Positions 1 to 64,000 of a stretch of 64,000 nt of DNA are shown here, piece by piece. This DNA comes from an uncultured Rhodospirillales bacterium (GTDB taxonomy: Bacteria > Pseudomonadota > Alphaproteobacteria > CAAGCB01 > CAG-977). A program made the position numbers and the translations under genes. The first letter of the stretch is position 1. The number at the start of each line of letters is the position of its first letter. The notes under the pieces were generated by a model. The model was not told the DNA's origin. It did not search any database and saw only the letters and a list, made by a program, of their open reading frames with translations. The stretch is taken from the NCBI GenBank assembly GCA_902777205.1, contig CACYSU010000002.1, positions 1 to 64,000 of the forward strand, read 5' to 3'.

Positions 1-378
1 ACGAAGCTTTCCTGCACTGCGCGGCACAAGTCGGACGACTTGAACGGATTTATCAAATTCAGGGTCGGGCTTTCGCTGAAAAAAGAGGCTCAACGGCACT
101 TCGGACGCTCGCTTTCTTTCGTTCTGCGGCAACTGCTCTGCGCCTATATCGACAAGGAAAACCTGCCGACGCGCAAGGAAGCGGAAACATTAAAACGACT
201 TGCCTTTGAAACGCACAGGATCGGCGTCAATCTGAACCAAGCCGTCAAAGCCCTGAACGCCGATCCGAAAAACGCAAAACGGGTCAAAGAACTGATGAGC
301 CTGATAAAAGAGCTTGCCGAAGTGAAAGAAAAGGCTTTGGAAGCGATGCGGGGATTGAATGAGAAAACGCCCTTATGA
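1..378 (+). CDS. MobC-like mobilisation accessory protein (5' partial)
   Basis: Small basic protein expected to assist a relaxase at the transfer origin. The frame is open back to base 1, so the true start probably lies outside the window; a TTG at 40 is possible but has no SD. Visible are a basic N-terminal part, the stretch HRIGVNLNQAVKALN (arginine, glycine, Asn-Leu-Asn pattern typical of MobC proteins) and a Lys/Glu-rich C-terminal helix. The stop lies 20 bases inside the following relaxase gene, as in mob operons. Assignment to MobC rests on this motif and the neighbour; the exact family is uncertain. Confidence 0.7.
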   Translation, partial: TKLSCTARHKSDDLNGFIKFRVGLSLKKEAQRHFGRSLSFVLRQLLCAYIDKENLPTRKEAETLKRLAFETHRIGVNLNQAVKALNADPKNAKRVKELMSLIKELAEVKEKALEAMRGLNEKTPL

Positions 379-1489
379 CTTTTTGGAAGAACACATCAGA
401 GGCATTTACATTCCCGAACAAACGATCGGACGCGGTTCGGGCTGTCGTCAGGCTTTCGTCAAAATCACGGGACGAAGTTATACAAGCCGCACCGTTGTCG
501 CGAGTTTGAGCTATATCGGGCAAGAGTCGGACGGTGTCGGCAAGGAAACGCGCGTTCTTGATGAAAGAGGCGACGAAGTTAAACCGGCAGACTTTGAAAA
601 AGCCGTTAAAGAATGGCGTTTCAATCCGGAGATCGACAAGCGCAACGAAAGCAAAACCAAAGGGCAACGCAAAACGCGGCTGACGACGCAATTTGTCGTT
701 TCTTTCCCGAAGTCCGCTTATTTATCCGTCCGGCAAACGGAAGACTTTATGGAGGCGTTTATGCTTCCGTATCGGGAAAAGGGCGCGAAGTATTTTATCG
801 CCGTTCACACGGAACAAGGAAGTCGGCACGCGCACGTCATTATCAGGAACGAAACGGAGTTCGGGGAGCGGTTGACGTTTGACCGCAAAGACATACAAGC
901 GTTGCGGCAACGGCAGGTCGAAGTTGCGAAGTCTTACGGCATCCGTTTGGAAAACACGCTTGTCAGGCAAAGGCGGGACGGAGACCGCCCGATCAAAAAG
1001 ACGCTTTTGGAACGGCAAGTCCCGAAATGGTATGAGAAAAACCAGGATATTGTTTTGCGCGACAAGGGCCCTCGACCGATACCGTTTTTGCAAAGGCTTC
1101 CCGAATTGGAACGCAAGCCGGAGGCTCTGGACGTTTGGGCGCGAGTTTTTGAAGACGGAAACAAAGCGGCGGTTCTGTTCTTGGAAATGTATGCCGAAAA
1201 CCCGCGCACGGCGTTCTGGTATGCGAACAACAAACCGGACGTGTTCGGGAAAAGAAGCGCGTCGAACGTGCCGGCAGAACCGCTGAACAACCGGAATTTC
1301 CGCCTGACGCCGAAAGACAGGAAAAGCGTCCTTAAAAGCCGCGACGAAATCGCCGCTTGTATGACTTCCCCGTTAGCCTATCCCCGCATCGACATCGAAG
1401 CCGCGTGGCGCAAAGTCTATAACCTGCCGAAAACGGAAAGAAAGGAAGAACCATATAGAAACAAAGAAATGGAAATAAAAATCTGTTAA
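359..1489 (+). CDS. Relaxase / mobilisation nuclease (MobA/VirD2-type)
   Basis: DNA-nicking enzyme that would start conjugative mobilisation of the element. The 376-residue protein has a candidate catalytic tyrosine in LSYIGQ (residue about 60) and the metal-binding histidine triad HTEQGSRHAHV (about residues 156-166), the classic H-x6-H-x-H relaxase motif. The start overlaps the MobC-like gene by 20 bases, which suggests translational coupling. The C-terminal third is basic and not recognised. The gene ends just before a strong hairpin terminator. No type IV secretion genes are visible, so the element is at most mobilisable, as far as this window shows. Confidence 0.85.
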   Translation: MRKRPYDFLEEHIRGIYIPEQTIGRGSGCRQAFVKITGRSYTSRTVVASLSYIGQESDGVGKETRVLDERGDEVKPADFEKAVKEWRFNPEIDKRNESKTKGQRKTRLTTQFVVSFPKSAYLSVRQTEDFMEAFMLPYREKGAKYFIAVHTEQGSRHAHVIIRNETEFGERLTFDRKDIQALRQRQVEVAKSYGIRLENTLVRQRRDGDRPIKKTLLERQVPKWYEKNQDIVLRDKGPRPIPFLQRLPELERKPEALDVWARVFEDGNKAAVLFLEMYAENPRTAFWYANNKPDVFGKRSASNVPAEPLNNRNFRLTPKDRKSVLKSRDEIAACMTSPLAYPRIDIEAAWRKVYNLPKTERKEEPYRNKEMEIKIC

Positions 1490-1491
1490 AA

Positions 1492-1527
1492 AATACCGCC
1501 TAAAAAAACTTAAGGCGGTATTTTTTT
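1492..1527. terminator. Bidirectional terminator between relaxase and HNH-like gene
   Basis: The 10-bp arms AATACCGCCT and AGGCGGTATT are separated by 11 bases and flanked by A- and T-runs on both sides, so the hairpin can stop the relaxase transcript (+) and the convergent small gene (-). Confidence 0.9.
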
Positions 1528-1529
1528 AG

Positions 1530-1802
1530 TTAATCCCTGACGGAAACAAGCGTTTCATCGACATAAAATTCTTCAGACGAAGGCTTCATATTACATTCGT
1601 GACACAAAGGCACAATATACCAATGTCTGTCGTCACTATCCGCTTTTTGAACATGCGCCCCGTCCGTAGCTTTTTTAGTACATCCACGACACCCGCATTT
1701 ACCAGCTTTCTTTCCGGTTTTCCTTTCCCAGAAATCAAGCCAAGAAGAATAACCGACAGGAAGTCGATCACCTGTTCCGTTTAAATTTTTAACTTTAGGC
1801 AT
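1530..1802 (-). CDS. Small zinc-binding HNH-like protein
   Basis: A 90-residue protein beginning MPKVKNLNGTG, chosen because this ATG (1802) has the SD AAGAGG; an upstream in-frame extension has no SD. It carries CGCRGC followed by GAHVQK, then HWYIVPLCHECN, a Cys/His layout (two Cys, His, His, C-x2-C) like a small HNH or zinc-ribbon fold. Similar 90-residue proteins are, to my knowledge, widespread and uncharacterised. It sits alone on the minus strand between the mob genes and the restriction locus. Nuclease activity is not shown; a simple metal-binding role is equally possible. Confidence 0.6.
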   Translation of the reverse strand: MPKVKNLNGTGDRLPVGYSSWLDFWERKTGKKAGKCGCRGCTKKATDGAHVQKADSDDRHWYIVPLCHECNMKPSSEEFYVDETLVSVRD

Positions 1803-1831
1803 TTTATAACCTCTTATTTTAAAGACCAAAA

Positions 1832-1860
1832 TTGACAAGAAGGCAAAAAATCCATAAACT
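1832..1860 (+). promoter_or_regulatory. Sigma70-type promoter candidate for a small RNA
   Basis: Perfect -35 box TTGACA (1832-1837), 17-base spacer, then TAAACT (1855-1860, four of six consensus bases). No open reading frame follows on this strand before the hairpin terminator at 1902-1941. Confidence 0.4.
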
Positions 1861-1865
1861 TAAAC

Positions 1866-1941
1866 CTGTTCGAAAGGTTTGAAGGATCTTTCCTTCTTGC
1901 CGAAAAGGGGGAAAGATTACAGCTTTCCCTCTTTTCATTTT
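1866..1941 (+). ncRNA. Possible small RNA ending in an intrinsic terminator
   Basis: A promoter-like pair at 1832-1860 is followed about 6 bases later by a 75-base stretch with two hairpins: GAAGGA-TCTT-TCCTTC (1881-1896) and a 14-bp stem 1902-1915/1923-1936 (one mismatch) followed by ATTTTT. No protein frame fits. This layout is what a short structured RNA gene looks like, but nothing identifies its family; the second hairpin could also simply shield the next operon from read-through. Confidence 0.35.
1902..1941 (+). terminator. Intrinsic terminator
   Basis: Stem 1902-1915 with 1923-1936, loop ATTACAG, followed by ATTTTT. No protein-coding gene reads into it from the left on this strand, which is why a small RNA is suspected. 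Confidence 0.6.
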
Positions 1942-1968
1942 TAACCATACATCAAATTTTTCACAAAA

Positions 1969-1997
1969 TCAACAATAAAAGTTTTTTGTAGTAATAT
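1969..1997 (+). promoter_or_regulatory. Promoter candidate of the restriction locus
   Basis: TCAACA (1969-1974), 17 bases, TAATAT (1992-1997); four of six consensus bases in each box. Transcription would start near 2004 and give a leader of about 57 bases that contains the inverted repeat at 2012-2047. Confidence 0.4.
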
Positions 1998-2011
1998 TGC
2001 CTACACACTCT

Positions 2012-2054
2012 TGACAAGAAAAAAATCTTCTGATAGCTTTCTTGTCAGAAGGAG
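2012..2054 (+). promoter_or_regulatory. Leader with two mutually exclusive hairpins over the SD
   Basis: Hairpin A pairs TGACAAGAAA (2012-2021) with TTTCTTGTCA (2038-2047), ten perfect base pairs. Hairpin B pairs CTTCTGA (2027-2033) with TCAGAAG (2045-2051). They share 2045-2047, so only one can form. B covers part of the SD (AGAAGGAG, 2047-2054) of the first restriction gene; A leaves it free. The ten-base repeat could instead be a protein operator. Confidence 0.4.
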
Positions 2055-2060
2055 AATTTT

Positions 2061-2627
2061 ATGCGTTTTTCTGATTTATTTGAGATTCGTTCCGGCGTTC
2101 CGATCCGGCAGGCGTATGAAAAAATGGCGGCAGGAGGAACGCTGGTCATCGTTCCGAAAGCCGTGGACGTTCAAAAAGGAATCGACTATTCGCAAATCAA
2201 GGGATTGGATATAACCTTTAAGCCCGCTCATCTTTTAAAGGGCGGAGAGATTCTTTTCTGCACCAAAGGAACGATCAAAGCGGCTGTTTATGAACAACAG
2301 GAAAAGCCCTGCATCGCATCATCGGCGTTTCTGGTGCTGACACCGAAAGCGAATGTTTATTCCGCATATATAGCTGCGTTTTTAAATTCGGAGATGATGC
2401 GGGAAAATTACCGTTCGGCGACGAACGGGGCGACAATTCCTTCTTTGCCGATCAGTTATGTTCGGGATATAGAGATTGTTCTCCCCCCCGTGGAAAAGCA
2501 AACGTTTGCGGTTGAGCTGTTAAATCTTTATAACAGGAAAATAGCTTTATTGAATCGGCGGACGGAACTGGAAAACGGTGTGAAAAACGTATTATCGAAA
2601 AAGATTTTTACCGGAGATTGGGTATGA
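2061..2627 (+). CDS. Single-domain type I restriction specificity protein (half HsdS)
   Basis: The 188-residue protein has one target-recognition domain (about residues 1-135, from RFSDLFEIRSGVPI to IPSLPISYVRDIEIVLPP) and one helical conserved region (about 140-185). This is half of a normal HsdS of about 400 residues. Half-size S proteins are known to work as dimers in some type I systems, so it may be active and not merely a remnant. SD GGAG lies 6 bases before the ATG. Its stop overlaps the hsdM start as ATGA, so the two are translationally coupled. A second, full-size hsdS lies 3.7 kb downstream. Confidence 0.8.
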   Translation: MRFSDLFEIRSGVPIRQAYEKMAAGGTLVIVPKAVDVQKGIDYSQIKGLDITFKPAHLLKGGEILFCTKGTIKAAVYEQQEKPCIASSAFLVLTPKANVYSAYIAAFLNSEMMRENYRSATNGATIPSLPISYVRDIEIVLPPVEKQTFAVELLNLYNRKIALLNRRTELENGVKNVLSKKIFTGDWV

Positions 2628-4129
2628 CAAACAAAACTGATGAAAAACAAACGAAACTGAACAATTTATTGTGGAGCGCCGCAGATGCCGCACGTTCGCA
2701 CGTCGATGCCTCCGTCTTTAAGGATTACATTCTAGTCTTGCTGTTTTTGAAATACCTGTCAGAGTTGTCGAAAAAGGAAGCGGCGGCGTTAAGGGAACGC
2801 TACGGCGCGGACGAAGCGGCTTTGGAACGCCGGTTGAAAGCCGGACGATTTTATTTGCCGAAAGGATCGTCTTTCGACGAGCTGTATGAACAAAGAACGC
2901 AGGACGATTTCGGCGTGCTGATCAATCAGGCTTTACACAAAATCGAAGATGAAAATAAATCGAAGCTGGAAAACATTTTCCAGTCCGTCGACTTCAACAG
3001 CGAAGCGGTTTTAGGCAAGAAAAACAAGCGCAATCCGATGTTGATCGGTTTGTTTGAAGTGTTCAAATCGGCGGATTTGGACATAGCGGATCAGGATGTC
3101 GTCGGTAACGCGTATATGTATCTGATCGAACGTTTCGGTTCGGATGCGGGTAAAAAAGCGGGGGAATTTTTCACGCCGGCAGTCGTATCGGGCTTGCTTG
3201 CCAAATTGGGCGGAGCGAAAGACGGATACAAGATTTTGGATCCGGCGTGCGGATCGGGCGGTTTGCTGCTGTTGGCGGGACATGAAGTCACTTCCGGCAA
3301 CTACGCCCTTTTCGGTCAGGAAAGTGTCGGAACGACGTATAACATGGCGCGGATGAATATGTTTTTGCACGGCAAGGATTCTGCTGAAATCGAATGGGGG
3401 GACAGCTTGCGCGATCCCGCTTTTGTGGAATCGGATCATCTAAAACAGTTTGATCTGGTCTTGGCAAATCCGCCGTTTTCGCTGGACAACTGGGGCTTCG
3501 ACGATCTGCAAAGCGACAAATACGCCCGCTTTACGCGTGGTATGCCACCGAAATCGAAAGGCGACTACGCGTTTATTTCTCACATGATCGCGTCGGCGAA
3601 AGAGTTCACGGGGCGCGTTGCCGTCATCGTGCCGCACGGCGTTTTGTTCCGCGGCAGTTCGGAAGGGCGCATCCGTCAGGCGTTGATCGAAGAAAATCTG
3701 CTTGACGCCGTTATCGGATTGCCGAAAGGACTGTTCCAGACGACCGACATTCCCGTGGCGATTTTAATTTTTGACAAGTCGCGGCAGGAAGGCGGGATAA
3801 ATCAGAAGCGTAAAGATATAGTGTTCATCGACGCGTCCAACGAATTTATCAGCGGCAAAAAACAGAATACGTTATCCGAAGAGCATATCGAAAAAATCCT
3901 GACGACGTATCGGGAACGCAAAGAAATCGAAAAGTATTCCCACGTCGCGACGCCGGAGGAAATTCGGGAAAACGATTACAACCTGAACATTCCGCGCTAT
4001 GTCGATACGTTTGAGGAGGAAGATGAAATCGACCTGCAGGCGGTGAAATCGGAAATTCAAAAGATTGAAACCGAACTGGCGACGGTTCAAAATCAGATGG
4101 ACGCGTATTTGAAAGAATTGGGGCTGTAA
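2624..4129 (+). CDS. hsdM: Type I restriction-modification DNA methyltransferase subunit
   Basis: Adenine methyltransferase of a type I restriction system; with S subunits it methylates the recognition site. The 501-residue protein has an N-terminal helical domain, SAM-binding motif I DPACGSGG (about residue 205) and catalytic motif IV NPPF (about 281), both intact. The ATG at 2624 was chosen because it overlaps the upstream stop (ATGA); two codons upstream a TTG exists but is less likely. Length is normal. Base composition is close to the chromosome, unlike the genes from 5.4 to 8.95 kb. The next gene starts 3 bases after its stop. Confidence 0.95.
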   Translation: MTNKTDEKQTKLNNLLWSAADAARSHVDASVFKDYILVLLFLKYLSELSKKEAAALRERYGADEAALERRLKAGRFYLPKGSSFDELYEQRTQDDFGVLINQALHKIEDENKSKLENIFQSVDFNSEAVLGKKNKRNPMLIGLFEVFKSADLDIADQDVVGNAYMYLIERFGSDAGKKAGEFFTPAVVSGLLAKLGGAKDGYKILDPACGSGGLLLLAGHEVTSGNYALFGQESVGTTYNMARMNMFLHGKDSAEIEWGDSLRDPAFVESDHLKQFDLVLANPPFSLDNWGFDDLQSDKYARFTRGMPPKSKGDYAFISHMIASAKEFTGRVAVIVPHGVLFRGSSEGRIRQALIEENLLDAVIGLPKGLFQTTDIPVAILIFDKSRQEGGINQKRKDIVFIDASNEFISGKKQNTLSEEHIEKILTTYRERKEIEKYSHVATPEEIRENDYNLNIPRYVDTFEEEDEIDLQAVKSEIQKIETELATVQNQMDAYLKELGL

Positions 4130-4132
4130 CAA

Positions 4133-5224
4133 ATGACGGACGAACAAGAATCTGAAACGATGGATAACAAGCTGACGGCGTGGCGCAATCAGATGTTGAC
4201 GGAAATCCCCGAACGCGTCGGGCTGGCCTTTTACACGCAAGACAACGGCGATGTCGAGGTTGAAGTCTATATGGCCGATGAAAACATGTGGATGAGCCAG
4301 CAGGTTATGGCTTCGCTGTTCGGAGTGGAAGAAAACACAATCACCTACCACATAAAAGAGATTTATAAAATCGGCGAATTGGATGAAAACTCAACTGCTC
4401 GAAAAATTCGAGTAGTTCGCAACGAGGGCAAAAGACAGGTTCGGCGGGAAATTCTGTTTTACAATTTGGATATGGTCATCTCGGTCGGGTATCGCGTCAA
4501 CTCCGTCAAAGCGACACAGTTCAGAAAGTTTGCGACCAGAGTTTTGCACGAATACATTCAAAAAGGTTTTGTCCTGAACGATACGCGTTTCAAAAAGGGG
4601 CATAAATTCGACGACGCCTATTTTGAAGAAATGCTGGAACGTATTCGGGACATTCGTCTTTCGGAAAGAAGAATCTATTTGAAAATAGCCGATATTTTCG
4701 CTTTAGCTTCCGATTATGATAAAGAAAGCGACATAACAAGAAACTTTTTTGCCTTCATTCAAAACCAGCTGCATTTTGCCATATCCGGAAAGACGGCGGC
4801 GGAAATCGTTTATGACAGATCCGACAGCAATAAAGAACACATGGGATTGACAAGTTGGTCGCACGCCCCGAACGGAAAGATTTATAAAACGGATGTGACG
4901 ATTGCCAAAAACTACTTGAATGAAACGGAGCTTCACAGATTGCGTTTAGCTGTCACGGCGTTTTTAGACTTGGCTCAGATACGGGCGGAGCGTAAAATTC
5001 CGACAACGATGGAACAATGGATTTCCTTTATGAGTTCGTATCTTGATTTAAACGAATATCCCGTTTTGAAAGGCTTGGGAAAAATCAGCAAGGAAGAAGC
5101 GGATAAAAAGGCGGTTGCCGAGTATGAAAAATTCCGCCCGATCCAGGACGCGCAATACATATCGGATTTCGACAGGGAAATCGCCGAATTGGAAGCGGTG
5201 GAAAAACGGCTTGAAAAGAAATAA
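4133..5224 (+). CDS. rhuM: RhuM-family protein
   Basis: A 363-residue protein of the RhuM type: an N-terminal acidic lead, a DNA-binding-like region (MSQQVMASLFGVEENTITYH, about residues 52-71, helix-turn-helix-like), the conserved segment ILFYNLDMVISVGYRVNS (about 102-119) and a long helical C-terminus. RhuM was named in a Salmonella pathogenicity island, but relatives are common as cargo of type I restriction loci; its biochemical role is not settled. It begins 3 bases after hsdM and so is surely co-transcribed. The protein appears complete, with a charged tail rich in Glu and Lys. Confidence 0.8.
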   Translation: MTDEQESETMDNKLTAWRNQMLTEIPERVGLAFYTQDNGDVEVEVYMADENMWMSQQVMASLFGVEENTITYHIKEIYKIGELDENSTARKIRVVRNEGKRQVRREILFYNLDMVISVGYRVNSVKATQFRKFATRVLHEYIQKGFVLNDTRFKKGHKFDDAYFEEMLERIRDIRLSERRIYLKIADIFALASDYDKESDITRNFFAFIQNQLHFAISGKTAAEIVYDRSDSNKEHMGLTSWSHAPNGKIYKTDVTIAKNYLNETELHRLRLAVTAFLDLAQIRAERKIPTTMEQWISFMSSYLDLNEYPVLKGLGKISKEEADKKAVAEYEKFRPIQDAQYISDFDREIAELEAVEKRLEKK

Positions 5225-5236
5225 CAGGAGCGGAAT

Positions 5237-5350
5237 TTGACAGGATATTTTGAAGAATACAAACGGCAATGTGCAGAAAATGCACGTTCCAAGTTCGGAA
5301 AAAATGGAAACGATAAAACAAATGGTTGTCAGCATTTTAAATATGAATAA
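5237..5350 (+). other. Short open frame, possible gene remnant
   Basis: A TTG at 5237 preceded by AGGAG (5226-5230) opens a 37-codon frame ending at 5350; a second short frame (METIKQMVVSILNMNKIK) overlaps it in another phase. The stretch 5225-5440 otherwise has no gene. It marks the border between the rhuM-like gene and the A+T-rich cargo and may hold the broken end of a gene lost when the cargo was inserted. No homology is recognised. Confidence 0.2.
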
Positions 5351-5440
5351 AATAAAATGATAACAAACACCCGCCGACACGTCGGGGACGATAAAGGCAG
5401 AAAGCAGGAAGTGATTAAGGGATAAGGAGAATAGGCAATT

Positions 5441-5905
5441 ATGTATACACAAGCAGCTATTTGTAAAAATGGTCATGTTGCAACAGCGAACGCATCTTCA
5501 TATACAGATTCTTTTTGTAAGGAATGTGGTTCTGAAATTATAAAATTATGTCCTAACTGTGGTGCATCAATACAGGGGTACTATTATGAGGAGACTTTTT
5601 GGACCTGTGGCTGCTATAATCCCCCATCGTACTGCCATAATTGCGGTCATCCCTACCCTTGGACTACCGCGCGAATTGATGCAGCAAAAATGTTAATCGA
5701 GGATATGGACGAGCTTTCAGATGAAGAAAAGAAAAAAATGTCTGAAAGCATTGATAAAATCATATCCGACACGCCTTATACGGAAGCAGCTTCAAACAGA
5801 ATAAAGAAATACTTGCTAAAAGCCGGAAAAGAAACTGCTTCGACATTTAGAGACATATTGGTTAATATCGCATCTGACGCTGCAAAGAAATGTTTAGGGC
5901 TGTAA
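5441..5905 (+). CDS. Zinc-ribbon protein resembling DUF2321
   Basis: A 154-residue protein with an N-terminal half full of metal-binding pairs: a Cys at residue 8, CKECG (about 27-31), CPNCGAS (about 38-44), and CHNCGHPYPWT (about 67-77). The C-terminal half is helical and charged (ELSDEEKKKM onward). This layout, including the CGxPxPWT signature, matches uncharacterised DUF2321-type proteins as I remember them. SD AAGGAG lies 14 bases before the ATG. The stop TAA is directly followed by the ATG of the SieB-like gene, so the two form a tight pair. The codon use is strongly A+T-rich, unlike hsdM. Function unknown; a sensor or regulator role for its membrane partner is speculation. Confidence 0.65.
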   Translation: MYTQAAICKNGHVATANASSYTDSFCKECGSEIIKLCPNCGASIQGYYYEETFWTCGCYNPPSYCHNCGHPYPWTTARIDAAKMLIEDMDELSDEEKKKMSESIDKIISDTPYTEAASNRIKKYLLKAGKETASTFRDILVNIASDAAKKCLGL

Positions 5906-6385
5906 ATGGAAAACATTATAACATCTCTGATTTCACAAATTAAAAATCCGTGGCAATATATTTGCATCGGATTTGTTTGGTGTGCAATTCTATATCTAAA
6001 CATAGAAGAAAAATACACCATTCCTGCCATATTAATTACGATTGGCATAGCGGCTTTTATTCAAAAAATTGTTAATTATGTGCTTGATTTTATAGGTGAT
6101 AAACAAATAGAAAAAGAGATTCTATTTAATCTAATGCATATGAACAATATGGAATATTCTTTTGTTTATCATTGTTTTTCTAATAATATTCAAACGGCAT
6201 CTTTCGAAATATTAAGCCGAGGAGGGACTATATGGAACACTTTGCCTCAAAAAAGAATCGCTGTCAAACCGAGCGGCATACAGACTATGGAAGCCTTATC
6301 ATTAACTATTCCCTCTTATGTTTGGAAGATTATCGAAAAACATCAAAAAGAAATCTTTACAGAGGAAATTGCCGATGAAAACTAA
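5906..6385 (+). CDS. Membrane protein resembling superinfection exclusion protein B
   Basis: A 159-residue protein with two predicted membrane helices near the N-terminus (about residues 18-31 and 39-65, around ICIGFVWCAILYLN and IPAILITIGIAAFI) and a soluble C-terminal domain of about 90 residues. This size and topology are those of SieB-type proteins of lambda-like phages, which abort infection by other phages; sequence identity is not obvious by eye, so this is a fold-level guess. It follows the zinc-ribbon gene with no spacer and overlaps the downstream hsdS start by 11 bases. It is A+T-rich. Likely inner-membrane protein. Confidence 0.5.
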   Translation: MENIITSLISQIKNPWQYICIGFVWCAILYLNIEEKYTIPAILITIGIAAFIQKIVNYVLDFIGDKQIEKEILFNLMHMNNMEYSFVYHCFSNNIQTASFEILSRGGTIWNTLPQKRIAVKPSGIQTMEALSLTIPSYVWKIIEKHQKEIFTEEIADEN

Positions 6386-7565
6386 TCAAAAAATCCCCGA
6401 GGGGTGGAGTATTAAAAAACTTGGAGAGTGTTTCTCTTTCTTAAGAACTTCCAATTATTCCCGAGCAGAAACAACAGATTACGGAGAAGTTCATTATATC
6501 CATTATGGCGATATTCACACAAAATATCCGCTACATATTTCCCCTAAAAATATAGATATTTATGTTTCAACAGGGCAAGCCTCTAAAAGTGATTGTCTAA
6601 AAACTGGCGATTTAATTTTATTAGATGCTTCTGAAGATTATGAAGGCACGACGAAATGTGTTGAGTTGTTGAATATTTCTGATGATGAAAAAGTTGTATC
6701 GGGATTACACACGTTAGCACTTAGAGATATTTTCAAAAATTTTATAAATGGCTTCCGTGCTTACATTACTTCAATCCCGTTCGTTAAAAACAATTTTTGG
6801 AAACAAGTTACGGGGATTAAAGTTTATGGCATATCAAAAGATAATCTGAAAAAAATCAAAATTCCCGTTCCCCCGCTTCCTGAGCAGGAAAAGATTGCGA
6901 AGATATTGGGGTGTTGGGACGACGGTATCGAAAAATTAAGCCGGTTGATTGAACAAAAAAAGCTGTTGAAAAAAGGATTGATGCAACGCCTGTTGACGGG
7001 CAAACAACGCCTCCCCGGCTTCTCCACCCCGTGGAATAAAGTCAAATTAAAAAACATATGCGATATATCCAAAGGGGAGCAATTAGGGCGATTGGAAATG
7101 ACAGAGACGGGAGTATATCCCGTTATCAATGGTGGAATTTCAAAGTCAGGACTTACTGATTCTTATAACCGTGAAAAAGATACAATTACTATCAGCGAGG
7201 GCGGAAACTCATGCGGATTTGTCGCTTTTATGAAAGAACGTTTTTGGTGTGGCGGACATTGTTACGCTTTATCAAATTTGCAAACAAATTTACATTTCTT
7301 GTTCCAAATTTTGAAATCTAAAGAAAGCGACATTATGAAATTGCGGGTCGGCTCTGGTTTGCCGAATATTCAAAAATCAAGCTTAGATGCTTTTTCTCTG
7401 CACATCCCAACCGATATTTCCGAACAAAAGGCGATTGCTAGCATTCTTTCCAAAGCGGACGAAGAAATCGACCTGCTGACCCGAAAACTCGATTTACTTC
7501 AATCCCAGAAAAAAGGATTGATGCAACAACTCTTAACTGGCAAAATCCGCGTAAAGGTAGCGTAA
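6375..7565 (+). CDS. hsdS: Type I restriction-modification specificity subunit
   Basis: Full-length HsdS of 396 residues. Two target-recognition domains (about residues 5-165 and 213-345) are each followed by a helical spacer; the spacers end in the near-repeats GLMQRLLTGKQRLPGF (about 202-217) and GLMQQLLTGKIRVKV (about 381-395). The ATG at 6375 was chosen because of the SD AGAGGAAA and the start MKTNQKIPEGW; an upstream in-frame extension would run through the SieB-like gene. The first recognition domain is much richer in A+T than the spacers, which is usual when recognition domains are exchanged. The next gene begins one base after the stop. Confidence 0.93.
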   Translation: MKTNQKIPEGWSIKKLGECFSFLRTSNYSRAETTDYGEVHYIHYGDIHTKYPLHISPKNIDIYVSTGQASKSDCLKTGDLILLDASEDYEGTTKCVELLNISDDEKVVSGLHTLALRDIFKNFINGFRAYITSIPFVKNNFWKQVTGIKVYGISKDNLKKIKIPVPPLPEQEKIAKILGCWDDGIEKLSRLIEQKKLLKKGLMQRLLTGKQRLPGFSTPWNKVKLKNICDISKGEQLGRLEMTETGVYPVINGGISKSGLTDSYNREKDTITISEGGNSCGFVAFMKERFWCGGHCYALSNLQTNLHFLFQILKSKESDIMKLRVGSGLPNIQKSSLDAFSLHIPTDISEQKAIASILSKADEEIDLLTRKLDLLQSQKKGLMQQLLTGKIRVKVA

Positions 7566-7566
7566 G

Positions 7567-8955
7567 ATGATTGAGACTAACTATTTTCAAATTGAAGATC
7601 TTGTCGTTAATGCAGAAAACGACAGACACGGTATTTTAAAAAATGAACTTGAGGCCGTTAACTGGTTGCTAAAAAATAAAAGGGACGCAATGCGTTCTTT
7701 GGCAAAAGATATAGCGGAACAGAAACGTATTTATGAACCGCCGTTAATAAAAAAGACAGGAAATAAAAAATATACTGTTTTCGACGGAAACAGAAGGATA
7801 ACCTGTCTTAAATTACTTCTTGGATTTTTTAACGATCTTTTCCTGGAAGATAAAGAATACTATGACAAATTAAGCCAAGATTATAATTGCAAAGATGATC
7901 TTCCAAAACAAATTCAATGTCAAATTTCCGATGATCAGGATGAAATTGACACAATTATTCAACGCCGTCACGCACCTACCAACACAGGGGAAAAGCGTAT
8001 TAACTGGAGTCCTTATGAAAAGGAAAATTTTCTGGAACGAACAGGACGAAGCAACAAAATCAATTTTGCTAAAAAAATTCAAGATATGCTTCATCGCGAA
8101 GGTTTTTTGAATGAAAATGAAAGCATAAAAAGCAGTACATTCAATCGTTTGTTTTCATCAAATCTTCTTCGCGAAAGAGTGGGATTAACTATCAAAAACA
8201 ACGATATATATTTCTTGATACAAGACAGAAATAAAATAATGACGGTATTATCCTATATTGCCAGATTGCTGAATTCAGGAAAAATAACTTTGACGGATGT
8301 TTGGTCTAATGCAACAAAAAACAACGTTTTAGACAAAATAGAATTAGAAGGTCTTTTACCGACAGCACAGGAAAAGATCGATTATCAAAATCAACAAATG
8401 GATGACGTTATTGATTTTATGTCAGATAAACAATCGGAAGCTGCAAACAAACAAACGCAAAATTCCTCTGTCATTTCCAATCCTCCAAAAAAAGTGCCGC
8501 CTAAACTATCGCGCCCTCATATATTGCCGCCGCATCTGGAATGCCCGAAACACGGAAAAAATCTCCCGTCCAAAATTTATAATTTATTTCTAGAACTTCA
8601 ATATCATTTAGATATTCAAAGGCATCTCATTTCTTCATCGGTTGCCTTTCGCGTTTTAATAGAATTACTAACGCATGCGTATGCAAAAAAACACGACATT
8701 GAATTTCAAAAAGATGAACGCCTTTCCAGTAAAATAGATCGCGTTTATAAAACCATGCCTGCTAAATTTCAAACAGACAACAGCAGTTTTTTAAAGAATC
8801 TATCACAGAAAAACAGTTATTTTTCAACTGGAACAATGAATGCTTTTGTTCATTCTACGGACAGCGTGCCTATTGCGGCGGATTTAATCCGGTTAGCAGA
8901 TAATTTTGAAAAGTATATTTCGGCGTTAGTCGAAGATTTAAATTCAGAACAATAA
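7567..8955 (+). CDS. ParB-like domain protein with helical C-terminal domain
   Basis: The N-terminal domain (about residues 1-115) contains DGNRRITCLKLL (about 73-84), the position and shape of the ParB/sulfiredoxin nucleotide-binding 'GxRR' motif, with the His of true ParB replaced by Asn. A middle helical part is followed by a Pro/Asn-rich linker (about 300-325) and a helical C-terminal domain with NAFVHSTDSVP (about 424-434). Proteins with such DGNRR domains are common in bacterial defence islands, but no activity is known to me. It starts one base after hsdS and lies between hsdS and hsdR, so it is probably expressed with them. Strongly A+T-rich. Confidence 0.65.
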   Translation: MIETNYFQIEDLVVNAENDRHGILKNELEAVNWLLKNKRDAMRSLAKDIAEQKRIYEPPLIKKTGNKKYTVFDGNRRITCLKLLLGFFNDLFLEDKEYYDKLSQDYNCKDDLPKQIQCQISDDQDEIDTIIQRRHAPTNTGEKRINWSPYEKENFLERTGRSNKINFAKKIQDMLHREGFLNENESIKSSTFNRLFSSNLLRERVGLTIKNNDIYFLIQDRNKIMTVLSYIARLLNSGKITLTDVWSNATKNNVLDKIELEGLLPTAQEKIDYQNQQMDDVIDFMSDKQSEAANKQTQNSSVISNPPKKVPPKLSRPHILPPHLECPKHGKNLPSKIYNLFLELQYHLDIQRHLISSSVAFRVLIELLTHAYAKKHDIEFQKDERLSSKIDRVYKTMPAKFQTDNSSFLKNLSQKNSYFSTGTMNAFVHSTDSVPIAADLIRLADNFEKYISALVEDLNSEQ

Positions 8956-8975
8956 ATTCTGTTGAAAGGTAACCG

Positions 8976-9062
8976 ATGACATCCCCTTTATGTCTTCCCG
9001 ATTTTGACGAAGCGTCCCGTTCGCAAATCCCCGACAGCAAAAAAGAAAGGGCTGAAAAATGA
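8976..9062 (+). CDS. 28-residue leader ORF coupled to hsdR
   Basis: An ATG at 8976 with the SD GAAAGG opens a 28-codon frame whose stop overlaps the hsdR start as ATGA. The peptide contains LPDFDEASRSQIP, faintly like the start of HsdR itself (CFDEACQSQLP), so it could be a duplicated gene start or a deliberate coupling ORF that makes hsdR translation depend on it. No homologue is known to me. Confidence 0.4.
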   Translation: MTSPLCLPDFDEASRSQIPDSKKERAEK

Positions 9063-12000
9063 CCGACTCTTATGTTCATCTTTGCTTTGACGAAGCGTGT
9101 CAATCGCAGTTGCCGTGCGTGGAAATGTTGGTCAATATGGGGTGGGAGTTTCTGCCTCTTGCCGATTTGGAAGCGGCGCGGGACAACAATCACGCCAAGT
9201 CGATTCTGAAATCCGTCTGCGAACAATCGTTGGATAAATTCAACCGGTTCGATCATCTGGACACGTCCTATCATTTTTCGCCCAAAAACATCGTCAACGC
9301 CGTTTTCGAATTGGAAAACTATCCTATAAAAGGGTTGATGACGACGTCCGCCGATGTCTATACCGATTTAATCGCCGGACGGGATTTGAAAGAGTTCGTT
9401 CAAAACAAGGAATCGTCGTTCGATTTCCAATTCTTCGATTTCGAACATATCGAAAACAATCGCTTTCAGGTCGCCGTCGAAGTTCCTTTGCACGGTAAGG
9501 AAAACATCCGTCCTGATATCGTTTTGTATGTGAACGGCATTCCCCTTGTCCTTATCGAAAACAAAAAATCGTCCGTCAGCGTGCAGGAGGCGGTCGTTCA
9601 GCTGATCGACTATCAGACGAAATTTCCCCGCTTTTTCCTGTTCCCGCAGTTGTTGATCGCGACGAACAAAGCCGAGTTTCTTTACGGAACGACGGGAACG
9701 CCCAAAAAGTTCTATTCCGTCTGGCAGGCGGAGGATTTTGACGAAGACGCCTGTCTGGCCGCTATGACGAAGAAAATCGACGACGGCGTTTATCAAAAAA
9801 TCCTTGCCGATCTGAACGGCGCGACGTTCAATCACCGCCAAAATACGGAAAAAAGGCTGATTTCGGAACAGGATCGCGGTGTTTTTGAAATGCTGCAGCC
9901 TGCGAAACTGATGCGGCTGATCAAAAACTTCATCCTTTACGACGGGGACAAGAAAAAAATCGCCCGTCATCAGCAAATCCGCGCCATTTCCAAAACAATG
10001 GACACCATTCGCTCTTTTGACGGGAATGCCCGCAAAGGCGGTCTGGTCTGGCACACGCAGGGATCGGGAAAAACGCTGACGATGGTGATGCTGGCCAGAG
10101 CGATCTTTTCGGACAAAACCATCACAAATCCCCGTGTTATCGTCGTCACGGACAGAAAGGATCTGGACAGGCATATCAAAGAAACGTTCAAGCAATGCAA
10201 GCTGAAACAAGGCGTGATGCAGGCGAAATCAAGTTCCGACCTGATCAAAAAACTGGAAGGGATCGAAAAAGTCGAAAAGCTGGATAATCCCAAAGGGCGG
10301 GTCATTACGACGTTGGTGCATAAATTCGACGCGGCGTTTAAGAAAGGCTCAAAGTTTAAAGACGACGATCCGAATATCTTCATCTTCATTGACGAAGCGC
10401 ACAGGACACAAACGGGGCACGCCAACGCAAACATGGGAAAGATTTTGCCGAACGCTTGTGTGATCGCCTTCACCGGAACGCCGCTGATGAAGGGAGAACA
10501 CGCCAGCTATCTGAAATTCGGCGGCTATATCGACAAATACACGATCGACGAGGCTCTGCACGATAAAAACATTCTGCCTTTGATGTATGAACAGCGACAG
10601 ATCAGGTTTGAACAGTATGAAGGGCTGGTCAGAAAAAAAATCGACGATGACGAGGATTTTAAAAAGCTGTCCGATGAAAACAAGAAGAAATTACAGCAGG
10701 AAATCAAAGCGCGCGTTTTGTTCGAGCTGGACGACGTCGTTTCGGATATCGGTAAAGACATCCGCGACCACTTTATGAAAAACGCTTTTCTGACGGACGG
10801 AACGCCGAACGGATTTAAGGCGCAGCTTGTCACGCCGTCAAAAGCTTCCGCCGTCAAGTTTCAACACTTTTTTGAAGCGCAAACAGACATTGAAACCGCC
10901 GTCGTCATTTCCAACGAAGTCAGCAAAGACGAAAAAGACATCGAAGAAAAAAAGGAAGTCCGCGAGTTCCTGAAAGAAAAAACGGAACGGTTCGGAACGC
11001 TGGACAAATATGAAGAACAATGTATTAACAGTTTTAAAGATAACGATAACGGGATTCAAATTCTGATCGTTGTCGACAAGCTTTTAACGGGCTTTGACGC
11101 CCCCAGAAACACGTTCATGTACCTGTTGCGTCCGTTGCAGGATCACAACCTGTTGCAGGCCATCGCCCGCGTCAACCGTTTATGTGATGAAACCAAAGAA
11201 CAAAAAACGGCGGGCTTCATTATCGACTATTCCAAAAATCAGGAACACATCACCGACGCGATGAAGCTGTTTTCTAAATACAATCAGGAAGACGTCGCCG
11301 GTGCTTTGGGGGATCTGAATAAAAAGATCGACGAACTGAACAGCTGTTATCAGGATGTCGTTCGTTTGTTCGAACACCTGAAAAACTCGACCGACGAAGA
11401 AGAATATATCAGGGCTTTGGCAAATGAAGAGGACAGAAAGGATTTCTATAAAAAACTGAACCGCTTTATTTCCGTGTTTTCGGAAGCCGCTCTGTTCCGC
11501 GATTTTGAAGCAACGTTCGGAAATGAAAAGTTGGCATTGTTCAAAAAGCAATCCCTGAAATTCCTGAACATCAAAAAATCCGCCGTTTGCCGCTATGCCG
11601 ATCAGATCGACCTGACGGTCTACCGGCAAAAAATATACCGCGTTTTGCAGTCCGCCGTCAGCGTCGAGGATATTAAAGAGGTCACTCAAAGCGTCGATAT
11701 TATGAACCTGAACGCCATGAAAAAGGATTTGGAAAAGTTTTCCCCGAAATCCGCCGCGGAGGCTATGGCGGCGAATATGACGCGAAAAACTTCCGTCCTG
11801 ATGGAAACCGACCCCGAATTTTATAAATCCTTCTATGAAAAAATTCAGGAGCTGATCGAAAAACTGAACAAAGCCGACGCCGATTATGAAACGCTTTTTT
11901 CGGACACGCAAGTCTTGCAACAGGAGCTGATCAAGCACGAAAGTGAAAAGTTTTCCGATGACAGGGCGGCGGATTTATTTTATCGCAATTTAAGCCCCTT

Positions 12001-12241
12001 GTTTGAAAAACTCAAAGACCGAAGCTTGCCGGAAGAAATCGGAAAGCTGACGGATTTCTTCAAAAAAAGTCTGATCGTCGAATGGTCGGTCAACGATGAA
12101 ACGCAACGCATGATCAAAACAAAAATCGACGATTATCTGTATGACACTTACGGCGCGGTTCTGAACGATACGTCGTGGGATATTGCCGAGGCTTTAATGG
12201 ATTTGGCTTTGCATAACAAAGAGCTGTTTGATGTCCGATAA
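9059..12241 (+). CDS. hsdR: Type I restriction endonuclease subunit
   Basis: Motor and nuclease subunit of the type I enzyme; cuts DNA lacking the host methylation after ATP-driven translocation. In 1060 residues the order is: N-terminal nuclease domain with RPDIVLYVNGIPLVLIENK (D about 152, E-x-K about 166-168, PD-(D/E)xK type), Walker A QGSGKT (about 333-338), DEAH box (about 444-447), motif VI QAIARVNR (about 699-706), then a long helical C-terminus. All key motifs are intact. The ATG overlaps the stop of a 28-codon leader ORF, and the stop region overlaps the next gene. Composition is close to the chromosome, like hsdM. Confidence 0.96.
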   Translation: MTDSYVHLCFDEACQSQLPCVEMLVNMGWEFLPLADLEAARDNNHAKSILKSVCEQSLDKFNRFDHLDTSYHFSPKNIVNAVFELENYPIKGLMTTSADVYTDLIAGRDLKEFVQNKESSFDFQFFDFEHIENNRFQVAVEVPLHGKENIRPDIVLYVNGIPLVLIENKKSSVSVQEAVVQLIDYQTKFPRFFLFPQLLIATNKAEFLYGTTGTPKKFYSVWQAEDFDEDACLAAMTKKIDDGVYQKILADLNGATFNHRQNTEKRLISEQDRGVFEMLQPAKLMRLIKNFILYDGDKKKIARHQQIRAISKTMDTIRSFDGNARKGGLVWHTQGSGKTLTMVMLARAIFSDKTITNPRVIVVTDRKDLDRHIKETFKQCKLKQGVMQAKSSSDLIKKLEGIEKVEKLDNPKGRVITTLVHKFDAAFKKGSKFKDDDPNIFIFIDEAHRTQTGHANANMGKILPNACVIAFTGTPLMKGEHASYLKFGGYIDKYTIDEALHDKNILPLMYEQRQIRFEQYEGLVRKKIDDDEDFKKLSDENKKKLQQEIKARVLFELDDVVSDIGKDIRDHFMKNAFLTDGTPNGFKAQLVTPSKASAVKFQHFFEAQTDIETAVVISNEVSKDEKDIEEKKEVREFLKEKTERFGTLDKYEEQCINSFKDNDNGIQILIVVDKLLTGFDAPRNTFMYLLRPLQDHNLLQAIARVNRLCDETKEQKTAGFIIDYSKNQEHITDAMKLFSKYNQEDVAGALGDLNKKIDELNSCYQDVVRLFEHLKNSTDEEEYIRALANEEDRKDFYKKLNRFISVFSEAALFRDFEATFGNEKLALFKKQSLKFLNIKKSAVCRYADQIDLTVYRQKIYRVLQSAVSVEDIKEVTQSVDIMNLNAMKKDLEKFSPKSAAEAMAANMTRKTSVLMETDPEFYKSFYEKIQELIEKLNKADADYETLFSDTQVLQQELIKHESEKFSDDRAADLFYRNLSPLFEKLKDRSLPEEIGKLTDFFKKSLIVEWSVNDETQRMIKTKIDDYLYDTYGAVLNDTSWDIAEALMDLALHNKELFDVR

Positions 12242-12944
12242 ACAAATCACTATCGGACAAACGGTTTATCATTACAAATTGCTGTTGTCCGAACGAAAGA
12301 CTGCAACCATTTACGTTTCAAACGATGCTAAAATCACCGTAAAGGCTCCTCTTCACGTCAATATCGGCCGGATCGAAGCTTTTATCCGGCGGAAAGGAAA
12401 GTGGATAGCCGAACAGTTGGAAGAAGTCAAAAAATACCGGCAAATTCCGGAGAGGAAAAGATATTTGTCCGGTTCGTCTTTGCTTTATCTGGGGCGGCAA
12501 TACAAAGTCGTTGTCAAATCCGTTCCTGAAAATGAAAACGTTCAGCTGCTGAAAAATCAGATTTTCATCTTTACGAAGCAAGATGTTCGGGATGATGTTC
12601 ATAACGGATCGCTTGTCAAAATCTGGTATGGAAAACAACAAAACCGCGTTTTTCGGGAACGCTTCAAGCTGATTTCCGCGCAATTTCCCGATTTTGAAAA
12701 GCCTAAATTGGCCGTAACCAAAATGAAAAACAGGTGGGGATGTTATCGCGTCAACGGGACGGTCGTTTTAAATCCGGATCTGATCAAAACGTCCAAACAA
12801 TGTATCGACTATGTGCTTTATCACGAATTCTGCCATCACTATTTCAAAAAGCACAATGCGGATTTTTACAAAATGCTTGATGAAAAAATGCCCGATTGGA
12901 AAAAGGTGAAAGAAAAGCTCGAAATGCGATTTACTTCGGGTTAA
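12231..12944 (+). CDS. YgjP-like metal-dependent peptidase (DUF45 type)
   Basis: A 237-residue predicted zinc metallopeptidase. The catalytic motif HEFCHH (HExxH, about residues 197-201) with the later KKHNADFYKML (downstream His about 208) and the preceding MKNRWGCYRVNGTVVLNPDL (about 165-184) are the typical WLM/YgjP pattern. The ATG at 12231 overlaps the end of hsdR by 11 bases. Genes of this family often close type I restriction operons; whether they act on the restriction enzyme is, to my knowledge, not established. A strong terminator follows, so this is the last gene of the operon. Confidence 0.85.
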   Translation: MSDKQITIGQTVYHYKLLLSERKTATIYVSNDAKITVKAPLHVNIGRIEAFIRRKGKWIAEQLEEVKKYRQIPERKRYLSGSSLLYLGRQYKVVVKSVPENENVQLLKNQIFIFTKQDVRDDVHNGSLVKIWYGKQQNRVFRERFKLISAQFPDFEKPKLAVTKMKNRWGCYRVNGTVVLNPDLIKTSKQCIDYVLYHEFCHHYFKKHNADFYKMLDEKMPDWKKVKEKLEMRFTSG

Positions 12945-12961
12945 TTTTAACAAGTTAAGTT

Positions 12962-12998
12962 ACCGGAAGAGAGGTATTTTCCTCCCTTCCGGTTTTGC
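12962..12998 (+). terminator. Terminator of the restriction operon
   Basis: Stem ACCGGAAGAGAGG (12962-12974) with CCTCCCTTCCGGT (12981-12993), one mismatch, loop TATTTT, followed by a TTTTGCTT tail. Separates the operon from the convergent integrase gene. Confidence 0.8.
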
Positions 12999-14153
12999 TT
13001 ATCTGAAACTTTCAAACTGTTCGACGACAGTGTTCAACGCTTCCCGGACGGGAGATATGTCCAAGCGCGAATAAACTTGCGTCGCCTGAAAAGTTTTATG
13101 GTTCAGCGTCTTTGAAATAATCGGCAGACTGACGCCGTTCATCGCCTCATAGCTTCCGACCGTCCGTCGCAAGTCGTGAATGCGCAGGTTCGTTATGCCG
13201 GTTATCCGTTTAATCCTGCGCCAGATGTGTTGCGGTTCGTTCATATAGCCTGTTGCGCTCTGCGAACTTGGGAAAAGCCAACATTCCCCGCCCGTGAAAG
13301 CATACAATTCCCGCAGTCGTTCGATCAAAGCGTCCGTCAGCGGAACGGTCAGCGACGTGCCGTTCTTCGTCTTCGGAATGAACCAGGTGCGCATTTTAAA
13401 ATCTATATGCTTCCATTGAGCCGCCAAAACATTCCCGCAACGCTGTCCCGTATAAAGCAACATATAGAAAAATACGCGGTGCATCGGACTGTCCAAAGCG
13501 TCAACGGCTTTGAAAAAAGAGGAGAACTCGTCTTCACGCAAAAACCGTTCTCTGGAAGCCAGATGATACTTTTTTATGCCGGTCGTCGGATTGCGTCCTT
13601 CCCAGCCCCATTCCGAAGCTTTGTTAAAAATATGCCGGATTAAAGTCAGCGACTTGTTAGCCGCCGATATGCCTTCCGTCCGGCGCAGTTTCAAGATCAG
13701 AGCCTCGATTTCGTGGCGGTTTATCGCAGACAGGGGCTTTTGTCCCCATCGGGAAAAACGGCGGCGGTAAATACTGATATTGTTTTCAACCGTTTTCTTC
13801 GCGGTAAAAACGCGGGCATAATCGGTCAGATATTTTTCCCATAACGCATCCAAAGTCATTTCGTCGTGCAGTTTGCGCTTTTCCGCATTCGGATTGATAC
13901 CTTGAGAAAATTGTTGCAAATGCCTGATCGCCAACAATCGGGCGTTTTTAACGGTAATGTCGCCGAACCGTCCCAAAGTCGTTCTGACACAACTGCCCTG
14001 ATAAAACTTGCAGACGATGAAAGTCTTTACGCCGTTCGGGGTAATCCGGCACTTCAACGCCGGCTGTTTTATGTCCGCGACTTCGTATCTTTTTTCTCTG
14101 ACGGGCAAATCGCGCACGGACGCTTCGGAAAAAGTGATTTCGTTTTTAGCCAT
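12999..14153 (-). CDS. int: Tyrosine integrase of the mobile element
   Basis: Site-specific recombinase that would insert and excise the element. The 384-residue protein has the prophage-integrase layout: an N-terminal DUF4102-like arm-binding domain (about residues 10-95), a core-binding domain (about 98-200), then the catalytic domain with R in TGQR (about 234), HDLRRT (about 327-332), a His in LNHKT and the nucleophile Tyr in VYSRLD (about 360). All catalytic residues are present. The ATG has the SD GAAAGGA. It points away from the tRNA-Gln fragment 200 bases away, which is the probable attachment site. Confidence 0.95.
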   Translation of the reverse strand: MAKNEITFSEASVRDLPVREKRYEVADIKQPALKCRITPNGVKTFIVCKFYQGSCVRTTLGRFGDITVKNARLLAIRHLQQFSQGINPNAEKRKLHDEMTLDALWEKYLTDYARVFTAKKTVENNISIYRRRFSRWGQKPLSAINRHEIEALILKLRRTEGISAANKSLTLIRHIFNKASEWGWEGRNPTTGIKKYHLASRERFLREDEFSSFFKAVDALDSPMHRVFFYMLLYTGQRCGNVLAAQWKHIDFKMRTWFIPKTKNGTSLTVPLTDALIERLRELYAFTGGECWLFPSSQSATGYMNEPQHIWRRIKRITGITNLRIHDLRRTVGSYEAMNGVSLPIISKTLNHKTFQATQVYSRLDISPVREALNTVVEQFESFR

Positions 14154-14352
14154 TTTACAGTTCCTTTCAGACTCGACCGGACGCCTTTCGGGTCAATGTC
14201 GGGTCAATTTTTGTTATCAAAATCTGTAAAAACAGCTTAATGAAAAGAAAACGTCGTTTTCAACTAACTTATTGATTCCATTAAACAATACAAACAACAA
14301 ACAGTCTTTGTTCAACGTCGTCAATCATTTCTTAGGTCGCCTTTGACTCCGT

Positions 14353-14385
14353 CATTCGCTGGTTCGAGTCCAGCCGCCCCAGCCA
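14353..14385 (+). repeat. tRNA-Gln 3' end, probable attachment site (att) copy
   Basis: The 33 bases from CATTC through the T arm (GCTGG-TTCGAGT-CCAGC), acceptor strand CGCCCCA, discriminator G and CCA look like the 3' third of a tRNA. An acceptor ending A72-G73-CCA is the hallmark of tRNA-Gln, and CATTC matches its variable loop. The sequence upstream does not fold into the rest of a tRNA and no matching TGGGGCG 5' strand is present, so this is a fragment. Together with the adjacent integrase it marks the right end of the element; the intact tRNA-Gln should lie left of the window. The interval 14154-14501 holds only this fragment and two terminators. Confidence 0.75.
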
Positions 14386-14397
14386 AATCTGACAAAC

Positions 14398-14420
14398 CGC
14401 CGGAAACGGCGATTTTTTTT
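14398..14420 (+). terminator. Terminator behind the tRNA-Gln fragment
   Basis: CGCCG-GAAA-CGGCG hairpin followed by eight T (14413-14420). It probably is the native terminator of the tRNA gene, left behind on the chromosomal side of the insertion. Confidence 0.8.
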
Positions 14421-14451
14421 GTCTGAAAACAACGCATCGGACAAAAATCAA

Positions 14452-14481
14452 AAAAAAACGGAGCAACCGCCCCGTTTTTTT
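14452..14481 (-). terminator. Terminator of the Bax-inhibitor-1 gene
   Basis: On the minus strand ACGGGGC-GGTT-GCTCCGT (stem 14458-14464 with 14469-14475, one G-T pair) followed by a long T-run (14452-14457 read as T). Confidence 0.75.
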
Positions 14482-14501
14482 GTTTGTTCTTCATTCCGTC
14501 A

Positions 14502-15233
14502 TCAATTCCGGCGGTCGCCGAAAAAGCGCAGCAGGTAAATGAACAGGTTGATGAAATCCAGATACAGATCCAGCGCGCCGAAAATCGCCTTGCTTGTCAT
14601 CGCGTTTTCCGTGTCGCCGGAATTGTAGATTGCGCGAATCTTCCACGTATCCCACGCCGTCAACCCGACAAAAATCGCGACGCCCGCAACGGACAGCGTC
14701 AAATCCAGCGACGTGCTTTGAACGAAGATATTGACGATCGACGCCAGAATCAATCCGATCAGCCCCATGAACATAAACGACCCGACCCCTGTCAAATCGC
14801 GTTTAGTCGTATAGCCGTACAGACTCATCCCCAAAAACATTCCGGCGGTGATCAGGAACACGCGCAGAATGCTGGTTCCCGTGTAAATCCAGAAAATCGA
14901 CGTCAGGGAAACGCCCATGACAGCCGAATAGACGACAAACAAAGTAAACGCTTTGGCCGCGTTGCCGGACGTGACGGCGGAACTGATCATAAACACCAAC
15001 GCCAACGGCGCGATGATGGCGATCCACCCCAACACGTTCGGCTGCATGGTTTCTTCCGAAAAGAAAAAGAAACCCATCGGCGTATGCGACAACAGATAGC
15101 TGACGCCCGCGGTGATCAACAGGCCGACGGTCATATAGTTATAGACCTTCAGCATATACTGACGCAGCCCCTCGTCGATTTCAACGGCGGTCGAACGGGA
15201 AACGACGGTATCCCTGTTTGTACCAAAATCCAT
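14502..15233 (-). CDS. Bax inhibitor-1 / YccA family membrane protein
   Basis: Seven-helix inner-membrane protein of 243 residues. After a short polar N-terminus (MDFGTNRDTVVSRSTAVEID) helices run from about residue 27 to 235, ending in the family's typical DLYLDFINLFIYLLRFFGDR. Relatives such as YccA in E. coli modulate the FtsH protease; others are described as calcium leak channels. The start at 15233 was chosen because a GGGAG SD lies about 10 bases upstream; the in-frame extension to 15278 has none. First chromosomal gene right of the mobile element. Confidence 0.93.
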   Translation of the reverse strand: MDFGTNRDTVVSRSTAVEIDEGLRQYMLKVYNYMTVGLLITAGVSYLLSHTPMGFFFFSEETMQPNVLGWIAIIAPLALVFMISSAVTSGNAAKAFTLFVVYSAVMGVSLTSIFWIYTGTSILRVFLITAGMFLGMSLYGYTTKRDLTGVGSFMFMGLIGLILASIVNIFVQSTSLDLTLSVAGVAIFVGLTAWDTWKIRAIYNSGDTENAMTSKAIFGALDLYLDFINLFIYLLRFFGDRRN

Positions 15234-15357
15234 AGTTTTTACACTCCCATAATTACAATTCATTTTTACATATAGCATAAAATAATCCCGAAAACCAGAC
15301 TATTAAGAGGCTGAACCGCTTTAAGCTTTGTTAACCTTTTTATGTTTTCATCAAAGT

Positions 15358-15849
15358 ATGTTTAAAGTCCTGTTCGTATGCACCGGTAACATTTGCCGAT
15401 CCCCGACGGCCGAAGGCGTTTTCAAACAGCTGGTTGAAAAGGCGGGTCTGGGGGACGAAATTCTGGTGGATTCGGCGGGAATCAGCGGTTGGCACGCCGG
15501 CGATCCGCCGGACGCCAGAGCCGTTGAAACAGCCTTGGATAACGGTGTGGACATCCGGTCCCTTCGCGCAAGGAAAGTGGTTCGGGACGACTTCAAGGAT
15601 TTCGACTTGATCGTCGCTCTGGATTCGTCGCATTTGGCGGCTCTCGAAGAAATGCGTCCGGCATTTTCGCCGGATCATGACAGGGCGGGGCTGGAATTGA
15701 TGATGCGATTTGCGCCGCGTTTCGGATTAAAGGATGTCCCCGACCCTTATTACGGGGGAAGCGAAGGTTTCCAAAACGTGTTCGACATGATCGAATCGGC
15801 GTGTCGGGGGCTTTTGGATCACATACGGAAAGAACGCCATGCAGGTTGA
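15358..15849 (+). CDS. Low-molecular-weight protein-tyrosine phosphatase
   Basis: A 163-residue phosphatase. The active-site loop CTGNICRS (Cys 8 to Arg 14) follows the first beta strand directly, and the general acid Asp sits in VPDPYYG (about 128-134), as in the whole family. The ATG at 15358 begins MFKVLFV; the longer frame from 15328 would add an unlikely extension. It lacks a clear SD. Its stop overlaps the next gene, a fructosamine-kinase relative, by 11 bases. This gene pairing is known from bacterial ketosamine-repair loci, where the phosphatase is thought to act on sugar phosphates. Confidence 0.93.
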   Translation: MFKVLFVCTGNICRSPTAEGVFKQLVEKAGLGDEILVDSAGISGWHAGDPPDARAVETALDNGVDIRSLRARKVVRDDFKDFDLIVALDSSHLAALEEMRPAFSPDHDRAGLELMMRFAPRFGLKDVPDPYYGGSEGFQNVFDMIESACRGLLDHIRKERHAG

Positions 15850-16714
15850 AAACAATCCGTTGTCCGGACAGGTCACGCGCATCGTCGAACGTTCGACGGG
15901 CAAGCTGATCGTATCCGTCGCGACGTTGGCCGGCGGGTTCGCCGACGCCAAAATCGTCGTGCTGTCCGACGGGACGCAAGTCGTCGTCAAATTGCCCAAG
16001 GACGCTTCGGGCGATCTGGCGGTTGAAGGCGCGACCATGGAATACCTGCAGCGGCACACGCGCCTGCCCGTGCCCGAATTGTACTATTCGGGGCCGGACG
16101 CCCTGGTGCACGAATACATTATCGCCGACGGGACGCTGGGCGTCGATTCCGAACCGCAGGCCGCCGAACATCTGGCACATTTGCACGATATCACTTCGGA
16201 CGCTTTCGGTTTCGATTACGACACCCTGCGCGGCGGCGTGCGCCAACCCAACGCGAAAAGCGCGAAGTGGGTTCCCTTTTTCACGCAGAACCGCCTGCTT
16301 TACATGGCGCGCCAAGCACTGGAAAGCGGCAACCTGCCCGTTGAAATGATGGGCAGGATCGAACGGTTCGCCGAAAAAACGGACGCCTATCTGGACGAAC
16401 CGCCGAAACCGGCTTTACTGCACGGCGACATCCGATCCAGCACGGTTTTGTGTCATCACGGACGGATCAAAGCGTTCGTCGATCCCGCGATTTACTTCGG
16501 CGATCCGGAATTTGAATTCGTCTTTGCCGGCGAACAACATTCGCTGACAAAGGTGTTTTTCGACAAATACAACGAATTGCGCCCGTTCCGATCCGGATTT
16601 TTTGAATACCGGCAAAGCATTTACAACCTGTATCCGCTGTTGCTGCGCGTCAAACTGTTCGGCGCGGAATGTCTGGGACGCATTGACGCCGTGTTGTCGC
16701 GGTTCGGATTCTAA
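15839..16714 (+). CDS. Fructosamine-kinase family protein with altered catalytic loop
   Basis: A 291-residue protein of the fructosamine/ketosamine kinase group, which phosphorylates sugar-protein adducts so that they fall apart. Visible are an N-lobe with VVVKLPKD (about residues 44-51), the catalytic loop start HGDIRSSTVL (about 194-203) and the metal-binding DPAIYFGDPEFE (about 215-226). In known members the loop reads HGDLWxGN; here Trp is Arg and the metal-binding Asn is Thr, so activity is doubtful or different. Overlaps the upstream phosphatase by 11 bases and is followed 4 bases later by nth, so the three are co-transcribed. Confidence 0.85.
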   Translation: MQVENNPLSGQVTRIVERSTGKLIVSVATLAGGFADAKIVVLSDGTQVVVKLPKDASGDLAVEGATMEYLQRHTRLPVPELYYSGPDALVHEYIIADGTLGVDSEPQAAEHLAHLHDITSDAFGFDYDTLRGGVRQPNAKSAKWVPFFTQNRLLYMARQALESGNLPVEMMGRIERFAEKTDAYLDEPPKPALLHGDIRSSTVLCHHGRIKAFVDPAIYFGDPEFEFVFAGEQHSLTKVFFDKYNELRPFRSGFFEYRQSIYNLYPLLLRVKLFGAECLGRIDAVLSRFGF

Positions 16715-16718
16715 AGCG

Positions 16719-17357
16719 ATGAAACCGGCGGATGTCAGGGCTTTTTTCGCCCGTTTAAAGGAAAAGAACCCGAAACCGGAATGCGAATTGAACTACGATT
16801 CGCCCTATTCCCTGCTGGTGGCAATCGTTTTATCGGCGCAAACGACGGATAAAAACGTCAACAAGGTCACGCCCGAATTGTTCAAATCCGCGCCGACGCC
16901 CGAAAAAATGCTGGAATTGGGCGAAGAAAACGTCAAAAAAATCATCCGGTCGATCGGCTTGTTCAATTCCAAAGCCAAAAACATCATCGCGCTGTCCCGC
17001 GATTTGATCGAAAAGTACGGCGGCGTCATTCCGGCGGACTTTGACGAACTGCAAAAACTGGCCGGCGTCGGACGAAAAACGGCGAACGTGTTTTTGAACA
17101 CATATTACGGCGCGCCGACGTTCGGCGTTGACACGCACGTTTTTCGATTGGGCAACCGGACGGGAATCGCCGTGGGCAAAACCCCGCTCGAGGTCGAAAA
17201 AAATCTGGAAAAAGCCGTCAAAGGCGTCGTTCCCGACGAAGATTTGAAGTACGTTTCCCACTGGCTGGTGCTGCACGGCCGTTACGTCTGCACGGCGAAA
17301 AAACCGGATTGCGCCGCGTGCCCCGCGGCCGACCTGTGCCCGAAAAACGGCGTTTAA
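16719..17357 (+). CDS. nth: Endonuclease III
   Basis: Base-excision repair DNA glycosylase/AP lyase for oxidised pyrimidines. In 212 residues the HhH-GPD core shows the hairpin LAGVGRKTAN with catalytic Lys (about 120), the catalytic Asp in GVDTHVFR (about 138) and a C-terminal 4Fe-4S site with four Cys spaced 6-2-5 (about 191-207). The ATG at 16719 gives the usual length; the longer frame from 16602 overlaps the kinase gene. Last gene of the phosphatase-kinase-nth group. It converges with the next gene with only 4 bases between the stops and no visible terminator. Confidence 0.96.
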   Translation: MKPADVRAFFARLKEKNPKPECELNYDSPYSLLVAIVLSAQTTDKNVNKVTPELFKSAPTPEKMLELGEENVKKIIRSIGLFNSKAKNIIALSRDLIEKYGGVIPADFDELQKLAGVGRKTANVFLNTYYGAPTFGVDTHVFRLGNRTGIAVGKTPLEVEKNLEKAVKGVVPDEDLKYVSHWLVLHGRYVCTAKKPDCAACPAADLCPKNGV

Positions 17358-17361
17358 ACTC

Positions 17362-18651
17362 TTATCGTTGATTCTGCCGCCGCGCCATCATTTCGCGGAC
17401 GACGGCGTTTTCGGCGAATCCGGTTCGCGCCGGCGACGGCTTGATCTGTTGCAGAACCATATGCAGCCCCTGCTTGGGCGACTCCGCCGTCATGATTTTT
17501 GTCATCAGCTGACTCAATTTTTGCCGCCGCGCTTTTCTGTTTTCCTTTCGCTCCGCCCGTTTTTCGGCCAACCGTTCCGAAATGTCTTCCAACGCTTGGC
17601 GCAAATTGTCGCCCCTGCGTTCCTTGGCGGGCGGCAAATGCTCCGCGGCCTCGCGCGCGAATTCCTCCGCGGAACAGCAGCAGCCGCATCCGCATTCCAA
17701 ATCGTGCAAGTGCTTGTGACAAACATAATCGGCGGCCATATTTTTGGCTTTGCAAATCGTTTCATAGCGCTCGATTTCCTCGTGCAGCTTTTTATGCAAA
17801 TCTTTCGGCAGTTTTTTAAGGGGGAATTTTTCACGTTCCCGCATCTGCTTTTCCGTCGGCTGTTCCGCCCCCAATCCCAACGCGTCCACCAAAGCCAAAA
17901 CGTTTTTCTGCTCGGCGGTCAAAGGTTCGCCTTTGACCTGCGCCTGCCCGATCATGCCCGCCTGTTGCACCAACCGGTCGAAATATTCCTGTTTTACGCG
18001 TTCTTTGGCGCGGTTCAACACGAATTTCAAATAGCTTTCGTTGCGCATTTTCTGTTCCTGCGCCGCCGTTTTCAAAGCCGACGGCGTGGCGATGGCCCCC
18101 TCCGGCCACGGCATTTGCCAAGCGGCGTCCCGCCCTTTCGCACCGTCGCCGCCGTCTTTTGAAAAGACAGGGGCATCCTTGTCGCCGTAAAGGTTCACCG
18201 ACACGTTGACGCGCGCTGTTTTGGGCTGGCCGGACAGCGATATGCCGCACCGTTCGCACGCCTTTAACAACATGGCTTTCATTTCCGGCGACAACCCCGC
18301 CGCGACGGTGTCATACCCGTACAGCCGGACGGCGTTCAGCAGCGAAATGATCCGGCCGATATTGATGCTTTTCTGCGGAATCATCGACTGGAAAGCGTCG
18401 CGCCGGTCGCCCGCGTCCATCACTTTGCCCCCGCCGACCAAAGCGACCCGAACGGAAGCGTTGCCGTTTTCATCCCTGACAATGCCGACGGACGAAATCT
18501 GCCCCGCCGTTTTGCTTTTCCTGCTGCGTCCGGCGATTTCCGTTTGTTCTTTCATCAAACGTTCCCACGCGCCCAAAATCCGGTTCAAATCCTTGGACGG
18601 GGCTTTCTTTTCCGGTTTTGCGGCCGTTTTCCGGTCTTTGTTCTGCGCCAT
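17362..18651 (-). CDS. Unrecognised 429-residue protein with a Cys cluster
   Basis: No family recognised. The N-terminus is Lys-rich and disordered (about 1-55); residues about 50-165 contain GYDTVAAGLSPEMKAMLLKA, a helical segment that recalls the 'phage or LPD' helper domains of large mobile-element proteins; the middle is helical and charged. A compact metal-site-like cluster, CHKHLHDLECGCGCCC (about residues 307-322), stands out, followed by a long Arg/Lys/Glu-rich coiled coil and basic tail. No signal peptide or membrane helix, so cytoplasmic. It lies downstream of the large repeat gene on the same strand, but a terminator sits between them. Confidence 0.75.
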   Translation of the reverse strand: MAQNKDRKTAAKPEKKAPSKDLNRILGAWERLMKEQTEIAGRSRKSKTAGQISSVGIVRDENGNASVRVALVGGGKVMDAGDRRDAFQSMIPQKSINIGRIISLLNAVRLYGYDTVAAGLSPEMKAMLLKACERCGISLSGQPKTARVNVSVNLYGDKDAPVFSKDGGDGAKGRDAAWQMPWPEGAIATPSALKTAAQEQKMRNESYLKFVLNRAKERVKQEYFDRLVQQAGMIGQAQVKGEPLTAEQKNVLALVDALGLGAEQPTEKQMREREKFPLKKLPKDLHKKLHEEIERYETICKAKNMAADYVCHKHLHDLECGCGCCCSAEEFAREAAEHLPPAKERRGDNLRQALEDISERLAEKRAERKENRKARRQKLSQLMTKIMTAESPKQGLHMVLQQIKPSPARTGFAENAVVREMMARRQNQR

Positions 18652-18677
18652 GGCTTCATTCCGCTGTTCAAGTGTGT

Positions 18678-18710
18678 AAAAAAAGAACGCCCGAAATCAA
18701 TCGGGCGTTC
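18678..18710 (-). terminator. Terminator of the large repeat gene
   Basis: Perfect 10-bp stem GAACGCCCGA (18685-18694) with TCGGGCGTTC (18701-18710); on the minus strand it is followed by a run of T. It lies between the 1261-residue gene and the 429-residue gene. Confidence 0.9.
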
Positions 18711-18719
18711 CGGTTCAAG

Positions 18720-21700
18720 TTATTTCGTTTTGCCTTTCTGCGACGCAAGGACGATCGCCGTTTCCTGCTGACGGTGCTGGGTCAGCGCCAACTGCGTGTT
18801 GTTGCCCTTGGCTTGGTTCGCGATCAACCCGACCACCTGCAGCTTGTTGGCGATGCCTTTGGTCGTCGCGACCTGCGTCGCCATTTGCTGCGCCCTGACG
18901 GGATCCGTCTTGGCCAAAGCCGTCGTCGCGCTCGCCGCTTCCAGCGCCAGCTGAGTCTTGACTTTCGCCGTCACGGGAACGGGCAGATTCTTTTCCGCGC
19001 CTTTGACGGGCGGAACCTGCTCCGGTGCCTCGTTTGTCTTGGCGTCTTTGTCGATCGTCGCGGGCAAATTCGGCGTTTCCGCCTCTTTTTCCGGCGTCAC
19101 TTCGGCGCGCGGCTTTTCTTCGCCGTTCGCATTGACAGGCTGAGGCTGTTCAACGGTTTCGTGCCCCGTGTTTCCGTCGTTGCCGGTGTTTCCGGTGTTC
19201 CCGTCATTCCCGTCGTTGCCGGTGTTCCCGTCATTTCCGTCGTTTCCGGTGTTCCCGTCATTGCCGTCGTTGCCGGTGTTTCCGTCGTTGCCGTCGTTGC
19301 CAGTGTTTCCGGCGTTCCCGTCGTTGCCGTCATTTCCACCGTTTCCGGTGTTCCCGTCGTTTCCGTCGTTGCCGTCGTTGCCGGTGTTTCCGTCATTGCC
19401 GGTGTTGGCATTGGGCACTACCCGTCCGCCGAAACCGTAAGTCACCGTCGATTTGGTCGTGTTGCCCTCACCGTCATTCTGACTTGTGGTCACGGTATAG
19501 TTGCCGTCTTTCGTCAGCTTCACTTCCTCTTCGGCCGGATCGTATCTCATACCGTCCATATCGTTCATTTTGTTGACGAATTTTTCGTCGATCTTTTCAG
19601 GTTTCGACAAACCGTCGGCTTTGCACTGCGCTCTGATGGCGGGATAACGCTGATCCGTGAAATCGGCGTGACGGCGGTCGGCGACATACTGCGCGGCCAA
19701 TTCGTCGCCCTGTTTCTGCAATTCGGCGGACGGCTGATAACCGACGACTTTCATCCCCATGGCGCGCATAGCCAGATACATCTGTTCCTTGTACGCGTCG
19801 GGACCGTTCAAAGTCGCCGAAGTCCACCCTTTTTCCATCCCCAGGCGGACGGCGGCCATGCAGTCTTCAAACGAAACCTGCGGCGAACGGACTTCGTTGC
19901 CGTTGTCGTCGTAATCCACTTTGGTGGTGTATTTGATGTGAACGCGGTTCGGACGGTTGACCAGCGTCGCGCCGGAATTCAATTCCATGGAAACGCGCGG
20001 ATCGTCCTTGTCGTCCGATTTGTCTTTGATAGTGTCGGATTTCAGCTGTCCGAACGGGCAAATATGGTTGGGATCGTTGTTCACGTCCTCGACCATCATG
20101 TACCGGTTTTTGAACGCCGTATCCATCATTTGTGCCAGCAAATCGCCGCTGGCCGCCTTGCCCGCATTGGCGTTGGTGTTGGAATCCCCCATATCAAGAG
20201 AAGCGCTGAAAGAGTTCGGTTCGTCTTTTCCGTCATTGCCGTTTCCGGCGGGCGGAACGACGCCGCTTCCGCCGTTGTCGTTGCCGTCGTTGACATTGAC
20301 GGCCGCCGCTTTCGATTCGTTGCCTTCATCAACGCGCGCATCATTGGCATCGGCTTCGGGCGCGTTCGCTTCATTGCCTTCGTCCGCACGGTCGTCGGCG
20401 ACTTTAGCATCAACCGTATCGGCCTCGTTGCCCTCATCAACGTGTTCGTCTTTAACAGCCGCCGCTTTCGTTTCGTTGCCCTCGTCAACGTGCGCGGCTT
20501 TGGCGGCGGGAGCGGCTTCCTCAGACGGAACCTCTTCGTAATCGACATATTCGGCGTCGCTGAAATCGGGCTTTCCGTCACGCGCGGGCGCGGGCATCGT
20601 CGCGGCGGATTGTCCGGCCGCTTCGCGTTCCGCTTCCTTGTTAAAGCCCTCCGAAAAACGGGCGATGTTGTTTTTCAACAAATCGGCGCTCAACCCCTGC
20701 GCGACGCCTTTGTCATACGCGGACGCCATGACGGACTGCATTTTTTGCTGAATGTCTTTTGCCGTCAATCCCTGCGACCGGTAATCCTGCATCAGGTTCT
20801 GCATATCGCTGAACAACGCCTGCACGTTGCCCTGCGAATTGTGCGCGGACAGCTTCACAAAGCTGTCGGCGACCGCGTTTTCATAACCGGCCGTTTTATC
20901 GCGTTCCGGCATCGCGTTGCCGCGCACGGACGGCAGAGTCGTCGCCCGTTCGGCCTGCGCGGCATTTTCCCGCACCGTTTCAGCCGTTTTAGCACGCTCC
21001 GGCATCGAATTGCCCCGAACCGCCGGCAAATTTTCCGCCGCCGCGCGCGCCGCCGGCTTCTGTTCCGGCTCGGGCGATTTTACATCGTTTTGAACCGTCT
21101 TCGCTTCTGTCATCAGCTGCCCGTTTTTGTCAAACTTCTGTTCGGAAACGATTTCATTATCCGCATTACGCGTGATGACATGATCAAAACCCGCATCATC
21201 CTTCGCGTACGCTTTACTTCCGACGAATTCGCCGTCTTCATACAGCCCCTCTCCCAGCAGAGCGCCGCCTTTGTCATATTTCTTGTCGGAAAGGATTTTG
21301 TTTTCCATGTCATACGTGACGGTATGTCTCAGCCCTTTATCGTCCGTACTATATTCTTTACGCCCGACGGGTTCGCCGTCTTTATACAGGCCTTCTGCCA
21401 GCAGAGTGCCGTCTTTGTCGTATTTCTTATCGGAAAGAATCCGCCCCGCATCGTCGCGCGTTACGGTGTGTTCATATCCTTTGTCGTCAACATAACGGTT
21501 TTCGTTTGCATCACTTTCCCGCGCCGCCTCTTTCGCGGGGGCTTTTTGCCCGTTTTCCCCGAACGTCGCGATCCACGGATCGACAGCGGGCGCGGGCTTG
21601 TCGTCATAGAAAGCGATTTCGTCAAGATATTCCTGATGCCACTTCGCCACTTCGGCTTCGGTCAACGCCATACGGGCGATTTCGCCCTGCGTCACGTCAT

Positions 21701-22505
21701 TGACGGCGGAGGGCATGGACGCGCCGCGCGCCTGCGTTTTCAGACTTACCGCCCCGTCTTTGTCCAAAACGCGGCTGTGCTTATTTTCGTCATCATCGTA
21801 AAAAGCCTGTTCCGCGACGCGCATTTTCCCGTCGGCCATTTCATAAACGGTTTCCTGCGCGACTTTGCCGCTTTCGCGATAGGCATAGGAAACGGCGCTT
21901 TCGATTTTTCCGTTATCGTCGAATTTGACAACGCTTTGCTCCCTGCCGTCCTTGTCGTATTTGCGCTGGGACGTCATACGCCCGTCTTTGTCATAGCGGG
22001 TTTCGTATTTCTGCCCGTTTTCATCATACGCGTATTTGCGCGAACCATTCGGCATTTCACGACGGTCGAATTCCTCCTCGGAAACGAGACGCCCCTGTTC
22101 GTCATAGGAATATTTTGTTTCGCCCATAAAATGATTGGCGTTGTCATATTCCCGACGGGAGGAAACATTCCCTTTTTCGTCGCGGCGAATATAGGAGGAA
22201 CCGAAAATGTTCTTTTCGACCTCGACTTTTTCCTCACGCTGAGCGGGTTGCCGACTTTTGAACGAATCCGTTGACCGACCATTTTTCAAAAAGGAATTAT
22301 TGGCCTCAATGTCTTCGACTTTTGTGAACCCGTCGTCCGGCTTGCCGACATCCAAAGAAGTTTCCGTATTCAGGAACTGGTTGTCTTTAAGGATGTCCTC
22401 AACCTTTGTAAACCCGTCGTCCGGCTTGCCGACATCCAAAGAAGTTTCCGTATTCAGGAACGGATTGTTTTTGATATCTTCGACTTTCGTGAACTCATCA
22501 GCCAT
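18720..22505 (-). CDS. Large repeat protein with LPD7-like segment
   Basis: A 1261-residue protein built of repeat blocks: (1) residues about 5-75, three tandem copies of FTKVEDI...FLNTETSLDVGKPDDG; (2) about 95-520, Tyr/Asp/Gly-rich repeats of the YD/MORN kind, e.g. KKYDKDGTLLAEGLYKDGEP; (3) about 670-740, several xDEGNE repeats; (4) about 790-965, a globular part containing AAVRLGMEKGW and GMKVVGYQPS, the pattern of 'large polyvalent protein' LPD7 domains; (5) about 1030-1115, Gly-X-Y triplets (GND, GNT); (6) a helical Ala/Gln-rich end. The ATG at 22505 has the SD GGAGAG. No signal peptide or membrane helix. LPD7 domains normally sit in relaxases and phage proteins; here no relaxase is attached. 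Function unknown. Confidence 0.85.
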   Translation of the reverse strand: MADEFTKVEDIKNNPFLNTETSLDVGKPDDGFTKVEDILKDNQFLNTETSLDVGKPDDGFTKVEDIEANNSFLKNGRSTDSFKSRQPAQREEKVEVEKNIFGSSYIRRDEKGNVSSRREYDNANHFMGETKYSYDEQGRLVSEEEFDRREMPNGSRKYAYDENGQKYETRYDKDGRMTSQRKYDKDGREQSVVKFDDNGKIESAVSYAYRESGKVAQETVYEMADGKMRVAEQAFYDDDENKHSRVLDKDGAVSLKTQARGASMPSAVNDVTQGEIARMALTEAEVAKWHQEYLDEIAFYDDKPAPAVDPWIATFGENGQKAPAKEAARESDANENRYVDDKGYEHTVTRDDAGRILSDKKYDKDGTLLAEGLYKDGEPVGRKEYSTDDKGLRHTVTYDMENKILSDKKYDKGGALLGEGLYEDGEFVGSKAYAKDDAGFDHVITRNADNEIVSEQKFDKNGQLMTEAKTVQNDVKSPEPEQKPAARAAAENLPAVRGNSMPERAKTAETVRENAAQAERATTLPSVRGNAMPERDKTAGYENAVADSFVKLSAHNSQGNVQALFSDMQNLMQDYRSQGLTAKDIQQKMQSVMASAYDKGVAQGLSADLLKNNIARFSEGFNKEAEREAAGQSAATMPAPARDGKPDFSDAEYVDYEEVPSEEAAPAAKAAHVDEGNETKAAAVKDEHVDEGNEADTVDAKVADDRADEGNEANAPEADANDARVDEGNESKAAAVNVNDGNDNGGSGVVPPAGNGNDGKDEPNSFSASLDMGDSNTNANAGKAASGDLLAQMMDTAFKNRYMMVEDVNNDPNHICPFGQLKSDTIKDKSDDKDDPRVSMELNSGATLVNRPNRVHIKYTTKVDYDDNGNEVRSPQVSFEDCMAAVRLGMEKGWTSATLNGPDAYKEQMYLAMRAMGMKVVGYQPSAELQKQGDELAAQYVADRRHADFTDQRYPAIRAQCKADGLSKPEKIDEKFVNKMNDMDGMRYDPAEEEVKLTKDGNYTVTTSQNDGEGNTTKSTVTYGFGGRVVPNANTGNDGNTGNDGNDGNDGNTGNGGNDGNDGNAGNTGNDGNDGNTGNDGNDGNTGNDGNDGNTGNDGNDGNTGNTGNDGNTGHETVEQPQPVNANGEEKPRAEVTPEKEAETPNLPATIDKDAKTNEAPEQVPPVKGAEKNLPVPVTAKVKTQLALEAASATTALAKTDPVRAQQMATQVATTKGIANKLQVVGLIANQAKGNNTQLALTQHRQQETAIVLASQKGKTK
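19163..19410 (-). repeat. Short tandem repeat encoding Gly-X-Y triplets
   Basis: About 27 codon triplets read Gly-Asn-Asp, Gly-Asn-Thr and a few Gly-Asn-Gly/Ala, arranged mostly with a 27-base period (GND GND GNT). Glycine at every third position is collagen-like, but there is no proline. The near-identical units make the tract prone to length change by slippage. Confidence 0.9.
22280..22493 (-). repeat. Tandem 27-28-codon repeat at the N-terminus of the large protein
   Basis: Three copies of FTKVEDI-x5-FLNTETSLDVG (the third shortened after FLKN). The first two copies are almost identical at base level too, so the duplication is recent or kept similar by recombination. Confidence 0.9.
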
Positions 22506-22646
22506 AGGACTCTCTCCTGTCAAAAAGGGCTTAAAATACCATTGCCACCAATATAGCGCGTTTTTAGAAAAAAAGAAACACCCTTTTTGCCAAAACTCCA
22601 TCGGCTCGAATCCGCCTTTTCCGCCCGATTATGACATTTTTTTGAC

Positions 22647-22681
22647 AAAAAAAAGACCGCCCCTGTCATCCAAGGGCGGCC
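22647..22681 (-). terminator. Terminator of pgk
   Basis: On the minus strand a GGCCGCCCTT...AGGGGCGGTC hairpin (about 22655-22681) is followed by eight T. Confidence 0.85.
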
Positions 22682-22701
22682 TTCCTGTCAAAACGGAAAG
22701 A

Positions 22702-23892
22702 TCACTTTTCCAAAACTTTGACCCCCGGCAGGACTTTGCCTTCCATCCATTCCAGGAAAGCGCCGCCCGCGGCGGACAGGTACGACAGCTTGTCGGCAAC
22801 GCCGGCGTGTTTCAACGCGGAAACCGTGTCGCCGCCGCCGCCGATGGATTTCAAACCCTTGGAGGTCAGATCGGCGACCGCTTCGGCGATCGCGAACGTC
22901 GCTTTGTTGAACGGCTTGATTTCAAACGCGCCGACGGGACCGTTCCAAATCACGGTTTTGCATTCGCCCAGCTTTTTAACGACTTCGGCGACGGATTTCG
23001 GTCCGATGTCCAAAATCATCATGTCGGCGGGAACAGCGTTCACGTCAACCGTTTTGTTTTCGGCGTTTTCGGCGAATTCCTTGGCGACGACGACATCAAC
23101 CGGCAAAATGATTTCGCATTTCGCGGCTTCGGCCTTTTTCATGATTTCGCGCGCGGTGTCCGCCATTTCCTTTTCGCACAGGGACGTGCCGACGGCAACG
23201 CCTTTGGCGAACAGGAACGTGTTGGCCATACCGCCGCCGATGACCAGCTTGTCAACCTTGGAGACCAAGTTGCCCAACAGATCCAGCTTCGTCGATACTT
23301 TCGCGCCGCCGACGATCGCGGCGACCGGACGGACGGGGTTGCCCAAAGCGGCGTCCAAAGCTTCCAATTCCGCCTGCATCAGCAGACCGGCGGCGTTCGG
23401 TTTCAGCTTCGCCATTCCTTCGGTCGAAGCATGGGCGCGGTGGGCGCACGAAAACGCGTCGTTGACATAGATGTCGATGTCTTTCGCCAATTTGGCGGCG
23501 AAATCCGCGTCGTTCTTTTCCTCTTCGGCATAGAAACGCAGGTTTTCCAGCATGATGACATCGCCGTCTTTCATCGCTTTGATCGCGGCTTCGACCTTTT
23601 CGCCGATGCAGTCGTCAACGAAAACGATCTTCTGCCCCAACGCTTTTTCAACGTCGGGAACGATCTGCCCCAACGACATTTCGGGGACGACCTGACCTTT
23701 GGGACGGCCGAAGTGCGAAGCGATGACGACCTTCGCGCCTTTGTCCGTCAAAGCCTTGACGGTCGGAACGAAACGGTCGATGCGGGTGGTGTCGGTGACT
23801 TTGCCGTCTTTGAACGGGACGTTCAAATCGGCGCGGACGAAAACGACTTTGCCTTTGGCGTCCAAATCTTTGATCGTATTGAATTTAGCCAT
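22702..23892 (-). CDS. pgk: Phosphoglycerate kinase
   Basis: Glycolytic enzyme making ATP from 1,3-bisphosphoglycerate. The 396-residue protein has normal length and motifs: RADLNVP (about residues 20-26), the substrate-binding HFGRPKG (about 60-66), the nucleotide-binding GGAKVSTK (about 196-203) and [10 protein letters not shown] (about 350-359). It starts with ATG at 23892 after an SD GGAAAA region. It lies 75 bases behind gap on the same strand with a hairpin between them, so pgk may be made partly from gap read-through and partly separately. Confidence 0.97.
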
Positions 23893-23923
23893 TTTTTATT
23901 TTCCTCAGCAGATAAACGAAAAC

Positions 23924-23949
23924 GGCTCCCTCCTTTGAGGGAGGAAGCC
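23924..23949 (-). terminator. Hairpin between gap and pgk (partial terminator or attenuator)
   Basis: On the minus strand GGCTTCCTCCC-TCAAA-GGAGGGAGCC (one bulged base) is followed by GTTTTCGTTT. The T-run is broken, so partial termination that lowers pgk relative to gap, or mRNA end protection, is plausible. Confidence 0.55.
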
Positions 23950-23967
23950 GCTTCGCGGTAAAAAACC

Positions 23968-24978
23968 TTAGATGAATTTCGACATCGCGACGGCGGTATC
24001 GGACATACGGTTGGAGAAGCCCCATTCGTTGTCGTACCAGCTCAGGATGCGCAGGAAGTTGCCGTCGATGACTTTCGTCTGGTCGGCGTGGAAGATCGAG
24101 CTGAACTTCGTGTGCGTGAAGTCGGAAGAAACCAGCGGCAGGTCGTTGTAACCCAGAATGCCTTTCAGGCGGCCTTCTTCGGACGCGGCTTTCATCGCGG
24201 CGTTGACTTCTTCTTCGGTCGTGTTTTTCGCCAATTCGACTTTCAGGTCAACGACGGACACGTCGGGCGTCGGGACGCGGATCGCGGAACCCTGCAGCTT
24301 TCCGGCCAGTTCCGGCAGAACCAGACCGACGGCTTTCGCGGCGCCGGTGGTCGTCGGGATCATCGACAAAGCGGCGGCGCGGGCGCGGTACAGGTCTTTG
24401 TGCAGCGTGTCAACCGTGCGCTGGTCGCCCGTGTAGGAGTGAATCGTCGTCATGTAGCCGCGGACGATGCCGAATTTGTCGTTCAGGACTTTCGCGACCG
24501 GCGACAAGCAGTTCGTCGTGCAGGACGCGTTGGAAACGATTTTGTGTTCGGCGGTCAGTTTGTCGTCGTTCACGCCATAGACGACCGTCAGATCGGCGCC
24601 TTTGGACGGAGCGGAAACCAGAACGCGTTTTGCGCCGGCTTCCAGATGGACTTTCGCTTTTTCGGCGTCGGTGAAAATGCCCGTGCATTCATAGACGATG
24701 TCGATGTCCATTTCTTTCCACGGCAGGTTGTGCGGATCGCGTTCAGCCAAAACTTTCACGGTTTTGCCGTTGACGGTGATCGAATCGTCGGTCGCGGACA
24801 CTTCGCCGGGGAAGGGGCCGTGGACGGAATCAAATTTCAACAAATGAGCGTTGGCTTTCGGCGAACCGAGGTCGTTGATCGCAACGACATCGACGTCCGT
24901 ACGACCGGATTCCGCCAAAGCGCGGAAAGCCAAACGGCCGATACGGCCGAAACCATTAATCGCAACGCGAACTGCCAT
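23968..24978 (-). CDS. gap: Glyceraldehyde-3-phosphate dehydrogenase, type I
   Basis: NAD-dependent glycolytic dehydrogenase of 336 residues. N-terminal Rossmann motif INGFGRIGR (about residues 7-15), catalytic Cys in SNASCTTNC (about 153) and C-terminal SWYDNEWGFSNR (about 313-324) are all intact. ATG at 24978 has the SD AAGGAG. On the 5' side, the leader contains a GC-rich hairpin (about 25005-25024: GCGTCCC-ATGC-GGGGCGC on the minus strand) that may stabilise the message. Upstream gene of the gap-pgk pair. Confidence 0.97.
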   Translation of the reverse strand: MAVRVAINGFGRIGRLAFRALAESGRTDVDVVAINDLGSPKANAHLLKFDSVHGPFPGEVSATDDSITVNGKTVKVLAERDPHNLPWKEMDIDIVYECTGIFTDAEKAKVHLEAGAKRVLVSAPSKGADLTVVYGVNDDKLTAEHKIVSNASCTTNCLSPVAKVLNDKFGIVRGYMTTIHSYTGDQRTVDTLHKDLYRARAAALSMIPTTTGAAKAVGLVLPELAGKLQGSAIRVPTPDVSVVDLKVELAKNTTEEEVNAAMKAASEEGRLKGILGYNDLPLVSSDFTHTKFSSIFHADQTKVIDGNFLRILSWYDNEWGFSNRMSDTAVAMSKFI

Positions 24979-25209
24979 GTTATTTTCTCCTTAGAAAATT
25001 GTAACGAATGCGCCCCGCATGGGACGCGGAATTTTTTTCAAGCAGGAATATATTTGCCACATTTTAAAATAAAAAGCAAAACCTTTCCCGCACCGGCGCG
25101 CATTTTCTTTTTCTTTACGCCCGAATCCGGACGGGGTGTGACGGCGGGGGTATCATCCGGCCGCGAAACGTGCTATTTTATCCCGACACGTCAATTACGG
25201 GAGACGACC

Positions 25210-25956
25210 ATGAACACACGAACCCTTTCCGCCCTGCTTTTGCCGGCCGCCCTGTGCGGATGCGCCCTGACTCATTATAAGAGTCTGGATCAAGCCCCCG
25301 ACACCGACATCGTGATCACCGCCCGCGTCGCCGTCGAATTGTGGGAAAACGGCGAAAGAATCGCCCCCGCGGCCAAGGAACACACCCTGAAAAACGCGGA
25401 AATGCGCCGCCTGACCCTGAAACGCGAAGGCTACCACGATCTGGATATGATCGTGTGGCGCAATCAACCCGAAAAAAGAAACGTCACGTCGCACGACAGC
25501 TCGGTCAGCTGGACGGGCGGACAGGTTTCGGACATCAGCTCCGACCTGTCCGAAACGGGGGCGGACGCGGCGACGACCAGTCCGACCTCGACCGTGATGC
25601 TGCCGGTCAATCTGGTCAAAACGGTGCTGCGAATCGTCTGGGTGCCGTTCGATTTCACGACGGAATACAACCCGCTTGGCTATTACTACACCTACGGCAA
25701 AAACCAGTTCCGCGCCGATATGCGGCCGGCGAGCAAACCTTTTTCGCCGCAGGACGCGTACAACGCGCAGGTCGAGGAATTCGTTTTGAAAAACTATCCG
25801 CCGCTGGCCGGACGGGACGCCGGATATCTGTCGGCTCTGGCGCAATTTTCGGGCATAACGGTCGCGGACATCGAAAAACTGCTGGACGAACATCATTCGC
25901 CGGAAAGCATGGCCGACGCCGTCATCGACAAAATGTCAACCGTCCACGGAAACTGA
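25210..25956 (+). CDS. Unrecognised lipoprotein
   Basis: A 248-residue protein with a signal peptide MNTRTLSALLLPAALCGC and lipobox LCGC (modified Cys 18), so a membrane-anchored lipoprotein. The mature part has a beta-rich start (ITARVAVELWENGERIAP), a segment LPVNLVKTVLRIVWVPFDF (about 136-154) and a helical C-terminus with ENCE-like charged helices. No family recognised. ATG at 25210 has the SD GGGAG; the much longer open frame upstream is antisense to gap. It is a single gene ending in a perfect hairpin terminator. Confidence 0.85.
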   Translation: MNTRTLSALLLPAALCGCALTHYKSLDQAPDTDIVITARVAVELWENGERIAPAAKEHTLKNAEMRRLTLKREGYHDLDMIVWRNQPEKRNVTSHDSSVSWTGGQVSDISSDLSETGADAATTSPTSTVMLPVNLVKTVLRIVWVPFDFTTEYNPLGYYYTYGKNQFRADMRPASKPFSPQDAYNAQVEEFVLKNYPPLAGRDAGYLSALAQFSGITVADIEKLLDEHHSPESMADAVIDKMSTVHGN

Positions 25957-25963
25957 CGAAAAA

Positions 25964-25987
25964 ACGGAGCCGCGGCTCCGTTTTTTT
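25964..25987. terminator. Bidirectional terminator
   Basis: Perfect palindrome ACGGAGCC-GC-GGCTCCGT (25964-25981) with A-run on the left and T-run on the right, serving the lipoprotein gene and the convergent ATPase gene. Confidence 0.9.
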
Positions 25988-27212
25988 ACGCCCACAACCG
26001 ACCGACGGGAACGGCGAAAATCCTGTCGTCCAACGGCACGACGGCGTTGCCCGCATAAAGCACGATTCCCTGTTTGAACCGGTCGCCCGTCAATTCTTTC
26101 AGCTCCCGCAGCCCCGATAAATATTTTTTGTCAACGGACGCCGAGCTTTTGACCTCGATTCCGACGACATCGCCGCCGTTTTCCAAAACAAAATCAACTT
26201 CTTTGCCGGTTTGAGTCCTGAAATGCGACAATTCCCAGCGGTTCAGCGAAGCCTGTTTTACCAGTTCGCCGGCGACGAAATTTTCAAAAACGTGTCCCCA
26301 CGCCATTTTGTCGTCATACAGCGTTTTCAAATCGCGCTTTAACAGATAAGCCAAAAAATTGGTGTCCGTGAAATACAGCTTCGGGGATTTGACGAAGCGT
26401 TTGTTCAGCTTGTTCGGCGTCGCCCACGGCCTGACCTGAAACACCATAAACGAATTGACCGCGAACGCGGCCATTTTCTCGACCGTTTTGACATCCGCGC
26501 CGGTTTCGGCCGCCATTGCCGCCATATTCAGCAATCCCCCCGCCCGCATCGCCAGCAGGGACAGCAGCGTCACCATCCGGTCGGGATTTTTCAAATCGGA
26601 CAAAGCCTTGACATCCCGATTTAAAATCGTCGTCAAATAATCGTCGAACCACGCCGTCCTGTCGATTTCCCCGTTCAGCGCGATTTCGGGGAAAGTGGCG
26701 TGACGAACGGCGTCCAGCACATCGCTTTCGGGATATTCCGCCGTTAAAAAATCGTCCGAAAACCAATCCGTCGCTTTTGCGCCGTAATATTCCGCGGCGG
26801 AAAACGGATAAAGCGACAACACCGCCATGCGCCCGACCAAAGCGTCGGACAAAACGGGCAAAGCCATCAAATTCGCGGAACCCGTCAGCAAAAACAGCCG
26901 ATTGTTTTTACCGTTCAACCGGCTTTCATCCACCCTCATCTTCAAATACGGAAAAATTTCGGGGGCGAACTGCACTTCGTCAATGACATTCAGCGCGTCC
27001 GCGGGCAAACCGCCGACAAATTCCCGCGGATTATTGCGCGCCGCATTCAACAGCAACGGTGAATCAAACGTCATCCGGTTGATTTTGCAATCCATGTCCA
27101 AATGAGCGCACAGCGTCGATTTTCCGACCTGCCGCGCCCCGTTTAAATAGACCAGCGGACGGGAATCGAGTGTTTGAACAACCTTTTCCGACAAAGAGCG
27201 CTTAGAAAACAT
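25986..27212 (-). CDS. ATP-binding protein of the AAA_14/DUF4143 type
   Basis: A 408-residue P-loop ATPase. Walker A GARQVGKST (about residues 25-33), Walker B NVIDEVQF (about 75-82), sensor LTGSANL (about 107-113), a winged-helix-like middle, and the DUF4143 C-terminal part with GKEVDFVLENGGDVVGIEVK (about 333-352), a nuclease-fold-like segment (D..E-x-K). Family members are widespread, often isolated, and of unclear role. ATG at 27212 is preferred over a GTG one codon earlier; no strong SD is seen. A lone gene between two unrelated units, a common setting for horizontally moving genes. Confidence 0.9.
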   Translation of the reverse strand: MFSKRSLSEKVVQTLDSRPLVYLNGARQVGKSTLCAHLDMDCKINRMTFDSPLLLNAARNNPREFVGGLPADALNVIDEVQFAPEIFPYLKMRVDESRLNGKNNRLFLLTGSANLMALPVLSDALVGRMAVLSLYPFSAAEYYGAKATDWFSDDFLTAEYPESDVLDAVRHATFPEIALNGEIDRTAWFDDYLTTILNRDVKALSDLKNPDRMVTLLSLLAMRAGGLLNMAAMAAETGADVKTVEKMAAFAVNSFMVFQVRPWATPNKLNKRFVKSPKLYFTDTNFLAYLLKRDLKTLYDDKMAWGHVFENFVAGELVKQASLNRWELSHFRTQTGKEVDFVLENGGDVVGIEVKSSASVDKKYLSGLRELKELTGDRFKQGIVLYAGNAVVPLDDRIFAVPVGRLWA

Positions 27213-27284
27213 CACATCACAATCCTATAAAATCACGGATTACAATCCAATATTTTCCATATATACCCGCTTGCCTTGAAAAAA

Positions 27285-27935
27285 TCAAGCTTTCACCAAT
27301 CCGCGTTTAAAGAATCTGAACGGCCGCCGGAACTGGCGGATGCACGATCCGACCATCAAAACGGCGATCAGCGTGCCTTCGCGGATGCCGATGATTTCGC
27401 CGCAGAAAATCAGCGATGTCGCAAACGACAGAACGACCAGAGAGGCGTCGAAAGCGATTTTCGTTTTTCCGAAATCCAGCCGCCAGCGTTTGGCGATGAC
27501 GTTGATCAGCCCTTCGCCGGGCATATAGGTCACGTCGGCGATCAGCTCGAACGAAATGCCGGCGGCCAGAATCGCGCATCCCGCGACCTGCTCCGCCGCG
27601 CGCGCGGCATAGCTTTCCAACGGCACGCATCCCGCCAGCCACATCCCCAAATCAATAAAGAATCCGAACACCGTCACGGCCGGAATCTGCAGCAGCTGCG
27701 CCCATCCGAATTTTTTGCCCAGCAAAGCGGCCTGTATCACGATGAACAGACAGTTGACCAGCACCGTCCACGTCCCGAAACTCAGCGGATAAATGAACGT
27801 CATCACATACGGCAGCCCCGAAATCGGGCTGGTTCCCAAATCGGGATAGGTGCTGAACGCGACGCCGAACCCGCTGACCGCCAGCCCCAGCAGACAGCAC
27901 AAACATTTTTTCGTCAAACTGAAATGATATTTCAC
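27285..27935 (-). CDS. YczE/YyaS-like integral membrane protein
   Basis: A 216-residue protein with five predicted membrane helices (starting around CLCCLLGLAVSGFGVAF, about residues 11-27). The segment PDLGTSPISGLPYVM (about 31-45) and the later YMPGEGLINVIAKRW (about 137-151) are typical of the YczE/YyaS/YitT group (COG2364-like). In Bacillus YczE affects surfactin production; otherwise the role is unknown. The GTG at 27935 was chosen because GGAGG precedes it; an upstream TTG would add 16 basic residues. Divergent from the ribosomal protein operon. Confidence 0.8.
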   Translation of the reverse strand: MKYHFSLTKKCLCCLLGLAVSGFGVAFSTYPDLGTSPISGLPYVMTFIYPLSFGTWTVLVNCLFIVIQAALLGKKFGWAQLLQIPAVTVFGFFIDLGMWLAGCVPLESYAARAAEQVAGCAILAAGISFELIADVTYMPGEGLINVIAKRWRLDFGKTKIAFDASLVVLSFATSLIFCGEIIGIREGTLIAVLMVGSCIRQFRRPFRFFKRGLVKA

Positions 27936-27996
27936 GGATTTTTCCTCCGCCCGATATTTACGCTTTATCCTTTTGCGGAACAAGGAAAAATAACGC

Positions 27997-28025
27997 TTGC
28001 AATCGGACGGATTACACCGTATAAA
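27997..28025 (+). promoter_or_regulatory. Promoter of rpmI-rplT
   Basis: TTGCAA (27997-28002), 17 bases, TATAAA (28020-28025). The boxes and spacing are close to the sigma70 consensus. Transcription would start near 28032, giving a leader of about 92 bases. Confidence 0.65.
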
Positions 28026-28029
28026 GAAA

Positions 28030-28110
28030 AGCCCTTGAAAAAGGGAACCGCGTTTTTCGGGCTATTGTTTCAGGGCAGCCTGAAAACGCAGAACCGTTAA
28101 AACATTATTT
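28030..28110 (+). promoter_or_regulatory. Structured leader of the ribosomal protein operon
   Basis: The leader can form AGCCC...GGGCT (about 28027-28063), inside which CCCTT-GAAA-AAGGG pairs, and a perfect TTCAGG-GCAG-CCTGAA hairpin (about 28069-28084). In several bacteria L20 represses its own operon by binding such leaders; whether this one is an L20 site is a guess. Confidence 0.4.
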
Positions 28111-28123
28111 TAAGGAGACGGAA

Positions 28124-28321
28124 ATGCCCAAACTGAAAACAAAAAGCTCGGTCAAAAAGCGTTTCGCCCGCACGGGTTCCGGCGCCATCAAGCACGGATT
28201 CGCCTGCAAACGCCACCGTTTGATTTCCAAAGGAACGAAGATGAAACGCCACGCGCGCGGAACGACGCTGCTGCGCGAATGCGATTTCAAGATCATTGAT
28301 CGTTTCATGCCGTACAACTAA
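28124..28321 (+). CDS. rpmI: 50S ribosomal protein L35
   Basis: A 65-residue, very basic ribosomal protein beginning MPKLKTKSSVKKRF with the family's central RHRLISKGTKMKRHARGT. Complete, normal length. SD AAGGAG is 7 bases before the ATG. It heads an operon with rplT 14 bases downstream. infC, which usually precedes rpmI, is absent here; its place is taken by a promoter and a divergent membrane protein gene. Confidence 0.98.
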   Translation: MPKLKTKSSVKKRFARTGSGAIKHGFACKRHRLISKGTKMKRHARGTTLLRECDFKIIDRFMPYN

Positions 28322-28335
28322 GGAGTAATTGAACC

Positions 28336-28692
28336 ATGGCTCGTGTAAAACGCGGTATGACCGCCCATTTCAAACACAAAAAAATTCTGAAACTTGCCAA
28401 AGGCTATCGCGAAAGCAATTCCAAACTGTACCGCGTCGCCTTGGAAAAGGTTGAAAAAGGTCTGCGGTACGCCTACCGCGACCGCCGCAAGAAGAAAAGC
28501 AACTTCCGCGCTTTGTGGATTCAGCGCATCAACGCCGGCGTTCGCGAATACGGATTGACCTATTCCAAATTCATCAACGGTTTGAACAAAGCCGGCATTG
28601 AAATGGACCGCAAGATTCTGGCGGACCTGGCGATGAACCAGCCCGCGGCTTTTGCCAAAGTCGTCGAACAAGTCAAGGCGGCTCTGAACTAA
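28336..28692 (+). CDS. rplT: 50S ribosomal protein L20
   Basis: A 118-residue large-subunit assembly protein, complete, with the typical start [20 protein letters not shown] and [20 protein letters not shown] (about residues 50-69). L20 also acts as translational repressor of its operon in other bacteria. It follows rpmI by 14 bases with SD AAGGAG and ends before a strong terminator that separates it from pheS. Confidence 0.98.
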
Positions 28693-28711
28693 GCAACGGA
28701 TTGCATTAACG

Positions 28712-28735
28712 AAAGGGGCGCGACGCGCCCCTTTT
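28712..28735 (+). terminator. Terminator behind rplT
   Basis: Near-perfect palindrome GGGGCGCG-A-CGCGCCCC followed by TTTT. pheS begins 30 bases later, so pheST either depends on read-through or has its own promoter that I cannot see. Confidence 0.8.
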
Positions 28736-28764
28736 GCATAGAAACACACAAAGGATATCGGCAA

Positions 28765-29859
28765 ATGAGTGAACTGGACACACTTCAAACACAGCTGCTG
28801 GAACAGGTGGAATCGGCGGCGACGCTGGCGGATCTGGACGCCGTGCGCGTTTCCGTTCTGGGTAAAAAAGGCGTCATCACCGAAAAAATGAAATCGCTGG
28901 GCGCGATGAACCCCGACGAACGCAAAGCCGCGGGACAGCAGTTCAACGCGATCAAAAACGCTTTGGCGGACGCGATCGAATCCAAAAAGGCCAAATTGGA
29001 AGAGGATGAAATCAACGCCCGTCTGGCGCGCGAAGCCGTGGATATCACTCTGCCCGTCCGCCCCGAAACGCAGGGACGCATCCACCCGCTGTACCAGACG
29101 TACGACGAGGTCGTCGCCATTTTCGGCCAGATGGGCTTCGACGTTGCCGAAGGCCCCGATATCGAAGACGACTTCCACAACTTCACCGCTTTGAACACGC
29201 CGAAAAACCACCCCGCGCGCCAAATGCAGGACACGTTCTATCTGAAAGGCGAAGAAAACGGCGACAAATTCATCGTGCGCACGCAAACGTCCGCCGTGCA
29301 GATCCGCACAATGGAAAAACAGCGTCCGCCCGTGCGCGTGATCGTCCCCGGCCGCACCTACCGCTGCGACTACGACGCGACGCACGCGCCGATGTTCCAT
29401 CAGGTCGAAGGGCTGATCGTCGATACCGAAACGAACATGGCGCATTTGAAAGGCTGCCTGATCGAATTCGTCAAAACGTTTTTTGAACTGGACGACGTCC
29501 CCGTGCGTTTCCGTCCGTCGTTTTTCCCGTTCACGGAACCGTCGGCGGAAATGGACATCGGGTGTTCGCGCAAAAACGGCGAATTGAAAATCGGCGCGGG
29601 CAGCGACTGGCTGGAAATTCTGGGATGCGGCATGGTTCATCCGAACGTGCTGAAAGCCTGCAACATCGACCCCGAAGTCTATCAGGGCTTCGCGTTCGGG
29701 ATCGGGCTTGACCGTCTGGCGATGCTGAAATACGCGATTCCCGACCTGCGCACGTTCTTTGAATCCGATCTGCGCTGGATCAAACATTACGGATTCGTTC
29801 CCTTGGACATTCCCTCGACGGGATCGGGCTTGAGCATGACGGGAGGAAACAAAAGATGA
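28765..29859 (+). CDS. pheS: Phenylalanyl-tRNA synthetase alpha subunit
   Basis: Catalytic subunit of the alpha2-beta2 enzyme that charges tRNA-Phe. The 364-residue protein has the N-terminal coiled coil (about 1-85) that contacts tRNA and the class II core with motif 2 GRTYRCDYDATHAPMFHQVE (about 195-214) and motif 3 GFAFGIGLDRLAMLKY (about 311-326). It overlaps pheT by four bases (ATGA), the usual arrangement for equal synthesis of both subunits. Confidence 0.98.
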   Translation: MSELDTLQTQLLEQVESAATLADLDAVRVSVLGKKGVITEKMKSLGAMNPDERKAAGQQFNAIKNALADAIESKKAKLEEDEINARLAREAVDITLPVRPETQGRIHPLYQTYDEVVAIFGQMGFDVAEGPDIEDDFHNFTALNTPKNHPARQMQDTFYLKGEENGDKFIVRTQTSAVQIRTMEKQRPPVRVIVPGRTYRCDYDATHAPMFHQVEGLIVDTETNMAHLKGCLIEFVKTFFELDDVPVRFRPSFFPFTEPSAEMDIGCSRKNGELKIGAGSDWLEILGCGMVHPNVLKACNIDPEVYQGFAFGIGLDRLAMLKYAIPDLRTFFESDLRWIKHYGFVPLDIPSTGSGLSMTGGNKR

Positions 29860-32237
29860 AATTCACGCTGAGCTGGTTGAAAGATTTTTTGGAAACGGAC
29901 GCGGGCGTTGACGAAATCGCCGAACGCCTGACCGCCATCGGCTTGGAAATCGAAGAGGTCGTCGATCCTCTGGCCGCGGTCAAAGACCTGATCGTCGTCA
30001 GCATTGACGAATGTGTCGCCCACCCCGATTCCGACCATCTGCACGTTTTAAAGGTCAACACGGGCAAGGAATTGCTGCAAATCGTGTGCGGCGCGCCGAA
30101 CGCCCGCGCGGGGATGAAAGGCATTCTGGCGCGTCCGGGGGATTACGTCCCCGCTTTCGGCGACAAACTGAAAGCCGGCAAGATCCGCGGCGTCGAAAGC
30201 AACGGCATGATGTGCGCCGAAGACGAACTGGGCGTCGGCCCCGACCACACGGGCATTATCGAATGTCCCGAAAACGCGGTCGTCGGCGCGTCAATCGCGA
30301 CCGTCTATCCGTCCGATCCCGTTTTCGACGTGTCGATCACCCCGAACCGCGGCGACTGCATGAGCGTTTACGGCATCGCGCGCGATCTGGCGGCGACGGG
30401 ACTGGGCACGCTGAAAACGCCCAAACGCGAATCCGTCGCCCCCGCTTTCAAAACCGGCGTCAAGCTGGTCAACGAAGCGATTGACATCGGCGCGCCGTTC
30501 TTCACTCTGCGCGAAATCCGCAATGTGAAAAACGTGCAATCCCCGAAATGGATGCAGGATCGCCTGACCGCGGTCGGACTGCGCCCGATTTCCGCTTTGG
30601 TTGACGTGACAAACTATTTCAACATCACGTTCGGCCGCCCGCTGCACGTTTTCGACGCGGACAAGGTCAAAGGTCAAATCACCGTACGTTCCGCGCGCGA
30701 CGGCGAAAAGCTGCTGGCGCTGGACGGCAGGGAATACGCGCTGAGCGACGGCATGGTCGTGATCGCCGACGAAAACGGCGTCGAATCCATCGCCGGCATC
30801 ATGGGCGGCGAAGTGTCGGGATGCGAGGATTCGACCACGCGCGTTTTGCTGGAATCCGCGTATTTCGACCCCGAAAGCATCGCCAAAACGGGACAGAAAC
30901 TGATCCTGACATCCGATTCGCGTCAGCGTTTCGAACGCGGCATCGACCCCGCTTCGACGATTCCGGTCGGCGCGGAAATGGCGGCGCAAATGATCATGGA
31001 ACTGTGCGGCGGCGAATGTTCCGACCTTATCGTGACGGGTGCCGAACCCGCCGCGCCCGCGCCGATTTTCTTCGACCCGAAACGTGTTGAAAAGCTGTGC
31101 GGCGTTGACGTTCCCGCGGACACCTGCAGGGAAATCCTTGAAAAACTGGGCTGCTTCGTCAAACCGGAATCGAACGGATTTTCCGTGATCCGCCCGACGT
31201 GGCGTTCCGACATTTCCGGTTCGCACGATCTGGTCGAGGAAGTCCTGCGCATTTACGGTTACGACAAACTGCCGGAAATCGCCCTGCCGCGCCCGAACGG
31301 CGTCCACGGCATTTTGCAACCCAAACAGCGCCGCGAAGTTTCCGTCCGCCGCGCGATGGCCAACCACGGCGGGTGCCAGACGATCACATGGTCGTTCATG
31401 TCGTCCAAGGACGCGGAACCTTTCCGCACCAAGGACGCCGTCCTGATCGCCAACCCGATCAGCGCGGATCTGAACGAAATGCGCCCGAATTTGCTGCCGA
31501 ATCTGCTTTCGGCGGTGCGTTCCAACATTACCAAAGGCACGTTCGACGGCTGCCTGTTCGAGGTCGGGCCTCAATTCTTCGGGTTCAAACCGATGGAACA
31601 GGAAACGGTCGCCTGCCAGCTGCGCTTCGGGCAAATGACGCCGCGCCATTGGGCGGTCGCCCAGCGTCCGGTTGACGTGTTCGACGCCAAGGCCGACGCC
31701 CTGTCCGCTTTGGACGCGGCGGAAGCCCCGCAAAACGTGCAGATCGCGCGCGAAGCCCCCGCTTGGTACCACCCCGGCCGGTCGGGCGCGGTCAAAATCG
31801 GCAAAACCATTCTGGCATACTTCGGCGAACTGCACCCGAAAGTGTTGAAAGCGATGGATTTGAAAACGCCCGTTTGCGCGTGCGAAATCTTCCTCGACCG
31901 CCTGCCGCCCGCGAAAAAGAAGAACGGCAAAGGCGTCAAAACGCTGAAACTGTCCGCGTTCACGCCGATTTTCCGCGATCTGGCGTTCTTGGTCGATCGC
32001 AAAGTCGATGCGGAAAAAATCGTTTCGGCCGCCAAAAACACAGACAAGACACTGATCACCGACGTTTCCGTCTTCGACTTGTACGAAGGCGACAACTTGG
32101 GCGACAAAAAGTCGATCGCGATCCAGCTGACGATCCAGCCCGTCGAAAAAACGATGACGGACGAGGAAATCGAAAGCGTCTGCCGCCGCGTCGTCGGCGC
32201 GGTCGCGGCCGCCACCGGCGCGACATTGCGGGGGTGA
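29856..32237 (+). CDS. pheT: Phenylalanyl-tRNA synthetase beta subunit
   Basis: The 793-residue partner of PheS. Domains in order: N-terminal EMAP-like tRNA-binding fold (about 40-150, with DSDHLHVLKVN), the B3/B4 editing region (about 210-395), B5 (about 405-475), a class II-like core and a C-terminal FDX-ACB anticodon-binding domain beginning at FTPIFRDLAFLVDRKVDAEK. Full length. Starts inside the pheS stop (ATGA). A hydrolase gene begins one base after its stop, so it is part of the same message. Confidence 0.98.
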   Translation: MKFTLSWLKDFLETDAGVDEIAERLTAIGLEIEEVVDPLAAVKDLIVVSIDECVAHPDSDHLHVLKVNTGKELLQIVCGAPNARAGMKGILARPGDYVPAFGDKLKAGKIRGVESNGMMCAEDELGVGPDHTGIIECPENAVVGASIATVYPSDPVFDVSITPNRGDCMSVYGIARDLAATGLGTLKTPKRESVAPAFKTGVKLVNEAIDIGAPFFTLREIRNVKNVQSPKWMQDRLTAVGLRPISALVDVTNYFNITFGRPLHVFDADKVKGQITVRSARDGEKLLALDGREYALSDGMVVIADENGVESIAGIMGGEVSGCEDSTTRVLLESAYFDPESIAKTGQKLILTSDSRQRFERGIDPASTIPVGAEMAAQMIMELCGGECSDLIVTGAEPAAPAPIFFDPKRVEKLCGVDVPADTCREILEKLGCFVKPESNGFSVIRPTWRSDISGSHDLVEEVLRIYGYDKLPEIALPRPNGVHGILQPKQRREVSVRRAMANHGGCQTITWSFMSSKDAEPFRTKDAVLIANPISADLNEMRPNLLPNLLSAVRSNITKGTFDGCLFEVGPQFFGFKPMEQETVACQLRFGQMTPRHWAVAQRPVDVFDAKADALSALDAAEAPQNVQIAREAPAWYHPGRSGAVKIGKTILAYFGELHPKVLKAMDLKTPVCACEIFLDRLPPAKKKNGKGVKTLKLSAFTPIFRDLAFLVDRKVDAEKIVSAAKNTDKTLITDVSVFDLYEGDNLGDKKSIAIQLTIQPVEKTMTDEEIESVCRRVVGAVAAATGATLRG

Positions 32238-32238
32238 G

Positions 32239-33000
32239 ATGCGCGAACCTTTGTTAAACGGCGCGGTGCTGATGCCGGAAAACGGCGCAAAACCGGAACA
32301 GCTGGTCGTCTATTTGCACGGCATGGGCGGAACGGGCGAATCGAACGCTTGGTTCGCCCGTGAATTACAGCGGGTGATGCCGCGCGCGGTCTTTTACGTC
32401 CCCGACGGACTGGAGGCCATGGACGGCAACGAAGAAGCCCGCCAATGGTTCGGCATCCCGCCGAAATTCAACGACAACTGGTTCACCCGCCACCCCGATT
32501 TGCTGTCCAAACGGGCGCGGCTGAAATTGAACCGGATGTACAAATGGTACGACGCCGCGGCGTTAAAGGTGGCGGATTACATTCGCGACCGCATGGACGC
32601 ACACGGCATCGGCGCGCAAAACACCTACGTTTTCGGCGTGTCGCAGGGCGCAATGATGGCGGTGCAGATGTGCGCCGAATCCGACATTCTGGCGGACAGG
32701 GCGGCCGACGGGTCGCTGATCCCGCTGGGCGGCGTGATGATTGTCGCGGGGTGCCTGTTGAACGCGGCGGAGGTTGAAAAACATCCCTCGCAATCCAAAC
32801 CGGAATTCATTCTGGTGCACGGGGAAAAGGACACGACCGTCCCGTTCCGCGGCCATTTGCTGACGGACAAAACCCTGTTTCAATGCGGTCAGAAAACCGT
32901 TTCCAAAGTCGTTTGGGGACGCGACCACACGTTTTTTGAAAAAGAGGCGCTGGGCGAAATCCTGCGGCTGGCGAAACCGTGGGGCGACCGCCGCGCGTAA
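32239..33000 (+). CDS. Alpha/beta hydrolase of the phospholipase/carboxylesterase type
   Basis: A 253-residue esterase-like protein. After YLHGMGGTGES (oxyanion region, about 30-40) come the nucleophile Ser in GVSQG (about 134), the acid Asp in HGEKDTTVPF (about 198) and the His in RDHTFF (about 231), a complete catalytic triad in the order of carboxylesterase/acyl-protein thioesterase proteins. The large insert at about 55-105 (DGNEEARQWFGIPP) is usual in this group. Substrate unknown. It starts one base after pheT with SD GGGGGTGAG and ends before a strong terminator; a role in translation is not implied. Confidence 0.85.
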   Translation: MREPLLNGAVLMPENGAKPEQLVVYLHGMGGTGESNAWFARELQRVMPRAVFYVPDGLEAMDGNEEARQWFGIPPKFNDNWFTRHPDLLSKRARLKLNRMYKWYDAAALKVADYIRDRMDAHGIGAQNTYVFGVSQGAMMAVQMCAESDILADRAADGSLIPLGGVMIVAGCLLNAAEVEKHPSQSKPEFILVHGEKDTTVPFRGHLLTDKTLFQCGQKTVSKVVWGRDHTFFEKEALGEILRLAKPWGDRRA

Positions 33001-33010
33001 ACATTACGAA

Positions 33011-33040
33011 AAAGGCTTCGGTTGTCCGAAGCCTTTTTTT
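33011..33040. terminator. Bidirectional terminator
   Basis: AAAGGCTTCGG-TTGT-CCGAAGCCTTT followed by T on the plus side and preceded by A-run, serving the pheST-hydrolase operon and convergent sufE. Confidence 0.92.
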
Positions 33041-33434
33041 ATGCCGCGGCCGCTTCTTTGATACGTTCGACCATGGCGAAAAAACCGTTGCGGCGCGTCG
33101 GGCTTAAATGCGATTCCAACCCCAGCTTGGCAAAAATCGCATCCACGTCGGTATGGCGGATCTCGTCCTTTGTCTTTCCCGACAGGATGATGCGCAAAAC
33201 GGCGATCAGCCCGCGGACGATATGGGCGTCGCTTTCCCCGTCGAACGTCAAAACATCGCCGTCCGTTTTGATTTTCAGCCACACCTGGCTCATGCACCCC
33301 TCAACCTTGTTTTGATCGTTTTTATCGGCGTCGGACAACGCGGGCATATCCCTGCCCAATTCGATCAAATAGGCGTAGCGATCCTCCCAGTTGTCCAAAA
33401 AAGAAAAGTTTTCGATCAGTTCAGCCGTGTCCAT
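33039..33434 (-). CDS. sufE: Cysteine desulfuration protein SufE
   Basis: Accepts sulfur from the cysteine desulfurase SufS and hands it to Fe-S scaffold proteins. In 131 residues the acceptor Cys lies in VEGCMSQVWL (about 47) and the C-terminus has the family's SPTRRNGFFAMVERI (about 112-126). The ATG at 33434 with SD AAAGG gives the normal length; the longer frame has no SD. It stands alone here without sufS or sufBCD, which is common in alphaproteobacteria. Sulfur handling also appears at 39 kb (Rrf2 regulator, cysK, rimO). Confidence 0.93.
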   Translation of the reverse strand: MDTAELIENFSFLDNWEDRYAYLIELGRDMPALSDADKNDQNKVEGCMSQVWLKIKTDGDVLTFDGESDAHIVRGLIAVLRIILSGKTKDEIRHTDVDAIFAKLGLESHLSPTRRNGFFAMVERIKEAAAA

Positions 33435-33559
33435 TTGCGCGCCTTTCCGGTTCAAGTGTTGAATTCCGTTTATATTTACGCCCGATCCGGCCGGACTGCC
33501 AAACAAAAAATTTTCCGCCCCGATCGAAACCGGAGCGGAAAATCAAACGCCGTCGGCGA

Positions 33560-34207
33560 TCACGCCTGCAAAATGCCCAGACGCTGCGCCGTGACGACGG
33601 CTTTCGTCCTGTTTTCGACGTGCAGATGACGCAGCAAAGCGTTGATGTGCAGCTTTACCGTCGCTTCGGACACGCTCATTTCATACGCGATCTGCTTGTT
33701 CGACAATCCGTTGCTCAAGTGCTGCAGCACTTCGCTCTGCCGCCCCGTCAAATTCTTTCCGTCCGGCAGGGCGTGGGACAAAATGCGACCGCTTTCCCCC
33801 GTCCGCCGCATCCCGTCCAGCACCGCGGGCGGCACGTACGCGTTTCCGTCCACGATCAACCGCAGCGCGTTGATGATCAGCGAATCGGACGATTTTTTCG
33901 GAATATAGCCGGACGCCCCCAATCCGAACGCGTCCAAAATATCGCCGCGGCTTTCGCTTTCGCCCGTCACGATCAATCTGGACGCGGCGAACATCGCGTG
34001 CATCTTTTTGAACGATTCTTTCCAATCCGCCCCCAACACGTCGCGATCGACAAAGATCAAATCGAAACTCTTTCCCTCTTGCGCCAGCTTTTCGACCGCG
34101 GCGAAATCCGTCACCTCCTGCAATTCGGTCAACGCGCCGAAACGTTGCAGCTGACGGCTGAATCCCTCACGAAACAAAGTATGATTATCCGCTACCAATA
34201 TTTTCAT
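33560..34207 (-). CDS. NarL/LuxR-type response regulator
   Basis: A 215-residue two-component regulator. The receiver domain (about 1-120) has acidic residues DN near position 7 and the phospho-acceptor Asp at about 54 in LIFVDRDV; a Lys near 106 (IPKKSSD) is also present. The LuxR helix-turn-helix (about 150-212) reads LTGRQSEVLQHLSNGLSNKQ and TVKLHINALLRHL. ATG at 34207 has an AGGGG SD. No sensor kinase gene is adjacent, so its partner is elsewhere. It is divergent from the MATE transporter gene, which it could control. Confidence 0.92.
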   Translation of the reverse strand: MKILVADNHTLFREGFSRQLQRFGALTELQEVTDFAAVEKLAQEGKSFDLIFVDRDVLGADWKESFKKMHAMFAASRLIVTGESESRGDILDAFGLGASGYIPKKSSDSLIINALRLIVDGNAYVPPAVLDGMRRTGESGRILSHALPDGKNLTGRQSEVLQHLSNGLSNKQIAYEMSVSEATVKLHINALLRHLHVENRTKAVVTAQRLGILQA

Positions 34208-34298
34208 GTTTTTTCCCCTTTTGTTGTGAATGTTTCCGTACTTGTCTTCAACGTTAGACGGGGCGTTCCGGCAAAGATAGATACCTGAACGCATTAAA

Positions 34299-34317
34299 TC
34301 CGGCGGCCTAGGCCGGA
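34299..34317. promoter_or_regulatory. Palindromic operator candidate between regulator and MATE gene
   Basis: TCCGGC...GCCGGA flank the perfect 12-base palindrome CGGCCTAGGCCG (34304-34315). A second imperfect palindrome, TATATAGCGGCCATATA, lies at about 34399-34415. The interval 34208-34526 holds no gene; besides these it carries the MATE promoter candidate. Confidence 0.4.
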
Positions 34318-34474
34318 CGGTCTAAACCTTTCGGCCAAAATCAGCTTTATTTTGTGACGCAAAGCATTTCAAAACAACATATGGTGTATCCGGCCTCTTT
34401 TTATATAGCGGCCATATAACGGACTTTTTAACAAAAACGGCGCGTTTTATTTTATTGAGAAAACGAATCCGCAT

Positions 34475-34503
34475 TTTACTTTTTCCGTTTTTAATCCTAT
34501 ATT
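34475..34503 (+). promoter_or_regulatory. Promoter candidate of the MATE gene
   Basis: TTTACT (34475-34480), 17 bases, TATATT (34498-34503). Transcription would start about 17 bases before the ATG. Confidence 0.5.
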
Positions 34504-34526
34504 CCTGTCGCGCGAAAGGAAAACGG

Positions 34527-35906
34527 ATGATACTGAAATCGAAAAAAATTGATATGCTGGACGGCGCGCTGCTGCCGTCGATGCTGCGCTTCGCCCTGCC
34601 GCTGATGGCGTCCAGCGTTCTGCAGCTGTTGTTCAACGCGTCCGACATCGCCGTTGTCGGGCATTTCGGTTCAACCCATTCGCTGGCGGCCGTCGGATCG
34701 ACCACGACATTGGTCAGCTTGCTGACGAATTTCTTCATCGGGCTCAGCATCGGCACGAACGTTCTGGCGTCGCGCTGTCTGGGGGCGAAGGATTTCAAAC
34801 TGCTGCGCCACGTTGTCCACACGTCGCTGGCCTTAGGGCTGATCGCCGGCGTTTTTTCGGCATCCGTCGGCCTGACGCAATCCGAACGGATTTTAACGTG
34901 GATGCAAACGCCCGACAGCGTCCTGCCGCTGTCGCTGACGTACACGCGGATATTCTTTTTCGGCATGGTTCCGACGGCGATCTACAATTTCGGCGCGGCG
35001 ATTTTGTACGCCAACGGCGAAACGAAAAAACCGCTGATCTTCCTGATCGTTTCCGGCATTACGAACGTCATTTTGAATTTGGTTTTCGTCATTTGCTTCA
35101 ATATGGACGTGGCCGGCGTCGCGACCGCCACCGTCATCGCCCAAACGCTGGCCATGACGCTGGTTCTGATATCGCTGGGCAAACGCCGCGACTCGTCCAG
35201 AATCTTCATCAACCAAATCCGTTTGAACTGGAACATCGTCTGGAACATTTTGAAACTGGGCGTCCCCGCGGGATTCCAAAGCATCGTTTTCAGCCTGTCC
35301 AACATGGTGATCCAATCCGCCATCAATTCGTTCGGCCCCGTGTATATGGCGGGCGCGGCGGCGTCGCAAAACGTCGATTGCTTCATCTGGATCAGCATGA
35401 ACGCGTTCCAGCCGACCGCCACCACGTTCATCAGCCGCAACATCGGCGCGAAACGCTACGCCCGCATCAACAAAATCACACGCTGTGCGCTGGCCTGCGC
35501 GTTTGTCACCGGCATCATCGTCGGCAGCTTCGCCGTCTTTTTCGGCACGTTGCTGCTGGGCGTCTATACCGGCGATCCGGCGGCGATTTCGGCGGGGCTG
35601 CTGCGCCTGCGCACAGTCGGCATCCCTTATGCGCTGTGCGGATTGATGGATGTGATGACGGGAGCGCTGCGCGGATTGGGGTCTTCGTTCGTTCCCGCCG
35701 TGATCGCCCTTTTGGGCGCGTGCGGCCTGCGGCTGGCCTGGATTGCCACGCTGTTCCAGATCCCGAAATACCACACGTTCACACTGCTGTTTTTGTCCTA
35801 CCCCGTTTCATGGGCGGTGACGGCGGTGGTGCTGGCGGCCGCCTATGTGATCGTGCGGCGCAAATATCCGGCGCATGACGAACCCGCTCCCGCGCCGGTT
35901 TTATAA
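34527..35906 (+). CDS. MATE-family multidrug/toxin efflux transporter
   Basis: A 459-residue inner-membrane exporter with twelve predicted helices in two halves; the first begins at LLPSMLRFALPLMASSVLQL (about residues 14-33) and the second at VPAGFQSIVFSLSNMVIQSA (about 247-266), the usual internal duplication of MATE proteins. It would exchange Na+ or H+ for organic cations or metabolites. The ATG at 34527 with SD GAAAGGA was chosen over the longer frame. Divergent from a NarL-type regulator gene, which suggests regulation by it. Converges with the chagasin-like gene with 10 bases between stops. Confidence 0.93.
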   Translation: MILKSKKIDMLDGALLPSMLRFALPLMASSVLQLLFNASDIAVVGHFGSTHSLAAVGSTTTLVSLLTNFFIGLSIGTNVLASRCLGAKDFKLLRHVVHTSLALGLIAGVFSASVGLTQSERILTWMQTPDSVLPLSLTYTRIFFFGMVPTAIYNFGAAILYANGETKKPLIFLIVSGITNVILNLVFVICFNMDVAGVATATVIAQTLAMTLVLISLGKRRDSSRIFINQIRLNWNIVWNILKLGVPAGFQSIVFSLSNMVIQSAINSFGPVYMAGAAASQNVDCFIWISMNAFQPTATTFISRNIGAKRYARINKITRCALACAFVTGIIVGSFAVFFGTLLLGVYTGDPAAISAGLLRLRTVGIPYALCGLMDVMTGALRGLGSSFVPAVIALLGACGLRLAWIATLFQIPKYHTFTLLFLSYPVSWAVTAVVLAAAYVIVRRKYPAHDEPAPAPVL

Positions 35907-35916
35907 AGTTAAAAGG

Positions 35917-36303
35917 TCATTCCACCACGTCAAAGGTGAAAACGGCTTTTTGATCCGTCTGCCTGTTCAGCTTTTCCCACGGCCGGTAATAATATCCCGT
36001 GACCGTGACCTTGCCCGCGCGCGCGGCGGTAAAGGACAGCTCTTTCGTTCCGCCCGCGCCCAAAAACGGCGAATCGGACGCGACATAATTTTCATCCGCG
36101 CCCGTCAAAACGTTCTGGTCGTGCGGGAAAAAGAAAAACTGCCACGAATATCCCGTGGACGGGTTTTCCGGCAGCCGGACGACGACGCGTCCGCCGGCGG
36201 GAATGACGAAAGTCTGCCCGTTGTTTTGCTCCGTCACCTGAAACGGCGCGGCGGCGCAGGCGGACAATACGGCGCACAAAGCGGCGATCACAACTTTTTT
36301 CAT
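35917..36303 (-). CDS. Chagasin-like (I42) cysteine protease inhibitor lipoprotein
   Basis: A 128-residue lipoprotein: signal peptide MKKVVIAALCAVLSAC with lipobox LSAC (Cys 16). The mature part carries the three inhibitory loops of chagasin-family inhibitors in order: NPSTGYSW (about 54-61), GAGGTKE (about 90-96) and RPWE (about 115-118). Such inhibitors block papain-like cysteine proteases; in a bacterium the target may be an own, competitor or host protease. The ATG at 36303 overlaps the end of kdsB by one base or so, so it is read together with kdsB. Length is typical for the family plus the signal. Confidence 0.88.
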   Translation of the reverse strand: MKKVVIAALCAVLSACAAAPFQVTEQNNGQTFVIPAGGRVVVRLPENPSTGYSWQFFFFPHDQNVLTGADENYVASDSPFLGAGGTKELSFTAARAGKVTVTGYYYRPWEKLNRQTDQKAVFTFDVVE

Positions 36304-36304
36304 C

Positions 36305-37078
36305 TCACACCCCCAATTTCCGATAGGCTTCCAGTTCTTCAATCGTGTTGATGTCGGCGGGCGCGTTTTCAATCAGCTTGATCTTGTCAACGATCAACGC
36401 CTGAACGTGATACCCGTTTTGCAAAAACCGCAGCTGCTCCAGCTTTTCGCGCTTTTCCAAAACGGCCTCGCCCATTTGCGGGAATTTCATCAAAACGTTC
36501 GTCTTGAAAACATAAATGCCGATGTGGTGGTAGTAATCCTGATACGGGCATTTTTCCACGTCGCGGACATAGGGCGCCAGACTGCGCGTGAAATAAACGG
36601 CGCGCCCCTGCGTTTCGCCTTTTTCCAACCCCATGACGATTTTGACGTTGTTCGGGTTTTCGGCGTCCTCCCGCGTTTTAAAGACCATGCCGCACGTCGC
36701 CAGATCGCAATCGGTTTCCTCGATGATTTTGATCAGCCGGTTGTTGATCGCGGGATCGACGTTGATGTTGTCGCCCTGAAAATTGACGGCGATGTCGTAT
36801 TTCGCGCCGTCGGGGTCGATTTCTTTCAGCGCGGTCGCGATCCTGTCCGTTCCGGACGGCAGGTTCGGGTCGGTCAAAACGCACGTCGCGCCGAAACTTT
36901 CGGCAACGTCCCTGATTTCCCTGTCGCCGGCCGCGATGCACACGTCGCCTTTGATCGCGGCTTTGACGTGTTCGTAAACGTGCTGGATCAACGGCTTTCC
37001 GTTAATGTCGCGCAAGGGCTTGTTCGGCAGACGCGTCGCCGCCAACCGCACGGGAATCATCGTAATCACTTTGCTCAT
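36305..37078 (-). CDS. kdsB: 3-deoxy-manno-octulosonate cytidylyltransferase (CMP-Kdo synthetase)
   Basis: Activates Kdo for lipopolysaccharide core synthesis, which shows a Gram-negative outer membrane. The 257-residue protein has the nucleotide-binding start IPVRLAATRLPNKPL (about 8-22), GKPLIQHVYEH (about 26-36), the NFQGDNINVDP segment (about 98-108; the usual NxQGDEP is altered) and YQDYYHHIGIYVFK (about 183-196). Normal length. ATG at 37078 lies 12 bases after the HAD phosphatase gene; the chagasin-like gene follows directly. KdsC-like phosphatase activity could come from the HAD neighbour, but that one looks different. Confidence 0.93.
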   Translation of the reverse strand: MSKVITMIPVRLAATRLPNKPLRDINGKPLIQHVYEHVKAAIKGDVCIAAGDREIRDVAESFGATCVLTDPNLPSGTDRIATALKEIDPDGAKYDIAVNFQGDNINVDPAINNRLIKIIEETDCDLATCGMVFKTREDAENPNNVKIVMGLEKGETQGRAVYFTRSLAPYVRDVEKCPYQDYYHHIGIYVFKTNVLMKFPQMGEAVLEKREKLEQLRFLQNGYHVQALIVDKIKLIENAPADINTIEELEAYRKLGV

Positions 37079-37090
37079 TTTATCCTCGCT

Positions 37091-37744
37091 TTATTTCTGC
37101 TGTTCCAGCCATTGTTTGAATTCGACCACGTCGCGCACCTCCGGCACGCCGCGCAGATCGGCGGGCGAATCCGTCGTGAACTCGCTGCGCATCCGGACGC
37201 ATCGCGCGCCGACGGCCTTGGCGGCGTACAGGTTGTAGATCCGGTCGTCCACCAACACGGTTTCATCCGCGTTCAACCCGTATTTTTCAAAGCATTGACG
37301 CAGCATATCCTCTTTGGCGGTATCGTGCATGAATTTGCCGTGCCGGACACATTCGATCGTCAGAAAGTCCGTCACGTCTTTCAACAAAACGTTCAGCAGC
37401 TTCTTTTTCGTTTCAACGTCGAACGTCGCGGACAAAGTGAACTGCCGGTATCCCGCCGCGTTCAGATCGCGCAAAGTTTCGACGACGTGCGGATACAGCG
37501 GCCGGTTGTTGAAAAATTCGGGCGAAGCGCAAAAATCCCTGTCCATTTGCACGCCCTTTGTCGGGTGGGTTTTCAACTCCAAAGCCCCGTATTCCGGCGC
37601 GACGGGCAGGACTTTCGGCAAATCGGCCCATTGCAGACCGGCGTAATCGTTTTTATAGTTCGGATGGTTCGTCAAAAAATGGTAATAGGCGAAATTGATG
37701 TTCGCCAGCACGCCGTCCACATCCCAGAAAATGTTTTTAATCAC
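37091..37744 (-). CDS. HAD-superfamily hydrolase
   Basis: A 217-residue phosphatase-like protein. Motif I DVDGVLANINF (Asp about 7 and 9) is intact, motif II is in FTLSATF (Ser/Thr about 113), the Lys is in the following KKKLLN stretch, and motif IV is VDDRIYNL (about 168-175). The cap region is large (about 20-90) and contains HP-NYKNDYAG, not recognised. Start is a GTG at 37744 with SD AAGGG; the frame from 37795 would extend it without support. Substrate unknown. Located 12 bases before kdsB on the same strand. Confidence 0.85.
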   Translation of the reverse strand: MIKNIFWDVDGVLANINFAYYHFLTNHPNYKNDYAGLQWADLPKVLPVAPEYGALELKTHPTKGVQMDRDFCASPEFFNNRPLYPHVVETLRDLNAAGYRQFTLSATFDVETKKKLLNVLLKDVTDFLTIECVRHGKFMHDTAKEDMLRQCFEKYGLNADETVLVDDRIYNLYAAKAVGARCVRMRSEFTTDSPADLRGVPEVRDVVEFKQWLEQQK

Positions 37745-37805
37745 CGCATCACCCTTTAAAAAGCTTGATACAGGATAAACCGCCCCGCCCTGCAACGCAA
37801 GCCCT

Positions 37806-39125
37806 TTAAACCAAACGCCCGAACAGGTCGTATTCGGTCACGTCGGTGATTTTGACTTTGACGAACGTTCCGGCTTCGACGAAATCCTTTGACGTGAAAT
37901 AAACCTTTCCGTCAACGTCGTACCCGTTGGAATAGTCGCGGCCGAAAAACATATCCTCGTCCTCGTCAAACCCTTCGCACAAAACGTCGCAGGTTTCGCC
38001 GACGCGCTTTTGCTGCAGCTCGAAACTGATTTGCGCCTGCGCCGTCATCAACGCGTCCAGCCGTTCGCGCTTGACCTCGTCGTCGATCTGGTCGGGATAG
38101 TCATAGGCGGGCGTCCCCTCTTCGCGCGAATAGGCGAACGCCCCCAAACGGTTCAGCTTCGCTTCCTTGACGAAAGCCAGCAATTCCGCGAACCGCGCGT
38201 CCGTTTCCCCCGCGAATCCGACAATGACGGTCGTGCGGATCACGATGTCGGGCATCGCGCGGCGCAGCTTTTCAATGACGGATTTGATCTGCGCCTTGTT
38301 CCCGTGACGGTTCATCCGTTTCAACACAGCGTCGGAAATATGCTGGATCGGCATATCCAGATAATGCAGGACGCGCGGATTCGTCCGCATTTCCTCGATC
38401 AGTTCGTCGTCGATTTTGTCGGGATAGCAATAGAAAATCCGAATCCACGGAATGTCCGTTTCCGCCGCCAACCGGCGCAGCAATTCGGCCAAAGCGGGCT
38501 TTTTATACAGGTCGATGCCGTAACGCGAGGTGTCTTCGGCGATCAGGTTCAGCTCTTTCGCCCCCGCCGCCGCCAGATCCTGCGCCTCTTCGACGATGCT
38601 TTCGATCGTGCGGGAACGGTACCGGCCGCGGATTCTGGGGATCGCGCAATAGGAACAGCGGTTGTCGCATCCCTCGGATATGCGCAGGAAAGCGGCCGGC
38701 GAATCGCCGGACAGCATCCGTTCGCCCTCGATGGACGTTTCCTCGTAATTTTTGAAATCGGCGTACTTTTCGGATTCAAGGGATTTGCGCACCGTTTCGA
38801 CGATGTCGTGAATTCCGCCCAAACCGGTCACGGCGTCGATTTCGGGCAGACGCTCCAAAATCTTGTCGCGCCACCGTTCGGCCAGACACCCCGTGACGAT
38901 CAGCTTTTTCAGCTTTCCCGTTTTTTTCAGCTTGGCGACCTCTTTGATCGTGGCGACGGATTCGTCCTTGGCGTCGCCGATGAACCCGCACGTGTTGATC
39001 AAAATCACCTCGGCTTCGTTCGCGTCGCCCGTGATTTCATAATGCGCGTCGTCCAAATGCGACAACATCATTTCGGTGTCGATCGTGTTTTTGGAACATC
39101 CCAAAGAAATAAATCCGATTTTCAT
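37806..39125 (-). CDS. rimO: Ribosomal protein S12 methylthiotransferase
   Basis: Radical-SAM enzyme with two 4Fe-4S clusters that adds a methylthio group to an Asp of ribosomal protein S12. In 439 residues: N-terminal UPF0004 domain with GCSKNTIDTE (Cys about 9) and two further cluster Cys (NTCGF about 46, TGCLAE about 79), radical-SAM CDNRCSYCAIP (about 153-163), and a C-terminal TRAM domain. Starting MKIGFISLGCSKN and the length mark RimO, not MiaB. It precedes the HAD gene by 61 bases and follows the Rrf2 regulator on the same strand. Confidence 0.95.
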   Translation of the reverse strand: MKIGFISLGCSKNTIDTEMMLSHLDDAHYEITGDANEAEVILINTCGFIGDAKDESVATIKEVAKLKKTGKLKKLIVTGCLAERWRDKILERLPEIDAVTGLGGIHDIVETVRKSLESEKYADFKNYEETSIEGERMLSGDSPAAFLRISEGCDNRCSYCAIPRIRGRYRSRTIESIVEEAQDLAAAGAKELNLIAEDTSRYGIDLYKKPALAELLRRLAAETDIPWIRIFYCYPDKIDDELIEEMRTNPRVLHYLDMPIQHISDAVLKRMNRHGNKAQIKSVIEKLRRAMPDIVIRTTVIVGFAGETDARFAELLAFVKEAKLNRLGAFAYSREEGTPAYDYPDQIDDEVKRERLDALMTAQAQISFELQQKRVGETCDVLCEGFDEDEDMFFGRDYSNGYDVDGKVYFTSKDFVEAGTFVKVKITDVTEYDLFGRLV

Positions 39126-39185
39126 AGCTTTCCCGCCGTGGTTAAAAATTCACGGACGCCATAATGAAACGGCGGGCGTTTGATG

Positions 39186-39617
39186 TCAAACCGATAAACG
39201 GTCCAACCGCTTTTTTTCGGATTTCAGCACGTCTTTCAACGTGATTTCAGCCATGGCCTTGCGGATTTTTTTGTTCAGCCCCGACCACATTTTGCACGCC
39301 GAACAATCGTTCGATTTCGGACAGAACGACTTGTCAACCACACATTCGACGACGGAAACCGTCCCCTCCATGGCCTCGACCACGTCCAGCAAAGTGATTT
39401 CCTTGGGCTGTTTCAACAGCCGCAGCCCGCCTTTCGCCCCGCGCAGGGATTCGATGAACCCCGCTTCGTTCAACGGCAGGATCAGCCGGCTGATGTATTT
39501 TTCGGAAATCTGCTGGGATTCGGCGATTTCCTTCATCAACCGCGGATTTTCCCCGTCGTGCAAAGCCAGATCCAGCAAAATCCGCCAGCCGTAACGTCCT
39601 TTTGTCGATATTTTCAT
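39186..39617 (-). CDS. Rrf2-family transcriptional regulator (IscR/CymR-like)
   Basis: A 143-residue winged-helix regulator. The start MKISTKGRYGWRILLDLA, recognition helix SEKYISRLILPL (about 38-49) and SLRGAKGGLRL (about 57-67) are typical. Four Cys at 92, 99, 105 and 108 sit where IscR-type proteins bind an Fe-S cluster (spacing 6-5-2), so it may sense Fe-S, iron or cysteine status. SD GGAAAGGAT before ATG at 39617. Divergent from a Cys-rich secreted peptide and cysK; the shared 145-base interval holds an inverted repeat that is a likely binding site. Confidence 0.93.
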   Translation of the reverse strand: MKISTKGRYGWRILLDLALHDGENPRLMKEIAESQQISEKYISRLILPLNEAGFIESLRGAKGGLRLLKQPKEITLLDVVEAMEGTVSVVECVVDKSFCPKSNDCSACKMWSGLNKKIRKAMAEITLKDVLKSEKKRLDRLSV

Positions 39618-39667
39618 CGCGTCATCCTTTCCGTTTGATCCCCTTATACCACAAAACGCCGGAAAAT

Positions 39668-39698
39668 AACCTGAAATTTAATCACTACCAAACAGGTT
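39668..39698. promoter_or_regulatory. Inverted repeat, candidate Rrf2 binding site
   Basis: AACCTG (39668-39673) and CAGGTT (39693-39698) form a perfect six-base inverted repeat separated by 19 A+T-rich bases. The right arm overlaps the -35 box TTGACA (39697-39702) of the peptide gene, so a bound protein would block that promoter; it is also upstream of the regulator's own start. Confidence 0.45.
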
Positions 39699-39725
39699 GA
39701 CATTTTTGAAAAACGGATGTAGCTT
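39697..39725 (+). promoter_or_regulatory. Promoter candidate of the Cys-rich peptide gene
   Basis: Perfect TTGACA (39697-39702), 17 bases, TAGCTT (39720-39725); the -10 box is weak. The start point would be about 30 bases before the ATG at 39762. Confidence 0.45.
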
Positions 39726-39761
39726 AAATAGTGTTTTCACTCTGACAGGAAAGGGATTAAC

Positions 39762-39893
39762 ATGAAAAAGGTTTGTTTGCTGGCTTTTGCCTGTATGCTG
39801 TACGCCTCCGCCGCGTTCGCGGCCTGCGGATGCGGACATCAACCGTGCGGCTGCGGATGCGGCGCGACGGCTGAATGCAACTGCGGAAAGTAA
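39762..39893 (+). CDS. Secreted Cys-rich micropeptide (43 residues)
   Basis: A complete small gene: SD GGAAAGGG, ATG at 39762, signal peptide MKKVCLLAFACMLYASAAFA (20 residues, cleavage after AFA), then a mature peptide of 23 residues with seven Cys in CGCG and CxC patterns (ACGCGHQPCGCGCG, then a final CNCGK) and one His. Nearly one third of the mature residues are Cys, as in metallothioneins; binding of a metal or of sulfur in the periplasm is a natural guess. A perfect 10-bp terminator follows. It lies between an Rrf2 regulator with cluster-type Cys and cysK. No known family recognised; it is too short for most gene callers. Confidence 0.75.
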   Translation: MKKVCLLAFACMLYASAAFAACGCGHQPCGCGCGATAECNCGK

Positions 39894-39911
39894 CGGATTG
39901 AAACGCGATTC

Positions 39912-39943
39912 GGGGCTTTCCGCCGCGGAAAGCCCCTTCTTTT
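39912..39943 (+). terminator. Terminator of the micropeptide gene
   Basis: Perfect stem GGGGCTTTCC (39912-39921) with GGAAAGCCCC (39927-39936), then TTCTTTT. It makes the peptide a separate transcript, with cysK served by partial read-through or its own start. Confidence 0.9.
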
Positions 39944-39965
39944 ATGAAATAAAACGAGGAATAAA

Positions 39966-40895
39966 ATGAAAGTGTTTAAAACTGTTTCGGAACTGGTCGG
40001 CCACACGCCCCTGATGGAATTGGCGCGCTTTGAACAGGCGGAAAATCTGGCCGCGACCGTTCTGGCCAAACTGGAAATGTTCAATCCCGCCGGATCGGTC
40101 AAGGACAGAATCGCCAAAGCGATGATCGACGACGCCGAACAAAAGGGGCTGCTGAAACCGGATTCGGTCATCATCGAACCGACCAGCGGCAACACGGGCA
40201 TCGGGCTGGCGGCGATCGGCGGATCGCGCGGCTATCGCGTCATTTTGACCATGCCCGAAACGATGAGCGTCGAACGCCGCAACCTGTTAAAGGCTTTCGG
40301 CGCGGAACTGGTGCTGACGCCGGGGGCGAAAGGCATGGCCGGCGCGGTTGAAAAGGCCGAGGAACTGGCCAAGGAAATTCCGAACGCCTTTATTCCGGGG
40401 CAATTTGTCAACCCCGCGAACCCCGCGGCGCACATGGCGACGACCGGCCCCGAAATCTGGCAGGACACGGACGGCAAGGTTGATTTCTTTGTCGCGGGCG
40501 TCGGCACGGGCGGCACGCTGTCGGGCGTCGGCGGCTATTTGAAAAAAATGAACCCCGCCGTCAAAGTCGTCGCGGTCGAACCCGACGCGTCCCCGCTGCT
40601 CAGCGAAGGCAAAGCGGGTCCCCACCCGATTCAGGGCATCGGCGCGAACTTCATCCCCGAAACGCTGGACAGGACGGTTTACGACGAAATCATCCGCGTG
40701 ACGGGCGAACAGGCGTTCAAAACCGGCCGTTTTCTGGCGCGCAAAGAAGGGCTGCTGGTCGGCATTTCGTCGGCGGCCGCCGTCTATGCGGCGTCCGAAA
40801 TCGCCAAACGTCCGGAAAACAAAGGCAAAACGATCGTCGCTTTGCTGCCCGACACCGGCGAACGCTACCTGTCCACCCCGATGTTTTCGGAATAA
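39966..40895 (+). CDS. cysK: Cysteine synthase A (O-acetylserine sulfhydrylase)
   Basis: PLP enzyme that joins sulfide and O-acetylserine to make cysteine. In 309 residues: PLP Lys in NPAGSVKDR (about 46), substrate loop [10 protein letters not shown] (about 73-82), phosphate-binding [12 protein letters not shown] (about 178-189) and C-terminal [13 protein letters not shown]. Normal length. SD CGAGG before ATG at 39966, 72 bases behind the micropeptide gene. Placing next to an Rrf2 regulator recalls CymR-type control of cysteine synthesis, where CysK itself signals to CymR; that this happens here is inference. Confidence 0.96.
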
Positions 40896-40898
40896 TTG

Positions 40899-41924
40899 TC
40901 AAAAGGTCGATTTTTCCAAAACGACCGACGCATCCAGCCGCAGCAGCAAATCTGTCATCCGGCGCAAGAAAGTCCCGCCCAGCACCCGCAGCGGGACTTT
41001 TTTTCCCGCCTTTGACTGAAACGTGATCCTGTCCGGCGCGTTTAAAAACGCGGCCAGCGTCTTGGCGATTTCGGTGTTGCGCTGGCGGTGGGCGTTCGCC
41101 ATCGACAGATAGCCGGTGATCGCCGGAACGACCGCCGCGGCTTCCGCCGCGCCGGCGGCGTCCCCGCGCCGCAGATACAGCGTGTCGATGTAACGTTTGT
41201 ACCCGCGCACCAACCCGCTTTCCGTATAGGACGCCGAAAACGCCGTCACCGTTGCGCCGTCCAAAAAGTTTTTAAGGTCTTTCACCGGATCGCCCTTGCG
41301 CAAGAAATGCTTGAACGCCAAAACCAGCTGCCCCTGCTGCGCGTTTGAAACGCCGGACAGGGAAACGTCAACCGTCCACGCGCCCAGACATTTGTCGGAA
41401 ATTCCGGCTTTCAGCCTCATGTTCCCGTTTGCCGGCGAATAGGCGTATTCCCCCGTGACGTTCGCGCTGATCCGGTCGCATCCGGCCAGCATCAACGCGT
41501 ACAGCGGACGGTTCAAAACGTCTTCGGCCGGATTGAAAAAGGCCAGCGCGTCGATCACGCTTTCGTCGTCGCCTTTCAGCAGCCGCGCGACATCCGTCAG
41601 CCGCAGGGAAACCTTTTCGGCGTCAAACGCGATTTTGGACGGGACGCCGCCGCTTTCCCGATAATCGCGCACGGTAAACCGTTTAGTGTGGTTTTGCAGC
41701 GACGGCAAAGCGCGCGGCCGGACGGAAACGCCCTTTAACACGGCGACATCCGCCACGGTCAGCGAAATGTCGCGATACGAAACGGCGGCGTTGATCCCGT
41801 TGCGCGTCAAAAAGGCGTGAACGTTTTTCAGCTCCTCGTCCTTTTGCAATAAAACCATGAAAACGCCGCAAGCCGTGAACAGCAAAAACAAAATCACGAC
41901 GGCGACCCACATACTTTTCGTCAC
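40899..41924 (-). CDS. Unrecognised membrane-anchored protein
   Basis: A 341-residue protein with one N-terminal membrane helix (MWVAVVILFLLFTACGVFMVLL, about residues 5-25) and a large periplasmic part with many beta-type segments (e.g. KIAFDAEKVSLRLTDVARLL), a layout recalling YdgA/AsmA-like envelope proteins, though no family is recognised. Start is a GTG with SD GGAGG that overlaps the stop of the upstream gene (GTGA), so it is translationally coupled to the secreted 567-residue protein. It converges with cysK, three bases between the stops. Confidence 0.75.
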   Translation of the reverse strand: MTKSMWVAVVILFLLFTACGVFMVLLQKDEELKNVHAFLTRNGINAAVSYRDISLTVADVAVLKGVSVRPRALPSLQNHTKRFTVRDYRESGGVPSKIAFDAEKVSLRLTDVARLLKGDDESVIDALAFFNPAEDVLNRPLYALMLAGCDRISANVTGEYAYSPANGNMRLKAGISDKCLGAWTVDVSLSGVSNAQQGQLVLAFKHFLRKGDPVKDLKNFLDGATVTAFSASYTESGLVRGYKRYIDTLYLRRGDAAGAAEAAAVVPAITGYLSMANAHRQRNTEIAKTLAAFLNAPDRITFQSKAGKKVPLRVLGGTFLRRMTDLLLRLDASVVLEKSTF

Positions 41925-43624
41925 GGTTCGTCCTCCTGCCGGTACGGGGCGTGATACGGCCGCCAATTCGGTTTTTCATGCCGCCGACGGATCAGCCCGA
42001 CCAAATCCGCCACTTCGCCGCAGGCCTCCTGTTCGCAGGCGGCGGCGGCGGACAATTCCAGCACGCCGGCGGTGAAAGGGTCGTCCTTTTTGTATTTCTT
42101 TCTTTCCTCGGCGGTCATGGCGCGCAAATTCCCGCTGACGATGTGCCACCCCTGCCGGTTCAGCAGCCCGCTGGCCTGCGTGATCAAAAACTCGGACGGC
42201 CATTCGACCCACGCCTTGTCCAGCCCCGACGAAGCGATGTTGACCAACAGGTTGACGCGCACGGGCTTTTGAATGATCGACGCCGCCGTCAGCATCGCGG
42301 GCAGGTTGTCGATTCTGTCCACCCCGATCATATAGGCCAGCCGCCCCAGATAGTCCGCCTTGGTCAGTTCGTTGTAATCGGCCATCATCAACTGGTGTTC
42401 GCGCAGATCCTCGTTCCGGCGGATGTTTTCGCGCAGCCGCGCCAGATTTTGCGTTTTATCGGACGCGATCGTCCATTTTTTCGCGGGCTTGCGTTCCAAA
42501 ACGGCGGCATAGATCAGCTTTGACTCCGCGTCCGCCCCCTCGTCCCCGCCGGCGTTTTCCGGCATATCCATGCCGGCGATCCCCTGCGGCGCGGTCGTGG
42601 CGAAAAACCGCATCCGCGTCGCGCCGGAACAAAAGATGTCGGCGAAGCTTTCCGCCGTGCGCAATATGTTGTCCGTCACGGCCTGTTCCAAAAACAACTC
42701 TTCGTTTTCCGTCACGGCGGCGATCGTGAACGGCGCGCACCCCGCCCACGGCGAATACAGCCCCGTTTTGCGGTTGCGGCGGCTTTTCAAATATCCGACA
42801 TAGTGGATTTTCAATTCCGGATCCGAATCGATCAGATAACTGGCCACCTGCTCGTCCTTGCTCGCGCCGTACCGGTTCAGCAAAACGACGTTCAGGTTCT
42901 TGCGCCCCGTGAACCGCCCCTCGGTGAAATACCCGTCCAGCGTCGTTTCCAGATTGTCGCGGTCGTTGAAAACGGACACCTCGGCGCGGCCATAGACCAG
43001 ATTTTCGGAACACGAATTGCCGCCGACGCTGATGAACCAGTTTTTCATTTTCGCCGCGGGCTTGTCGGTCGTGTAAAGGATTGAACAGCGCTTGTCCTTT
43101 GAATAAACGCGGTGTTCCAGCGCGCTTTGGTCGATATGCGCCATGATTTTCTGCTTTCCGGCGGGCGGCGTCCATTCCCTGACCGGAAAACCGTCTTTCG
43201 GGCGGGCGGCCGCGACGGCCGCGGCCTGCAGCTGGCGGATTTTGACTTTCAGCGTCCCCTTTTCGGGCTTCCATTTGTCCGCGGCGGACGCGGAGCCCTG
43301 ATACACCAGCGTGTTGGAACTGTACCCGTCGATCACGGCCTGCTGGGCGGCGGCACATTCGCCCTTTAAAACGACGGCCACTTTGGCCATCAGCGCGTTC
43401 AGCGCCGGTTCCTCGAACGCGGCTTCGTCCTGCGCGAAAATTTTCAAACTCAGGATGTCGTCGCACCACTTGCCGTTTTCGGCTTCGGCGAAAACCTCGA
43501 CGCCGGCCTTTGCGGAATAGGCGATCCGCTTCATTTCATGCCCCGTCGGTATGTCCAGCGTCTGCGCCCCCGCCGCGGGTGTCAGGAAAAAAAATAACGC
43601 CGCCGTTTTGAAAAAACTGTTCAT
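41921..43624 (-). CDS. Unrecognised secreted protein
   Basis: A 567-residue protein with a clear Sec signal peptide (MNSFFKTAALFFFLTPAAGA, cleavage before QTLDIP). The mature part has eight or so Cys spread widely (disulfides possible in the periplasm), a middle region with ENLVYGRAEVSVFNDRDNLE, and a C-terminal part ending in a charged tail. No domain recognised. Its stop overlaps the start of the membrane-anchored gene downstream; together they look like a two-gene envelope unit. Divergent from the DUF2157-type membrane operon with 60 A+T-rich bases between the starts. Confidence 0.78.
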   Translation of the reverse strand: MNSFFKTAALFFFLTPAAGAQTLDIPTGHEMKRIAYSAKAGVEVFAEAENGKWCDDILSLKIFAQDEAAFEEPALNALMAKVAVVLKGECAAAQQAVIDGYSSNTLVYQGSASAADKWKPEKGTLKVKIRQLQAAAVAAARPKDGFPVREWTPPAGKQKIMAHIDQSALEHRVYSKDKRCSILYTTDKPAAKMKNWFISVGGNSCSENLVYGRAEVSVFNDRDNLETTLDGYFTEGRFTGRKNLNVVLLNRYGASKDEQVASYLIDSDPELKIHYVGYLKSRRNRKTGLYSPWAGCAPFTIAAVTENEELFLEQAVTDNILRTAESFADIFCSGATRMRFFATTAPQGIAGMDMPENAGGDEGADAESKLIYAAVLERKPAKKWTIASDKTQNLARLRENIRRNEDLREHQLMMADYNELTKADYLGRLAYMIGVDRIDNLPAMLTAASIIQKPVRVNLLVNIASSGLDKAWVEWPSEFLITQASGLLNRQGWHIVSGNLRAMTAEERKKYKKDDPFTAGVLELSAAAACEQEACGEVADLVGLIRRRHEKPNWRPYHAPYRQEDEP

Positions 43625-43684
43625 GCCGCCAACTATAAAATATAATTTCGGAAAATTGTAGCCTTAAAACAAAAGGAAAAAAGT

Positions 43685-44626
43685 TTGATCGTCCCCGACA
43701 GAAAAACGGAAAACTATCTGAACGAACCCGCGACGCCCAAAGCCGTCGCCCGCCTGTGCCGCGCGGGCGTCGTCGCCCCGACCGCTTTTTTGCAGGCGGC
43801 CGCCCTGTGCCGCACCGACGGCGGGTGGGAAAAGGGCGCGTCGGTTTTCCTGCGCCTTTCGACCGCCCTGTTTTTCGCAGCCGCGCTGTTTTTCCTGACA
43901 CTGGCGCATTGGGATTTCCTGTATCAAACGGGCGGATTCGCCGCCGCGGCCGTCCTGTTCGGCGTCTGCGCCTGCCTGCGCCGCCGGTTTGCCGCCGCCG
44001 ATTACGCCGGCGTCGGATTGATCGTTTTGATGTACTTTCTGCCGGACACCGTTTTCATGTCGGTGGCGTCCGCCCGCGCCGACCTGCTGGCCTGCGCCGT
44101 TTTGTCCGGCGTGTGGGCGGTGCCGTCCGGCCGCGCCGGCGTCCGGCTGCTGCCTTTCGTTTTGCTGAACGCGGCGTTCTGCCTGTCCCGCGACATCCCC
44201 CTTTTCCTGTTCGCCGCCGCGCTGAACGCCGCCGTTTTAACCGCGCGCGAGTTTTTCAGGAAACTCCCCGCCCTTTCACCGGCCGTTTTCCGCCTTTTCT
44301 TTTTAGGATCGACGCTCGCTTTCCTGTTCGCCGCGGCGGCCGACGGCTCCGGTGTTTTTCCGTTCCTCCTCTGCCTGACCGCATCCGCGGCGGCGGGATA
44401 CGTTTACACCGCCCGCCTGCCCGACGCCGGATCGCGCCGCCTGACCGCCGTGTTCAACGTGCTGTGGGGCGTCTTGGGACTTTTCCGCCTGCTGAATGCC
44501 GCGTCAATCCCGCCCGAAACGGCGCGCGCCCTGACCGGAATCGCCGCATCCGCGCTGATCGCGGCAGAACTGATCGCCGACCGGATCAGAGTCTCCGGAA
44601 TGAAAGGAAACGAAGATGCCCGCTGA
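43685..44626 (+). CDS. DUF2157-type membrane protein
   Basis: A 313-residue inner-membrane protein. A soluble N-terminal 50 residues (LCRAGVVAPTAFLQAAALC, the 'Leu-x2-Gly' start of DUF2157 proteins) is followed by about eight membrane helices. The start codon is a TTG at 43685 with SD AAAGGA. It overlaps the next membrane gene by 11 bases. In other bacteria DUF2157, DUF4401 and a GDYXXLXY protein form a conserved three-gene operon of unknown function; the same order is seen here. Confidence 0.75.
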   Translation: MIVPDRKTENYLNEPATPKAVARLCRAGVVAPTAFLQAAALCRTDGGWEKGASVFLRLSTALFFAAALFFLTLAHWDFLYQTGGFAAAAVLFGVCACLRRRFAAADYAGVGLIVLMYFLPDTVFMSVASARADLLACAVLSGVWAVPSGRAGVRLLPFVLLNAAFCLSRDIPLFLFAAALNAAVLTAREFFRKLPALSPAVFRLFFLGSTLAFLFAAAADGSGVFPFLLCLTASAAAGYVYTARLPDAGSRRLTAVFNVLWGVLGLFRLLNAASIPPETARALTGIAASALIAAELIADRIRVSGMKGNEDAR

Positions 44627-45632
44627 TTTTTCATTGCGCCAAACGCTGGCCTGCCTGAACGTTTCCGTGTTCAACCCCGCCGTCGAACCGGCGCTGAAAC
44701 AGGCCTGCCGCATCGACGCCGAACGCAAAACCGCAAAAAAAGACCCGTTTCACGGCCTGTTTTCGCTGATCGTTTTGCAGCTGGCGGCATTCGCCTGCTT
44801 CGCCGGCCTGCGCCCCTATGCCCTTTGGGCGGGAACGGTTCTGACGCTTGCGGGACTGATCGCCGCGGCTAAAACGAAAAACACCGCCTTTCACCGGTTC
44901 GCCGAAGTCTATTTGTGGGCGGGACTGATGCTGCTGGGGGAAAAGCTGTTTTTCCTGCTGCCCGCCGCCGTCCCCTCGCTGATTTTGCCGGCGCTGCTGT
45001 CCGGCATGGCGAAACAGTCCCGCCGCGAACGCCGGATACTCGGATCGTTCTGGCTGGCGGTGACGGTGTTTGCCGCCGCGTTCCGCCTTGCGCCCGCCGC
45101 CGTTTTCCCGATTGCCGGACTGTTTTCGCTGGCCGGCGCGGCCGGATTGCTTTTCCCGCTGAAAAACGTTTTCGACCGCGAACCGTCCATTGTTTTCATC
45201 CTGTCCCCGCTGTTTTTGAAACTGGGGCTGGAAACGGCCGCCCTGACCGGTTGGACGCCGCCCGTTTCGTCCGGCTGCGTTTTGGCCGCTGCGTTCGCGA
45301 TGCAGGGCGTTTTGCTGACTTTGGCCTTGCGCAAGGATTTGGAAAGCGGGGAAAAAGCCCTGTTCTGGCTGTCAACCGCAGCGCTGTTCGCTTTCGCCGC
45401 GCTGGTGTCGGACGGCATGGCCGGCGCGATCGTTTTGCTGGCCGTCGCCTATTTCACGGACGCGCGTTCGCTGGGCAAAACGGCGGCCGCCCTGCTGATC
45501 GCCTTTCTGGCCGTTTTCATTTTGAACCAACCTGTTTCCCTGTCGTCGGCCGCGACGCTTTGCGCCGTCGCCGGATTGCTTTCCGCCCTGCTTTGCCGAT
45601 ACCTGAAACACCGTTTCGCGTCAAAGGAATGA
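44616..45632 (+). CDS. DUF4401-type membrane protein
   Basis: A 338-residue inner-membrane protein with a soluble start of about 45 residues and about ten predicted helices (first LFSLIVLQLAAFACFAGL, about 49-66). It is Ala/Leu/Phe-rich and shows no catalytic motif. Assignment to the DUF4401 type is mainly from its position between a DUF2157-like and a GDYXXLXY-like gene. It overlaps the upstream gene by 11 bases and is followed 4 bases later by the third gene. Confidence 0.7.
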   Translation: MPADFSLRQTLACLNVSVFNPAVEPALKQACRIDAERKTAKKDPFHGLFSLIVLQLAAFACFAGLRPYALWAGTVLTLAGLIAAAKTKNTAFHRFAEVYLWAGLMLLGEKLFFLLPAAVPSLILPALLSGMAKQSRRERRILGSFWLAVTVFAAAFRLAPAAVFPIAGLFSLAGAAGLLFPLKNVFDREPSIVFILSPLFLKLGLETAALTGWTPPVSSGCVLAAAFAMQGVLLTLALRKDLESGEKALFWLSTAALFAFAALVSDGMAGAIVLLAVAYFTDARSLGKTAAALLIAFLAVFILNQPVSLSSAATLCAVAGLLSALLCRYLKHRFASKE

Positions 45633-45636
45633 CCCC

Positions 45637-46155
45637 ATGCGCCGATTGATCATCGCTGTTTTATGCCCCGTGCTGATTTTAACCGTTCTGACGGCGCGTT
45701 ACGCCGCGTCCGCGCGCACCGCGAAAAACGGCGTCCGGCTGCTGCTGCCGGTATCCGTTTTGGAAACGGGCGAAGACGCGTTTTCCCCGTTCGTCCGGCT
45801 GCGCTATCACAATTTCATCCCGATCGACGCCATGCTGGAAAAAAAGGGAACGATCATCGTCGAACGGCCGGACGACGGACGGGCGGAATTTTCGTCCCTG
45901 CCGTCGAAACGGCCTTTGCGCCCGCGTGAAACGCCGCTGAAATACGTTGTGACGGATAACAACGGCACGGACGCCTCCGTCCGTTTTTCCGCCGCGTTTT
46001 TACGCTTTGCGAAAACAAAGGGATTCCGCCCCGAATCCGTGCGCTTCGCCGTCGTCAGGGCGGACAGGTCGGGCAACGCCCTGCTGACGGGATTGGCGGA
46101 CGACAACGGAACCCTGCTGGTCAAAGGGATTGCGCAGGCGAATCGCAGCCGGTGA
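45637..46155 (+). CDS. GDYXXLXY-type protein with altered motif
   Basis: A 172-residue protein with one N-terminal membrane helix (LIIAVLCPVLILTVLTARYA, about 4-23) and a periplasmic domain. Where family members read GDYxxLxY, this one reads SPFVRLRY (about 51-58), keeping only the last Leu-x-Tyr; the downstream KGTIIVERPDDGRAEF (about 71-86) and the C-terminal end are in keeping with the family. Third gene of the membrane operon. Its 3' end overlaps the convergent GT-C-like gene by 35 bases, so both genes share coding DNA there. Confidence 0.65.
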   Translation: MRRLIIAVLCPVLILTVLTARYAASARTAKNGVRLLLPVSVLETGEDAFSPFVRLRYHNFIPIDAMLEKKGTIIVERPDDGRAEFSSLPSKRPLRPRETPLKYVVTDNNGTDASVRFSAAFLRFAKTKGFRPESVRFAVVRADRSGNALLTGLADDNGTLLVKGIAQANRSR

Positions 46156-47935
46156 AATCGACGTGAAAGATATGGTATTTCCGCGCGCTTTTCGCCGGAA
46201 CGCCCCGCGCCCGCTTGACAAAGCACGGCAGCTTTCCCGTCACCAGCAGCCGCCCGATCAGCTTGTTCGGATCAATCGACACGAACGGCCTTAACTCCGG
46301 CTTTGTCGTATAGTACGGATCGTCCAGCAAAATCGTTTTGACCTGATGCTTTTCCAACAGGCGGCGCACTTTTATCATATCATAGCCGTGCAGCATCGCC
46401 GCCGCATCCAAAATGCCCTCGGCGTTGGAATGGTACGGCGACCCGACGACGGGGATTTCCGTCAGCCACGCGATTTCCGGCCCGCGCGAAGACGCCGTCA
46501 GAATACTTCCCTTTTCCTTGGACAAATACGGAATGAAATCCTCCGGCGTCGTTTTGCTTTGCCATTCGATTTGAAAATCATAGGACAGCGTCGCGAACGC
46601 GAAAAACAGCGACACGGGGAAAAAGACGGCCGGCACGGCCAAAGCGTCGCGGACGCTTTCCTTTTTCCAAAACCGCGCCCGATCGTACCAAACGCGCAAA
46701 GACAGCACGACGATCACCGGCGCGAACGCCCCCGCCGGACGGCCGAACCGCCGGCTGATCAACGCCAGAACCGCGAAAAACACCAACGCGGCGCCGAACG
46801 CGAACATCATCTTTTTCCGCCGGAACGAAGCGAAGAAAAACGCCGGAATCAGACAAACGCACGCGACCAGCGGCAGCCCGTCGAATTTGACCAGCGCGCT
46901 CATCGTCAATATGGCCGGCCACAATTCGGTGATGTATTTCGCCCACACGTCGTACAATTCGGGCGCGATGGGGGAACCGAGAACAGCCTGCGCGCCGAAC
47001 AGATACAGCGTGAACCCCAGCGAAAACAGCGTCAGCAAAGCAATGACGGCCAGCCGCCCGACGACGGAGGAAACGCCGGCCTCGCGCTCGAAATACTCCG
47101 CCATGAAAAAGGACATGGCCGCGAATCCGGCGACCGACACCAACAACACGGACAACCGCCCGTTGTCCGCGAACAAAAACCCCTGCATGGGCGGATTGAC
47201 GGCCAGACACGCCAGCATCGACAAAAAGAAGCACAGCGTGAACAGGAAAATCTGGCGCATATTCTGGTATCTGAACACCCACGCGGCGACCATTCCGCCG
47301 ATGATCGCCATAGTTGCCAGAAACCCCTCCGGCGACACCCACACGGACAGCCCCGCGAAAACGCCGGCCGCTTTGAAATACGCGATCCTTTGCGTTTTAA
47401 ATCCGCGCGCCAGCTCGCCGACGATCAGAATCAGAAACAGGTTCAGCAAAACGTGATGATCCGCGCGGCCGGCGGTGAACAGCGCGTAAGTAGCCAGCGG
47501 CATGAAATACAGCGCGGCGGCCGCGGCTCTTAAAAAAGCGCCCGCGAACGGCCGGCACGCCCACACAATCGCGACGGCCGAAGCGACCGCCATAACGGGC
47601 TGGTACAGGAAACATCCGTACAAAACGGCCTGTTTCAACGGCAGGAACGGCAAAAACGGCAGCGTCGTCAAATACAGGAAAACATCCGTCGCGCGCGTGA
47701 AATGCAAAATCTGCCCGAACGGATAGTTGTCGTGCCGGTACATGATTTCCGCCCACGATCCGGATTGAATGAAATCAATCAGCCGCATGGCGTGCGTGTA
47801 GTTGTCCGTTTCCGGCAACAAACCGTTTGAACCGGCGATCAAAACGATCTGCCACAGCAGCACCGGCAGGGCGATCAAAAAGTATTCGTATTTTTCATAA
47901 CGCGCGCGCTTCCCCGCGCCTTGATCACAAATCAA
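46121..47935 (-). CDS. GT-C-like polytopic membrane protein (STT3-related architecture)
   Basis: About 604 residues with some twelve membrane helices and a soluble C-terminal domain (about 445-600). The first periplasmic loop carries PETDNYTHAMRLIDF and YPFGQILHFTRATD, the spacing of acidic residues and YPxG found in STT3/PglB-type oligosaccharyltransferases and related GT-C enzymes; a lipid-linked sugar donor is likely. The TTG at 47935 was chosen because AGGGGG precedes it at 6 bases; an ATG at 47977 is possible but has no SD and would overlap tdk by 53 bases. Co-transcribed with tdk. 3' end overlaps the convergent gene by 35 bases. Confidence 0.7.
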   Translation of the reverse strand: MICDQGAGKRARYEKYEYFLIALPVLLWQIVLIAGSNGLLPETDNYTHAMRLIDFIQSGSWAEIMYRHDNYPFGQILHFTRATDVFLYLTTLPFLPFLPLKQAVLYGCFLYQPVMAVASAVAIVWACRPFAGAFLRAAAAALYFMPLATYALFTAGRADHHVLLNLFLILIVGELARGFKTQRIAYFKAAGVFAGLSVWVSPEGFLATMAIIGGMVAAWVFRYQNMRQIFLFTLCFFLSMLACLAVNPPMQGFLFADNGRLSVLLVSVAGFAAMSFFMAEYFEREAGVSSVVGRLAVIALLTLFSLGFTLYLFGAQAVLGSPIAPELYDVWAKYITELWPAILTMSALVKFDGLPLVACVCLIPAFFFASFRRKKMMFAFGAALVFFAVLALISRRFGRPAGAFAPVIVVLSLRVWYDRARFWKKESVRDALAVPAVFFPVSLFFAFATLSYDFQIEWQSKTTPEDFIPYLSKEKGSILTASSRGPEIAWLTEIPVVGSPYHSNAEGILDAAAMLHGYDMIKVRRLLEKHQVKTILLDDPYYTTKPELRPFVSIDPNKLIGRLLVTGKLPCFVKRARGVPAKSARKYHIFHVDFTGCDSPAQSL

Positions 47936-48542
47936 ACAAATCCCCCTGTTTTTCGCTGACGTTTTCCGGCGCTTCATCCGGTTCGTAAACCCCGCTGAAC
48001 GGATAGTGTCGGGCGCATCTGGGTTCGTAAATGTCCGCCGCGCCCAATTCGATGTCGGCTTTCGACCCGCCGCGCTTGTAGGTGTAGATGGCGGGTTCGC
48101 CGCACAGGGCGCATCTGGCCTGCAGCGGCGTGTAGCGGTCGGCCGTCCCCTTTAATTTTGAAATGATTTCAAAGGGTTCGCCTTTCCAGTTCATGTCCAG
48201 CCCGCAGCACACGACGTGCAGCCCCCGCCCGACCAGCGTTTTGATGCACGCGATGATGTCGCCGCCGAAATAGGGTTCCGTGAAAAACTGGATCTCGTCG
48301 AAAAACACGGCCTGCGCCTTTTCGATCGCGCCGGATTCCAGAATTTCGGACGTGTTGGTCAGGTTGAACGCGGCGGCGGCGACTCCGTCGTGCGTTTTGA
48401 TTTCGCAAATGCCGTACCGCGTGTCGAACGACGGTTTGATCAGCACCATTTCCCCGTCGAACGCCCGCGCTTTTTTCAGCAAAGCCGACGTTTTTCCGGC
48501 GAACATGGGGCCCGCGATGACTTCCAAATACCCTTTTGACAT
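47925..48542 (-). CDS. tdk: Thymidine kinase
   Basis: Salvage enzyme that phosphorylates thymidine. The 205-residue protein has the P-loop GPMFAGKTSALL (about 11-22), the catalytic FFDEIQFF (about 85-92) and the zinc site C-x2-C (CALCGEP, about 143-149) with a later CARHY (about 175-179). Length is normal for bacterial type II TK with a short tail. It overlaps the next gene on the strand. The 213-base interval upstream is shared with the oad operon promoter. Confidence 0.95.
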   Translation of the reverse strand: MSKGYLEVIAGPMFAGKTSALLKKARAFDGEMVLIKPSFDTRYGICEIKTHDGVAAAAFNLTNTSEILESGAIEKAQAVFFDEIQFFTEPYFGGDIIACIKTLVGRGLHVVCCGLDMNWKGEPFEIISKLKGTADRYTPLQARCALCGEPAIYTYKRGGSKADIELGAADIYEPRCARHYPFSGVYEPDEAPENVSEKQGDLFDL

Positions 48543-48685
48543 AACCAGCCGTCCCGAAATTTAATGACAAACGATTTCATGTAGGTTTGCCCGCAACCGC
48601 TCCGCCTGTCCAGCAAAAAAGCGAAAAGGGAATGTTTCCGCGCCTTTCACGCGTCTATAAAAAGTTAACGGACGACGGAAATGCT

Positions 48686-48714
48686 TTGAAAAAAAAATCG
48701 GTTCAATATATAAA
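48686..48714 (+). promoter_or_regulatory. Promoter of the oad operon
   Basis: TTGAAA (48686-48691), 17 bases, TATAAA (48709-48714), close to consensus. Transcription would start near 48721, about 35 bases before oadG. Confidence 0.65.
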
Positions 48715-48755
48715 TGGAACAAGCAAGACACAGGTGTAACGGAACAGAGGTTTTC

Positions 48756-48956
48756 ATGTTGACTCAAGGATTGGAATTGACGCTGATCGGTATGTCCGGC
48801 GTCTTTTTGTTTCTGTTGCTGCTGATCGCGTCGATGTACGCGCAGGCGGCGATTTTCAAATATCTGGGTGTTTCGGACGAATCCGGAAAAACGGACGCCG
48901 CGGACAACGGCGATTTGATCGCCGCGGCTATCGCGGTCAAGCTGAAAAACGGCTAA
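48756..48956 (+). CDS. oadG: Oxaloacetate decarboxylase gamma subunit
   Basis: A 66-residue small subunit of the Na+-pumping decarboxylase. One membrane helix (LTLIGMSGVFLFLLLLIASM, about 8-27) is followed by an acidic/Lys soluble tail. Position directly before oadA, size and helix identify it; sequence is poorly conserved in this family. The ATG at 48756 has SD CAGAGG; an upstream ATG in frame (48714) lies inside the -10 box, so it is not used. In the enzyme OadG holds the alpha and beta subunits together. Confidence 0.88.
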   Translation: MLTQGLELTLIGMSGVFLFLLLLIASMYAQAAIFKYLGVSDESGKTDAADNGDLIAAAIAVKLKNG

Positions 48957-48973
48957 CGGTAAGGTGAAAGAAT

Positions 48974-50749
48974 ATGGCTAAAAAAGTTATCAATTTTATG
49001 TGCACGGCGTTTCGCGACGGTTTTCAATCCGCCTACGGAATGCGCGTTCTGCCCAAAGACTACTTCCCCGCTGTGGAAATGGCGCGCGACGCGGGCATCC
49101 GTTATTTTGAAGCCGGCGGCGGCGCGGCGTTCCAATCCGCGTTCTTTTACTGCAACCAAAACGCGTTCGACGTGATGGACAAATTCCGCGAATTGGCGGG
49201 ACCCGACGCGAATCTGCAGACGCTGGCGCGCGGCATCAACGTCGTCGGATTGGATTCGATGTCCACCGATTTGATCAAACTGCACGCCAAGCTGTTCAAA
49301 AAACACGGCATGACGACGATTCGCAACTTTGACGCCCTGAACGACCCGAACAACCTGATCGTTTCGGGCAAAGCGATCAAAGAGGCCGGATTGCAGCACC
49401 AGATGACGATCACGATCATGTCGCTGCCCCCCGGATGCACGGGCGCGCACGACGCCGATTTCTACGAACAGCGGCTGCGCGCGGTTTTGGACGCCGAAGT
49501 CCCGTTCGATTCCCTGTGCCTGAAAGACGCGTCCGGCACCTGCACGCCCGCGATCGTTCATGAAACGATCAAACGGATGCGCAAACTGACGGACAAACCG
49601 ATTTCGTTCCACACGCACGAAACGGCCGGCACGTCGGTTCTGTGCTGCATGTCGGCGATCGAAGCCGGCGCGGACACGATCGACCTGTCGTTGGCGCCCG
49701 TTTCCGGCGGCACCTGCTCGCCCGACGTGCTGACGATGTGGCACGCCCTGCGCGGCACGGATTACGTTTTGGATGTCGATCCGCAGAAAATTCTGGAAAC
49801 CGAGGAATTTTTGAAAAACGCGCTGTCCGAATACCTGCTGCCGCCCGAAGCGACAAAGGTCGAACCGCGCGTTCCGTGGTCGCCCCTGCCCGGCGGCGCG
49901 CTGACGGCGAACACGCAGATGCTGCGCGACAACGGCATCATGGACAAATTCCCCGCAATCGTCAAAGCGATGGAGGAAGTCGTGCGCAAAGGCGGTTACG
50001 GCACGTCCGTCACGCCCGTGTCGCAATTCTATTTCCAGCAGGCGTTCAACAACGTCATGCAGGGTCCGTGGAAAAAAATCGCCGCGGGATACGGCAAAAT
50101 GGTTTTGGGTTATTTCGGCCGCACGCCGCATGAACCCGATCCCGAAGTCGTCAAAATCGCGTCCGAACAGCTGGGATTGGAACCGACGAAGGAATCGCCT
50201 TTGGCCATCAACGACCGCAATCCGGACAAACAGATCGCGCATTTCCGCGACGTTTTGAAACAAAACAACCTGCCCGAAACGGATGAAAACATCTTTATCG
50301 CGGCGGCCTGCGGCGAAAAGGGCATCGCGTTCCTGAAAGGCGAAGGCAAGATCGGCGTCCGCTACAAGGAAAAACCGCGCGCGACGACGGGCGATTTCGA
50401 TGTCGTCGTGAACGGCAAAAAACACAACGCGACGCTGAACGGCGACACGGTCGTCGTTGACGGCAAATCCTTTACCGTCACGGTCGGCGCGGCCGGCAAG
50501 GTCGAAGCCAAACCCGCGGCGGCCGGAACCGGCGCGGCGGCGGACGTGACCTCGCCCGTCCCCGGAACGGTGATCAAGATCGTCGCGAACGCGGGCGACC
50601 GCGTGACCAAAGGCCAGCCCATCATGATTTTGGAAGTCATGAAAATGGAAAACCCGATTCCCGCGCCCGCGGACGGCGTCGTTGACAAAATCGCCGTTCA
50701 TCAGGGCGATCAGGTTGTCACGGGTCAGCTGCTGATGACGCTGAAATAA
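48974..50749 (+). CDS. oadA: Oxaloacetate decarboxylase alpha subunit (biotin carboxyltransferase)
   Basis: Transfers the carboxyl group of oxaloacetate to biotin. The 591-residue protein has the carboxyltransferase domain (about 1-280) with the substrate loop [11 protein letters not shown] (about 12-22), the metal-binding HTHETAG (about 214-220), the helical PYC/OADA C-terminal part (about 290-465) and a biotinyl domain (about 515-591) with biotin Lys in EVMKMENP (about 556) after an Ala/Pro-rich linker. A similar domain set is found in pyruvate carboxylase B, but the flanking oadG and oadB decide for oxaloacetate decarboxylase. Confidence 0.95.
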
Positions 50750-50759
50750 GGGGGCGAAT

Positions 50760-52112
50760 ATGGAAAATCAACTTTTCAAAGCCGAACGCCGCCACAAATT
50801 CATCATGTGGACGGTCGTCGGCCTGTGCGCCCTGTTTTCGCTGGCCAACATTGTCGCGGCGGCTTCGGGCGGACGGATCGGCCAGATGTTTTCCGACTAT
50901 ATGGCCAACCACGAATCGTTCGCCATGCTGGTGAAATCGACCGGTCTGTACGGCTTTCTCGCCGATTCGGGATCGACGGTTTCCTCGACGGGCAAGGAAA
51001 TGCTGCTGTCCATGGGATTGGGTCAGCTGGTCATGATCGGCATCAGCCTGATCCTGATCTATCTGGCGATCGCCAAGGGGTTTGAACCGCTGCTGCTGAT
51101 CCCGATCGGATTCGGCGGTCTGCTGTCGAACGCGCCGGGCGCCGGCGTGTCCGAAGTCATGGACGGCGTGACGGGTTTCCTGCTGTACATTTACAATCTG
51201 GGCATCGCTCCGCCCAGCATTTTCCCGCTGATCATCTTCATGGGCGTCGGCGCGATGACGGATTTCGGTCCCATGATCGCCAACCCCAAAGTCGCCCTGC
51301 TGGGCGGCGCGGCGCAGTTCGGCATTTTTGCGACCGTTCTGGGCGCGCTGTGGCTGACCGATCTGGGATTGGTTGACTTCACGCTGAAACAGGCGGCGTC
51401 GATCGGCATCATCGGCGGCGCGGACGGCCCGACGGCGATTTTCCTGACGGGGCGTCTGGCGCCCGAACTGATGGGCGCGATCGTTGTCGCGGCGTATTCC
51501 TACATGGCGTTGGTGCCGATCATCCAACCGCCGATCATGCGCGCGCTGACCACGGTTGAAGAACGCAAAATCAGAATGAAACAGTTGCGCGAAGTGTCCC
51601 GCAAGGAAAAGATCGTCTTCGTGTTTCTGGTCGTCCTGCTTTGCATCCTGTTCGTTCCCAGCGCGGCGCCCCTGATGGGGATGCTGATGTTCGGCAACCT
51701 GCTGCGTGAAAGCAAGGTCGTTGACCGTCTGGCGAAAACGGCGGCGAACGATTTGTGCAACATCGTGACGATTTTCATCGGCCTGACGGTCGGATCGAAA
51801 CTGTCCGCGGACAAGTTTCTGGCCAAGGAAACGCTGGGGATTTTGTTCCTCGGTCTGGCGGCGTTCTCGATCGCGACGGCCGCGGGCGTCCTGATGGCGA
51901 AACTGATGAACGCGTTCAGCAAGGAAAAGCTGAACCCGCTGATCGGCGCGGCGGGCGTTTCCGCGGTTCCGATGGCGGCGCGCGTCGCCGACCGCGTGGC
52001 CAAAGAGGAAGACCCGACGAACTTCATCCTGATGCACGCCATGGGACCCAACGTGTCCGGCGTGATCGGATCCGCGATCGCGGCCGGTATTCTGCTGGTG
52101 ATATGCAACTGA
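50760..52112 (+). CDS. oadB: Oxaloacetate decarboxylase beta subunit, Na+ pump
   Basis: Membrane subunit that decarboxylates carboxy-biotin and exports sodium. The 450 residues contain about eleven membrane helices with the family's [15 protein letters not shown] (about 160-174, Asp needed for Na+ binding) and [12 protein letters not shown] (about 219-230). Complete. It follows oadA by 10 bases. Its stop overlaps the following TPR-methyltransferase gene (TGATG), so the message continues. Confidence 0.96.
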
Positions 52113-53737
52113 TGGAATCCGTTGTTTCAAAGGAAAACACGGCCGGCGGAGCGGGGAAATCCCGCGCCGTCGGCTTGTTTCTTTTAAAGCGGTACGAAGA
52201 AGCGGCCGCCGCGTTCGACGAACTGTCGATGCGCGATCCCGACGATATGGACAGCTGGACGAACGCGATTCTCTGCCGGCTGCAATATTCTCGTCCGGAC
52301 GCCGTCTTTTTCGACGAAATGCGCAAACGGGTCGGCCGCCTGCCGGCGCAGGGCTACCTGTGTCTGGCCGAAGTGCTGAATTCTTTCGACCGTTGCGGGG
52401 AAGCTCTGGTCTTCGCGGACAAAGCGCTGTCCGTCGATCCGGACAACGCGGACGCCTGCCTGCTGAAATCGGGACTGCTGGACGCGTTGAACCGGACGAA
52501 TGAACAATACGAGTTTGTCAAATCGTTTTATCCGCGCCTGAAACGGGACGAACGCGTTTTATGCTACGCGGCTTTTTACGCCGCCTTGTTCTGGAACGCG
52601 CGCCAAGCGTCGTTTTTCCTGAAAAAAGCCCTGAAAGCCAATAAAAACGCGACGCTGCAAAACACCTATTTCTACGCCGCCCTGACATCGGGACACAGGG
52701 AAAAGGATATCATCGCCTATAGCGCGGAAGCATTGAACGACCGCGCGGACAACCCCGTCGTCTGGATGGCGGTGGCCAACGCCGACGCCGCGCTGGGGGA
52801 AAACGACGCGGCGGACGAAGCGTTCGGCACGCTGGCCGGATTGACGGACATCCCCGACGACGCGCGGCTGAATTGGGCGCGGGTGCTGATTGAAAAGAAA
52901 AGCTACGACCGCGCCGCCGGATTGCTGGAACACGTTTCCGGCTATTCGGACACTTTGTTTTCATTGATCCGGACGCTGCTGTTCGCGATGCGCCGCGACG
53001 GTTTGAAAGAAACGGCGGATCAAAAGGCGGCGGCGTTCCGCGCGGCATACGGAAATATGCCGCAAATCGACTATTTGTGCGCCGCGTTTTCCGGCGGCGA
53101 AATCAAACATTCCGCCCCGATCGAATTTATCAACGCCGTCAGCGAACTGCCCGATCCGGACGCTTCGCCCGACCGAAAATCCTTCTTGGCGAACGTGCTG
53201 GACAAGGCTTTTCAAACCGCCGGCCTGTCCGTCGCGAAATCCATGGCCGTGCTGGACATCGGGTGCGGCACGGGCGACGCCGCGCCGTTTTTGCGGGATT
53301 ACAGCCGTCCGGACGGAACGCTGACCGGCATCGACGTTTCCGAAACGGCTCTGGCCGCCGCGCAAGCCGCGGACGCTTACGACCGGCTGGAGGAAAACGA
53401 CCTGCTCACGTTCTGCGCGGCGTGCGAAGACCGCTACGATCTGATCGTCTGTTCGGACGCGCTTTACTGGTTCGCCGATCCCGCGCCGGTGTTCGCGGCC
53501 GTCGAACGCATATTGAAACCGGACGGCGTTTTCATTTTCACCGTGACGCCGCAAACGCGCGAACCGGAATTCTCCGCGGACGTTTACGGCCGGTTCAGCC
53601 ACAATCCGGCCTATGTGTCCGCCCGCCTGTCGGAATCCGGATTGGTTGAAAAAGGCCGGTCGCAGGAAAAACTGTATAAAACGGACGACAGGGATCAGCC
53701 CTGCGTCCTGTTCACGGCGCGGAAAAAAACGCAATGA
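52112..53737 (+). CDS. TPR protein with C-terminal SAM methyltransferase domain (copy 1)
   Basis: A 541-residue fusion. The N-terminal 330 residues are helical repeats of TPR kind (e.g. RYEEAAAAFDELSMRDPDD, about 22-40); the C-terminal part is a class I methyltransferase with motif I VLDIGCGTGD (about 379-388), TGIDVSETALAAA (motif II) and FDxxV-like CSDALYWFAD (about 449-458). The ATG at 52112 overlaps oadB's stop by one base; an ATG nine bases earlier is possible. Its own stop overlaps the paralogue downstream (ATGA). Substrate unknown. The continuous coupling to oadB suggests joint expression. Confidence 0.85.
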   Translation: MESVVSKENTAGGAGKSRAVGLFLLKRYEEAAAAFDELSMRDPDDMDSWTNAILCRLQYSRPDAVFFDEMRKRVGRLPAQGYLCLAEVLNSFDRCGEALVFADKALSVDPDNADACLLKSGLLDALNRTNEQYEFVKSFYPRLKRDERVLCYAAFYAALFWNARQASFFLKKALKANKNATLQNTYFYAALTSGHREKDIIAYSAEALNDRADNPVVWMAVANADAALGENDAADEAFGTLAGLTDIPDDARLNWARVLIEKKSYDRAAGLLEHVSGYSDTLFSLIRTLLFAMRRDGLKETADQKAAAFRAAYGNMPQIDYLCAAFSGGEIKHSAPIEFINAVSELPDPDASPDRKSFLANVLDKAFQTAGLSVAKSMAVLDIGCGTGDAAPFLRDYSRPDGTLTGIDVSETALAAAQAADAYDRLEENDLLTFCAACEDRYDLIVCSDALYWFADPAPVFAAVERILKPDGVFIFTVTPQTREPEFSADVYGRFSHNPAYVSARLSESGLVEKGRSQEKLYKTDDRDQPCVLFTARKKTQ

Positions 53738-55131
53738 CGGACATCGTCGCGCAAATCAACGACAAAAACGGACGGGCGGAATACGGCGCCGCTTTGGAAC
53801 TCGCGTTAAACGCCTTGAAAAACGATCCGGACGACTACGCTTTGCGGGTGGCGGCCGGAAACGCGTATTACGGCCTGCGCGATTTTGACAAAGCGGAACA
53901 GTGCTATCTGTCCGCCGCCTCGGCCTGTCCGCATGATGCCGTCTGCTGGTCGAATCTGGCCGGCGTCCGCTATGAAACCGGCCGTTACGCGGACGCTTTG
54001 GCCGCCTGCGACAAAGCTTTGGACGCCCAACCCGACTATGCGAACGCGCTGATCCACCGCGGCAACGCGCTGTCCGCCCTGAACCGCTTTGACGAATCGG
54101 CCGCCGCCTATGAACAGGCGCTGCGGCAAACGCCCGACGATTTGCTGGCGTTGTTCAATCTGGCCTACGCGCTGTCCATGGCGGATCGAAACGAAAAGGC
54201 CGCCGCCATTTACCAAGACCTGCTGCGCCGGTCGCCCAATGATCCCGAATACCTGTTCGCCGCCGCCGCTTTGGCGGAAAAGACCGAAGATTACGAACAA
54301 GCCGCGGAATTGTATCTCCGGCTGCTGACGGCGCAGGAAACGCCGACCACGCACATCATGCTCAGCGGCTGCCTGTACAATCTGCAACTGCGGGGGGACA
54401 CGCAAAGCGTATGGCGGCTGACGGACGAATGGCTGACCGCCTTTCCCGACAACGCCGTCGCGCGCCACACGCTGGAAACGTTGAAAAACGAACACGGCGT
54501 CAAACGCGCGTCCGCCGAATACGTCAAAGAATTATTCGACGCCTTCGCCGATTCTTTCGATTCCGTTTTGGCCGGCCTGTCCTACCGCGCGCCCGAACTG
54601 GTGGCGGCGGCGGTTCAACGGCTGAACTTTCCGACCCTGCCCGACGTTCTGGATCTGGGATGCGGTACGGGTCTGTGCGCCGCGGCTTTGGCGGAAAAAG
54701 GATTTGCGACGAAAACGCTGGCCGGCGTTGACCTGTCCGCCGGAATGCTGGAAAAAGCGGCGGAAACAAACCGCTACACCCGATTGGAACAAAGCGACAT
54801 TCTGGCTTTTCTGCCGGAAAACGGAAACCGTTTCGACCTGATCATCTCGTCGGACGTTTTCACCTATCTCGGCGATTTATCGGGATTGTTCGCCGGTATG
54901 GCGGCGGCATTGAAAAACGGCGGAAAGACAGTCTTTACAGTCAGCGAAAACACGCAAAACACAACGGAATACGCCATGGAACCGTCCGGCCGGTTCGCAC
55001 ACGGCGCGGCTTATATCCGCGCACAAATGGAACAAAACGGCCTGTCCGTCGCGAACATTGAAAAAACGGAGTTGCGTCTGGAAATGGGATTGCCCGTCCG
55101 CGGTCTGCTGGTAACGGGGAAAAAGAAATAA
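53734..55131 (+). CDS. TPR protein with C-terminal SAM methyltransferase domain (copy 2)
   Basis: A 465-residue paralogue of the preceding protein. TPR units fill about residues 5-250 (e.g. YADALAACDKALDAQPDY with the canonical Ala/Gly/Pro spacing), and the methyltransferase has VLDLGCGTGLCAAALAEKG (about 305-323), AGVDLSAGMLEKA (about 330-342) and ISSDVFTYLGDLSG (about 371-384). Fewer TPRs than copy 1, but sequence similarity of the catalytic parts points to a tandem duplication followed by divergence. ATGA overlap with copy 1. Similar TPR-methyltransferases are known in alphaproteobacteria without firm substrate. Confidence 0.87.
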   Translation: MTDIVAQINDKNGRAEYGAALELALNALKNDPDDYALRVAAGNAYYGLRDFDKAEQCYLSAASACPHDAVCWSNLAGVRYETGRYADALAACDKALDAQPDYANALIHRGNALSALNRFDESAAAYEQALRQTPDDLLALFNLAYALSMADRNEKAAAIYQDLLRRSPNDPEYLFAAAALAEKTEDYEQAAELYLRLLTAQETPTTHIMLSGCLYNLQLRGDTQSVWRLTDEWLTAFPDNAVARHTLETLKNEHGVKRASAEYVKELFDAFADSFDSVLAGLSYRAPELVAAAVQRLNFPTLPDVLDLGCGTGLCAAALAEKGFATKTLAGVDLSAGMLEKAAETNRYTRLEQSDILAFLPENGNRFDLIISSDVFTYLGDLSGLFAGMAAALKNGGKTVFTVSENTQNTTEYAMEPSGRFAHGAAYIRAQMEQNGLSVANIEKTELRLEMGLPVRGLLVTGKKK

Positions 55132-55201
55132 AACCTTGATATTTTCCGCCCCTTCTTGTTAAAAAATATGAAGAGAATTATTTTTATGGAAAAGGAATCC
55201 C

Positions 55202-56458
55202 ATGACTGAAATTGCGGAAGAAATCGTCAAAAGAAAAAAGCCCCGTCTTTTTTCAAAAGCGTGGTTTGAAATGCTGATCAACAACGAAGCCACCAGCGGA
55301 TTGGTGATGATTTTCGCCATGATCATTGCGATCGTCTGCGCGAACACGGCGGCGCGCGAACCCGTTCATAACTTTTTGCAAACGACGATCACTTTGGGCG
55401 TCGGGGAACAAATGTTCCCGCGTTCAATCGAATGGTGGGTCAACGACATTCTGATGGTTTTCTTCTTTTTGCAGGTCGGTTTGGAATTGAAACGCGAAAT
55501 GAAAGAAGGATTCCTGTCCGACATCCGTCAGGTTTTCGTGCCGTGCATTGCGGCGTTGGGCGGCATTTGCTGCCCCGCGATCATTTACGCGATCATCAAC
55601 AACGGCGCGCCGGAATATATGCACGGCTGGGCGATCCCGACGGCGACCGACATCGCGTTCGCCGTGTGCGTTTTGATGCTGGTCGGCAAACACGTTCCGC
55701 AGGCGGCCAAAATCTTTTTGCTGGCCATCGCCATTTTCGACGATTTGGGCGCGATCATCATCATCGCCCTGTTTTACAACCAAGGGGTCTATCTGTCCCT
55801 GCTGGGATACGCCTGCATCGCGACGTTCGCGCTGTACCTGCTGAACAAAATACAGGTCACGTACTTCCTGCCCTACCTGCTGCTGGGCGTCGTGCTGTGG
55901 TTCTGCTTTTTGAACGGCGGCATTCACACGACGATCGCGGGCGTCGTCGTCGCCATGGCCTATCCGATGCGCGTTGACGGCGAAAGGGAATCGCCGCTGA
56001 ACAAATTGATGAAAGTGCTGAAACCGTGGGTTGATTTCTTCATCCTGCCCGTGTTCGCGTTCGCCAGCGCGGGGCTGTATTTCGGCGGCGTTACCGTTCA
56101 CACGTTCACGCACACACTGACGCTCGGCATCATCTTCGGCCTGTTTTTGGGCAAACAGATCGGCATTTTCCTGACCACTTGGGCGTTGATCAAAATGAAG
56201 ATCGCCTCTTTTCCCAAAGCCGTCACCATGCTGGATCTGTACGGCGTCGCGGTCGTTGCGGGCATCGGGTTCACGATGGCGTTGTTCGTCGGCAAACTGG
56301 CTTTGCCCGGCGAAGTCAACCAGCAGGAAATCCGTCTGGGCGTCATTTGCGGATCTGTGATTTCCGCGCTGTGGGGCGCCGTCGTGTTCCATTACGGCCG
56401 CCGCTGGAAAGAATGGTTTGTCACCAAGGTTTTGAAAAAGGAAAACAAACCGCTTTAA
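55202..56458 (+). CDS. nhaA: Na+/H+ antiporter NhaA
   Basis: Inner-membrane antiporter that exports Na+ for H+. The 418-residue protein has about twelve helices; the two adjacent ion-binding Asp lie in AIFDDLGAIIIIA (about 179-180), and PTATDIAFAV (about 145-154) precedes them as in the E. coli protein. SD AAGGAAT before ATG at 55202. It lies 70 bases behind the oad/TPR-methyltransferase group and ends before a strong terminator. With OadGAB it suggests a sodium gradient that is made by decarboxylation and adjusted by the antiporter. Confidence 0.96.
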   Translation: MTEIAEEIVKRKKPRLFSKAWFEMLINNEATSGLVMIFAMIIAIVCANTAAREPVHNFLQTTITLGVGEQMFPRSIEWWVNDILMVFFFLQVGLELKREMKEGFLSDIRQVFVPCIAALGGICCPAIIYAIINNGAPEYMHGWAIPTATDIAFAVCVLMLVGKHVPQAAKIFLLAIAIFDDLGAIIIIALFYNQGVYLSLLGYACIATFALYLLNKIQVTYFLPYLLLGVVLWFCFLNGGIHTTIAGVVVAMAYPMRVDGERESPLNKLMKVLKPWVDFFILPVFAFASAGLYFGGVTVHTFTHTLTLGIIFGLFLGKQIGIFLTTWALIKMKIASFPKAVTMLDLYGVAVVAGIGFTMALFVGKLALPGEVNQQEIRLGVICGSVISALWGAVVFHYGRRWKEWFVTKVLKKENKPL

Positions 56459-56475
56459 CAATCCTGTGAAATATG

Positions 56476-56505
56476 AAAAAGCCCCCGTCCGTCGGGGGCT
56501 TTTTT
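56476..56505 (+). terminator. Terminator behind nhaA
   Basis: AAAAAGCCCCC...GGGGGCTTTTTT with loop GTCCGTC; symmetrical A/T-runs let it also serve the convergent LuxR-type gene. Confidence 0.92.
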
Positions 56506-56514
56506 ATCGCGCCG

Positions 56515-56715
56515 TCAAATCAAATCACTGGATTGCGCCCATAAAACGGCCTGAATACGGTTGCTGACATTCAAACGCATATAAATTCCGTTCAAATGAA
56601 TTTTAACAGTCGCCGTACTCAGCCCCATCGCTTTCGCGATCTGTTTGTTCTGCAACCCCTGTGACAGATATCTCAAAACTTCGATTTGTTTCGGTGTCAA
56701 ACAACGTTGTGCCAT
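56515..56715 (-). CDS. Stand-alone LuxR-type DNA-binding protein
   Basis: A 66-residue protein consisting only of a LuxR/GerE helix-turn-helix: LTPKQIEVLRYLSQGLQNKQ (about 6-25) and ATVKIHLNGIYMRLNVSNR (about 35-53). No receiver or sensor domain is attached, and the ATG has a strong GGGGG SD, so it is not a truncated end of a longer frame. GerE of Bacillus is a precedent for an active single-domain regulator. It is similar in this domain to the response regulator at 33.6 kb. The 250-base upstream interval is shared with the divergent LysR gene. Confidence 0.85.
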   Translation of the reverse strand: MAQRCLTPKQIEVLRYLSQGLQNKQIAKAMGLSTATVKIHLNGIYMRLNVSNRIQAVLWAQSSDLI

Positions 56716-56966
56716 GATGCGTCCCCCTTTTCATCCTTGTGACGAAAGAAATCCGGTCTGCGGCATAAAAAATCCCGTTGACATTCGCTTCGTTTCAAAA
56801 CCGCGCCCGTCTGGACGCTTGAAATTCCGCCGGAACTTTTGAAAACCAATGCACGTAAAAATAAGGCGCTGGTTGACTTTTGTTCAATTTACCCTCTATA
56901 ATTCGATTGTATGCAACAGCGGCCTCTTTGAAAAGACACTGTTTTTATATAAGGGATATATAATAA

Positions 56967-57860
56967 ATGACAACATTGAAAACGAACCTGTCACTTTTGC
57001 GGGAATTGTTCGCGTTGAAAGAGGTCATGGACGCCGGACAAATTCAGGGCGCGGCGCAGCGCAACGGAATGAAGCAGTCCAACCTGTCCAAAATGATCAG
57101 CGATCTGGAAAACGAAATGAACACCAAGCTGCTGAACCGGTCGCCGAAAGGCATCAAACCGACCAACACGGCGCGCCTGCTGTACGCGGACATCGACAAC
57201 ATTATCAAAAGCTTGAACAAGATCAGCGCGACGTTTGTTGATTCCGACGAATTGACGGGTTACGTCACGGTTTTTGTCGGCGACGGGTTCATCGGCCACC
57301 GCCTGCTGACGGAACTGTCCCTGTTTTACGCCCGCCATTTGAAAATCCGGCTGGACATTCTGACGGATAAAAGAACGGCGGAATCCGACATTGATATGGC
57401 GATCGTTGATGATCTGTCGTCGCCGGTAAAGGGGAAAATCCTGTTCAAATCCACCGGAAAACAACATCTGTACGCCAGCCGGTCTTATTTGGAAAAACGC
57501 GGCACGCCGAAAGATATGAAAGACCTGCTGCAAAATTTCGACCTGTGCGTCCAGCAACGCCATTTAAGTGAACCGGAATGCCAGATAATTTTGAAAAAAG
57601 CGGAGCATCTGAACACCACGTCCGACGCCGAATCCATCGTCCTCGGTCTGGTTCTGTCCGGCGACGGGATCACCATGCTGCACGATTGGCGCGCGCGTTA
57701 CCTGACCGATCTGGTGCGCTTGGATCTGCCGTTTGAGCTGACACACACCTATTTCGGCGTATGCAATGCCGCCATCGAAAAAACATTAAAGATTCAAGCG
57801 ATGCTTCACTATTTGAAAAGCCTGCCAGACACCGGCGCGGATTGCGTCGAACTGTACTGA
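56967..57860 (+). CDS. LysR-family transcriptional regulator
   Basis: A 297-residue regulator: N-terminal winged helix-turn-helix (about 5-65; GAAQRNGMKQSNLSKMISDL is the recognition region, ending in LLNRSPKGIKPT) and a periplasmic-binding-protein-like sensor domain (about 90-290). Ligand unknown. The start ATG follows an A+T-rich leader without a clear SD. Divergent from the stand-alone LuxR gene with 251 bases between them, in which I see no obvious repeat. Converges with the histidine phosphatase gene, 7 bases between stops. Confidence 0.9.
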   Translation: MTTLKTNLSLLRELFALKEVMDAGQIQGAAQRNGMKQSNLSKMISDLENEMNTKLLNRSPKGIKPTNTARLLYADIDNIIKSLNKISATFVDSDELTGYVTVFVGDGFIGHRLLTELSLFYARHLKIRLDILTDKRTAESDIDMAIVDDLSSPVKGKILFKSTGKQHLYASRSYLEKRGTPKDMKDLLQNFDLCVQQRHLSEPECQIILKKAEHLNTTSDAESIVLGLVLSGDGITMLHDWRARYLTDLVRLDLPFELTHTYFGVCNAAIEKTLKIQAMLHYLKSLPDTGADCVELY

Positions 57861-57867
57861 ACCGGCA

Positions 57868-58449
57868 TCATTCGCCGATCAGCTCGAACACGTCGTCTTT
57901 GAAACAGAAATGAAACGGGCGGCCGTGCGGAACGGTGTAAAGTTTCAACCCGAATATCAGCGCAAAACACCGTATCACCGCGCTGTGCGCGGAAACGCCG
58001 ATGACCGTATAATCGTTTTCACGGGCGATTTTCCGCAATGTCTGCAACACGCGCCGCTGAATTTGCCGCTTTGTTTCCCCGCCGTCGAAACAAACGTCCA
58101 TATATTCGGATTCCAAACTGTGCCACGCCGGCGCGATATCGGGATACAGCGCGTGGATTTCCTGCTTTGTCTTGCCCTCCGCGACGCCGAAACACCCCTC
58201 GACCAGCCCGTCCTCGATCTTCAGCGGCACGCCCAAAGCGTCCGCGACCGTCCGTCCGGTCTGCAGCGCCCGTTTCAGCGGCGATGAAAACACCGCCTGA
58301 ATACCGGAATCCGTCAATTCCGCCGCCAGCGCGCGCGCCTGCTCCAATCCCGTTTCGTTCAACGGCATATCGTGACTGCGTCCCTGCCAGCGGCCGGCCA
58401 GATTCATATCCGTCTGCCCGTGGCGGAAAATGTAAAAATCCTTTTTCAC
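57868..58449 (-). CDS. Histidine phosphatase family protein
   Basis: A 193-residue member of the phosphoglycerate-mutase-like superfamily. The catalytic RHGQTDMN (His about 10) begins right after the first strand, the second His is in GVSAHSAVIR (about 153), and Glu is in VEGCFGVAEG (about 84-93). The small size and the FGVAEGKT segment are those of the CobC/GpmB group of broad phosphatases. It is 12 bases behind a lipoprotein gene on the same strand and probably the last gene of the MIF-lipoprotein-phosphatase row. Confidence 0.9.
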   Translation of the reverse strand: MKKDFYIFRHGQTDMNLAGRWQGRSHDMPLNETGLEQARALAAELTDSGIQAVFSSPLKRALQTGRTVADALGVPLKIEDGLVEGCFGVAEGKTKQEIHALYPDIAPAWHSLESEYMDVCFDGGETKRQIQRRVLQTLRKIARENDYTVIGVSAHSAVIRCFALIFGLKLYTVPHGRPFHFCFKDDVFELIGE

Positions 58450-58461
58450 GTCATTTTCCTG

Positions 58462-59028
58462 TCAATACCAGGACATTCCGCCTTTTTCACGTTTCAGGAA
58501 TCCGAACCATTCGCCGACCTGTTCGCCTTTAGCGTCGGACAGGATCAGCATGACGCTCAACGCCTTGTCTTCGGCCGCGTCGTCGTTTTTAATCGGAATC
58601 TCGCCCAATTCGACATCCAAAACGTAATCGTACGGGATCGACCCGTCCGTCACCCACAGGGATTCCGTGTTCATCAATTCGTGTTCGACGGCCTCGTGAA
58701 TGATGGCGGGACGCAGCTGCGCGGACGGATGATAGTTCAGCACGTCCCGCAATGCGACGCGCACGCGTTCCGGCTTTCCGGCGATCAGGTCGGAACGCAC
58801 CATGTCGCCGATGACGCGATAGGACAGCAGGATGTAGTCCTGATCCAGCGGTCCCGCGCCCTTTTTCAAACGCAGGTAGGTCATATAGTCGGCGACATCC
58901 TCGCGGCGCAGATCGGCGTCCGATTTCACAATCGCGCCGTGACGGGCGTCAACCGTCGCGTTCACGCACGAAACCAGCATCAGCGCGGCCAAAGCCGGCG
59001 AAACGGTTTTAAACAATCGCCTCATCAT
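58462..59028 (-). CDS. Unrecognised lipoprotein
   Basis: A 188-residue protein with signal peptide and lipobox LVSC (Cys about 21), hence a membrane-anchored lipoprotein. The mature part alternates helical (DVADYMTYLRLKKGAG) and beta (YDYVLDVELGEIPIKND) segments; no family recognised. The ATG at 59028 was chosen because it starts the signal peptide cleanly and AAGGG lies just upstream; a TTG at 59046 overlaps the MIF gene. It lies between the MIF-like gene (14 bases) and the phosphatase gene (12 bases), so the three are likely one transcript. Confidence 0.8.
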   Translation of the reverse strand: MMRRLFKTVSPALAALMLVSCVNATVDARHGAIVKSDADLRREDVADYMTYLRLKKGAGPLDQDYILLSYRVIGDMVRSDLIAGKPERVRVALRDVLNYHPSAQLRPAIIHEAVEHELMNTESLWVTDGSIPYDYVLDVELGEIPIKNDDAAEDKALSVMLILSDAKGEQVGEWFGFLKREKGGMSWY

Positions 59029-59042
59029 CCCTTGCCCGTTTT

Positions 59043-59387
59043 TCAAAACGTCGATCCGTTATAGCCCCACAAAATCCCCGGCACGGACGCGAATTCGATA
59101 TACACTCGGTTTCCGGGGACTTTCAATCTGGATTCGACCATTTTGGTCAGCGCGTCCGACAACAGGGGAATCTGTTCCTTGGTCATGCCGACGCTTTTCA
59201 TTTCCATATAAACCGTCGGCATGGTCGTCGCGCCGAAAATCATATGTTCGTTGGCGCAAACGTTGACCATGACATAGCTTTCGGGTTTTCCGACCGTTTC
59301 CGCCACGACGCGGGACGCGTGGTTCAACAAAGCCAGAATCGTCGTTTTTTCCAAATCCAGATTTGTTTTAATCATCAAAAAAGGCAT
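59043..59387 (-). CDS. MIF-like tautomerase
   Basis: A 114-residue homologue of macrophage migration inhibitory factor. The catalytic N-terminal Pro follows the start Met (MPFLMIKTN), the middle has MIFGATTMPTVYMEMKSVG (about 49-67) and the end reads ILWGYNGSTF, the MIF signature W-x-N-x-STF. Length equals animal MIF. Known activity of the family is keto-enol tautomerisation of phenylpyruvate-like compounds; some host-associated organisms use MIF homologues to affect host immunity. The ATG at 59387 with SD AAGGAA leaves Pro as the first residue after Met removal, as needed. No signal peptide. Confidence 0.93.
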   Translation of the reverse strand: MPFLMIKTNLDLEKTTILALLNHASRVVAETVGKPESYVMVNVCANEHMIFGATTMPTVYMEMKSVGMTKEQIPLLSDALTKMVESRLKVPGNRVYIEFASVPGILWGYNGSTF

Positions 59388-59422
59388 CTGTGCGTTCCTT
59401 TCCAAAACATTCCGATTTTACG

Positions 59423-59462
59423 GACAAAAGGAATGAATGACGGATCAAACATTCCTTTTGTC
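59423..59462 (-). terminator. Inverted repeat behind rne
   Basis: Perfect 13-bp arms GACAAAAGGAATG (59423-59435) and CATTCCTTTTGTC (59450-59462) with a 14-base loop. On the minus strand the TTTT lies inside the descending arm, so termination within the stem is possible. It sits between rne and the MIF gene. Confidence 0.6.
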
Positions 59463-59469
59463 GTTCAAT

Positions 59470-61740
59470 TTATTCGGCGGCGTTGTCCGGCGACGGGTTT
59501 TTGCGCCGACGGTTGTATCTGCGCCGCGGACGCTTTTCCTGCTTTTCGCCGTCTTCGGGGATCTGTTCCCCCGCCGGTTCGGCCGGCTGTTCCCGCGGTT
59601 CGGATTCGGGCGCGTTCCCCTCTTCGCCGTTTTCACCGTTTTCGCGGCGGCGATTGGGGAAACGGCGGTGGCGGCGCGGATAGCGGTGACGGCGGCGGCC
59701 GTTGCCGTTTTCATCGCCGTTTTCGCCCTCTCCGGCCTGTTCCTCGGCGGATTCGCCGGCCGGACGGTTCGCTTTCAGCCCTTCCTCAAACAAAGCGTCG
59801 GCCTGAATGACCTCGCCTTCACCCAAGGAAACGTCCTCTTGCGCGATTTCCTCGACCTGCTCAGCCTGATCGGCCTGTTCCTGCCCGTCGTTCCGGCGTT
59901 CCTCGCGGTTCTCGCCCCGATTGCGGCGGCGGCGGCGACGGCGTTCGCGCGGCGGCCGCTGCTGCTGCGCGTCGTCGGACGGCTTTCCGTCCCGCGCGTC
60001 CTCTTCGACGCTTTCAGATTCTTCAACAACGACAGGAGCGGTTTCGGCGGGAACGTCCGTTTCCACGCGCACGATGCGTTCCATGCGGTAATCCGTCGGG
60101 AATTGCAGCGAATCGTCCGCTTCCAAGAAAATCTTGACGTTATAAGCCGTTTCGATCTTGTGCAGATCGTCGCGCTTGCAGTTCAAAACATACAAAGCCG
60201 TCGCGGTCGGCACCGTCATGTGCAGCTCGCTGAACCGGCGTTTCAGGCTTTCCTCCTCCAACACGTGCAGCGTGTGGATCGACACGGATTCGGTGGAACG
60301 CATCATGCCTTTGCCGCGGCAATACGGACACGGCGAATAGCTGGTTTCGATAAAGCTGGAATGTAAGCGCTGACGCGACAGTTCCATCAGCCCGAAACCG
60401 GTGATGCGCCCCATTTGGACGCGGGCGCGGTCGCGTTTCAACGCCTCTTTCATCCGGCGTTCGACGGCGTGGTTGTTGCGCGCCTCCTCCATATCAATAA
60501 AGTCGATGACGACCAAACCGGCCATGTCGCGCAAACGCAGCTGGCGGGCGATTTCGTCGGCGGCTTCAAGGTTGGTTTTCAGGGCGGTTTCCTCGATGTT
60601 GCGCTCCTTTGTCGCGCGGCCGGAGTTCACGTCGATCGCGACCAGCGCTTCGGTCTGATCCATAACCAGATAAGCGCCCGATTTCAGCTGGACGATGTTG
60701 CTGTGCAGGGATTCCAGCTGCCCTTCGACCTGATAGCGGAAGAACAGCGGCATCGCGTCGTCTTTGTACAGCTTGATCTTTTTGGCGTGGCTGGGCGTCA
60801 GGATCTTCATAAAATCGCGCGCCATTTTGTATTCGGCCTCGCCCTCGATCAGCACCTCTTCGATATCGCGCGTGTACATATCGCGCAGGGCGCGCTTGAT
60901 CAGGTTGCCCTCTTCGTGGATCAGCTCCGGCGCGGACGATTGCATCGTCTTGTCGCGAATCTGCACCCACGTTTTGATCAGATAGTCGTAATCGCGCTTG
61001 ATTTCCAAACTGGTGCGCTCTTTGCCGGCCGTGCGGACGATGACGGACATTCCGGCGGGCAAAGGCAGCTTCGCCACAATGCCTTTCAGCCGTTTCCTGT
61101 CCGCGGCGTTCGTGATTTTGCGGGACACGCCGCCGCCGCGCGCGTTGTTCGGCATCAAAACGCAGTAACGTCCGGCCAGCGACAGATACGTCGTCAACGC
61201 CGCGCCTTTGTTGCCGCGTTCCTCTTTGATCACCTGCACCAACAGCACCTGACCGCGGTGGATGACCTCTTGAATCTTGTATTTCTTGATTTGGCGGTAG
61301 CGGCTGCGGCTGATGACCTCGTCGCTTTCGTTTTCGCTGACGGTTTCGACGATTCTTTCCTCGCCGTCCTCGGATTCGTGTTCTTCGGCGCCCGCTTCGC
61401 CTTCGGCCGCTTTTTCGGCGGGGGTGCGCTTGTCTTCGTCCTCGTCGTCATCGTCGCGCATCATGGATTCTTTCAACGCTTCGCGGTCGGCGACGGGAAT
61501 CTGATAATAATCGGGATGGATTTCGTTAAACGCCAGAAAACCGTGGCGGTTGCCGCCGTAATCGACGAAAGCGGCCTGCAGGGACGGTTCGACCCGCGCG
61601 ACCTTGGCCAGATAGATGTTTCCTTTTAACTGTTTTTTCGTTGATGTTTCGATGTCCAGTTCATCCAGACGTGTTCCATCGACGATCACGACCCTCATTT
61701 CTTCGGAATGAGTGGCGTCTATAAGCATTCTTTTGGTCAT
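59470..61740 (-). CDS. rne: Ribonuclease E
   Basis: Endonuclease that starts mRNA decay and processes rRNA and tRNA. The 756-residue protein has the S1 RNA-binding domain (about 35-180, interrupted by an acidic insert at about 90-130 rich in Glu/Asp), the 5'-sensor region, the catalytic DNase-I-like part with Asp in AIDVNSGR and DFIDM (about 365 and 410), the Zn-link CPYCRGKG (about 465) and a C-terminal third (about 575-756) very rich in Arg, Glu and Asn, the disordered scaffold for partner proteins. ATG at 61740 has a GGAG SD upstream. The long leader is described separately. Confidence 0.95.
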   Translation of the reverse strand: MTKRMLIDATHSEEMRVVIVDGTRLDELDIETSTKKQLKGNIYLAKVARVEPSLQAAFVDYGGNRHGFLAFNEIHPDYYQIPVADREALKESMMRDDDDEDEDKRTPAEKAAEGEAGAEEHESEDGEERIVETVSENESDEVISRSRYRQIKKYKIQEVIHRGQVLLVQVIKEERGNKGAALTTYLSLAGRYCVLMPNNARGGGVSRKITNAADRKRLKGIVAKLPLPAGMSVIVRTAGKERTSLEIKRDYDYLIKTWVQIRDKTMQSSAPELIHEEGNLIKRALRDMYTRDIEEVLIEGEAEYKMARDFMKILTPSHAKKIKLYKDDAMPLFFRYQVEGQLESLHSNIVQLKSGAYLVMDQTEALVAIDVNSGRATKERNIEETALKTNLEAADEIARQLRLRDMAGLVVIDFIDMEEARNNHAVERRMKEALKRDRARVQMGRITGFGLMELSRQRLHSSFIETSYSPCPYCRGKGMMRSTESVSIHTLHVLEEESLKRRFSELHMTVPTATALYVLNCKRDDLHKIETAYNVKIFLEADDSLQFPTDYRMERIVRVETDVPAETAPVVVEESESVEEDARDGKPSDDAQQQRPPRERRRRRRRNRGENREERRNDGQEQADQAEQVEEIAQEDVSLGEGEVIQADALFEEGLKANRPAGESAEEQAGEGENGDENGNGRRRHRYPRRHRRFPNRRRENGENGEEGNAPESEPREQPAEPAGEQIPEDGEKQEKRPRRRYNRRRKNPSPDNAAE

Positions 61741-62100
61741 TGACAATAAAACTCCACGCCGCGGAACCGTCGGCCGGCCGCGGCAGATTGTTGGATACGG
61801 ATGCGGAAAGGACGCGAAAGGACGAAGCGCAAGCTGTCAGATTCATATTTGTACGAACATTTTGCACGAACGGCGTCTTTCAAAAAATCCCAGTCATCTT
61901 TCCGCAAAAAACTTTGAGGAAGCTGTTTACCGCTGTTCGCCGTACCGTTCGCCCATCACCCGCGGGCGGCGCGAAGGAGGCCGCGATAAAAAAAATCTTT
62001 TTCAGCGCGCTTAGAATAACCATCTATTAACCAAAGGACAATCATATTTTACTATGTTATGTCATATTTTTTGAAACCAACAGGGACGCGTGGCACAAAA
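61741..62100 (-). promoter_or_regulatory. Divergent interval and rne leader with GC-rich hairpin
   Basis: The 360-base interval between rne and the amidase gene carries no gene. Near the rne start, GCCGCGG (61758-61764) pairs with CCGCGGC (61778-61784), a hairpin only a few bases from the GGAG SD on the rne side. A long structured 5' leader fits the autoregulation of rne known from E. coli, but the E. coli hairpins are not recognisable here. No clear promoter was found for the amidase gene. Confidence 0.4.
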
Positions 62101-63297
62101 ATGCTTGTTTTTCGCCGGATATGCCGTTTTTTGACCGCATTGGGATTCGCGGTTTTGTGCGCGGCGCGTCCGGCCGCCTGCGCGTCGGTGCAGGACATCC
62201 GGCTGGGGGCGCGGGACGGGGCAAACGTCCGCGTCGTCATCGACCTGTCGGAAAAGGTTGCCTTTAAAACGTTCGCCCTGACCAACCCCGACCGCGTCGT
62301 CATCGACCTGCCGTCCGCGAATTTCGCGGTCAAGGAACGCGACCTGCCCAAAAAAGACTATCTGAACGGCGTCCGTCTGGGCAAAACGGATCCGAAAACC
62401 GCCCGCGTCGTTTTGGAATTCAACCGCGGGGTCGCGATCAAACGGTCGTTCACCCTCGCGCCGCAAAGCGGTTTTCAATGGCGTCTGGTGGTCGATTTGG
62501 AACTGATGGCGAAAACGGACGGGCTGAAACAGGTCACGACGGAATGGTACGACAACTCCGTCGCCGAGGAAAAGAAACCCGCGGCCGCCCCCGCGCGGCA
62601 GGACAAACCGCTGATCGTCCTCGACCCCGGCCACGGCGGCAAAGACCCCGGCGCGATCGGTGTTTCCGGCGTGTATGAAAAGCATTTGACGCTGGCCATG
62701 GCCAAACAGCTGCGCGCCCTTTTGGAAAAAACGGGACGCTACCGCGTCAAGCTGACCCGTGAAACGGATGTTTTCATCGCGTTGTACGCGCGCCGCCGGT
62801 TCGCGCGGTCGGTCAACGCGGATCTGTTCATCTCCGTCCACGCGGACAGCATCAAAAAACCGCAGACCCGCGGCCTGTCCGTTTACACCCTGTCCGAAAA
62901 GGCGTCGGACAAAGAGGCCGAAAAACTGGCCGAATCCGAAAACAAGGTGGATTTGATCGCGGGCATCGACCTGTCGGGCGAAACGCAGGAAGTCACCGAC
63001 ATCCTGATTGATCTGGCGCGTCGGGAAACGAACAATCATTCGTCGTTTTTCGCGGAACGCCTGATGGACGAGATTCGCAAGGAAATCACCGTCCTGCCGA
63101 ATTCGCACCGTTTCGCGGGGTTCGCCGTTTTGAAATCGCCGGACGTGCCGTCCGTCCTGATCGAAATGGGATACCTGTCGAACAAAGAGGAGGAACGCCT
63201 GCTGCGTCAGGCGGGATACCGCGAAAAGCTGGCGAAAGCCACCGTGCGCGCCATTGACGTTTATTTCGCGCAAAAACACAAAGCGAACTTTAATTGA
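62101..63297 (+). CDS. amiC: N-acetylmuramoyl-L-alanine amidase with AMIN domain
   Basis: Periplasmic cell-wall hydrolase that helps separate daughter cells. About 398 residues: signal peptide ending near ARPAACA, AMIN domain for septum targeting (about 30-135), linker rich in Ala/Pro, and the Zn-dependent Amidase_3 domain with DPGHGGKDPGAIG (His about 182), Glu in YEKHLT, SVHADS (second His about 250) and the catalytic Glu in LIEMGYLSN (about 362). Start at 62101 (MLVFRRICRF) gives a clean signal peptide; the frame is open to an ATG at 62059, also possible. Followed 61 bases later by a penicillin-binding protein gene. Confidence 0.9.
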   Translation: MLVFRRICRFLTALGFAVLCAARPAACASVQDIRLGARDGANVRVVIDLSEKVAFKTFALTNPDRVVIDLPSANFAVKERDLPKKDYLNGVRLGKTDPKTARVVLEFNRGVAIKRSFTLAPQSGFQWRLVVDLELMAKTDGLKQVTTEWYDNSVAEEKKPAAAPARQDKPLIVLDPGHGGKDPGAIGVSGVYEKHLTLAMAKQLRALLEKTGRYRVKLTRETDVFIALYARRRFARSVNADLFISVHADSIKKPQTRGLSVYTLSEKASDKEAEKLAESENKVDLIAGIDLSGETQEVTDILIDLARRETNNHSSFFAERLMDEIRKEITVLPNSHRFAGFAVLKSPDVPSVLIEMGYLSNKEEERLLRQAGYREKLAKATVRAIDVYFAQKHKANFN

Positions 63298-63358
63298 ACG
63301 TGGACAAATCGGACGGCGGCGGGTAAACTGCCAACCGGAATTGATACGGAACGGAACA

Positions 63359-64000
63359 ATGTCTAAATTTTTTTCAACGCTTGTCAGCTACGCCCTGTTT
63401 TTGGCGATACTGGGATTGATTGTGCTTTTGCTGATTTTTTCGCATTACGGCAAAAGCGTTGACGATTACCGCCGTCTGGCGACCTACGAACCGCCGGTCA
63501 CCAGCCGCCTGTACGCATCCGACGGCCGTCTGCTGGCCGAATACGCGTCCGAAAAACGGGCTTTTGTCCCGTACGAAGCCATCCCCAAACAGCTGGTGCA
63601 GGCGTTCATGTCCGCCGAAGATAAAAAGTTTTTCTCGCACGGCGGGGTCGATTTCATCGGCATCATCCGCGCGATCGGACAAAACATTAAAAACATGGGT
63701 TCCGGCCGGCGCATGATCGGCGCGTCCACGATCACGCAGCAGGTGGCGAAAAACTTCCTGCTGACGAACGAAGCGTCGTTCGAGCGTAAAATCAAGGAAG
63801 CCATCCTCGCCATCCGCATCGAACGCGCGTTTTCCAAAGAATACATCATGGAATTGTACCTGAACCAGATTTATCTGGGGCACTATTCCTACGGCGTCGC
63901 GGCGGCCGCGCTGAACTATTTCAACAAAGCGCTGGACGAACTGACCGTCGCGGAAAGCGCGTTTCTGGCCGCCCTGCCCAAAGGGCCGAACAACTACGAC
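63359..64000 (+). CDS. Class A penicillin-binding protein 1A (3' partial, cut by window end)
   Basis: The first 214 residues of a bifunctional peptidoglycan synthase. A short cytoplasmic start and membrane helix (YALFLAILGLIVLLLIFSHY, about 11-30) are followed by the glycosyltransferase 51 domain with its catalytic Glu in AFMSAEDKKFFSHGGVD (about 82-98), GASTITQQVAKN (about 120-131) and the second Glu in the later ELYLNQIYLG (about 162-171). The transpeptidase domain lies outside the window. It follows the amidase gene, so the pair builds and remodels the cell wall together. Confidence 0.93.
   Translation, partial: MSKFFSTLVSYALFLAILGLIVLLLIFSHYGKSVDDYRRLATYEPPVTSRLYASDGRLLAEYASEKRAFVPYEAIPKQLVQAFMSAEDKKFFSHGGVDFIGIIRAIGQNIKNMGSGRRMIGASTITQQVAKNFLLTNEASFERKIKEAILAIRIERAFSKEYIMELYLNQIYLGHYSYGVAAAALNYFNKALDELTVAESAFLAALPKGPNNYD

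Follow-up and report, generated by a model that had tools for sequence, protein, structure and literature searches.

Attenuators of cysteine genes are already known. In Rhodobacterales, the uORFC-8-2 motif upstream of cysS combines a uORF containing Cys codons with an intrinsic terminator, and ribosome-mediated attenuation that senses Cys-tRNA has been proposed for it (PMC8632094). Cys-rich leader peptides precede cys/cbs operons in Actinobacteria; their Cys run lies near the stop codon, and no conserved terminator was found among them (PMC1262725). The mycobacterial polycysteine uORFs are described as acting by translation attenuation in M. smegmatis (Canestrari 2020, as cited in PMC13236596). 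In Clostridium perfringens, a Cys-specific T-box stands ahead of cysK-cysE and Cys-tRNA charging governs premature termination (PMC2940859). CruR and CutF are copper-responsive exported uORF proteins (PMC9426467, PMC9973294).

The locus considered here lies in the window, a 64,000-nt stretch from an uncultured Rhodospirillales genome (G000), where a 43-codon Cys-rich ORF separates a divergent Rrf2-family regulator gene from cysK (Table 1). Like uORFC-8-2, it is an alphaproteobacterial uORF with Cys codons and an intrinsic terminator. However, uORFC-8-2 controls cysS and has tandem Cys codons at 14-15, whereas the present ORF precedes cysK, has eight or nine Cys spread along its length and so falls outside that motif; its peptide has a signal sequence, a feature that the available part of the uORFC-8-2 report does not mention. 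The actinobacterial leaders are likewise short Cys-rich ORFs before cysteine-synthesis genes, but they belong to another phylum, place the Cys run by the stop codon and, in the sections of the report we drew on, are not said to have a signal peptide. The T-box shares premature termination before cysK but binds tRNA directly, without a leader peptide, and Rfam at gathering thresholds gave no match in the window, T-box included. A sequence-only reading of the window, which knew of no described system of this make-up, therefore put the case too strongly in view of the Rhodobacterales and actinobacterial uORFs (PMC8632094, PMC1262725). What sets this locus apart is cysK under an apparent terminator-antiterminator uORF in this alphaproteobacterial lineage, together with a conserved, export-tagged leader peptide.

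Table 1. Features of the cysK leader and its surroundings, with positions in the window.
Feature	Positions	Strand	Details and basis
Rrf2-family regulator (IscR/CymR-like)	39186..39617	-	Cys92/99/105/108; PF02082, 1.6e-37
Predicted promoter of the peptide-cysK transcript	39680..39725	+	Operator-like AATCACTACCAAACAGG overlapping TTGACA (39697-39702), 17-nt spacer, TAGCTT (39720-39725); alignment of nine genomes
Shine-Dalgarno of the leader ORF	39747..39755	+	AGGAAAGGG; SD-like by sequence; the SD of G005 and G006 is purine-rich too
Leader ORF / Cys-rich micropeptide	39762..39893	+	43 aa, nine Cys codons, predicted Sec-type signal peptide 1-20
Putative antiterminator 5' strand	39883..39890	+	GCGGAAAG, codons 41-43 (Cys-Gly-Lys); pairs with 39916-39923
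Putative antiterminator inner hairpin	39894..39911	+	Stop codon to terminator; folding
Intrinsic terminator inside the transcript	39912..39944	+	Stem 39912-39936 and U-rich tail up to 39944; the antiterminator uses the same 5' arm (39916-39923)
cysK, cysteine synthase A (regulated gene)	39966..40895	+	TIGR01139, 450 bits, above cut-off

We consider the 43-codon ORF, on comparative grounds, to be a real gene and not a chance frame, because orthologues occupy the same locus in two relatives and dN is low while dS is high. The orthologues come from two of the six genomes of the genus (G005: 64% identical, G006: 59% identical; match E values 7.5e-13 and 4.2e-10), lie between the divergent Rrf2 gene and cysK, and keep all seven mature Cys, so that the frame and Cys spacing, on whose conservation the sequence-only reading had staked its case, are indeed retained. 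Synonymous differences affect 11-14 of 23-27 shared codons, and dN is 0.18-0.26 with dS above 1 or saturated; by these measures the micropeptide is under protein-level purifying selection. Beyond the genus, we found no convincing homologue in 385 genomes of the class, the weak hits being mostly to the signal peptide, and none in IMG/VR; a scan of GTDB r220 gave, among the matches listed, at least one record whose peptide matches that of G006.

The product translates as MKKVCLLAFACMLYASAAFA followed, past an AFA cleavage site, by the 23-residue mature part ACGCGHQPCGCGCGATAECNCGK, which holds seven Cys and one His as first described. Two further Cys lie in the signal sequence, which has a KK n-region and a hydrophobic core, and the C-terminus is ECNCGK; the peptide is probably exported via Sec. 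Translation, the Shine-Dalgarno sequence, the AFA site and the orthologues all bear out the original call of a 43-codon ORF with SD and signal peptide. A lipoprotein reading was rejected, as relatives carry Phe or Tyr at -2 to the Cys, which makes a poor lipobox. The high Cys density and CxC motifs recall bacterial metallothioneins; unlike these, the micropeptide has no family match (Pfam and NCBIfam up to E 1, PDB sequence search up to E 5, metallothionein families included), carries an export signal and sits inside a cysK leader. In 316 kb of G000, the window included, 25 of 3,120 small frames are Cys-rich and four of the 25 have a terminator-like hairpin downstream; among those four, the leader ORF has the longest stem and is alone in having both an SD and a signal peptide.

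The ORF had been credited with its own promoter, but five relatives without the peptide (G001, G002, G004, G007, and G011) have the same promoter and operator running straight into cysK. We therefore take it to be the cysK promoter, which in G000 belongs, on this comparison, to a peptide-cysK transcript and not to the peptide alone. Its -10 element is poor, and a consensus promoter scanner did not report the TTGACA-17-TAGCTT arrangement. An operator-like element around TAATCACTACTATTTTAGTTGAC (39680-39702) overlaps the -35 and is common, with variation, to nine genomes (G000-G007 and G011). It is likely the binding site of the Rrf2 regulator, whose best solved relatives are 4cic (BadM/Rrf2 family) and CymR (2y75). 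As noted from the sequence originally, the regulator is divergent and has four Cys; Cys92-X6-Cys99-X5-Cys105-X2-Cys108 is conserved at all four positions in nine orthologues. The fourth Cys stands where E. coli IscR has its His ligand. We regard the protein as a candidate Fe-S, CymR-like cysteine regulator.

The downstream gene is, as originally stated, a cysteine synthase gene. Ahead of it, the terminator has an 11-bp stem with a 3-nt loop followed by TTCTTTTA, begins 18 nt past the stop codon, and folds at -19.9 kcal/mol in G000. The "perfect terminator" of the sequence-only reading is thus real as a stem with a tail, but it does not end a free-standing gene: it sits between the ORF and cysK. 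Only about 20 nt separate its tail from the cysK start, leaving no room for a separate cysK promoter, so cysK must, on this layout, be transcribed through the terminator. Strong terminators lie between ORF and cysK in G005 and G006 too, and the five relatives that lack the peptide have, ahead of cysK, no U-tailed hairpin stronger than -7.6 kcal/mol. Since in those five the promoter leads to cysK with no strong terminator on the way, the ORF and terminator appear to form a module within the cysK leader. Few genes seem to be followed directly by a strong intrinsic terminator: a strict search (316 kb of G000 and the relatives' stretches) passed only 13, and against this the one ahead of cysK stands out.

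The final codons of the ORF, TGC GGA AAG, contain a stretch fully complementary to CTTTCCGC in the 5' arm of the terminator. Pairing of the last codons with the arm recurs at the same spacing in all three orthologues, with a stop-to-arm gap of 17-18 nt (G005: CGGAAAG with CTTTCCG, inner 5-bp hairpin TGTTG/CAACA; G006: CGGGAAG with TTTCCCG, inner 5-bp hairpin CGTTG/CAACG). G006 differs in both partners, with CTTTCCCG as its arm and GGG as its Gly codon. The inner hairpins are singly weak (shuffle P of 0.17, 0.06, and 0.04). In each of the three species, the Cys-Gly-Lys codons give the most stable antiterminator of the 16 synonymous encodings for their own arm; the usage-weighted P values for that choice (0.039, 0.038, and 0.017) are not fully independent because of shared ancestry, and the weighting for G006 used G005 usage. 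On a duplex-only score, the G006 choice lies within 0.1 kcal/mol of the best and is not first. None of 13 strictly chosen other gene-terminator pairs from this genome and its relatives pairs as strongly as any orthologue, and one of 32 does in a looser set. The antiterminator of G006 is the weaker one (-12.4, bulged), and shuffled upstream segments equal its pairing in 14% of cases. A covariation count had no power, with four rows only, the decayed G003 among them, and a bracket string fitted to one species.

Folding with a placed ribosome followed the logic of an attenuator. With the ribosome stalled at C21/22 to C31/33, the antiterminator forms before the 3' arm of the terminator is made; its probability under stalls at the middle Cys is 0.97-1.0 in G000 and G005 and 0.5-0.6 in G006. 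With the ribosome at the stop codon, the antiterminator 5' strand is covered in all three, G006 being the weakest case, the antiterminator cannot form and the terminator does. A ribosome halted at either of the final two Cys codons would promote termination. In G005 and G006 the equilibrium favours the terminator, and the switch must therefore be kinetic.

We suggest that the ORF is probably the leader-peptide gene of a ribosome-mediated, Cys-tRNA-sensing attenuator of cysK transcription, based on the following observations: the leader is rich in codons for the regulated amino acid (Cys codons 9/43, 8/42, and 8/41 in the three orthologues, ahead of cysK), an intrinsic terminator lies between the leader and the structural gene, with a shared transcript indicated by the layout, and an alternative antiterminator is available whose 5' strand a ribosome at the stop codon would cover. 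The evidence is computational throughout and comes from three intact orthologues. RNA polymerase would start at the promoter beside the Rrf2 gene and transcribe the leader ORF. With enough Cys-tRNA, the ribosome would read the nine Cys codons to the stop and cover the antiterminator 5' strand, the terminator stem would form and cysK would not be transcribed. Under Cys-tRNA shortage, the ribosome would halt at one of the early or middle Cys codons, and the free strand would pair with the terminator 5' arm around the small inner hairpin, blocking the terminator and allowing cysK to be made. The layout, terminator, complementarity, codon optimality, and conservation are seen in the sequence, whereas we infer stalling, read-through and cysteine as the signal. 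The locus as a whole is best read as attenuation acting on top of an Rrf2-family regulator that sits at the promoter.

The initial proposal was a periplasmic Cys-rich peptide that could buffer metal, sulfide or cysteine. In a rival reading of this kind, a free-standing secreted Cys-rich peptide, metallothionein-like or a redox or sulfide buffer, is the main product, the terminator is partial, peptide mRNA greatly exceeds cysK mRNA and the complementarity is incidental. The signal peptide, kept in three species, agrees with this, as do the retained CGC...CxCGCG...ECxCGK motif and a mature dN of about 0.1-0.24 against a high dS. However, the searches gave the peptide no family match, relatives that keep the promoter and cysK lack the ORF and the strong terminator alike, all three species use the codons best suited to antitermination, and a Cys-costly buffer before a cysteine-making gene would be an odd economy. 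We consider such a buffer improbable as the main function, given also that the 3' end of the ORF is complementary to a terminator in the cysK leader.

A nascent-peptide sensor like CruR or CutF would have the Cys-rich chain bind metal during synthesis or export, alter ribosome pausing and so set cysK expression. These precedents do combine a signal peptide, a Cys motif and a regulatory intergenic RNA before the target, and translation of the uORF controls the next gene (PMC9426467, PMC9973294). They differ from the cysK leader, however: the proteins are longer and carry an arrest motif (RAPP or Pro-rich), the mechanism works through Rho or SD masking, and the genes downstream are copper genes. 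The micropeptide ends without a Pro-containing arrest motif, its 43-residue chain is not long enough to sense while nascent, and the gene that follows is not a metal gene. The ribosomal tunnel holds some 30-40 residues, so that at the stop codon the Cys-rich part would still be inside it and the chain could not sense in the periplasm while being made. We rejected CutF-like sensing during export on length and arrest motif, and think any nascent-chain sensor at this locus very improbable.

In G011, from a sister genus (locus L037), the cysK leader ATGAAAAAGTTCTGTTTTTTAG retains a 7-codon stump, MKKFCFL*, joined to the cysK SD by an apparent deletion, with the ORF body and terminator both gone. 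The G003 leader (L035/L045) is decayed; it lacks any Cys-rich frame that has a start codon and keeps a weak residual hairpin (-6.8 kcal/mol) with a U tail before cysK. A cysK tree, several deeper branches of which are weak, pairs G000 with G011 and G005 with G006; from these groupings, the leader ORF is best read as ancestral in the group and lost repeatedly. The G002 leader (L033/L043) contains a short, unrelated frame, MKGFSVNGFF*, which overlaps a weak hairpin followed by a U-rich tail; this may be a different leader element or may have arisen by chance. Among 28 further alphaproteobacterial cysK loci, none showed a comparable Cys-rich uORF upstream of the gene.

Attenuation alone leaves the conserved signal peptide and the conserved mature residues G23, G32, G34, and E38 unaccounted for. 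As these go beyond what an attenuator needs, the peptide is presumably exported and may act there; they leave room for a secondary function. A stronger version gives equal weight to an attenuator in cis and an exported metallo- or thiol-peptide in trans. This is a subset of the attenuator reading, so the confidence we place in the two overlaps, and we hold it only tentatively, as doubtful. It would account for the attenuator evidence and the protein-level conservation of the Gly and Glu residues together, and peTrpL offers a precedent for a leader peptide with a trans function (PMC7298713). On the other side, the exported product is a putative one, and repeated gene loss suggests dispensability. 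If the dual function is true, cysteine spent on an exported peptide would directly set cysteine synthesis.

With probable attenuation of cysK, what looked like a secreted metallothionein becomes a switch that would sense cysteine and can be put to the test, and attenuation is the first thing to look for when Cys-rich micropeptides lie close to cysteine genes. Should the exported peptide have a role outside the cytoplasm as well, this would be a rare case of a leader peptide that is at once a regulator and a secreted product.
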